From IMG/VR virus record IMGVR_UViG_3300045999_003382, positions 1 through 30,218 of that record: DNA of 30,218 bases; one strand, written 5' to 3'. Shown here piece by piece: positions 1 through 30,218 of the stretch; within the stretch, counting starts at the first letter, position 1, and every line of letters begins with the position of its first letter. Both the position numbers and the translations under genes were made by a program. The notes beneath the pieces were generated by a model. The model was not told the origin of the DNA. It did no database searches and saw only the letters and a program-made list of their open reading frames with translations. Source of the DNA: a virus.

Positions 1-56
1 AAGAAGGGCGCGTGGGCCATTTTGAACACGGGGAAAGTAAATTGGAATTTTGAAAC
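1..56 (+). promoter_or_regulatory. Leader of small terminase gene; possible cos arm and weak promoter
   Basis: This short non-coding stretch precedes the small terminase. Positions 8-18 carry gcgcgtgggcc, which recurs at 30201-30211 near the other end of the window. TTTG at 21-24 and GAATTTTG at 45-52 are separated by 20 bases, one mismatch from the Bacteroidota arrangement TTTG-N19-21-TAnnTTTG. Transcription from it would begin almost on the ATG at 57, so the promoter call is weak. No Shine-Dalgarno sequence is visible. If the two window ends join, this stretch is the right half of the presumed packaging site. Confidence 0.35.
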
Positions 57-509
57 ATGGCAAAAGGTAGGAAACGAGATCCGATAGAAAGTGTTCAAAC
101 TAAATTGCCAGAAGGTGTTCAACCACCACCGGGTAAATCACAGGAATATCACACGTTTTTTTTCCGTGTTGTGGAGATTAGTCGCGCATTGGGCTGCGAT
201 TCATGGACTGACCTTGATTCTGTCATTGAACTTTGCAACACTTGGGAAGAAGTGCAACAGCTGCGCTCTGAAATTGTGAAGGAAGATGGCAGCATGGAAA
301 TTGTTGTTTATCACGGCAAGACCGGCGAACCGTCCATGAATCCAAAGTACCGGGCGCTGATGTTGGTCAGGGCGCACTATTTTAAAATGCTCAACGACTT
401 TGGCATGACCCCCCGCGCCCGGGCCTATGTGAACGATAAAAACAAATCACCACAAAACAAGCTGGCTCAATTGTTGGGCGGGGTGGACATTAAAGATTTA
501 GAAGTATGA
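57..509 (+). CDS. terS: Terminase small subunit, P27 family
   Basis: This 150-residue protein should recognise the packaging site on concatemeric phage DNA and load the large terminase. Its N terminus is basic (MAKGRKRDP). The C-terminal third has the P27-family pattern: a GEPSMNPKY-like segment, a helical stretch, and then FGMTPRARAYV, the region equivalent to the FGLTPxSR motif of the family. Length is normal for the family. It sits first in the packaging cluster, just after the cos-like window start, and overlaps the large terminase by ATGA at 506-509, which implies translational coupling. A run of eight T at 156-163 encodes part of a Phe-Phe-Phe stretch and is in frame. The family call is from motif memory. 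Confidence 0.88.
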   Translation: MAKGRKRDPIESVQTKLPEGVQPPPGKSQEYHTFFFRVVEISRALGCDSWTDLDSVIELCNTWEEVQQLRSEIVKEDGSMEIVVYHGKTGEPSMNPKYRALMLVRAHYFKMLNDFGMTPRARAYVNDKNKSPQNKLAQLLGGVDIKDLEV

Positions 510-2167
510 CACCGGCAAACGTAAGCACAGGGATAAACTTTGCTCAGGATATCGCATCGGACAAAATACCGTCATGCGTCCACCTGAAGAATGCGGCCAT
601 TAAGTTTCTCCGCGAAACGGAAACCGAACCTGATGGCTACACCTTCAGCCGTAAGCACGCCGCTAAGGCGCTGGCATTTATCCAGCACCTGAAACACACT
701 AAGGGCCACACTGCCGGAAATCAATTCTATCTGGAACCGTGGCAAGCCTTCATCATCATCAACCTATTCGGTTGGGTTGATCAGGACGGATTGCGCCGTT
801 TCACGAAAGCCTATATTGCCGTGCCTCGCAAAAATGGAAAATCCACATTAGCGGCGGCGGTCATGCTTTACTTTCTTTGCGCCGATGGCGAACCAGCAGC
901 CGAATGCTACACAGCCGCGACAAAGATGGAACAGGCAAAAATCATCTGGGAGGAAGCATACCGGATGGCTCAGGATTCGCCGATCATTTCCGACGAAATA
1001 AAGTATGCCAACAGCGACCGGATAAAATATCTGAAGTACGAGCGAAGCGAATTGAAACCGCTGGTATCTGAAGACAAAACATTGGACGGCCTGAACCCCC
1101 ATGCCGTGGCACTTGACGAATATCACGCGCATCGGAACGACAATTTATTCAACGTGCTGCTCACAGGCATGGGCGCGCGCCGGCAACCGATGATGTTTAC
1201 CGTGACCACCGCCGGCTTTGACCGGAATAGCCCCGCGCTGAAATACCAGCGTTATTGCGAGAAAGTTCTTAATGGTCAGGTCGAAGACCCGAATACGTTT
1301 GCTGCCATCTGGACAATTGATCAGGCTGATGATTGGGCCGATCCATCGGTGTGGCAGAAAGCCAATCCGAATTGGGGCGTATCGGTTTTTCCGAAAAAGC
1401 TGCATCAAGATTTCCGGGAGGCGCAAGAGATGGCGCACAAAGAAGTTGAGTTCAAAACAAAGTATCTGAACATTTGGACGGACAGCGCGGTTACGTGGAT
1501 ACCCGATGCGAAGTGGATGGCTGGTGCCGAACCATTGCCGACCGATGAGGAATTGAGCCAGTACCCATGTTACGGCGGTTTAGATTTGGGCAGCACTTCA
1601 GACTTTAACGCCTTCGTGCGCGTTTGGCAAGGCCCGGAAAAAATCTATGTAAAGCCGATGTTCTGGCTTCCGGAAGAAACAATCGAAAACCGCCGCGACG
1701 CAACCGGAACACAGATAAGGCAATGGGTGCAGGACGGACTAATCATTCCAACCCCCGGGAACGTCACCGATTACCGGTACATTGTAAAGCACATAATGGA
1801 AACAATAAACAGCGCACCGATTCAGAGCATAGCCTTTGACAGGTGGAACGCAACGCAACCGGTAGCCGAACTGATGGACAGCGGCGTTAAGATGGCCCCA
1901 TTTGGGCAGGGCTACGGATCAATGAGCGCCCCGACCAAAGAGGTCGAACGCATGGCGAAGAAAGGTGCAGTCATTCACGGCGGGAATGCCGTTCTTCGTT
2001 GGATGATGGGAAACGTCCTTTTGACCAAAGACCCGGCGAATAACGTGAAGGTGGACAAGGCAAAATCCGGCGATAAGGTGGACGGCGTGGTGGCTATGGT
2101 TATGGCGATAGGCGAAATGATGGACGCACAGCTGCAAGATAAGGAGGGCGTTTTTTTTGCTTGGTAA
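506..2167 (+). CDS. terL: Terminase large subunit (ATPase and nuclease)
   Basis: This is the DNA-packaging motor and headful/cos nuclease, which docks on the portal. The 553 residues contain the ATPase centre: a Walker A variant PRKNGKS at 107-113, Walker B VALDEYH near 201-207 and the coupling motif TTAG at 234-237. The RNase H-like nuclease follows, with candidate metal ligands D360 (GGLDLGS), D445 (AFDRW) and D526 (VDGVVA). All core motifs are present, so it should be active. It belongs to the Terminase_1/HK97-type group, which agrees with the P27 small subunit upstream and the HK97 portal downstream. The 3' end carries aaggaggg at 2141-2148 and a T8 run at 2151-2158, both overlapping the start of the next small gene. 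Confidence 0.97.
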   Translation: MTPANVSTGINFAQDIASDKIPSCVHLKNAAIKFLRETETEPDGYTFSRKHAAKALAFIQHLKHTKGHTAGNQFYLEPWQAFIIINLFGWVDQDGLRRFTKAYIAVPRKNGKSTLAAAVMLYFLCADGEPAAECYTAATKMEQAKIIWEEAYRMAQDSPIISDEIKYANSDRIKYLKYERSELKPLVSEDKTLDGLNPHAVALDEYHAHRNDNLFNVLLTGMGARRQPMMFTVTTAGFDRNSPALKYQRYCEKVLNGQVEDPNTFAAIWTIDQADDWADPSVWQKANPNWGVSVFPKKLHQDFREAQEMAHKEVEFKTKYLNIWTDSAVTWIPDAKWMAGAEPLPTDEELSQYPCYGGLDLGSTSDFNAFVRVWQGPEKIYVKPMFWLPEETIENRRDATGTQIRQWVQDGLIIPTPGNVTDYRYIVKHIMETINSAPIQSIAFDRWNATQPVAELMDSGVKMAPFGQGYGSMSAPTKEVERMAKKGAVIHGGNAVLRWMMGNVLLTKDPANNVKVDKAKSGDKVDGVVAMVMAIGEMMDAQLQDKEGVFFAW

Positions 2168-2360
2168 TAAAAACCTATGGATTCGCGAAGTGTTCTTTAC
2201 CCGATACGAAGAACACCTGCGCACTGGAGTGAGCCAAAGACAGGCGTACTACCTGACCGAGGACGAATGCGAGGCGCAGAACGAGCGCTCCCGCTACGCC
2301 GATTTTGAAAGTTTCCGGCAGTGCTACCACAGATACAATAAAAATTTCAGAAAAAAGTAA
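2157..2360 (+). CDS. Small conserved-looking protein between terminase and portal
   Basis: This 67-residue basic, aromatic-rich protein begins at TTG 2157, inside the last codons of the large terminase. The start is supported by a strong Shine-Dalgarno-like aaggaggg at 2141-2148, rare in this genome and correctly spaced. The sequence has YEEHLRTGVSQRQAYYLTED followed by a DFESFRQCYHRY segment. Similar small proteins with a 'YFLTE...YESFR' flavour sit after the terminase in some Bacteroidota phages, as far as I recall. The function is unknown; a packaging accessory or DNA-binding role would be guesswork. It could be expressed by termination-reinitiation from terL or, less likely, through slippage on the T8 run. 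Confidence 0.6.
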   Translation: MLGNKNLWIREVFFTRYEEHLRTGVSQRQAYYLTEDECEAQNERSRYADFESFRQCYHRYNKNFRKK

Positions 2361-2405
2361 ACAAAGTTCACAATACCACCACTAATACGGGCGCAAATTT
2401 GACCC

Positions 2406-3695
2406 GTGCGAATAGCTGGGCTGGAGATTACCCGTAACCGGAGCAATACATATGCTACCGAGCGCAGGAGTAATGGGTATGCCGACCAGCTGATAAGGGC
2501 TGCTTATGATGCCGTGCGCGGTATCTTCGGCGGTACTTCAATCGCTGTAAACCCCGACACGGCGCTGAGATTAGCTGCCGTGCATTCCTGCATACGGGTC
2601 AAGGCTGACAGCCTTGCAACCATGCCGCTGAAGCTTTACGTTGTAGATGCACAGGGCCGCAGAGTTGCTTATGAAAATCCCCTGTATCAGCTGATTCAAG
2701 AACCGAATGAAATGCAGACCCGCTTTCAATTTATCAAGTGGGTAAGCGCACAATTGGATATTTCCGGAAATGCTTTTGTCAAGATTTACCGAGATCCCAT
2801 CACGCAGCGACCTATTGAATTGGAACCAATCCACCACAGCCGGGTAACGGTGAAGGTTGCTGATGAGGTGGTGTTTTATCACATTCAGGGCGAAGACGAA
2901 TCTACCGCAATCCCGGCAACCGAAATGCTGCACTTCAAGGGCTTGTGCTATGACAGCGCGGTTGTGGGTATGTCACCCATAGCCATGCACGCCACCAGCT
3001 TGGGCATTAACCTGAGCGCTGAGAAAGCCAGCGCGCAGTTTTACGGGAAAAATGCTTCCCTTAAATGGGTCATTACCTACGGAAGCAAGCAGCTTGATCA
3101 GGAAGCATCCGGAAAACTGAAAGAAAGTTTCAACAAAGTTTTGGACGGTTCAGACCCGGCAACCGTATTGCCTCATGGCAGCGAACTCAAGCAGCTGAAC
3201 CTTTCACCACAGGAGGCGGAATACTTGCAAACCCGAAGCTACGGAGCAAAGGACATCGCAAGGATGTTCGGTGTTCCAGCCTACATGATTGGCGCCGATG
3301 ATGGCGGCATTAAATCTTCAGTTGAACAGCAGGCACAGGATTTCTACGTTCAGACCATGTTGCCTCTGGTGGTCATGATGGAGGAAGAACTGAAGCGCAA
3401 GTTGTTGCGGGAAGATGAGAAGGGCAGTTACTATTTTAAGTTTCAATTTAACTCCTTGCTTCGCGCCGATAGTAAAAGCCGGGCAGAATTTTACAACATT
3501 GGCATCCGCGGCGGATGGTTATCACCTAACGACGCGCGCAAGTTCGAGGATATGGACTTGCTCTCCGACGGAGATACCACATACACCGAATCCAACCTGG
3601 TGCCATCAGACATGATGCGCCCTTGGATTCAAAGCAAAATCGACGCAGCCCCACAAGCTGCGACGCAAACCAATAACCCAGATGGAAACAACTAA
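2406..3695 (+). CDS. Portal protein, HK97 family
   Basis: The 429-residue protein should form the dodecameric ring at the capsid vertex through which DNA enters and leaves. It shows the HK97-portal signature: an early ALRLAAVHSCIRVKADSLA segment, the LYQLIQEPNEMQTRFQF stretch, the FYGKNASLKWVI region, and the clip/stem stretch with DIARMFGVPAYMIG ahead of SSVEQQAQDFY. Length fits the family. The start chosen is GTG 2406, after a 45-base gap with no clear ribosome site; the second residue group MRIAGLEI is typical of a short portal N terminus. It overlaps the protease gene by 14 bases at 3682-3695, as is common for the portal-protease pair. Confidence 0.95.
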   Translation: MRIAGLEITRNRSNTYATERRSNGYADQLIRAAYDAVRGIFGGTSIAVNPDTALRLAAVHSCIRVKADSLATMPLKLYVVDAQGRRVAYENPLYQLIQEPNEMQTRFQFIKWVSAQLDISGNAFVKIYRDPITQRPIELEPIHHSRVTVKVADEVVFYHIQGEDESTAIPATEMLHFKGLCYDSAVVGMSPIAMHATSLGINLSAEKASAQFYGKNASLKWVITYGSKQLDQEASGKLKESFNKVLDGSDPATVLPHGSELKQLNLSPQEAEYLQTRSYGAKDIARMFGVPAYMIGADDGGIKSSVEQQAQDFYVQTMLPLVVMMEEELKRKLLREDEKGSYYFKFQFNSLLRADSKSRAEFYNIGIRGGWLSPNDARKFEDMDLLSDGDTTYTESNLVPSDMMRPWIQSKIDAAPQAATQTNNPDGNN

Positions 3696-4329
3696 TCAAA
3701 CTATAGAGCGCCGCTCAATCACCGGCACCGTGCAATTGCGCATGGCCGAAGGTCAGGATTGGCCCGAACAGGTCGAAGGCATTGCAGCCGTGGTGAACGA
3801 GCGCACAGATATTGGATGGTTCGAGGAAGAGATAGCGCCGGGTGCATTTGATAACGCCCTGACCAATTCAGATATCCGGGTATTGGGCAACCATGACCCG
3901 AACATAGTGCTGGGCCGCAACACTTCCGGCACGGCGAAGGTATGGGTAAATGAAGCGGGCCAGCTTGCTTACAGCTTCACTCCGGATAAAGAAAACCCTA
4001 CGCACGTTACATGGGTGCGCAGCATTCAGCGTGGCGACATTACCCAAAGCAGCTTTGCCTTTACCATCCAGCGCACCGAATGGATTTACTCAGATAAGTA
4101 TGGTGAATCAGGCACACGGCGCATTCTTGAAGTTCGCGCCCTGTACGATGTAAGCCCCGTGACCTACCCAGCATACGCAGGCACCAGCATTGCCGCCCGC
4201 GACATGGAGGCAATAAAGCAAGAGAGGGCCGCAATTCAAGCCGAATCTGATGAAGCCGCACAGGCTGCGCAGGCCCAGATTGAAGCAAAGAACCAAATTA
4301 AACAAACCCTAATCGACTCAATAAAATGA
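3682..4329 (+). CDS. Prohead maturation protease, HK97 (S78) family
   Basis: This 215-residue serine protease should cleave the N-terminal delta domain of the capsid protein and itself inside the prohead. The core is recognisable: VEGIAAVVNE near the start, an EEIAPGAFDNAL segment, H71 in the GNHD motif, S124 in the TQSSFAF motif, and the LYDVSPVTYPAY segment that closes the fold. These match the His/Ser/acid arrangement of herpesvirus-like phage proteases. The Ala/Gln-rich helical tail after residue 170 is dispensable-looking. It lies between portal and capsid genes, exactly where expected, and joins the capsid gene by ATGA at 4326-4329. Confidence 0.94.
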   Translation: METTNQTIERRSITGTVQLRMAEGQDWPEQVEGIAAVVNERTDIGWFEEEIAPGAFDNALTNSDIRVLGNHDPNIVLGRNTSGTAKVWVNEAGQLAYSFTPDKENPTHVTWVRSIQRGDITQSSFAFTIQRTEWIYSDKYGESGTRRILEVRALYDVSPVTYPAYAGTSIAARDMEAIKQERAAIQAESDEAAQAAQAQIEAKNQIKQTLIDSIK

Positions 4330-5687
4330 AAGCACTGAAAGAAAAGCGCGAAAAGCTGGCCGACCTCCGCACGGAGTTGTCTGCATTGCTGGCTGCTGAT
4401 AGCCTGAGCGCAGAACAAATCACCCGCACTGCTGAAATCACCGAAGAGGTGAACAAACTGAACGCGGAAATCGACACTTTGGAAACTGCTCAGCGCACTG
4501 CTGCCGCTAATGCACCTGTTGCACCTGTGGTACACGGGACTGCCGGCGAAAGCAAAGACGAAAAGAACGTGCGCGAAAACTTCAGTTTCCGCAACCTGAT
4601 GAAGGCTGCCTTGGAAAAGCGCAACCTGACTGGCCTTGAAGCTGAGATGCACCAAGAGGCTGTCAACGAATTGCGTCACGCTGGTGTAGCTACCTCCGGT
4701 TCGGAATACCTGATACCTAAGATGGTGTTCCACCGTGGCATGACTCAGAAGGGCGCAGAAAAGCGCACACAGTCTGCTACCGGCGGAAGCAACGGAAGCG
4801 AAGGCGGCGTGAACATTGCCACCAACGTGGGCGGCATTATTGACGCACTTTCTCCTTACCTGGTTTTGGCTCAGATGGGCATTCAGCGTTTCGACGGATT
4901 GGTGGGCAACTTGGTTCTTCCCCGCAACACTTCAACACCTGAAGCCGCATGGGAAACTGAAACCGGTTCTGCCAATGACCTGAGTGCAACTTGGGGCAAG
5001 GTTACACTTTCTCCGAAGCGTCTTGCAGGCTACATCCCTGTGACCAGCCAGCTGATGATTCAGAGTTCCAACGACATCGAGAATTACATTCGTCAGTACT
5101 TGCTTTCTTGCATGGCCGTTTCTCTGGAAAAAGCGGCAATTAAAGGCGGCGGATCCAACGAGCCAACCGGTATCATTGGCAACTCCGACGTATTGGTTAC
5201 TTTTGCCGGCAACGCTGCCAGCAACAGCACCAACGCCAACGGCGCAAATCAGGTGTACGCCGACTGGGTGAACCTAATGAAAAAGGTGATGGAAAACAAC
5301 GGCACGCTGTTGGCCCCGTCTTACCTGACCAACCCAACTGTATTGGGAGATGCGATGATTCGCCCAAAGCAGTCCAGCGGTGTTGAGGGCAACTTTATTG
5401 TGAACAACCCTGCACTGGCTCCTACCGGTTACGGATTGAACGTTACCTCTTGCGTACCAAGCAACCTGACCAAAGGAACCAGCAGCGACCTGAGCGCACT
5501 GATTTTCGGCGACTTCAGCAAGCTGGCCATCGCAAGCTGGGGCGGTATGAGCATTCTAGTTGATCCATACAGCAGCAGCCTGAGCGGAACTACAAACATC
5601 GTGTTGAACAGCTTTGTGGACGTGGGCGTATTGCAGCCTAAGTCTTTCGCAGTGTGTAAAGACATCGACGCTACCACACCGGCCTAA
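4326..5687 (+). CDS. Major capsid protein with N-terminal delta domain, HK97 fold
   Basis: This 453-residue protein builds the icosahedral shell. Residues 1-70 are charged and helical (KALKEKREKLADLRTEL), the coiled-coil delta/scaffolding domain that the upstream protease removes. The rest follows the HK97 pattern: IPKMVFHRG before the first strand, a LVLPRNTSTPEAAWETE E-loop-type stretch, KRLAGYIPVTSQLMIQSS, and an EKAAIKGGGSNEPTGI region with a conserved GxxxxEPxGI. The C-terminal A-domain contains FGDFSKLAIASWGG. No separate scaffolding gene is present, which fits a fused delta domain. Two stem-loops follow the stop codon and may raise the stability of its message. Confidence 0.96.
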   Translation: MKALKEKREKLADLRTELSALLAADSLSAEQITRTAEITEEVNKLNAEIDTLETAQRTAAANAPVAPVVHGTAGESKDEKNVRENFSFRNLMKAALEKRNLTGLEAEMHQEAVNELRHAGVATSGSEYLIPKMVFHRGMTQKGAEKRTQSATGGSNGSEGGVNIATNVGGIIDALSPYLVLAQMGIQRFDGLVGNLVLPRNTSTPEAAWETETGSANDLSATWGKVTLSPKRLAGYIPVTSQLMIQSSNDIENYIRQYLLSCMAVSLEKAAIKGGGSNEPTGIIGNSDVLVTFAGNAASNSTNANGANQVYADWVNLMKKVMENNGTLLAPSYLTNPTVLGDAMIRPKQSSGVEGNFIVNNPALAPTGYGLNVTSCVPSNLTKGTSSDLSALIFGDFSKLAIASWGGMSILVDPYSSSLSGTTNIVLNSFVDVGVLQPKSFAVCKDIDATTPA

Positions 5688-5695
5688 TATGGCCA

Positions 5696-5783
5696 CACAA
5701 CACACAGCCTGATTGGTGATGTGTGTGTTGTGGGGGGGCGGGCAGAGGGACTGCCAACAGGGGACACCGATGTTTCCCGCCCC
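5696..5783 (+). promoter_or_regulatory. Two consecutive stem-loops after the capsid gene
   Basis: The 108-base gap after the capsid gene contains an 11-bp perfect stem (5696-5706 with 5722-5732, 15-base loop) rich in CA/TG. It is followed at once by an 8-bp G:C stem (5735-5742 with 5776-5783, 33-base loop). There is no U tract after either stem, so a classical intrinsic terminator is unlikely. Such structures often protect the capsid message 3' end or give partial termination; that is inference. Confidence 0.5.
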
Positions 5784-5795
5784 AGCTAAAAAGTT

Positions 5796-5984
5796 ATGAT
5801 AAAGGTCAAATTTATCAAGCACCCGGCAGGTTACAACTACGCCTACAATGTAGGCGACGAGGCCACATTGCCGGAGGTAAAAGCAAAACAGCTGCTCGAT
5901 GCTGGCGTGGTGGCAATTATTGCCACCGAAGAAATCGAGAAAGCAGAATCAAAAGCCAAACCCGAAAAGCGCACCCGTAAGTGA
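5796..5984 (+). CDS. Small head-region protein, function unknown
   Basis: This 62-residue protein starts at ATG 5796 after the capsid stem-loops. It has a compact N-terminal half with the pattern VKFIKHPAGYNYAYNVGDEA, then KQLLDAGVVAII, and a Lys/Glu-rich tail. Short proteins of this build, with a 'GY...VGD...AxxLIxxGVA' core, are common between capsid and connector genes of HK97-like phages and are usually left unnamed. It overlaps the gp6-like connector gene by GTGA at 5981-5984. A role in head completion is possible from position only. Confidence 0.75.
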   Translation: MIKVKFIKHPAGYNYAYNVGDEATLPEVKAKQLLDAGVVAIIATEEIEKAESKAKPEKRTRK

Positions 5985-6553
5985 TTCAGAAGGTAAACAG
6001 CATCATCCATCAGGCAACGTCCTACATTAGCGTAAACGACGTGAAGGAACACCTGCGCGTAATCAACACGGACGAAGACGCATACATTGCCGGGATTTTA
6101 GATGCTGCCTTTGACATTGCGGAAAATTACATCGGAAGCACTATCAGGCTGGCCAACTGCCAGCTTGAAATGGCCGATTTCAAAGATGCCATAACGGATT
6201 TTTACGGCAAACCTCAGAGCCTTACAGCGGTTAAATACTACGATACCGCCAACGTGTTGCAAACATGGCCCACTGCCAATTACAGCGCACAGCTACAGCG
6301 CGATAGACTGCGCCTGTTTTGGCACACCATCACCCCGAGCGTAAATGATGACCGTCTTGATAGCGTCATTATCACGGCGCAGATGGGCTACACACCGGGC
6401 AACCTACCCGGCGCCATACGTGCAGCCATTCTGCTGATAACGGGCGACCTTTATGAAGAGCGCAAAAACGAAGTAATCGGCGCGGCTGAAACGACCCTTT
6501 CCCGTGGCACCGAATACCTGTTGAACCCTTACCGCATTCACCAATTCGTATGA
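5981..6553 (+). CDS. Head-tail connector protein, HK97 gp6-like
   Basis: This 190-residue protein should form the adaptor ring under the portal. The first hundred residues carry the gp6-like pattern: SVNDVKEHLRV, then DEDAYIAGILDAAFDIAENYIG, in which the short helices and the central hydrophobic helix are clear. The rest (PQSLTAVKYYD through GYTPGNLPGAIRAAILLITGDLYEER) is typical of the extended members of the family. The start is GTG 5981, overlapping the stop of the previous gene, and a coupling mechanism is likely. It is followed by the head-closure gene through ATGA at 6550-6553. Confidence 0.88.
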   Translation: MIQKVNSIIHQATSYISVNDVKEHLRVINTDEDAYIAGILDAAFDIAENYIGSTIRLANCQLEMADFKDAITDFYGKPQSLTAVKYYDTANVLQTWPTANYSAQLQRDRLRLFWHTITPSVNDDRLDSVIITAQMGYTPGNLPGAIRAAILLITGDLYEERKNEVIGAAETTLSRGTEYLLNPYRIHQFV

Positions 6554-6864
6554 ACCCCGGACGATTCGACAGACAGATAACCATCGAGCGGTTCACGACC
6601 ACCACCAACGCAATAGGCGAACAGGTGAAGACGTGGAATGCTTTAGTGACTTGCCCGGCTATGTATAAGGCCGACCCCGGAAACGAGGCCGTAAACGGCG
6701 ACAAACGCGAGGCCGAGCGTCCGGTGATTTTTACCATCCGCTATTACGCGGGAGTAAATCCCAAAGACCGTCTGAAATACCAGGGCGAGGTTTACAATAT
6801 CTTGGCCGTAACGGAAGTTGGCCGAAAGAATTTGATGGAACTAAAATCGCGGAGGCAAGAATGA
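6550..6864 (+). CDS. Head closure / head-tail adaptor protein
   Basis: This 104-residue protein resembles the SPP1 gp16/HK97 gp7-like head-tail joining family (Phage_H_T_join). It begins MNPGRFDRQITIER, the characteristic 'G.l..rItI.r' opening. It has a central EAVNGDKREAERPVIFTIRYY segment corresponding to the family's 'R.......f.iRy' strand, and ends with DRLKYQGEVYNILAVTEVGRKN. Size and position between the gp6-like and gp10-like genes agree with the call. It couples to the next gene by ATGA at 6861-6864. It should plug the portal channel after DNA is packaged. Confidence 0.88.
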   Translation: MNPGRFDRQITIERFTTTTNAIGEQVKTWNALVTCPAMYKADPGNEAVNGDKREAERPVIFTIRYYAGVNPKDRLKYQGEVYNILAVTEVGRKNLMELKSRRQE

Positions 6865-7283
6865 TCGGTTTAAAAATTGAAGGCAAGGATGAAGCCATTG
6901 CGCAGCTCGATGACATTGTTAAAGCATTGGACAGCGGAAGGGTGCAAGGCGTGCTAAAAACAAACGGCCAGCGGATTATTGATTCCGCCCGCGCTATGGC
7001 TCCGCACAAAACCGGAACCCTAAAGCGCGCCATTGGATGGATTTCCAAAAGCGATAAGCAGTTTCGCAACGTGGCCCTAATTGGCATCAAAGCGACCAAG
7101 AACAAATCTGCAAAAGCAAACCCCGGCAAATACGGAAACATCATCCAGACCGACAGCCGCACCGGAAAGCGTCGCGCCAACAAGTTTATGCAGATGGCCT
7201 TAGAGATTAACCAGAACGCGGTAACTGAAGGGATAAAAAAAGGTCTGGAAAACATCATAAAAAATCCGAAAACAAATCAATAA
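6861..7283 (+). CDS. HK97 gp10-like head-tail/tail completion protein
   Basis: The 140-residue basic protein has the gp10-like layout. An N-terminal amphipathic helix pair (EAIAQLDDIVKALDSG) is followed by TNGQRIIDSARAMAPHKTGTLKRAIGW, the conserved 'A.....A....P..TG.L..sI' core of the family. The C-terminal helix contains AVTEGIKKGLENIIKN. Members act at the neck or tail-terminator position of siphovirus virions. The protein ends six bases before the tail tube start. The usual partner, a DUF3168 tail completion protein, is not next to it but 1.2 kb downstream. Confidence 0.86.
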   Translation: MIGLKIEGKDEAIAQLDDIVKALDSGRVQGVLKTNGQRIIDSARAMAPHKTGTLKRAIGWISKSDKQFRNVALIGIKATKNKSAKANPGKYGNIIQTDSRTGKRRANKFMQMALEINQNAVTEGIKKGLENIIKNPKTNQ

Positions 7284-7289
7284 AACTAT

Positions 7290-7727
7290 ATGGCAACTAC
7301 CGGAATAATGAACGGCACGCTGATTGGATTGTATAAATCCGTTTCCAGCACCATGACCAAAATCGCAAACGGTCGCAGTACGTCTGTGGATATTTCCATT
7401 GACATGATTGAAATCACCACCAAAGACAGCGGCGGCTACAAAGAATTTATGCCCGGCGAGAAGGGCGGAACGTTTGATTTTGAAGGACTGCTGGAACAGG
7501 ACGGTTCCGTGGGTGGTTCACTCATAAGTCCCTCAGACCTCGTAACCGATGCGCTGGCAGGAACAGCCATTACCGTGCGTTGGTCCAGTCAGGTGACCGG
7601 CGACACCTATTACGAAAGTTCAGCCTTTATCACCAATGTGAATTTCAGCGCGCCAAACAACGCCGAGGCAACTTTCACCTGCTCTTTGCAGATGACCGGA
7701 ACAATTACACAAGGTACAGTATCTTAA
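7290..7727 (+). CDS. Major tail (tube) protein
   Basis: This 145-residue protein should polymerise into the tail tube. It opens with MATTGIMNGTLIGLYKS, the form seen in TP901-1-like tail tube proteins. It continues with strand-rich segments (TSVDISIDMIEITTKDSGGYKEFMPGEKG) that match the family's 'D.iD.T...s.g.ke...G..' pattern. The C-terminal region, FSAPNNAEATFTCSLQMTG, is the usual closing strand pair. There are no cysteines in key positions or extra Ig domain, so this is a minimal version. It is the only gene in the cluster with this fold and stands directly before the assembly chaperones. Confidence 0.88.
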   Translation: MATTGIMNGTLIGLYKSVSSTMTKIANGRSTSVDISIDMIEITTKDSGGYKEFMPGEKGGTFDFEGLLEQDGSVGGSLISPSDLVTDALAGTAITVRWSSQVTGDTYYESSAFITNVNFSAPNNAEATFTCSLQMTGTITQGTVS

Positions 7728-7737
7728 TCCATTGAAT

Positions 7738-8124
7738 ATGAGCAGCGCACACATCACCATCGCAGGCAAACAGCACACGATTCAGTATCGTCTTGGAACC
7801 ATTTACGCGATCGCCAAACACTTCAAAGCAGAGCCTGCTGGCCTGCTGCAAATCATGCAAAGCACCGATACTGCCGATGTTATCGAATTGTCAGCGGTTG
7901 CGACTTTGTACGGCCTGAAAACAGAGGCGAAGAACAACGGCAAGAAAGCGCCATTCGACAGCGTAGATATGTTGTTGGATGCGGTGGACAGCTTGACCGA
8001 ATTGCGCCCCGCTGTTGAGTGCTTCACCGAGGCGTTTATGAAGTGCCTCGGATTGAACACCGACACCGCGACCGACACCGGAGGCGATGAGGGAAACGCG
8101 CCGGGGGTTCAACAGAACCCCTAA
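7738..8124 (+). CDS. Tail assembly chaperone, upstream (gpG-like) frame
   Basis: This 128-residue protein occupies the gpG position between tail tube and tape measure. I chose ATG 7738 over an in-frame TTG at 7732 because the sequence MSSAHITIAGKQH then begins cleanly. It has a small helical fold with FKAEPAGLLQIMQS and a VDMLLDAVDSLTELRPAVECFTEAFMKCLG segment, and ends in a Thr/Asp/Gly-rich linker as such proteins usually do. Its final codons lie in a hairpin and end with CCC-UAA. The second chaperone frame is open across this point at -1, so a gpG-T fusion of about 242 residues can be proposed. Confidence 0.78.
   Translation: MSSAHITIAGKQHTIQYRLGTIYAIAKHFKAEPAGLLQIMQSTDTADVIELSAVATLYGLKTEAKNNGKKAPFDSVDMLLDAVDSLTELRPAVECFTEAFMKCLGLNTDTATDTGGDEGNAPGVQQNP
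8103..8124 (+). promoter_or_regulatory. Candidate -1 frameshift site with hairpin
   Basis: Immediately before the stop of the first chaperone frame lies a perfect 7-bp hairpin: ggggttc at 8104-8110 pairs with gaacccc at 8115-8121 across an AACA loop. The last sense codon CCC (8119-8121) precedes UAA, and the base before it is also C, so a P-site tRNA could slip back one base onto CCC and continue as CUA in the second frame. That frame is open from 8091. Lambda-type siphoviruses make a gpG-T fusion this way; the precise slip point here is inference. Confidence 0.5.
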
Positions 8125-8144
8125 CGTGGGACTATCTTTTCCAG

Positions 8145-8465
8145 ATGGCTTATGGCCAGATGGGAATGACCGAGGCGGAGTGGCACGAAGCAAGCCCTGA
8201 CTACTGGCACCACCGAGTAAAGGGCTGGCGAAAGCAGCAGTTCGACACGGAGCGCGCCGCGTGGAATCGCACAAGGTGGATGGCAGCAGTACTGCTTCAG
8301 CCGTGGTCGAAAAAAAGCATCAGCCCGCTTGATCTGCTGATATTTCCGGACGAGCTGGAAGACAGACGAAGGGAAACAATCGCAAAAGCGAAGGCCATGC
8401 GAAACGATAAAAGATTTCCGGCAACATTGCCGCCTAAGATAAAAGACGATGAACAAAGCAATTAA
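8145..8465 (+). CDS. Tail assembly chaperone, downstream (gpT-like) frame
   Basis: The annotated ATG at 8145 gives 106 residues, but the frame is open back to 8091. The extra upstream residues (LTWDYLFQ before MAYGQMGMTEAEW) look protein-like, which supports entry by frameshift rather than free initiation. No ribosome site is visible before 8145. The segment AYGQMGMTEAEWHEASPDYW is typical of tail-assembly chaperone C-terminal domains, followed by a basic helical tail (RRRETIAKAKAMRNDKR). It lies between the gpG-like frame and the tape measure side, and it overlaps the next gene by 17 bases. It might be translated both alone and as a fusion. Confidence 0.72.
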   Translation: MAYGQMGMTEAEWHEASPDYWHHRVKGWRKQQFDTERAAWNRTRWMAAVLLQPWSKKSISPLDLLIFPDELEDRRRETIAKAKAMRNDKRFPATLPPKIKDDEQSN

Positions 8466-8853
8466 AGCTGTAGATTACATTCTGCGCAACACGGCAGGCG
8501 TAACAGCCTTGACCGGCCAGCGCATTTACCCCGTGCGCGCAACACAGGGCGCAGCCTACCCCTACATTGCGCACCAGTTTGTGAGCAATCGCCCGGTTCC
8601 TACATTGGACGGGGCCAGCACCTTTGATTTTGGCACGGTGCAAATCAACATTTATGCGGAAACGGCAACCGAAGCACAGGACATAATGGAAGCGGTACGG
8701 GTAGCACTTGACCGCAAAACCCCGGGCACATACAACGGAACGGCGGTTGCGCAGATTGACTACATCGGCGAAAGCCATCTGCCGGAAGATGAGGCGGGCA
8801 ATGATCAGATATACTACATAGTAGCAGAATTTGACGTAAATTACCACCGTTAA
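8449..8853 (+). CDS. Tail completion protein, DUF3168 family
   Basis: This 134-residue protein should cap the tail and join it to the head. It carries the DUF3168 hallmarks: a first helix ending in GVTALTGQRIYPVRA, then AAYPYIAHQFVSN, and a strand FGTVQINIYAETATEAQDIMEAVR, followed by a helix and short strands to the C terminus. Length is normal. What is odd is its place. In most HK97-like genomes this gene precedes the tail tube gene beside gp10, but here it lies between the chaperones and the tape measure. The start ATG 8449 overlaps the chaperone frame by 17 bases. Confidence 0.85.
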   Translation: MNKAIKAVDYILRNTAGVTALTGQRIYPVRATQGAAYPYIAHQFVSNRPVPTLDGASTFDFGTVQINIYAETATEAQDIMEAVRVALDRKTPGTYNGTAVAQIDYIGESHLPEDEAGNDQIYYIVAEFDVNYHR

Positions 8854-8856
8854 TTT

Positions 8857-11085
8857 ATGGCAAAAGGTAAGGGCGGCGGAATAAACATTGTACTGAGCGC
8901 CGATGCGGACGCGCTAAAGAAAGGGCTTGCCGAAGCACGGGCGGCCCTGAGCAAAACCGCTGACATGGCGGAGGCTGATCAAAAGCGATTAAGCACCGCC
9001 GCCGGAAAGTTTACCAGCCAGGCTGCCAATGCGGGCAGCTTGCGACAGCAGCAGCGCGCCTTAACCAACCTTGCCGCCGCCTATGAAGATATGGGCGCGG
9101 CTGGTTCCAAAGCATTCCGGGAAACGCTGAAGCAGGCCGGATCTCTTCGCGACCGGATGGGCGACCTGAACATGGCGATTGAAGCAGGCCATGCAGAGGG
9201 GAAGGTAAAGGTGTTTGGTCAGGCGATGCAGTCCACCATCGGAATTATCGCCGGGGCAGAGGGCGCTATGCAGCTGTTCGGAATGAAAACGGATGATGCC
9301 GCCAAAGTCACCGCCAAGCTGCAATCCCTTATGGCCATGTCGCAGGGTATCGGCGGCATCCTCGCGCTAAAAGATGCAGTCACCGCGCTGTCTGCTAACA
9401 TCACCATTGCAGGCACGGCAACCGCTGCGCTGAACGCGGTTATGGCTATCACTCCATTGGGCTGGCTGGGTATCGGCTTTGCCGCGATTGTGGCAACATT
9501 CGGGAAGTTCACAACCGAAGCGAAGAAGGTAAGCGAGGCGCAAAAAACCATGAACAGCATAAACACGGAAACTACCCGTGTTTTGAAGGAAGAATACGCC
9601 CAGCACCTTTCACTGATTCAAATTGTAAAGAGCGATGTAACAACCAAAGGGCAGAAAGAAGCGGCACTTCGGAAGCTTAAAGAATTGTATCCTGGCTACC
9701 TCGATCAATTGGACATCGAGAAAACCAGCACCAATGACCTTAATGCTGCCATGACTTCGCTCAATGGCACTATTTACAAGCGGGCGCAGGCGCAGGCGGC
9801 CATGACCGAACTTACCAAGATAGCCGGCGAGGAAATGACGCTCATGGCTGACTTGGAAAAAAAACGTGACGGTCGCCTGAAAAAATCACAGGAGATGTCG
9901 GCGCTGGGAATGTCACCCGGTCAGCAAGAAAAGGCGCTGGCTACCTATGATTTGGAAATTGCGGCCATTGACAATTCGATAAAGAAGATTAATGAACGCA
10001 AACAGACCGCGCTGAAGTTCCTTTCTCAGAATCCAGAAACAGCCATAGCGGCAAACAATGTCAGCGCGGCTGAATACGAACAAAAGCGCAAAGATGAACT
10101 GGCCAAAGCTGAACAAAGGCGGTTAAGCGATTTAGAAAAAGTCAGAGCCAAAGCAGCCGAAGAACAGAAAGAGATGCACGAAGCATTGGCTGAAGGCATT
10201 GACCTCCGGCGGACGGGCGCTGATCAGATTAACGAACTTGGCGCATTCTGGCAGCTTTACGGCGCCCAGTCAGAAAAAGCATTTCTTCATGCTATGGCTA
10301 CCGACCGGCAATACTGGGAGGATATGTCTTCGCAGGGCGTGACAAGTTACAAGCAGTACCTTGAAAAATTCAAAAGCCAGGTTATTAGTGTCAAAGAATT
10401 CGGTAACCTCATCGCCCCACCGGAAGCATCCGAAGTGATTAAAACCAATTTCGGCAAAATCACCACACAAATGGAAGGTCTTGCGGTTAAGATGAAATAC
10501 CACATGGCGGTAGGTGGTCAGGCAGTAAATAACGAAATCAATCAATTTACCGCCACAGCTGTGGATGCGTTCGGACAATGGATTGAGGACATGAAATCCG
10601 GCAGCGAATACGCAAGTAAGGATTTTGGAAACGCTATCCTTATGGCCGTGGCGAACTTCATGCAGACATTAGGTCAAGCAATTATCGCGGCAGGCGTAGC
10701 ATCAAAGGCTGTTCAGGATTACTTGTTAGTAAATCCGGTATTGTCCATTGCCGCAGGCGTTGCGCTGGTGGCCGCCTCTGGTTATATGAGAGGCGTAATG
10801 AAGAAAGGCATCGCGGGAAGGCAAGGTCCAGCGCCTTCTGGTGGTTCGGAATCCCCCGGCATACGAATGTTTGCCGAAGGCGGGATCATTTCCGGCCCAA
10901 CCGTGGGCATGATGGGCGAATATCCGGGCGCAAAATCCAACCCGGAGGTAGTCGCACCATTGAATAAATTAAAGGACATGATTGGCGGCGATATGGGCGG
11001 CGGGCAGTTGATGGCACGCATCAGCGGACAGGACTTGCTGATTATGCTTGATCGTGCAGAAACATACAGGGGGAGGGTTCGCTAA
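8857..11085 (+). CDS. Tape measure protein
   Basis: This 742-residue protein should set tail length and be ejected ahead of the DNA. It is Ala/Lys/Glu-rich and mostly helical, with coiled-coil-like stretches near residues 10-110 and 360-440. Hydrophobic segments lie near residues 180-215 (LNAVMAITPLGWLGIGFAAI) and about 590-650 (VNPVLSIAAGVALVAASGYM). A glycine-rich end, MFAEGGIISGPTVGMMGEYP, is the common tape-measure C-terminal motif. It is the longest gene of the tail cluster except for the hub-like and fibre genes and follows the chaperones as expected. Assuming the usual 1.5 angstrom per residue, a tail of roughly 110 nm is implied. It shares one base with the next gene (TAATG). Confidence 0.93.
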   Translation: MAKGKGGGINIVLSADADALKKGLAEARAALSKTADMAEADQKRLSTAAGKFTSQAANAGSLRQQQRALTNLAAAYEDMGAAGSKAFRETLKQAGSLRDRMGDLNMAIEAGHAEGKVKVFGQAMQSTIGIIAGAEGAMQLFGMKTDDAAKVTAKLQSLMAMSQGIGGILALKDAVTALSANITIAGTATAALNAVMAITPLGWLGIGFAAIVATFGKFTTEAKKVSEAQKTMNSINTETTRVLKEEYAQHLSLIQIVKSDVTTKGQKEAALRKLKELYPGYLDQLDIEKTSTNDLNAAMTSLNGTIYKRAQAQAAMTELTKIAGEEMTLMADLEKKRDGRLKKSQEMSALGMSPGQQEKALATYDLEIAAIDNSIKKINERKQTALKFLSQNPETAIAANNVSAAEYEQKRKDELAKAEQRRLSDLEKVRAKAAEEQKEMHEALAEGIDLRRTGADQINELGAFWQLYGAQSEKAFLHAMATDRQYWEDMSSQGVTSYKQYLEKFKSQVISVKEFGNLIAPPEASEVIKTNFGKITTQMEGLAVKMKYHMAVGGQAVNNEINQFTATAVDAFGQWIEDMKSGSEYASKDFGNAILMAVANFMQTLGQAIIAAGVASKAVQDYLLVNPVLSIAAGVALVAASGYMRGVMKKGIAGRQGPAPSGGSESPGIRMFAEGGIISGPTVGMMGEYPGAKSNPEVVAPLNKLKDMIGGDMGGGQLMARISGQDLLIMLDRAETYRGRVR

Positions 11086-13532
11086 TGGGCGTAAAGTACA
11101 GGGCCGAATTTCAGGACATCAATTCCGTAGATTGGCGCATTGACATTGACGAAGCCGGCTATTCTGGAACCATCAACACCTTTACCGTGGCTGCACCCGG
11201 CTTTACCGCAACATGGGAAGGGGATGGCGCAAAGGTGGGAGAAAATCCCATTAGGGCATCAAAGGCGGTTGTTCATTGGTTGGTTAAGAACAGCACCGAG
11301 GAAACCTTCCTCGACACTTTGGCCACATCATCCGAACTAAAATACACCATCCTTATTTATCAGGGTATCACGCCTACCCTATGGTGGCTGGGAACAATCC
11401 TTCCAGACCTGTGCATATTTGAAAACCGGTACTACCCTTACGCCTTCGACCTGACCGCAACCGATGGATTAGGGCGGCTGGAGGATTTCGACTTCACCTA
11501 CGCCACCAACACAAGCAACACCGACACACCTACATTAGGCACAATCCTAACCGAGGCTTTGAAGACAAACAAGCTCGACACATTCTACGGCGCATCGGAT
11601 GTGTACCTGCGCACCTCGCTGGAATACTACGAATCCAGCATGGGCACGGTTGCCCGATCCCCGCTGGAGGTGATCCGGGCGCGGCGCGGCGCGTTCATCA
11701 AGAACTTTGATAAGGCTGACCATTCCGGCTTGTGGGAACCAATCACCTGTAAGGAAGCACTGGAGAAAGTTCTGCGCAGCCTTGCCTTGCGCATTGAGTT
11801 CAGCCGTGGCAGCTACCGGATTTATCAGCATCAAAATTACCGCTCATCGACCTACACCGAATATCGGTACACAAAGACGGGTATCAACGTAAGCGGCTAC
11901 AGTACATCTGCCACGATCAACACACGCAGCGGCGGCACATGGCAATCATCCGACCTGAAGCTGACCAGCGGCGCAACCTATACTTATTTCCCAGCGCTGA
12001 AAACCGCGACCGTATCGGCCGAGCGGCGGCGGATGTTTGAGGTAACGCAGGCGACGTTTCAAACCGGAACCAAAGCTGTGTTTATGGGTGACATAGATAC
12101 GACTATTCCATGGAGAATTACGGGCAAGGTATGGGTGGAATCGACAAAGGCAGTCAGCAGGCTGTCCATAACCATCGGGCGTTACAATTCTGCTACCGGT
12201 CAGTTTACGCACTTTGTAAGACTTACCGAAGATAAGACTACTAATCAAGCATACGAAGAACCGGGCACCGTGAAATGGGTGCAGATGACCATCCCAATAA
12301 GTTCCCGCGTAGGCTACAATTTTGGATACAATATCCCGGCCGCCTTTAGCGAAGCGGTAAACGGCAAAGTATTGGTAGATGTGGATGTCAAGATTCCGGC
12401 AACCGCTACCAATTTAGGAAGCGACATCAGGATTTATATTGTTGCGGAAGACTATGCCCGCGCCTACGCCTATGGTTCACCTACCGGTGCATCCAGCCCC
12501 GGAACATGGGCCGACATCAAATGGCAGGGCAGCCTTGCTTTTGAAGGCATGGCCGATACCGCCAACCAAGAATGGACGGACACGGTGGAGTACGTTGCCA
12601 CCAACACCAGCCAGACGGATAACAGCGCATCAGTGAAGATTGACGGTGCCTTGATGGACGGCAACAAGCAGTACATCGAGGGCGTGGAGATCTACAACGC
12701 AACCTCCAGCGAATGGCAGGCAGGCAGCGCGTGGAAACCCTACTTAGGCTATTCCGGAAGCAATAACGCGCTGGCCCAACTTACGGCCAATTACATCATG
12801 GCCCATCATTGGAAACCTTGCAAAGTTTTGCGCGGTGAGTTCCGGGACTTGCCCGGATTCCTGTTTGACTTCGTAAATGCAGTAACCCACGACGGGGAAA
12901 CATTTATATCCAATGGCGGCACATTTACGGCCAATGATGCCCGCTGGAATGGCGAGTGGATTAAATACCAATGGGACGACACCGTATTCAGCACGGCGGT
13001 AAAGCTGCCAAGCAAGCGCGACACGGTAGGCACCACATTGAAAGACATTGCCAGCTTGAAACAGCGGCAATCAGACCTCGGGCAATTGGTGGGCGGCACG
13101 GTGTCACGGTGGACGGACGGCATCCTGAACCAGGGCGGCGGAGATATTGGCACGCCAACAGGCGGGGACATATGGCGACCTGTAGTAGTTTACAACACCA
13201 CCGACGGATTTAAGGCGAGCCTCCAGCGGGTATTGGTGGCCGGGGAAACGATTAAGAATCTGACAGCCAATGCAACGCTCGACAGCGCGGTGCGGCAGGT
13301 CTACGCAGCGGCGGACAGCGCGGGCATTGACATTACCCTGCCAGATGCAAGCACGTTTCCAAAATTCGAGCAGTTGATTGTAATGAAGACGGACAGCACC
13401 AGCAACACCGTAAAAATTATTGCTGCCACAGGTGACACAATTAATGGTGTGGGCAGCCACACTACATCTACACAATACGCCGGCTGGAAATTGGTTGCCA
13501 CCGGGAATAACACATGGCTGATTTTACCTTAA
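11085..13532 (+). CDS. Distal tail / baseplate hub-like protein
   Basis: This 815-residue protein follows the tape measure and should sit at the tail tip. The N-terminal 150 residues alternate strands (VKYRAEFQDINSVDWRIDI, then YTILIYQGITPTLWWLGTI and a YYPYAFDLTATDGLGRLEDF stretch). This resembles the combined distal-tail/hub proteins seen in Bacteroidota siphophages, which I recall only in outline. The middle (residues 250-560) is strand-rich with many Thr and Ser, probably carbohydrate-binding-like modules. The last 130 residues (ITLPDASTFPKFEQLIVMK and the GDTINGVGSH segment) resemble a tail-fibre trailing domain. No lysozyme or peptidase motif was seen. The exact role, hub or adhesin, is inferred from position. 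Confidence 0.66.
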   Translation: MGVKYRAEFQDINSVDWRIDIDEAGYSGTINTFTVAAPGFTATWEGDGAKVGENPIRASKAVVHWLVKNSTEETFLDTLATSSELKYTILIYQGITPTLWWLGTILPDLCIFENRYYPYAFDLTATDGLGRLEDFDFTYATNTSNTDTPTLGTILTEALKTNKLDTFYGASDVYLRTSLEYYESSMGTVARSPLEVIRARRGAFIKNFDKADHSGLWEPITCKEALEKVLRSLALRIEFSRGSYRIYQHQNYRSSTYTEYRYTKTGINVSGYSTSATINTRSGGTWQSSDLKLTSGATYTYFPALKTATVSAERRRMFEVTQATFQTGTKAVFMGDIDTTIPWRITGKVWVESTKAVSRLSITIGRYNSATGQFTHFVRLTEDKTTNQAYEEPGTVKWVQMTIPISSRVGYNFGYNIPAAFSEAVNGKVLVDVDVKIPATATNLGSDIRIYIVAEDYARAYAYGSPTGASSPGTWADIKWQGSLAFEGMADTANQEWTDTVEYVATNTSQTDNSASVKIDGALMDGNKQYIEGVEIYNATSSEWQAGSAWKPYLGYSGSNNALAQLTANYIMAHHWKPCKVLRGEFRDLPGFLFDFVNAVTHDGETFISNGGTFTANDARWNGEWIKYQWDDTVFSTAVKLPSKRDTVGTTLKDIASLKQRQSDLGQLVGGTVSRWTDGILNQGGGDIGTPTGGDIWRPVVVYNTTDGFKASLQRVLVAGETIKNLTANATLDSAVRQVYAAADSAGIDITLPDASTFPKFEQLIVMKTDSTSNTVKIIAATGDTINGVGSHTTSTQYAGWKLVATGNNTWLILP

Positions 13533-13536
13533 GAAA

Positions 13537-13902
13537 ATGAACCCAAACAGTAATAGTTCCATCGCAGCACTCTGCACGATTCAAGCGCGGAAAGGTGACA
13601 CTTTCACCCGTGAGTTTACGTTTACAAACATGGACACGGCTGCGCCCATTGACCTGACTAGTTACACCTTGGTGATGACTGTTAAGGACACGACAGGCAG
13701 TACCATCTTAACCATTTCCGGCGATGATTGGAACTTAACCAATGCAGCCATAGGTGAGGTAAGTTGCACCAAGAGCGCGACGGTTATGGGCGCATTGACG
13801 GCAGGCAGCTACGCCTATGATCTTCAAGCAACCGTAGGCACGTCGAAGGTTACATGGTTACAGGGGAAATTCATCATTGACAGCGATATAACCACAGCAT
13901 GA
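13537..13902 (+). CDS. BppU-like N-terminal Ig-fold tail protein
   Basis: This 121-residue protein reads as one beta-sandwich domain of the kind found at the N terminus of baseplate protein BppU. It has RKGDTFTREFTFTNMDTAAPIDLTSYTLVMTVKD, where the 'GDt...f.f......pidlt.yt..m.vr' pattern is clear, and then TAGSYAYDLQATVG near the end. Such stand-alone copies often lie just before a tail fibre and are thought to attach it or other receptor-binding parts. It begins five bases after the hub gene and overlaps the fibre gene by ATGA at 13899-13902. Confidence 0.72.
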   Translation: MNPNSNSSIAALCTIQARKGDTFTREFTFTNMDTAAPIDLTSYTLVMTVKDTTGSTILTISGDDWNLTNAAIGEVSCTKSATVMGALTAGSYAYDLQATVGTSKVTWLQGKFIIDSDITTA

Positions 13903-16301
13903 GCGATAGTGTAATTGTAACCATTGGCGCACCTGATAACCAGACGGCGGTAAGTGTCAGCAGCGCGGATAGAATCTTTGTGGACATCGCAGCCGGGTTC
14001 ACCGGTCAAGGCGGCGGAGGTGGTGGAGATACCAACTTAAGCACAACGCGCACAGCCACTACCGTGACGGTGGTCAGCAGCACGGGAACTGATGCCACCA
14101 TTCCGGCGGCGGATGGAACAAATGCAGGGGTGATGACGGCTGCCATGCAAACCAAGCTGGCAGGTATTGAAGCAGGTGCTGAAGTGAACGATACGGCTTC
14201 TGAAATCCTAACCAAGCTGCTTACCGTGGATGGTACAGGCAGCAACTTGGATGCTGATACATTAGACGGTGTTCACGCATCGGCATTGGTGCCATACACC
14301 GGAGCCACAGGCGACGTGAACCTTGGCGAACATGCCATCAAAGCCGGGCAAATTGACTTAGATACATCGCCAACGGGGACGGCAACCGTAGGAACTACGC
14401 GATGGAACGACACTATTGGAAGCAGCGAAACCACTCTTAAAGGTGGTAACGTTATTCTCAAGAATGGCGTGGACTTGGTGGCAAGAGTAGTCAATAAGGT
14501 TACACCAAACACAACACTAACTAAGGCAGCATATCAAGCGGTGAGGGTGAGTGGTGCGCAAGGTCAGAGGTTGGCGGTGGCTCTTGCTCAAGCAAATAAC
14601 GATAACAATAGTGCCGATACAATCGGGCTTGTTACGGAGACTATCGCAACCAACCAAGAAGGGTTTATAATGACCGTTGGTCAACTTGAAGGCATCAACA
14701 CAACGGGTTCATTACAAGGCGAAACGTGGGTGGATGGTGATGTGATTTATCTTAGTCCTACAACGGCAGGTGCATTAACTAATGTAAAGCCAGTTGCCCC
14801 GAATCATATTGTAATCATTGGATATGTTGAGTACGCTCACGCAAACAATGGCAAGCTATACGTTAAGGTGATGAACGGGTGGGAATTGGGCGAGCTGCAC
14901 GATGTGGACACCACCGAAAGCAAAACCACTCCCGTAGATGCAGACGCGGTTCTATTGCAGGACAGCGCGGATAGTTCCATCTGGAAACGCCTTACATGGG
15001 CGAACCTAAAGGCAACGGCTAAAACCTATTTTGATACCCTATACGTGGCAGGCAATACCGCCATAACCGGGGCTACAAAGACCAAAATCACATACGATTC
15101 TAAAGGGCTTGTTACAGCGGGCGCAGATGCGGCGATTGCCGACATCACAGGGTTGCAAACTGCGCTGGATGGAAAGGTAGATGAAAACGCGGCAATCACA
15201 CCAGCCACAAAGACGAAGGTCACCTACGATGCGAAGGGCTTGGTGACAGCTGGGGCAGACGCAACAACAGCAGATATTGCCGACAGCCTGAATAAAAGGT
15301 ACGTAACTGACGCACAGCTCACCGTTATTGGCAACACTTCAGGCACAAATACGGGCGACCAGACCATTACCCTAACCGGAGATGTAACAGGCAGCGGCAC
15401 AGGCAGCTTTGCGGCAAGCATCGATAAGACGGCCATTGCCGGAAAAACAACCGTAACAGCGGCAACCGGTGACCTAGTGTTGATTGCAGACGCCTCCGAT
15501 TCAAACAACCTGAAGAAGGTAACGGTGGACACCATCGCAGCACTTGCCGGCGGCGGTTCAATATCAGACGGCGATAAGGGCGACATAACCGTAAGCAGCA
15601 GCGGCACGGTATGGACGGTTGATAATGACGCTATCACGTATGCGAAGCTGCAGAACGTATCGGCAGCATCCAAGCTACTCGGGCGCGGTTCGGCAAGCGG
15701 TTCTGGAGATGTTGAAGAAATCACGCTCGGCACAGGGTTGTCCATGTCCGGAACGACGCTAAGCGCAACGGGCGGCGGTGGCGGTGGCGACCTGACCACG
15801 CTTTATGAAAGCTACACACAAACAGGCCCAGTAAACAGCACCACAGAAACAGCCGTATTCAGCTATGCGCTTCCTACCGACCTCGTAGCAGGTGACATGA
15901 TTGAGGTTGATATGGTGGGCACGGCGAAGAACAATTCAGGAGGCACGCGAACCTTTGACATTAAGTGGAAATTGGGGGCAACAACCATCCTCAATCACAA
16001 TATCGGATTTACAGCCAGCGCAACGGAAAGAACCTTCAGCAGCAAGTTCAGGGTTTACATTGTCAATCCATCAAATTCGCAAAAAGCAGGGGTGTTCGGC
16101 ATGGGCCGCGATGCAGCACCGGGCACATTTTTAAGCCCCAGCACAGGCGAACATCCATTCAACGGTACAGGATACGGCACAGCGGCTGAAGACTTGACCT
16201 CGGCCAAGACATTGCAGGCAACCGTCCGTTTTTTGGTGGCCAACGCTGACCTTTACATTTATTGCCAAGCGGTAAAAATTACTAAAATAGCAGCAGCATG
16301 A
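13899..16301 (+). CDS. Mosaic tail fibre / receptor-binding protein
   Basis: This 800-residue protein is the probable host-recognition fibre. It is Ala/Thr/Gly-rich and modular. Two six-glycine hinges are at residues 38-43 and 625-630. A 'LDADTLDG' plus VPYTGATGDVNLGEHAI stretch of a kind common in tail fibres is near 125-155. A compact domain at about 194-338 (ASGQRLAV-like core, GLVTETIATNQEGFI, HIVIIGYVEYAH) resembles a module shared by many phage fibres. Tandem 44-residue repeats start at 392 and 436 (ATKTKITYDSKGLVTAGAD and its copy). A C-terminal beta-rich head after residue 640 is the candidate receptor-binding tip. No chaperone-type autocleavage domain was recognised. Confidence 0.8.
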   Translation: MSDSVIVTIGAPDNQTAVSVSSADRIFVDIAAGFTGQGGGGGGDTNLSTTRTATTVTVVSSTGTDATIPAADGTNAGVMTAAMQTKLAGIEAGAEVNDTASEILTKLLTVDGTGSNLDADTLDGVHASALVPYTGATGDVNLGEHAIKAGQIDLDTSPTGTATVGTTRWNDTIGSSETTLKGGNVILKNGVDLVARVVNKVTPNTTLTKAAYQAVRVSGAQGQRLAVALAQANNDNNSADTIGLVTETIATNQEGFIMTVGQLEGINTTGSLQGETWVDGDVIYLSPTTAGALTNVKPVAPNHIVIIGYVEYAHANNGKLYVKVMNGWELGELHDVDTTESKTTPVDADAVLLQDSADSSIWKRLTWANLKATAKTYFDTLYVAGNTAITGATKTKITYDSKGLVTAGADAAIADITGLQTALDGKVDENAAITPATKTKVTYDAKGLVTAGADATTADIADSLNKRYVTDAQLTVIGNTSGTNTGDQTITLTGDVTGSGTGSFAASIDKTAIAGKTTVTAATGDLVLIADASDSNNLKKVTVDTIAALAGGGSISDGDKGDITVSSSGTVWTVDNDAITYAKLQNVSAASKLLGRGSASGSGDVEEITLGTGLSMSGTTLSATGGGGGGDLTTLYESYTQTGPVNSTTETAVFSYALPTDLVAGDMIEVDMVGTAKNNSGGTRTFDIKWKLGATTILNHNIGFTASATERTFSSKFRVYIVNPSNSQKAGVFGMGRDAAPGTFLSPSTGEHPFNGTGYGTAAEDLTSAKTLQATVRFLVANADLYIYCQAVKITKIAAA
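15072..15335 (+). repeat. Tandem 132-bp repeat in tail fibre gene
   Basis: Two adjacent 132-bp units (15072-15203 and from 15204) encode near-identical 44-residue modules that open with ATKTK(I/V)TYD(S/A)KGLVTAGAD. The protein copies are closer than the DNA, since many third bases differ, so the duplication is not recent. The second unit decays after its first 25 or so residues. It probably lengthens the fibre shaft. Confidence 0.7.
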
Positions 16302-16720
16302 TTTACGTTGATATAACAGGGGCTATTTCCCCGATAGAAAAAGAAGGTTTCTTCCCCGTGTACGACGGGGCAATGCCCGAACCTGAGCCATGCACAACAG
16401 CAGTTCCTGACCGCCTCGAATGGCACGAAGACGGGTATTGGGTGCAACTCTACAAGCTGTCACCATTGCCGCTGTATTCCGCCGGAGAATGGCTGAACCT
16501 GCACGGGGTTGGCAGCAACAACCAACCGACGCTGATGTATCTTCGGATGAAGTTGGATGCTGCAGGCAAGTCAAGCGATAAGCTGGATGAGCTGGAACAA
16601 TACCTTCAGGGAGTTCTTGCAGCCTACGCGGCGGACAATTCCCCGCGATGCGATTGGGGCGCGCCTCCGGTCAGTTATTATGACGCGGTGAAAGAAGCAA
16701 TGGAGGTGTTGCAGTCATGA
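16298..16720 (+). CDS. Small protein after the tail fibre, function unknown
   Basis: This 140-residue protein begins with MIYVDITGAISPIEKEGFFPVYDG. It has an aromatic-rich middle (EWHEDGYWVQLYKLSPLPLY) and a helical end with DKLDELEQYLQGVLAAYAAD and DAVKEAMEVLQS. I do not recognise a family. Proteins in this slot are often fibre-assembly chaperones or minor tail parts, so either role is possible. It overlaps both neighbours by ATGA (16298-16301 and 16717-16720), so its expression is tied to the fibre and the holin. Confidence 0.7.
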   Translation: MIYVDITGAISPIEKEGFFPVYDGAMPEPEPCTTAVPDRLEWHEDGYWVQLYKLSPLPLYSAGEWLNLHGVGSNNQPTLMYLRMKLDAAGKSSDKLDELEQYLQGVLAAYAADNSPRCDWGAPPVSYYDAVKEAMEVLQS

Positions 16721-17199
16721 CGAGCGAAAGCAAAGTGCTCGCATACGTTGCCCTGCCACCGATTGCCGTTTACCTGACAGCCGCTGGCATTGAATTGAAG
16801 CTGGTGTATGGATTGGCGGCGGTCATGTTCATGGACATTCTAACTGCGGTAGTGATGTGGCTTAGAATCGACCCGGCAAAGATTCGCAGCCGGGTTCTGA
16901 AAAACGGATTAACCGAAAAATTCGCATCGCTAATCCCCGCGATAATTTGTTTTATCGTGCTTTTGGCGATTGATCGCGACGCATCGGCCCTGGTAAATGG
17001 CTACCTTACTATTCTATTAATTGCGGAGGGGTACAGTGCAATAAGCAATGCGCACAACGCCTACACCAGGGAACATAAGGAAGAGTTTGACGCTGTCAGC
17101 GCGGTGCTTGCAGCGGCGCGGAAACGGATTTTCAACATTTTGCAGAAATTAATACGTAGCTTTGTTGAAGATGGACAAGATAACGCTGGAAAGAATTAA
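16717..17199 (+). CDS. Holin, phage_holin_4-like family
   Basis: This 160-residue protein should form the inner-membrane lesion that lets the endolysin reach peptidoglycan. It has hydrophobic segments near residues 10-24, 28-48, 72-86 and 93-110. The DILTAVVMWLRIDPAKIRSRVLKNGLTEKF stretch matches the family pattern 'Di..G...a......SR...G...K', and EGYSAISNA resembles its 'E..Si.EN' motif near the end. The C-terminal tail is basic. It overlaps the endolysin start by 29 bases (17171-17199), the usual holin-endolysin coupling. Confidence 0.85.
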   Translation: MTSESKVLAYVALPPIAVYLTAAGIELKLVYGLAAVMFMDILTAVVMWLRIDPAKIRSRVLKNGLTEKFASLIPAIICFIVLLAIDRDASALVNGYLTILLIAEGYSAISNAHNAYTREHKEEFDAVSAVLAAARKRIFNILQKLIRSFVEDGQDNAGKN

Positions 17200-17608
17200 G
17201 CTACTCCATCCGGCACTGCGCGATGAAGCAAACAAAATCTACGCGGACATCTGCGCAGCCATGCCTGATGGCGTGGTGTGTCGTTTTACGCATACCCTGC
17301 GCACCAAGGCAGAACAGGACGCGCTGCACGCACTCGGGCGAAGCAAGCCGGGCAAGGTGGTAACCAACGCACGCGGCGGTTTTTCGTTCCACAATTATGG
17401 CCTTGCCATCGACTTTGTGTTCATTGTAAATGGGCAAGTATCGTGGGCGGTAGATAAGAACTGGATGGCGGTAATTGCCATCTTTGAAAGCTACGGCTGG
17501 GAAAGCGGCCACCGCTGGAAGTTTCGCGATTCGCCGCACGTTCAAAAGACCTTTGGCAAAACCATCAGGCAGCTGCTGGAAAGCGGCAAACAATATCCGG
17601 AAATATGA
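17171..17608 (+). CDS. Endolysin, M15-family L-Ala-D-Glu or D-Ala-D-Ala peptidase
   Basis: This 145-residue enzyme should cut peptide bonds of host peptidoglycan. The zinc-site motifs are complete: SFHNYGLAID gives H74 and D81, and a DSPHVQ motif gives H123. The upstream THTLRTKAEQDALHALGR segment matches the M15 'R...eQ..LYaqGR' pattern. There is no signal peptide and no cell-wall-binding domain, so export relies on the holin. I chose ATG 17171 over TTG 17162 because the sequence MDKITLERIKLLHP starts like other M15 endolysins. It overlaps the next gene by ATGA at 17605-17608. VanY-type carboxypeptidase activity cannot be excluded. Confidence 0.92.
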   Translation: MDKITLERIKLLHPALRDEANKIYADICAAMPDGVVCRFTHTLRTKAEQDALHALGRSKPGKVVTNARGGFSFHNYGLAIDFVFIVNGQVSWAVDKNWMAVIAIFESYGWESGHRWKFRDSPHVQKTFGKTIRQLLESGKQYPEI

Positions 17609-18618
17609 ACCAACACCACATCCAAGCGCAGCGCAGAATGGCAATTTATGAGCAACACCGCGAGGAACTGGAAGCCATGCCAAAGCGCACTGCGGGACGG
17701 TGGCTGTCAATGAATTATCCCCGTGAGTTTGGAAACCTCGAAGCAGGGCGGGATTTCATCCGATCCATCAATGGCGCGCGTGGCAAAAAGTCAAAACAAT
17801 ACTTGGGAATGAAAACCATAGAAAACAAATCCACCATCGCTGAAGGGCTGGCGAAGCTGCGCGCCTTCGAGGAAAACAAGGCGCAACCTATTGTGCTTAC
17901 CGATTGTGAAATTCTGGTTCTGTCCGACATTCACTTGCCCTTCCATGACCTGCAATCGCTGACCGCGGCCATAGAATACGGCGAAGCACGGCAGCCGGAT
18001 GTTGTGTTGCTAAATGGTGACATCCTCGATTGTTATGACATCAGCCGCTTCATGAAGGAGCAAGACCGCCCGACCATCACTGATGAAATCGCGATGGGTA
18101 TTGAGTTTCTGGAATTGCTCAGGCAGGCGTTCCCAAATGCCCGAATCATTTACAAACTTGGCAACCACGAAGAGCGGATGAGGCACTATATTTTAAAGAA
18201 TGCGCCGCAATTTGGCAACCTCAAGGCATTGGAATTTGAAAGCCTGCTGCAATTTGAGCGGCTGGGGATTGAGCGCGTGAACAGGGAAATCATCAAAGCG
18301 GGAAAGCTGAACATCCTGCACGGTCATGAGATGGGCGAAAGCGTATTTTCACCCGTGAACCCTGCCCGGGGTTATTTCCTCAAGGCAAAGGCTAATACAT
18401 TGGTCGGGCATTATCACCAATCCTCACATCATTCAGAGGGCGATTTGAACGGCAACAAGGTAGGCGTATGGTCAACGGGTTGCCTATGTTCACTTTCTCC
18501 CGAGTATCGGCCCTTCGCATACACAAAGTGGAAGCACGGCTTTGCCTATGTCACGGTAGAGGCTGATGGAACTTTTCAGGTAGAAAATAAAGAGATAATA
18601 GATGGACGCATTTTCTGA
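17605..18618 (+). CDS. Calcineurin-like metallophosphoesterase
   Basis: The 337-residue protein has all five metal-site motifs of the family: SDIH (D108, H110), NGD (138-139), GNHE (186-189), HGH (239-241) and GHYH (268-271). The substrate is unknown; members cleave nucleic acids, nucleotides or phosphoproteins. About 95 residues of charged helical sequence precede the catalytic domain, including a segment with a GRWLSMNYPREF patch that could be a DNA- or partner-binding part. Such genes recur in Bacteroidota phages near lysis genes. It follows the endolysin by ATGA, yet its role is not obviously lytic. Nucleotide salvage, host nucleic-acid damage or anti-defence are all possible. Confidence 0.9.
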   Translation: MNQHHIQAQRRMAIYEQHREELEAMPKRTAGRWLSMNYPREFGNLEAGRDFIRSINGARGKKSKQYLGMKTIENKSTIAEGLAKLRAFEENKAQPIVLTDCEILVLSDIHLPFHDLQSLTAAIEYGEARQPDVVLLNGDILDCYDISRFMKEQDRPTITDEIAMGIEFLELLRQAFPNARIIYKLGNHEERMRHYILKNAPQFGNLKALEFESLLQFERLGIERVNREIIKAGKLNILHGHEMGESVFSPVNPARGYFLKAKANTLVGHYHQSSHHSEGDLNGNKVGVWSTGCLCSLSPEYRPFAYTKWKHGFAYVTVEADGTFQVENKEIIDGRIF

Positions 18619-18826
18619 CCTTTCGGCGATTGTAACCATCAATCACGGCGGGCACGGTGCAAGCGCGGTAATCAAAGCACCTGCCTTTGCAGATGAGGTG
18701 GTTCGGGCGTTCTTCGCGCAGGCTATTGCGGTGGGGTTTCATTCTGATAATCTGCTCAACGCGATGGAGAATTTATTAGATGAGTTCCGCGGCCCTGTAA
18801 TCATGGAAATTAAAGATGGTGATTAA
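18602..18826 (+). CDS. Small acidic protein, function unknown
   Basis: This 74-residue protein overlaps the phosphoesterase by 17 bases. It reads MDAFSDLSAIVTINHGGHGAS, then a helical segment with VVRAFFAQAIAVGFH and NLLNAMENLLDE, and an acidic end. I do not recognise a family. A HGGHG loop and the two helices hint at a compact domain. Its coupling to the phosphoesterase suggests a shared job, though nothing in the sequence proves it. Confidence 0.6.
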   Translation: MDAFSDLSAIVTINHGGHGASAVIKAPAFADEVVRAFFAQAIAVGFHSDNLLNAMENLLDEFRGPVIMEIKDGD

Positions 18827-18827
18827 T

Positions 18828-18844
18828 TATCTTTGCCGCACACC
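18828..18844 (+). promoter_or_regulatory. Possible promoter -7 box before PAPS-reductase gene
   Basis: TATCTTTG at 18828-18835 fits the Bacteroidota -7 consensus TAnnTTTG, and lies in an 18-base gap directly before ATG 18845. No TTTG or TTG at the expected -33 distance was found, so the call is weak. A start at this point would leave almost no leader. Confidence 0.25.
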
Positions 18845-19627
18845 ATGCACGCAAACGTAATTCAATTTTCAGGAGGGCGAACATCGGCCTACATGACACA
18901 CAGGCTAATAACTGAACAGCCGGGCGAATACCTTGTGCTGTTCCAGAACACTGGAAAAGAAATGCCTCAGACATTGGATTTTATCAATGAATGCGACAAA
19001 CGATGGGGCCTGAATATTGTGTGGTTAGAATACAGATACGGCAATAATTTTGAAGTGGTAAACTACCACACCGCCAGCCGTGATGGGCGGCCATTTGCAG
19101 AACTTATTGCGCACAAAAAGCACTTTTTGCCCAATCGAATGACGCGTTATTGCACGGATCAAATGAAAATTCAAACAGCGCGGCGGTACTTGCAAAGCAT
19201 TGGCGTTCAGGAATGGGATTCATTTATAGGCATTCGATACGATGAGCCACGCCGCTGGGGGAAATTGGCGAACCATCCTGAATACATGACACCGATTTAC
19301 CCTTTGGTGCATTGGCGAGTGTCTAAAAAGGATGTGTTGGAATTTTGGGCGAAGCAGGATTTTGATTTGCAATTAAAAGAACCTTATGGTAACTGCGATT
19401 TGTGTTTCCTAAAAGGCAAGGGTAAACTTTCCACTATTGCCCGTGAACGTCCAGACCTCTTCGCATGGTGGGAAAAATTTGAGCAAGACCAATCAGGAGG
19501 ATATGAAAGAACAAAAGGAGGTTTTAAGGAGGGCATAACCTACCGCCAAATCCGCGAAGTTGCTGAAATCAGTCCGCAGTTATTTGACAACGACCCATCG
19601 TTTGAATGTTTCTGCAACACGGATTAA
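18845..19627 (+). CDS. PAPS reductase / ATP-pyrophosphatase family protein
   Basis: This 260-residue protein has the PP-loop SGGRTSAYM (S9-G10-G11...) of the PAPS-reductase/adenylyl-transfer superfamily near its N terminus, then VLFQNTGKEMPQTLDF. Five cysteines are notable: C103 (RYCTDQMK), C184 and C187 (NCDLCFLKGKGK), C255 and C257 (ECFCNTD). Three or four of them could hold an iron-sulfur cluster, as in thiolation enzymes of this superfamily. I chose ATG 18845 over TTG 18833. Phage members are widespread but their substrate is unknown; sulfur transfer to nucleic acid or sulfate metabolism are options. No DNA phosphorothioation genes (DndD, DndE) accompany it. Confidence 0.83.
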   Translation: MHANVIQFSGGRTSAYMTHRLITEQPGEYLVLFQNTGKEMPQTLDFINECDKRWGLNIVWLEYRYGNNFEVVNYHTASRDGRPFAELIAHKKHFLPNRMTRYCTDQMKIQTARRYLQSIGVQEWDSFIGIRYDEPRRWGKLANHPEYMTPIYPLVHWRVSKKDVLEFWAKQDFDLQLKEPYGNCDLCFLKGKGKLSTIARERPDLFAWWEKFEQDQSGGYERTKGGFKEGITYRQIREVAEISPQLFDNDPSFECFCNTD

Positions 19628-19629
19628 CT

Positions 19630-20055
19630 ATGAAAAACAATAAAGGCTGCGGCGCACACATCGCATATGCAGGGCTTGCCATCATTGCCCTGCTGCTGTG
19701 TTCCTGTTGGACACCTAAGAGATGCAACCGTGCGCTGCTACGCTGCGGCATTGTTTCCGATACCGTGCAGGTGTGGGATTCGATCTACATGGAGCGCACA
19801 ATTACCGATACCCTGCTGCGGTGGGATTCCCTGCGGTTGCATGACACGGTAACCATAGAACAGGACAGGGTAAGAGTTAAGATTGTGCGCCTACCAGGTG
19901 AGCGGCTGTTCGTGCAGGGCGAATGCAAAGACACGGTGATTAGGTACGTGCGCCAGGTGGTCAACGCGGTGAAGAAGCAGCGATTTATTCCCGTGTGGGC
20001 ATGGGTCGTTATGTTTCTGCTGCTGATGTTCGCCATCCGCAAGAGAAATTCATAA
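19630..20055 (+). CDS. Probable unimolecular spanin (lipoprotein with C-terminal TM)
   Basis: This 141-residue protein has both marks of a u-spanin. The N terminus is a short signal peptide (HIAYAGLAIIALLLCSC) with a lipobox LCSC and lipidation at C26. The C terminus has one transmembrane segment (PVWAWVVMFLLLMFAI, about 119-136) followed by a basic end. Between them is a beta-like linker with WDSIYME, HDTVTIE and RVRVKIVR segments. Such a protein would tether outer and inner membranes and fuse them at lysis, so the host should be diderm. I chose ATG 19630 over the in-frame ATG 19606, since only the former places the signal at the N terminus. It follows the PAPS-reductase gene by two bases. 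Confidence 0.74.
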   Translation: MKNNKGCGAHIAYAGLAIIALLLCSCWTPKRCNRALLRCGIVSDTVQVWDSIYMERTITDTLLRWDSLRLHDTVTIEQDRVRVKIVRLPGERLFVQGECKDTVIRYVRQVVNAVKKQRFIPVWAWVVMFLLLMFAIRKRNS

Positions 20056-20116
20056 TTTTTTTTCATCCGTAACGCGCTGACAGTCAATGAGTTAGCGTTC
20101 AGCCGCAAAAATAATT

Positions 20117-20137
20117 CACTTTTTTTGTGCAAAAGTG
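20117..20137 (+). repeat. Inverted repeat beside the early promoter
   Basis: cactttt (20117-20123) pairs perfectly with aaaagtg (20131-20137) across seven bases, ending one base before the -33 box. It may be an operator for a phage or host regulator. It is not followed by a T tract in the right place for a terminator. Confidence 0.4.
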
Positions 20138-20168
20138 CTTGCCAATGTGGAAAAGCGTAGTATATTTG
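20138..20168 (+). promoter_or_regulatory. Bacteroidota-type promoter, TTG-N19-TATATTTG
   Basis: TTG (20139-20141) and TATATTTG (20161-20168) are separated by 19 bases, matching the -33/-7 spacing and TAnnTTTG consensus of Bacteroidota housekeeping sigma factor. It stands alone in the only sizeable gap between lysis and replication genes. Transcription would start around 20175, giving a leader of about 14 bases before ATG 20189. This is the best promoter in the window and the main sign of host phylum. Confidence 0.7.
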
Positions 20169-20188
20169 TATTACCAATTAGCACAGAC

Positions 20189-20404
20189 ATGACACACACA
20201 ATCAAGACAGGCGCAACAATCACAGCACGTTCAATAGGTGATTGGGATTGCATTTTCACCGCTAAAGTATTGGAGCGCAAAGGACAATTTGCTACAATCA
20301 AAATTCAGGGCGCAGTGGTACGCAAAAAAGTTCAGAAAGACAGGGAAGGCAATGAATATGTAATGGCCCTCGGGAATTATTCTATGGCCCCAGCGTTTAA
20401 GTAA
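20189..20404 (+). CDS. Small first protein of early operon, function unknown
   Basis: This 71-residue protein begins at ATG 20189, the first ATG after the promoter; the frame extends further upstream but would cross the promoter. It reads MTHTIKTGATITARSIGDWD, then strands with CIFTAKVLERKGQFATIKIQG and a basic loop VRKKVQKDREGNEYVMALGN. The strand-rich, basic sequence suggests a small OB- or SH3-like fold. No family is recognised. It shares one base with the following gene (TAATG). Confidence 0.65.
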   Translation: MTHTIKTGATITARSIGDWDCIFTAKVLERKGQFATIKIQGAVVRKKVQKDREGNEYVMALGNYSMAPAFK

Positions 20405-20568
20405 TGAACATCATGACCGACTACAACACATGGATTGCACACATACGCGCAGAGCGTAGGAAGTGCGCGGAAAAGCTGGCGCAGTATGGTGATAAGCCGG
20501 TTGTGAGCGCACAGGAGCGGAAACGCATAGAAGAAAAAACAAGAGTAACAATTCACACTAATATATAA
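20404..20568 (+). CDS. Very small basic protein, function unknown
   Basis: A 54-residue frame starts at ATG 20404 on the stop of the previous gene (TAATG) and ends at TAA 20568, four bases before the next ATG. The product is charged and helical ([20 protein letters not shown], then [15 protein letters not shown]). Tight coupling on both sides supports it as real. A second ATG at 20413 is an alternative start. No family is recognised. Confidence 0.5.
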
Positions 20569-20572
20569 AACC

Positions 20573-21025
20573 ATGAACACCGAACAACTGCAACACACAC
20601 TTGAGAAAAACAAGTTATGGCTGCGCGATAAAGGGGGCCAAAGAGCCGACCTGCGCGGAGCCAACCTGTACGGAGCCAACCTGTACCGAGCCGACCTGTA
20701 CCGAGCCGACCTGAGCGAAGCCGACCTGAGCGAAGCCGACCTGCGCGGAGCCAACCTGTACGGAGCCAACCTGTGCGGAAGTGACTTGCGCGGAGCTAAC
20801 CTGTGCGGAAGTGACTTGCGCGGAGCTAAAGGAATAATGCAATTCGGCCCAATGCCAACGAGCGGACGGATTATTTACGCAGTCCGCCATGACAGCGGAT
20901 GGATGGTACAGGCTGGATGCTTCTGGGGAAATCTTGACGAATTGGAAACAGCCGTTAAGGCAAAGCACAACTGCCCAATGTACTTGGAAATTATTCAACT
21001 ATTAAGAAACACAACTAACCAATAA
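20573..21025 (+). CDS. Pentapeptide-repeat protein
   Basis: The 150-residue protein has twelve perfect pentapeptides at residues 25-84 ([25 protein letters not shown] and so on), enough for three turns of a right-handed quadrilateral beta-helix. A basic 24-residue N-terminal lead and a 65-residue C-terminal domain ([33 protein letters not shown]) complete it. That tail is typical of phage members. Some pentapeptide proteins mimic DNA and inhibit gyrase, so an early role in host takeover is imaginable, but it is not shown here. The repeat array is also visible as a 15-bp DNA period. Confidence 0.88.
20645..20829 (+). repeat. 15-bp tandem coding repeats, with a perfect 30-bp duplication
   Basis: The pentapeptide region repeats with a 15-bp period, built from words such as gccaacctgtacgga and gccgacctgagcgaa. 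The last two 30-bp units (20771-20799 and 20801-20829) are identical, a sign of recent slippage or unequal exchange. Copy number may vary between isolates. The long minus-strand frames across it are mirror translations of the same repeat. Confidence 0.8.
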
Positions 21026-21030
21026 AACCA

Positions 21031-21330
21031 ATGAACACAATCAAAATCAAACAGAAGGTCGAAACCTTCTCAGAAATTCAGCTGCCGTATTTCGGCAAAA
21101 CAGACACCGCCTACATCTGCATTACTGGTAAAGATAAGTATGGGTATTTGCAAGGTATGACTGTTTGGCCAAAATGGCCAAAAATTAGTACGGCAATTCT
21201 CGAAATACTTTTCCATGAATCAAAACCTTGCAGCCCCGCTGAATTTGCGGCTGCTTTTGAAGAAGCGCACCACAACCTCAGGGCGGAATACGAAGCAATC
21301 ATTGAAGCGCAGGAGGGCGAAAGAAAATGA
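21031..21330 (+). CDS. Hypothetical early protein
   Basis: This 99-residue protein begins MNTIKIKQKVETFSEIQLPYF with two amphipathic strands, has a central GKDKYGYLQGMTVWPKWPK segment encoded by a short tandem 9-bp repeat (tggccaaaa twice near 21166-21184), and ends in a charged helix (AAAFEEAHHNLRAEYEAIIE). I recognise no family. It lies in a run of small early genes and couples to the next by ATGA at 21327-21330. Confidence 0.65.
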   Translation: MNTIKIKQKVETFSEIQLPYFGKTDTAYICITGKDKYGYLQGMTVWPKWPKISTAILEILFHESKPCSPAEFAAAFEEAHHNLRAEYEAIIEAQEGERK

Positions 21331-21707
21331 ATTGGTACGTAGGACAGCCGGTGTATTGCCTGCAAAATGGGGAAGGGGTAATAATGGATACCAAAAATAA
21401 TGCACCATATCCAATCAGGGTAAAATTTAATGGATGCGAATCAACCTACACTGAACTTGGAAAATTGTTTCTAAATAACGAGACCCCCATGCTTTATCCT
21501 GAAAAGCCCGAAATCATCCTTCCCAAGTGGCAGCCGAAACCGGGTCAGTGGTGTTGGTTTTGGAATGAAAAACATACTATTGCAACACTTGCAAAATTTA
21601 TGGAAATGGATAAGCATCTGTATTTAGATATTCGTCGTGTGAGCTGGGATTGTTGCGCCCCATTCGTCGGCGAACTGCCGCCACATCTGAAGGAGGTGCG
21701 GCCATGA
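21327..21707 (+). CDS. Hypothetical early protein, strand-rich
   Basis: This 126-residue protein opens with MNWYVGQPVYCLQNGEGVIMD, then YPIRVKFNGCESTYTELG, a pattern like small phage proteins with an SH3-like first domain ('vgd.VyC...G.G.V....yPi.V.F'). A second part follows after a proline-rich linker (PKPGQWCWFWNEKHTIATL). No catalytic motif is visible. Its Trp, Cys and Tyr content suggests a folded two-domain protein. It couples to neighbours by ATGA on both sides. Confidence 0.7.
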   Translation: MNWYVGQPVYCLQNGEGVIMDTKNNAPYPIRVKFNGCESTYTELGKLFLNNETPMLYPEKPEIILPKWQPKPGQWCWFWNEKHTIATLAKFMEMDKHLYLDIRRVSWDCCAPFVGELPPHLKEVRP

Positions 21708-21979
21708 AGCACACGAAAGAACCTTGGGTTTTGCGCGGAGTGAACATCGACAGCGATAACAGCGATGTGTCGGTGGGCTGCTGCTACAAAACGCACAGCG
21801 TAGGTCAAACTCCGAAATCCGCACTCGCAAATGCAAAGCGCATCATTTCCTGTGTAAACGCCTGCGCAGGAATGGAAGAACCTGCTATGGAAATCCCAGC
21901 ACTTAAGGCTGAAGTTGAAAGGCTGCGCGACGCATTGAGCAAGGCGCACGATATAATTGCGAAAGGAGGAAAGCAATGA
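21704..21979 (+). CDS. Small phage protein with NAR-type helix (HTPGPW-like)
   Basis: The 91-residue protein begins MKHTKEPWVLRGVNIDSD and has the ANAKRIISCVNACAGME segment. This is the plan of common phage proteins that start 'HTPGPW' and contain 'aNA.lIaaaPdLl'. A Glu/Lys-rich coiled-coil end follows (ALKAEVERLRDALSKAHD). Function is unknown. I chose ATG 21704, which overlaps the previous stop by ATGA and has aaggagg at 21690-21696; the frame extends upstream to 21650 but without support. Confidence 0.75.
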   Translation: MKHTKEPWVLRGVNIDSDNSDVSVGCCYKTHSVGQTPKSALANAKRIISCVNACAGMEEPAMEIPALKAEVERLRDALSKAHDIIAKGGKQ

Positions 21980-22269
21980 AGAGTTTTTTAAAATGGATTG
22001 GCAATGAGCGCAAATCTGATAAAAAAGGATTGCTCATTGGATTAGTCACAAAACGCGATGTTTACGAATTAGGGCGAAAAGTTGAATCCTATGATGAACT
22101 CATTAAGTCATTGCGCTCAATCATTGCATTGCAGGGCTTAACAAATCGACAAAGAGAAGTAGCTTTTCACATGTCGCGAAAAATTGCCATTGATGCAATA
22201 CGTCATGCTGAAGAATTGCAAGTAAATGTAAATCGAATTTTAAAGGAAGAGGAGGGAGGCAAGTCATGA
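21976..22269 (+). CDS. Small basic helical protein, function unknown
   Basis: This 97-residue protein is lysine- and leucine-rich. The first part (MKSFLKWIGNERKSDKKG) is basic and the rest is helical (ESYDELIKSLRSIIALQG, then RQREVAFHMSRKIAIDAIRH). Base composition here is visibly more AT-rich than in the flanking genes, which hints at separate ancestry. Overlaps by ATGA join it to both sides. Confidence 0.65.
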   Translation: MKSFLKWIGNERKSDKKGLLIGLVTKRDVYELGRKVESYDELIKSLRSIIALQGLTNRQREVAFHMSRKIAIDAIRHAEELQVNVNRILKEEEGGKS

Positions 22270-22517
22270 TTTACACATTAATATGCGTGGCCATAGTGAG
22301 CGCGTGCTTCGGAGTGATTTTCGGCGAAGATTTTAAGCGGAAGCTGTGCCGCCATCGCGGCGGGCGGATGCCAATTGGAACACCGGTTAGGTATCGCGGG
22401 AAAGACACGACCGTAATGGCCTACCGATGGAAACGAAACAACTGGTACTACCTGCTGCACGGCGAATATGGCTGGAAACCAGGGTGGATGGTCAAAGAAA
22501 GGAGGGCTGAGGGATGA
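22266..22517 (+). CDS. Small membrane-anchored protein
   Basis: This 83-residue protein has one N-terminal hydrophobic segment (IYTLICVAIVSACFGVIFG, residues 2-20), then a basic cytosolic-looking segment and a strand-rich tail with YRGKDTTVMAYRWKRNN and a YGWKPGWMV motif. Nothing says whether it is secreted or inner-membrane; the anchor looks non-cleaved. It overlaps both neighbours by ATGA. It might act in early takeover or superinfection exclusion, which is a guess from topology only. Confidence 0.65.
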   Translation: MIYTLICVAIVSACFGVIFGEDFKRKLCRHRGGRMPIGTPVRYRGKDTTVMAYRWKRNNWYYLLHGEYGWKPGWMVKERRAEG

Positions 22518-22903
22518 ACCTTCGGAGATTCGATTGCCAAGAAGCCGAAGCAATACGTCGCGAGGTGGCTAACGTGTGGCGCGTGGATATGGATCTGCAC
22601 ACTACGCGGCGCAGGGACAATGACACGGCGCAGGCACGCATGACATACATCTACCTGCTTAGAAAGTACATCGGCGGCAGTTACGTTGAATTGGCTCACC
22701 ATTGCCGGCGCGATCATTCGACCATGATAAACGCCATTAACGTGGTCGAGCGCGATGTATTGTTCAACAAGCCATTTGCCCGGCGGCTGGAAAAGCTGGA
22801 GCAATTCAGCGAGGCGATTGTGAGTGGTTTTTATTCAGCGGCTGGCATGATGACCGTTGCCTTTGGGAAGAAAACAGGTAACGAAGTGGAGGGCTGGTTA
22901 TGA
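22514..22903 (+). CDS. DnaA domain IV-like DNA-binding protein
   Basis: This 129-residue protein contains a segment that matches the DNA-binding domain of bacterial DnaA. ARMTYIYLLRKYIGGSYVEL is followed by a helix-turn-helix with the signature RRDHSTMINAI (65-75), equivalent to the 'RDHSTVLHAI' DnaA signature. There is no AAA+ ATPase domain, so it cannot remodel origin DNA alone. It could recognise DnaA boxes or an equivalent phage site, recruiting or blocking host initiation. It precedes the SSB-like, nuclease and helicase genes and overlaps neighbours by ATGA. TrpR-type repressors share part of this fold, so a regulatory role remains possible. Confidence 0.76.
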   Translation: MNLRRFDCQEAEAIRREVANVWRVDMDLHTTRRRDNDTAQARMTYIYLLRKYIGGSYVELAHHCRRDHSTMINAINVVERDVLFNKPFARRLEKLEQFSEAIVSGFYSAAGMMTVAFGKKTGNEVEGWL

Positions 22904-23460
22904 TCAATGAAAATTGGCAACAGGGATTTTACCTGGTGGGTAGTGAGGTGGTGCAGGTGTATTGCGGAGATGATAGCGATAGGATTTTTGTACACTTGCC
23001 CGTCAGCTGGCCGCGTGGTTCGTGGAAACCTCAGCAGTCGTGCGCCGTGGATTTTATGGTAGACCATAAGGGCAGGGTGACGCACATGAGGAACGCGGTG
23101 AGTAAAGAATATTTGACCCATTGGCCGGAGGTGGAAGAAAAACCGGAGGCGAAGGCAGAACAAGTGCGCGAAGAATACACTGGCGGTTCATCAAGTTACT
23201 ACACGGTAGAAATCAAGAATCCAACAACACATGGCAACACTCCATACATGGCCGAATGCAATGACATTATAGAAGCATTGCAGATGGACTTTGCCGAAGG
23301 CAATGCATTCAAAGCCATTTGGCGCAGCTGCGCCGCAAGGCTTGGAAAACAGAAAAAAGGCCACAATTCACAATATGATTGGGAGAAAGTGAAATTTTTT
23401 GCAGAACGAAAATTGACCGAAAAACAAGACAAAACAAGCAAAATTCAAACAAATGACTAA
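22900..23460 (+). CDS. Protein with DUF3310-like C-terminal region
   Basis: The 186-residue protein has a strand-rich N-terminal part (NWQQGFYLVGSEVVQVYCGD, then IFVHLPVSWPRGSW). A charged linker with EEKPEAKAEQ follows. The C-terminal region has the segment DIIEALQMDFAEGNAFKAIWR and then KVKFFAERKL. That segment resembles DUF3310/SaV-like phage proteins ('iD.i.....f..GNa.KYlwR....K...edL.KA.wYl'). Those are nucleotide-metabolism-associated by context, without a firm activity. It overlaps the next gene by eight bases. The assignment rests on a short pattern. Confidence 0.55.
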   Translation: MINENWQQGFYLVGSEVVQVYCGDDSDRIFVHLPVSWPRGSWKPQQSCAVDFMVDHKGRVTHMRNAVSKEYLTHWPEVEEKPEAKAEQVREEYTGGSSSYYTVEIKNPTTHGNTPYMAECNDIIEALQMDFAEGNAFKAIWRSCAARLGKQKKGHNSQYDWEKVKFFAERKLTEKQDKTSKIQTND

Positions 23461-24061
23461 AGAATCATTCAACAACACACAACACGGCCACACGGAGTAT
23501 TTCACCGTTTCAGATGGCCAGTTCGTCAAGCGCGTCAAAGAACCGACTGAGGCGAGCCAATCCAGAGTAAACAAAAATGGTGTTACCGTGCATGAAGAGC
23601 GGTACCGTGCGCTAACCGGCACCATTGTGTCGGCGGAGATCCGCGAAAGCGATTACGGCAAGGATTGGTCTTTTAAGATGGTACATGAGGAGGGTACTTA
23701 CGTCATTCAGATGCCTTATGGCAGTCGATACGCAACCGATTTAGCCAAGCGATTTCGGAAAATTCGGCAAGGTGAGGCTGTCCGATTGATGCCCTGGAGC
23801 TTGATTGACGACAAAACCGGAAAGAAGCGCAGCGGGCTGGCGGTTTACCAAGGCGGCCCAAAACTGGAGCCATTCTTCACTCGGGACAGCGCGGAACAAT
23901 TGCCGCAGCTTAAGCAGGTGAAGGTGTCCGGTAAGATGGTGTGGGATTCGACCGAACTTGACGAAGCGGTAGAGCAGATTTTGAAAGGGTTCAACGTGGC
24001 CGCCATCGACGGCGGAGCGGATGAGCCATTTGCGGAAACTAACGAAGAACCACCATTCTAA
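23453..24061 (+). CDS. Putative single-stranded DNA-binding protein
   Basis: This 202-residue protein has a central strand-rich domain with RYRALTGTIVSAEIRESDYG, WSFKMVHEEGTYVIQMPYGS and RFRKIRQGEAVRLMPWSL, plausibly an OB fold. It ends in an acidic tail NEEPPF, like the DxDIPF tip of bacterial SSB proteins that recruits partner proteins. Similar proteins are named ssDNA-binding in some Bacteroidota phages, by my memory. It lies among replication and nuclease genes. Its N-terminal 45 residues are disordered-looking and polar. The fold assignment needs structural comparison; the tail is clear. Confidence 0.62.
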   Translation: MTKESFNNTQHGHTEYFTVSDGQFVKRVKEPTEASQSRVNKNGVTVHEERYRALTGTIVSAEIRESDYGKDWSFKMVHEEGTYVIQMPYGSRYATDLAKRFRKIRQGEAVRLMPWSLIDDKTGKKRSGLAVYQGGPKLEPFFTRDSAEQLPQLKQVKVSGKMVWDSTELDEAVEQILKGFNVAAIDGGADEPFAETNEEPPF

Positions 24062-24189
24062 TGAGTGACACAGCAACACGTCTGCTGTTCAGCATCTTGG
24101 CGGGTATCGGCGCAGCAACCTGCGCCGGTGCCATCGCCGATGCGGTGGAATGGATTGTCATCTATTTTCGCAGCAGGTTCAAAAAGTAA
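24061..24189 (+). CDS. Tiny membrane-like protein
   Basis: A 42-residue frame starts at ATG 24061 on the stop of the SSB-like gene (TAATG) and ends at TAA 24189. It has a hydrophobic stretch (RLLFSILAGIGAATCAGAIA, then WIVIYF) and a basic end (RSRFKK), consistent with one inner-membrane helix. It is followed by 30 bases before the nuclease gene. Its coupling supports translation; no function is recognised. Confidence 0.5.
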   Translation: MSDTATRLLFSILAGIGAATCAGAIADAVEWIVIYFRSRFKK

Positions 24190-24219
24190 ACACAATTAAC
24201 GTATTATTGCAAAACACAC

Positions 24220-24969
24220 ATGAAGCACATTAAAATTGAAAACCAACAGCTAACATTTACCGATGGGCGGTTTTATCAGCGACCCGGCGGCGAGTGGGTG
24301 CCATCGGTAACGACGGTACTGGAGGCGTATCCGAAGCCATACGCACTACTCCAATGGATGAAGGAGCAAGGCACTAAGACTGATGAGATCATTGCAGCGG
24401 CAGGCCGGCGCGGTACATCAGTGCATGACATGACTGAGCGCTATGACCGAGGCGAAGAGGTAAATCTGTTTGACGAATTTGGCAAGCCGAACTGCACACT
24501 GGAAGAGTGGGGTATGTTTGAAAGGTACGTCGATTTTTCGCAGCGGTATTGCCCGAACTTTCAGCGGATCGAGCAGCGATATGTTGGGCCAGAATTTGCC
24601 GGAACGGTGGACCGGATTGGAACGCTGAACAATGGCAAGCGGCTGATCATCGACATTAAAACAAGCAATGGTATTTATGATTCGTATTGGCTCCAGCTGG
24701 CCGCGTACTTCTACTTGTACAATTTGCTGGACGAACAGCCGATGGGCATTGACGGCGTGGCCATTCTTTGGCTGAATGCAAAAACGCGCACCGAGAAGGA
24801 ATATCAGGGCAAAGGTTGGCAGCTTGTGATTCTGGACAATTCCGAGGAGCTGCGCGAGAAATTTGAGTTGTTTAAGGCGGTTGTGGCAATTTGGGCGGCG
24901 ACGAATGCCGACAAAAAACCAAGGCAGTGGACGTATGGATTGAAGCACAGGAAGGGGGTGCAGGGATGA
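24220..24969 (+). CDS. RecB-family PD-(D/E)XK exonuclease
   Basis: This 249-residue nuclease probably degrades or processes DNA ends during recombination and replication. The PD-(D/E)XK core is complete: H69 in GTSVHDM, D131 in FAGTVDRIG, D145 and K147 in IIDIKTS, and Q159/Y163 in WLQLAAYFY, the RecB-family motif after the core. Length matches phage single-domain members. An N-terminal strand pair and PSVTTVLEAYPKPYAL segment are also typical. It has a separate start after a 30-base gap containing TATTATTG (24202-24209), a poor match to a -7 box. It ends with ATGA overlapping the next gene. Confidence 0.88.
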   Translation: MKHIKIENQQLTFTDGRFYQRPGGEWVPSVTTVLEAYPKPYALLQWMKEQGTKTDEIIAAAGRRGTSVHDMTERYDRGEEVNLFDEFGKPNCTLEEWGMFERYVDFSQRYCPNFQRIEQRYVGPEFAGTVDRIGTLNNGKRLIIDIKTSNGIYDSYWLQLAAYFYLYNLLDEQPMGIDGVAILWLNAKTRTEKEYQGKGWQLVILDNSEELREKFELFKAVVAIWAATNADKKPRQWTYGLKHRKGVQG

Positions 24970-25169
24970 AAGGCGCGGAATTTTACCAACCGGGAGACCT
25001 TGTCGAAGACATCTTCGGGATGCGCGGAACAGTGGCGAAAGTGAACGTGAAGCAGGGATTAGTTTGGGTGCATCTTGGGAACGGCCAGATGGCCATGCGG
25101 CCTGAAGAACTCACGCTGCTTGAGCGCGAAGGCGAAGAAGTAGGATTGGATTTATTCGAAGAAGATTGA
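24966..25169 (+). CDS. Small SH3/KOW-like protein
   Basis: The 67-residue protein reads FYQPGDLVEDIFGMRGTVAKV, then a short strand pair QGLVWVHLGNGQMAMRPEELTLLE, which resembles a small SH3/KOW-type barrel ('GD.V.d..g..G.V......V.v....g....p..L.l'). The end is acidic. I chose ATG 24966 because it couples to the nuclease stop by ATGA. Function is unknown; proteins of this type may bind nucleic acid or partners. Confidence 0.7.
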   Translation: MKGAEFYQPGDLVEDIFGMRGTVAKVNVKQGLVWVHLGNGQMAMRPEELTLLEREGEEVGLDLFEED

Positions 25170-25173
25170 TTGC

Positions 25174-25257
25174 CCAGCCGTCAGGGATATGGCGGCAACT
25201 GGTCGGGAAGGTTCGCACTCTGGAGGGGGTGAGGTGGCTTCGATGTCACCCCGACCG
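25174..25257 (+). ncRNA. Structured intergenic RNA candidate, tRNA-like in part
   Basis: The 102-base gap 25170-25271 is strongly foldable. Helix A pairs ccagccg (25174-25180) with cgg (25193-25195) and ctgg (25199-25202), leaving a three-base bulge. Helix B pairs 25200-25207 with 25250-25257 over eight pairs, including one G·T, competing with A at its first bases. Inside it ggtgg (25233-25237) pairs with tcacc (25246-25250) around a TTCGA-containing loop, directly abutting helix B, like a T arm on an acceptor stem. A D arm and anticodon arm are not convincing, so it is not a normal tRNA. It may be a 5' leader element for the next gene. Confidence 0.35.
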
Positions 25258-25271
25258 CAAACACATAACAC

Positions 25272-25469
25272 ATGAATTTAGGCGTAGGCGAATACATCAA
25301 AGACGGCATTGAGCACGGCCAATGGGCGGTATTTTACGACAGCCATGTGCCGGGGCGTTACCTAATTGCCCGCTATTCACGAAGCGAGGTGCGAACCCCA
25401 TTTGACATCCACTGGACGGACGGCGGCGAATACTTCAGCGAGGTGCGGCCATACGAGCATCTGCCTTAA
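25272..25469 (+). CDS. Small hypothetical protein downstream of the structured leader
   Basis: This 65-residue protein begins MNLGVGEYIKDGIEHGQWAV and continues with strand-rich, aromatic sequence (VPGRYLIARYSRSEVRTPFD, TDGGEYFSEVRPYEHL). It resembles no family I know. It lies right after the foldable 102-base stretch, which may control it, and before the helicase gene with a 27-base AT-rich spacer. A 28-codon frame (25189-25275) would overlap its start by ATGA. Confidence 0.6.
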   Translation: MNLGVGEYIKDGIEHGQWAVFYDSHVPGRYLIARYSRSEVRTPFDIHWTDGGEYFSEVRPYEHLP

Positions 25470-25496
25470 TTATTGATTTTGGACAAAAATTGATCA

Positions 25497-26741
25497 ATGA
25501 CCCTAAGAACCTACCAACAAGACCTCGCGCAGCGGGCGGCTGACCTGATCAACACGCACGGCGTGGCATACCTCGCAATGGAGGTGCGCACGGGAAAAAC
25601 TCTGACGGCCATGCAGACGGCGGCCCTGTTCGGTGCGCGGGAGGTATTGTTTGTCACGAAGAAGAAAGCCATTGACAGCATCAAGTTCGATTTCCGCGAC
25701 CGGATGAGCGGGGCCGGGTACAAGCTGGAAGTGATGAATTATGAAGCATTGCCAAAGTACACCGGAGAATGCGATTTCCTGATTTTGGATGAGGCGCACG
25801 GATTAGGCGCCTATCCGAAGCCATCCGGGAGGGCGGGAATGGTGCGGGAAATTGTGGTGCGGACCGGGTGCAAGTGCCTGCTATTATCCGGAACACCTAC
25901 CCCGGAAAGCTACGCGCAGTTGTTCCATCAATTCTGGGCGACTGGTGTTTGGCCTTGGAAGATATTTGGGCCGGTGAACTTTTACAAATGGCACGCAGAA
26001 TATGGCATCGAGAAAAAACAATGGATAGCCGGGCGGGAAATCAAGATTTATTCAGAAGTCAAGCAGCAGCGCATTCAGGACGAGGTAAAACACCTGATGC
26101 TGACTTATACTCAGGCGGAGGCGGGATTTGACGGAAAGGTAGTGGAGCGATTTGATATGTTGGCAATGCCCGATAAGGTGGCAATGGCAATCAGGTTATT
26201 GCGTAAAAACAAGGCGTTCAACACCAAGAGCGGAGGCATGGTTTTGGCCGATACCGCTGCCAAAGAAATGCAGAAAATACACCAGCTTTGCGGCGGTACA
26301 ATTAAGACGGAGGAAGGTGAGCGCATAGTTTTTGACTTGACGAAGGCGCAGCGGGTGCATGATTTGGCGAAGGGGAAAAAGGTGGCAGTGTTCTATAAAT
26401 ACATTGCAGAGCGGACAGCTTTAGAAATGTGCATTGGGTATGGTTGCGAAACGCCCGAGGAATTTAACGCGGCGGAAGGGCCGGCCCTGATTTACCTGCA
26501 AATTCAATCCGGGCGCGAAGGCGTGAACCTATCAACCGCTGACCTGCTTATCATGTACAACATTGACTTTGCGGCGGTAAGCTACTGGCAGGCCCGGGCG
26601 CGGATGCAGACTTTTGACCGGAAAGAGCCGGCGCAGGTGCTGTGGCTGATGTTTGAAAATGGCATTGAGGAAAAGATTTACCGGGCCGTAATGGAGAAAA
26701 AAGACTACACAACCTCCCACTATCGGAGGGAGTTGTTTTGA
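25497..26741 (+). CDS. SNF2-like DEAH-box helicase (SF2)
   Basis: This 414-residue ATPase should translocate on or remodel DNA. Motif I is a variant RTGKT at 31-35 (EVRTGKT). Motif II is DEAH at 98-101 (LILDEAH), motif III SGTP at 131-134, and the C-terminal lobe has LQIQSGREGVNLS and YWQARARMQT, equal to motifs V and VI of SNF2-type helicases. Size is minimal, with no accessory domains. Phages commonly carry such a protein beside a VRR-NUC nuclease and primase, as here. It lacks the ATP-binding glycine of the standard GxGKT, which is normal in this subfamily. Confidence 0.92.
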   Translation: MTLRTYQQDLAQRAADLINTHGVAYLAMEVRTGKTLTAMQTAALFGAREVLFVTKKKAIDSIKFDFRDRMSGAGYKLEVMNYEALPKYTGECDFLILDEAHGLGAYPKPSGRAGMVREIVVRTGCKCLLLSGTPTPESYAQLFHQFWATGVWPWKIFGPVNFYKWHAEYGIEKKQWIAGREIKIYSEVKQQRIQDEVKHLMLTYTQAEAGFDGKVVERFDMLAMPDKVAMAIRLLRKNKAFNTKSGGMVLADTAAKEMQKIHQLCGGTIKTEEGERIVFDLTKAQRVHDLAKGKKVAVFYKYIAERTALEMCIGYGCETPEEFNAAEGPALIYLQIQSGREGVNLSTADLLIMYNIDFAAVSYWQARARMQTFDRKEPAQVLWLMFENGIEEKIYRAVMEKKDYTTSHYRRELF

Positions 26742-26766
26742 ACGACACACACTAACACACACATAA

Positions 26767-27063
26767 ATGAACACACAAAAACCAAAATCAGAGGCGCGGA
26801 TTCAGCGCGAGATTATCGAAGCACTGAAGGATAGCGGATGGCTGGTAACCAAGCTGCAAAGCGCATCAACAAATGGCTGGCCTGACTTGATAGCCATTAA
26901 AGGCGGGAAGGTCGTCTTTATCGAGGTCAAGCGGGCGGACGGCAAGCTGTCATCAGTGCAGGTTATCAGGCACAAGATGATGAAGAACAAAGGCGCGCAG
27001 GTGTATGTGATGCACAGCCCTCTGGAGGTGCAATTGATGGAGGAAGAGCTTGGCGTATGCTGA
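26767..27063 (+). CDS. VRR-NUC domain nuclease
   Basis: This 98-residue protein is a stand-alone VRR-NUC endonuclease. It has the core NGWPDLIAIKGGKVVFIEVK with D40, E53 and K55 as catalytic residues, then DGKLSSVQ with Q65, all in the family order. Phage versions act as structure-specific nucleases on branched or flapped DNA. It follows a 25-base CA-rich spacer after the helicase gene, and overlaps the primase gene by seven bases at 27057-27063. A joint role with the helicase and primase in fork processing is likely from context. Confidence 0.93.
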   Translation: MNTQKPKSEARIQREIIEALKDSGWLVTKLQSASTNGWPDLIAIKGGKVVFIEVKRADGKLSSVQVIRHKMMKNKGAQVYVMHSPLEVQLMEEELGVC

Positions 27064-29546
27064 ACTGCAACCGCATCGTAATTGACGCGAACAAGCGCGC
27101 AGTGCTTCCGTGGAAGAGGTTCCAGACCGAGCGCATAACGGCGGCGGAACTGGAGCAGCAGCGCAGGCACCCCAAGGCGCACGGCGAAGCAATCATCTGC
27201 GGCGCGGTGTCTGGGGGGTTGGAGGTCATCGACTGCGACCTGAAATACGACATCACAGGGAAGGTGCGCGCTGAATTGATGCAGGCCATACCAGAGGCGA
27301 TACGCGAGCGGATGATGGTGGTGGAAACGCGGTCGGGCGGCTGGCACCTGTACTACCGGTGTCCGGTCATTGCCGGAAACATGAAGCTGGCACAGCGGCC
27401 AACTACCGATGAAGAACAAGACGGCAACCCGGCTGATAAGGTCAGGGTACTTATTGAAACGCGGGGTGAGGGCGGCTACGTGGCCGCTCCGCCTACGCCG
27501 GGGTATAAGGTATTATCTGGGGAGATTGGCAACCTGACAGAAGCAGAGCGGGAAACGCTGCTGGAGGTGTGCAGATCTTTCAATGAATATCATGAGGTAG
27601 TACGGCCCGTGTCGCAACAACCGAGCAATGCAGCGCAGTTCCGGAAATCACCCCTTGACCACTACAACGAGGCGGGCGTGGATGATATGCTCAATCTGCT
27701 TCAGGAACACGGATGGCAGGTAGTTGGTGAGCGTGGGCCGAAGATTGTATTTAAGCGCCCCGGCAAAACCGATGCGCCGTCATCCGGGGACTATCACCGG
27801 GAACTGAATTTGTTTAGCGTATTCACCACCTCGACACAATTTGAAGCCGGCAAAGGTTATTCTCCTGCGGCGGTGTTCAACCTATTGGTGGCAAATGGTG
27901 ATTGGAAACGCACTTATCGGCTGCTGATGGATGCGGGGTATGGCGAAAAGCGAAGTGAGAAGCGGGATAAGGCGGTGAAGCTGGCGCGGGAATTGGCTGA
28001 GGATGGATTGGATGAATTGGACATTCTCAGGCACGTTCAGAAGGCGGCGGCCGTGGACATCAAGCAAGCGCAGGACATCGTACATGAGGCAGCGCAGGCA
28101 CCTAACAGCGCGGCACTATTTTGGATTGTCAGCGATAAGGGCGCGGTCAAGATTGACGTGCATAAGCTGTACCGATGGCTGCATGAAGAGCAGGGGTTTG
28201 GCCTATTTTGGGTCGATGGGGATTTCGGGAAGGAATACCGGCTGATTCAGGTAACGTCGCGCATCATGCGTGAAGCGACAACGGAGATGATGATTAAAGC
28301 GGTGAATGGCTACCTTTCTGAATTGCCGGAAATTGTCGGCGATGTGCCACGGTCGGAAATCGAACGTGTGTTTATGGAAAGCACCGGAAAGCTATTTACG
28401 GCGCTGATGCTAGAACACTTAGGCCGGCACAACGTCCAACCATTGACGCACACGAAAGATGAGGCGTATTTTCCATTTAAGAATGGTGTGGCGGTTGTGA
28501 AAGGTACAGACAATGTTAAGATGATACCTTACAACGATGCGCCAGGGCATATCTGGGAAAGGCACATCATACCGCACAGATTTGATCCAGATGAAAACTT
28601 TATGTTTGCGATGCATGACTGCGAGTTTTACCAATTTGTAAAAGCCATTTCCGGGGCAGATGATGGACGAACCGGTTATGCGATGCAGCTGCTGGGGTAT
28701 ATGTTGCATGGATACAAGCACCCGGCGCGATCTATTGCCGTGGTGTTGTGTGAGGAAACAGAAGATGAGGAACAGGGCGGCGGTACTGGTAAAGGGCTAT
28801 TCTTTAAGGCGGTTGGCCATGTCATCAGGACGGTGGTTCTGGATGGCAAGAACTTTAAGATGGATAAGACATTCGCCATGCAGCGGGTGGAACTTGATAC
28901 CCAGATGGTGTTGGTCGAGGACTGCACCAAGTACATGAATTTCGAGGCGTTCTATTCCATGATAACCGAAGGCGTTACCATTGAGAAGAAGAACCAGCCT
29001 GAGGTTTATTTGAGTTACGAGCGCGCGCCGAAGTTTGGATTTTCGACAAACTACACGGTAAACGTGCAGGGTAACCACGGGGCGCGTCGCGTCAGGATGC
29101 TGGAGTTTAGCGGATTCTTTGGACCACATAGAACACCAGAACAGCACTTCGGCCATATGCTTTTTAAGGATTGGGATTCAGACGAATGGAACAGGTTTTA
29201 CAACTTCATGCTTCATTGCGTTCAATTGTACATCATGGAAGGTGTGACATATCAGGAAAGCAGCGCTTCCCTGTTGCGTAAGCGCATTAGGATTGAATGC
29301 GGTGTAGAGTTTAGCGAATGGTGGGCGGACTTCATTGCTGACATTCGGGAGCAGCAATTCTATTCTTTCAGCGAGATTTACCAAGATTTTACCAGTACCG
29401 ATAGCGTTGATGATCGGGATCAATCGAGAAAAAAGGTTGCAAAATGGGTACTGATTGCCGCGAATCACTCCGGATTTGAGGTCGTGAAGACGAAAGAAGG
29501 TCAGCGGAAGGGTTACAAATTTGCCAGAAAGGAGGCCATAAAGTGA
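27057..29546 (+). CDS. Primase-polymerase / SF3 helicase fusion
   Basis: The 829-residue protein unites priming and unwinding. The N-terminal domain is a prim-pol type: LEVIDCD holds D59 and D61 of the metal site, GGWHLYY has H97, and TRGEGGYVAAPPTPGYK is the conserved nucleotide-binding stretch. A linker with helical repeats spans about 190-480. The C-terminal SF3-like helicase has Walker A GGGTGKG at 574-580, Walker B QMVLVEDC near 620, and a KFGFSTNYT sensor near 660. Both centres look intact. It should initiate phage replication near the repeat-rich gap that follows. No family A, B or C DNA polymerase is in the window. Confidence 0.94.
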   Translation: MLNCNRIVIDANKRAVLPWKRFQTERITAAELEQQRRHPKAHGEAIICGAVSGGLEVIDCDLKYDITGKVRAELMQAIPEAIRERMMVVETRSGGWHLYYRCPVIAGNMKLAQRPTTDEEQDGNPADKVRVLIETRGEGGYVAAPPTPGYKVLSGEIGNLTEAERETLLEVCRSFNEYHEVVRPVSQQPSNAAQFRKSPLDHYNEAGVDDMLNLLQEHGWQVVGERGPKIVFKRPGKTDAPSSGDYHRELNLFSVFTTSTQFEAGKGYSPAAVFNLLVANGDWKRTYRLLMDAGYGEKRSEKRDKAVKLARELAEDGLDELDILRHVQKAAAVDIKQAQDIVHEAAQAPNSAALFWIVSDKGAVKIDVHKLYRWLHEEQGFGLFWVDGDFGKEYRLIQVTSRIMREATTEMMIKAVNGYLSELPEIVGDVPRSEIERVFMESTGKLFTALMLEHLGRHNVQPLTHTKDEAYFPFKNGVAVVKGTDNVKMIPYNDAPGHIWERHIIPHRFDPDENFMFAMHDCEFYQFVKAISGADDGRTGYAMQLLGYMLHGYKHPARSIAVVLCEETEDEEQGGGTGKGLFFKAVGHVIRTVVLDGKNFKMDKTFAMQRVELDTQMVLVEDCTKYMNFEAFYSMITEGVTIEKKNQPEVYLSYERAPKFGFSTNYTVNVQGNHGARRVRMLEFSGFFGPHRTPEQHFGHMLFKDWDSDEWNRFYNFMLHCVQLYIMEGVTYQESSASLLRKRIRIECGVEFSEWWADFIADIREQQFYSFSEIYQDFTSTDSVDDRDQSRKKVAKWVLIAANHSGFEVVKTKEGQRKGYKFARKEAIK

Positions 29547-29767
29547 GAAATTGGCTGTTTTTGGTACCGATTGGTACCGATTGGTACCGATTTTTTTTCG
29601 ATCGGTCCCGCGCCAGCACTGGGCCGGTACCCGATAGACCGATTTTGATTGCTATTGTAGTAGAAAAAGTAATTAGTAGTAGTATATATACAGGGCAATA
29701 AGCGCGGGCGCGGGCGCGCGTGTGCGCGTATAATAAACCAATGGACACATATAAGCAACAAAAAGTT
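29547..29767. other. Non-coding region after primase; replication origin candidate
   Basis: This stretch has three perfect 10-bp iterons (29561-29590), a T8 run, an inverted partial copy (cgatcggtcc near 29599) and degenerate copies (ccggtacccgat at 29625-29636, accgatttt at 29637-29645). It also has an AT-rich tract with tagtagtagtatatatac (about 29668-29691) and a GC-alternating tract (29702-29728). TATAAT at 29729-29734 lies before the HNH gene. The combination follows directly on the primase-helicase gene, where phage origins are often found. No DnaA box of the TTATNCACA type was seen. Confidence 0.5.
29561..29590 (+). repeat. Three perfect tandem 10-bp iterons
   Basis: The word ttggtaccga occurs three times head to tail at 29561-29570, 29571-29580 and 29581-29590, followed by a T8 run. 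Each contains the palindrome ggtacc. Tandem repeats at one helical turn of spacing place sites on the same DNA face, as initiator-binding iterons do. Confidence 0.8.
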
Positions 29768-30100
29768 ATGCCGAAAATTATCAACAAGAAAAGAGGCTAC
29801 GAACCAGGGCGGCAACCGAATGCAAAAGTCATTGGTTCAACCTATGGCAAAGACGACAGGTATCACACAATGGAATGGCGAATGCTCAGGGCGACCATTC
29901 TGGAACGCGAACCGCTGTGCAGGGCGTGCGGTGATGCCGGACGGGTAGAACTTGCAAAGGTTGTTGATCACATCCACCCGGTCACTGATGGCGGAAAGTT
30001 TTTCGATGAACTAAATTTGCAGCCGCTCTGCACCAGCTGCCACAATAGTAAGAGCGCTAAAGAGGGAAACAATAAATGGAAATCACAGAAAGAGCAATGA
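29768..30100 (+). CDS. HNH endonuclease
   Basis: This 110-residue protein is the HNH nuclease commonly needed beside the terminase for cos cleavage and packaging in HK97-like phages. Two zinc-knuckle pairs are C51/C54 (CRAC) and C88/C91 (CTSC). The HNH residues are H68 in VVDHIHP, N83 in ELNLQPLC and H92 in CHNSK. I chose ATG 29768 (MPKIINKKRGYEPG), since family members often begin in this way; ATG 29741 and GTG 29720 are possible but the latter is in the GC-alternating tract. Its place before the window end, next to the terminase in a joined genome, is the standard one. Confidence 0.92.
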   Translation: MPKIINKKRGYEPGRQPNAKVIGSTYGKDDRYHTMEWRMLRATILEREPLCRACGDAGRVELAKVVDHIHPVTDGGKFFDELNLQPLCTSCHNSKSAKEGNNKWKSQKEQ

Positions 30101-30218
30101 AAATCAGACAGCAGCCGCATAATATACGGCATAATCAGCAGAAAAAAAAGATATTTGACCCGGTAGGGGGTGAAAAATCTACACAATATGGCCACATTAA
30201 GCGCGTGGGCCCCTCCCT
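30101..30218. other. Terminal non-coding region, presumed left cos arm
   Basis: After the HNH stop, 118 bases show a purine-rich run (aaaaaaaag near 30144), a ggtagggggt motif near 30162 and the word gcgcgtgggcc at 30201-30211 near the end, matching 8-18 at the window start. An open frame begins at 30097 (ATGA with the HNH stop) and runs to the window end, but it is basic and low-complexity (MKIRQQPHNIRHNQQ). The region is more likely a packaging site than a gene. If ends join, the repeats would lie 25 bases apart. Confidence 0.5.

Follow-up and report, generated by a model that had tools for sequence, protein, structure and literature searches.

A predicted programmed −1 ribosomal frameshift at GGGAAAC in the tail assembly chaperone gene pair of an IMG/VR virus

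The analysed stretch of DNA, hereafter the window, comprises 30,218 nucleotides of IMG/VR virus record IMGVR_UViG_3300045999_003382. It contains a siphovirus tail module with genes in the order tail tube, G, T, tail terminator, tape measure, and the G and T frames overlap. The features considered here, including those predicted for the overlap, are as follows.

7290–7727, plus strand: major tail (tube) protein (PHROG 1407, E 8.8e-23; Pfam Phage_tail_2)
7738–8124, plus strand: G analogue, zero-frame tail assembly chaperone of 128 aa, an ORF located after the tail tube gene and before that of the tape measure
8080–8084, plus strand: Shine-Dalgarno-like GGAGG, candidate second stimulator, 6 nt upstream of the heptamer
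8091–8097, plus strand: slippery heptamer G_GGA_AAC, read directly and conserved in relatives, with a predicted −1 shift to GGG AAA
8098–8103, plus strand: spacer GCGCCG, 6 nt from the heptamer to the 7-bp stem (5 nt if an extra G8103–U8122 pair is counted)
8104–8121, plus strand: putative stimulatory hairpin GGGGTTC / AACA loop / GAACCCC, proposed from its fold score, its invariance in the close clade and recurring hairpins in relatives
8091–8465, plus strand: T frame (−1), tail chaperone T domain, stop at 8463–8465
7738–8465, plus strand: predicted G-T fusion of 242 aa, by conceptual translation
8449–8853, plus strand: tail terminator (Tail_completion_gp17), between T and the tape measure gene (PHROG 347; Pfam PF11367)
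8857–11085, plus strand: tape measure protein (PHROG 25337, E 8.7e-16)

The G frame, for which TTG 7732 is an alternative start, ends with the last sense codon CCC followed by the stop TAA at 8122–8124. The T frame stands in the −1 relation to G and is open from 8091, immediately 3′ of TGA 8088–8090. Reading of the sequence places the earliest ATG, GTG or TTG in this frame at ATG 8145, which bears out what the preliminary description had said of both the opening and the first ATG; the preceding stretch from 8091 reads GKRAGGSTEPLTWDYLFQ. The pair has the lambda-type arrangement, with two overlapping frames located 3′ of the tail tube gene and 5′ of the tape measure gene.

ATG 8145 encodes T residue 19, within the first predicted helix (T residues 13–23), and the conserved LTW motif at 8121–8129 lies 5′ of it. 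In the relative L106 the first start occurs 171 nt into the T frame. The T frame of another relative, L225 (1486–1836), is devoid of ATG, GTG and TTG, and its T domain is apparently reachable by frameshifting only. Judged by sequence only, T is not independently initiated: no start precedes 8145, 8145 falls inside a helix, and L225 is startless. A check of relatives for independent starts or stop codons in the 8091–8144 frame did not refute the fusion. We predict that the T domain is made only within the G-T fusion.

The heptamer GGGAAAC, which the preliminary description had overlooked, is situated exactly at the opening of the T frame. The zero-frame codons at this point are GAG 8089, GGA 8092 and AAC 8095, which sets the heptamer in the X_XXY_YYZ register. 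By itself the motif is not rare, with 10 copies on both strands of the window against 5 expected, and hence the case for the copy at 8091–8097 is made by its position, register and conservation. The preliminary description had held that the placement differs from that in lambda, whereas GGGAAAC is an X_XXY_YYZ site in the usual layout. Among all heptamers measured, G_GG.A_AA.C has low efficiency in E. coli, although IS elements presumed to frameshift often contain it (PMC4066793). A low-efficiency site combined with a stable hairpin would fit a system that needs little fusion protein.

The heptamer is followed by a perfect 7-bp stem, 8104–8110 pairing with 8115–8121, which adjoins TAA 8122–8124; the hairpin and its end at the last sense codon had been described exactly. 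The spacer of 6 nt falls within the range of about 5–9 nt 3′ of the heptamer that is considered for an RNA structure. The region 8098–8150 has a folding energy of −21.3 kcal/mol (z −3.1), and 1 of 200 shuffles was equally good. Since the stem begins 6 nt after GGGAAAC, the hairpin is located downstream of the slip codon and not around it; the inclusion of the slip codon in the hairpin, earlier singled out as unusual, no longer applies. The order of slippery site, spacer and putative stimulator is the usual one for −1 frameshifting.

Close relatives were represented by 11 IMG/VR contigs with T proteins 88–100% identical, yielding 10 distinct junction sequences including the window. No column of GGGAAAC is variable in these ten sequences. 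Variation in the overlap 8098–8121 is confined to positions outside the stem (7 of 10 columns vs. 0 of 14 in the stem; Fisher p = 3.5e-4, an indicative value, as alignment columns are not independent and both frames are coding). The flanks vary as well, at 13 of 28 columns upstream (8061–8088) and 6 of 20 downstream (8125–8144). Judged by these sequences, the stem in the close clade is not a product of chance. As the stem never varies in this clade, it offers no compensatory changes in support of base pairing; distant relatives with GGGAAAC have other hairpins.

For a wider comparison, searches by T alignments and by the neighboring tail terminator yielded 255 sequences, the window among them. 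The same contig is often repeated in this set, which at 75% T identity forms 53 clusters, of which 51 were counted as −1 G/T pairs. One of the latter, L105, was assigned manually: its G frame is broken at about 1958, ahead of an otherwise normal GGGAAAC junction, which may reflect a contig error or a broken gene. A search of genome_contigs for relatives found none.

An in-register X_XXY_YYZ heptamer was observed in the overlap of 50 of the 51 clusters of T homologues with the −1 relation. Codon-order shuffles of the same overlaps averaged 12.7 such clusters and never exceeded 22 in 2000 trials. The heptamers are GGGAAAG, GGGAAAC, A-runs and U7. Heptamers other than homopolymers occupy this register in 19 clusters, and each of the other two registers in one cluster. 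Homopolymer runs, mostly A9, underlie 31 of the 50 clusters; fusions at such runs could instead arise by transcriptional slippage, which does not apply to GGGAAAC. Many relatives (L012, L014, L018–L080) have A9 slip runs in their overlaps, from which transcriptional slippage could equally yield a fusion. The sole −1 pair with no X_XXY_YYZ heptamer in its overlap is L081 (2489–2525), which has CTTGGGGGAGGGACAGG in its place. The only record of the T family with an intact G that does not stand in the −1 relation is L013 (Cellulophaga phage phi39:1, the same genome as L192), where the relation is +1/−2 at a run of eight A (3947–3960), whereas its relatives have nine A and the −1 relation; the eight-A junction reflects either a miscalled homopolymer or a real −2/+1 shift.

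GGGAAAC itself is also found in L105, L106–L108, L211 and L252. It is retained in register in L105, whose T is 68% identical to that of the window, and in L106–L108 (about 47–50%). The latter three retain GAGGGAAAC, have a different hairpin, GCCGG...CCGGC, at a spacer of 8, and end in TCCTGA. In 14 of 17 clusters with GGGAAA-type heptamers the best hairpin is located 5–8 nt downstream, and the hairpin sequences differ. Over 19 non-homopolymer junctions the Stouffer z for hairpins is −4.6, which is moderate evidence, as spacers of 4–11 were allowed and 30 shuffles were made for each junction. The L126 and L148 groups (64 loci) have GGGAAAG directly 5′ of the zero-frame stop TAA, a layout like that of Burkholderia phage KL1, and a hairpin GCCAAGGGCG...CTTGGC 5 nt downstream of GGGAAAG.

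Taken together, the sequence data make it very likely that the pair is expressed by an ordinary programmed −1 frameshift of the kind known from lambda G/G-T, with the slip at GGGAAAC and the hairpin downstream, and a 242-residue G-T fusion very probably exists. Most ribosomes would finish G (7738–8124) and terminate at UAA. Some, while GGA and AAC (8092–8097) are occupied by tRNA-Gly and tRNA-Asn, would encounter the hairpin 8104–8121 at the mRNA entrance and pause, and both tRNAs would move back by one base to pair with GGG and AAA. Reading would resume at CGC 8097–8099 and continue through the T domain, giving the 242-residue chaperone. As in lambda, the tape measure protein would then be coated by G and G-T, which would recruit the tail tube protein. 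The predicted junction lies between ...GGDEGN and RAGGSTEPLTW..., within the peptide CLGLNTDTATDTGGDEGNR.

The preliminary description had already proposed that a −1 frameshift, with the hairpin involved, fuses the two chaperone frames into about 242 residues. That part stands, whereas its slip site, CCC-UAA, and its junction peptide, NPLTWDYLF, do not; the counterpart of the junction peptide for a CCC slip contains QQNPLTWDYLF. Re-pairing by one base is possible at C CCC just 5′ of UAA 8122–8124, and all ten close sequences have CCCCTAA unchanged. However, CCCC belongs to the 3′ arm of the stem, which explains its invariance. The 3′ arm of a hairpin can get to the P site only after the hairpin has been unwound, and therefore this hairpin could not stimulate a slip within that arm. 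Moreover, L105–L108 end in GCTAA or TCCTGA, having lost CCC-UAA, yet keep GGGAAAC in register, and an N-NNN-stop arrangement is found in just 2 of 51 clusters. A slip at CCC is thus highly improbable. Even less credit can be given to the run GGGGG at 8103–8107, suggested as a second slip option and requiring a partly unwound hairpin: the run is present in the window, but it mostly coincides with the 5′ arm of the stem, is changed to AGGGG in L006 and L007, and is missing from L105–L108. Slightly more plausible than either, though still very improbable, is that no frameshift occurs and that termination at 8124 is followed by separate translation of T, either through re-initiation or from a new start at ATG 8145. 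This ATG is located 20 nt 3′ of the G stop, and termination-coupled starts are common in phages. Against separate translation stand the LTW motif and the beginning of the first predicted helix, both preceding ATG 8145, as well as the late start in L106 and the lack of any in L225; nor would it explain why 50 of 51 clusters have an in-register heptamer.

It is also conceivable, if unlikely, that the heptamer is driven mainly by the internal Shine-Dalgarno sequence GGAGG at 8080–8084 and not by the hairpin. GGAGG lies 6 nt 5′ of the heptamer, it is predicted to pair more strongly than 98% of randomly chosen positions in the window, and SD-like sequences occur at similar spacing in L105 and L106. 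On the other hand, position 8084 varies in the close sequences while the hairpin stem is invariant, and on average the gene starts of the window do not favor SD sequences. An upstream SD stimulator was rejected as a general feature of the family, where no such signal is seen (median rank 0.43). The host is probably a member of Bacteroidota, given this lack of average SD preference and the named phages matched by the T and tape measure proteins, among them phages of Cellulophaga, Flavobacterium and Bacteroides. Ribosomes of Bacteroidia occlude the anti-SD yet retain the prfB +1 shift (PMC8710568), and GGAGG may therefore have a role here. We assign a similarly low probability to the combined action of GGAGG and the hairpin on the low-efficiency GGGAAAC in a Bacteroidota-type host with the anti-Shine-Dalgarno normally occluded at initiation. 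If true, this would mean that the anti-Shine-Dalgarno acts during elongation in a −1 shift, as is thought for the prfB +1 shift. In the right half of the window (21327–22900 and 27057), strong GGAGG-like sequences were observed at several gene starts. Most structural genes of the window have starts without GGAGG-like sequences, and many of the GGAGG-like ones fall within the last part of the gene before them.

The assignment of the two proteins to the tail assembly chaperones relies, for the sequences of the window, on relatives and on the predicted fold. G of the window has no PHROG match and no convincing Pfam family, and sequence and fold searches of PDB with G gave nothing convincing. Its AlphaFold model (pLDDT 88.6) has BFVD fold matches to viral tail assembly chaperones with E about 1e-3 (4.7e-4 for one of them). 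Of 36 G homologues, 5 match PHROG 183 'tail chaperone protein', and matches to PHROG 2115 'tail protein' were also obtained with homologues of G. T of the window matches PHROG 16333 (E 9.2e-13), a group of unknown function, and is below the threshold of Phage_TAC_6. Among the T homologues scanned, all 36 match PHROG 16333 and 4 of 36 match Pfam Phage_TAC_6 (PF09550). Hence, G and T can be placed in the tail assembly chaperone family or fold. The structure match A0A0K1LMC7 (247 aa) was checked as a candidate fusion of Caulobacter phage Seuss, and the lengths do not fit; the Seuss record annotates a slippage tape-measure chaperone.

The use of GGGAAAC for G-T frameshifting has been reported before. 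A review describes lambda G/G-T and lists G_GGA_AAC for haloarchaeal virus HCTV-1 (PMC5009743), and the site was predicted in gp18/gp19 of KL1, with a stem-loop downstream and a tail gene before the tape measure (PMC3483164); it is also given for the pre-tape-measure chaperone of Caulobacter phage Colossus (PMC3556154). In the literature collection searched, no paper dealt with tail chaperone frameshifting in phages of Bacteroides or Flavobacterium. The window shares with lambda (G_GGA_AAG) the overlapping chaperone frames before the tape measure, the −1 relation, a GGGAAA-type heptamer and the predicted G+T fusion. It differs in that the heptamer ends in C and not G, a clear hairpin follows, and a tail terminator gene separates T from the tape measure gene; family searches detected no similarity to lambda proteins. 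KL1 is alike in its predicted GGGAAAC and predicted downstream stem-loop and in a tail gene between G-T and the tape measure, the latter being true also of HK97 and SPP1. In contrast, the KL1 heptamer is directly 5′ of the zero-frame stop, while in the window 34 nt extend from the start of the heptamer to the end of the stop codon. Colossus and HCTV-1 have the same site in the same gene pair but different hosts, and are likened here by slip site. No new mechanism is revealed; rather, the annotation of G and T (7738–8465) is corrected to one pair with a predicted frameshift at 8091–8097, and 53 metagenomic tail chaperone clusters (75% T identity) are added to a known conserved frameshift. Within this one family, GGGAAAC, GGGAAAG and A-run slip sites interchange.
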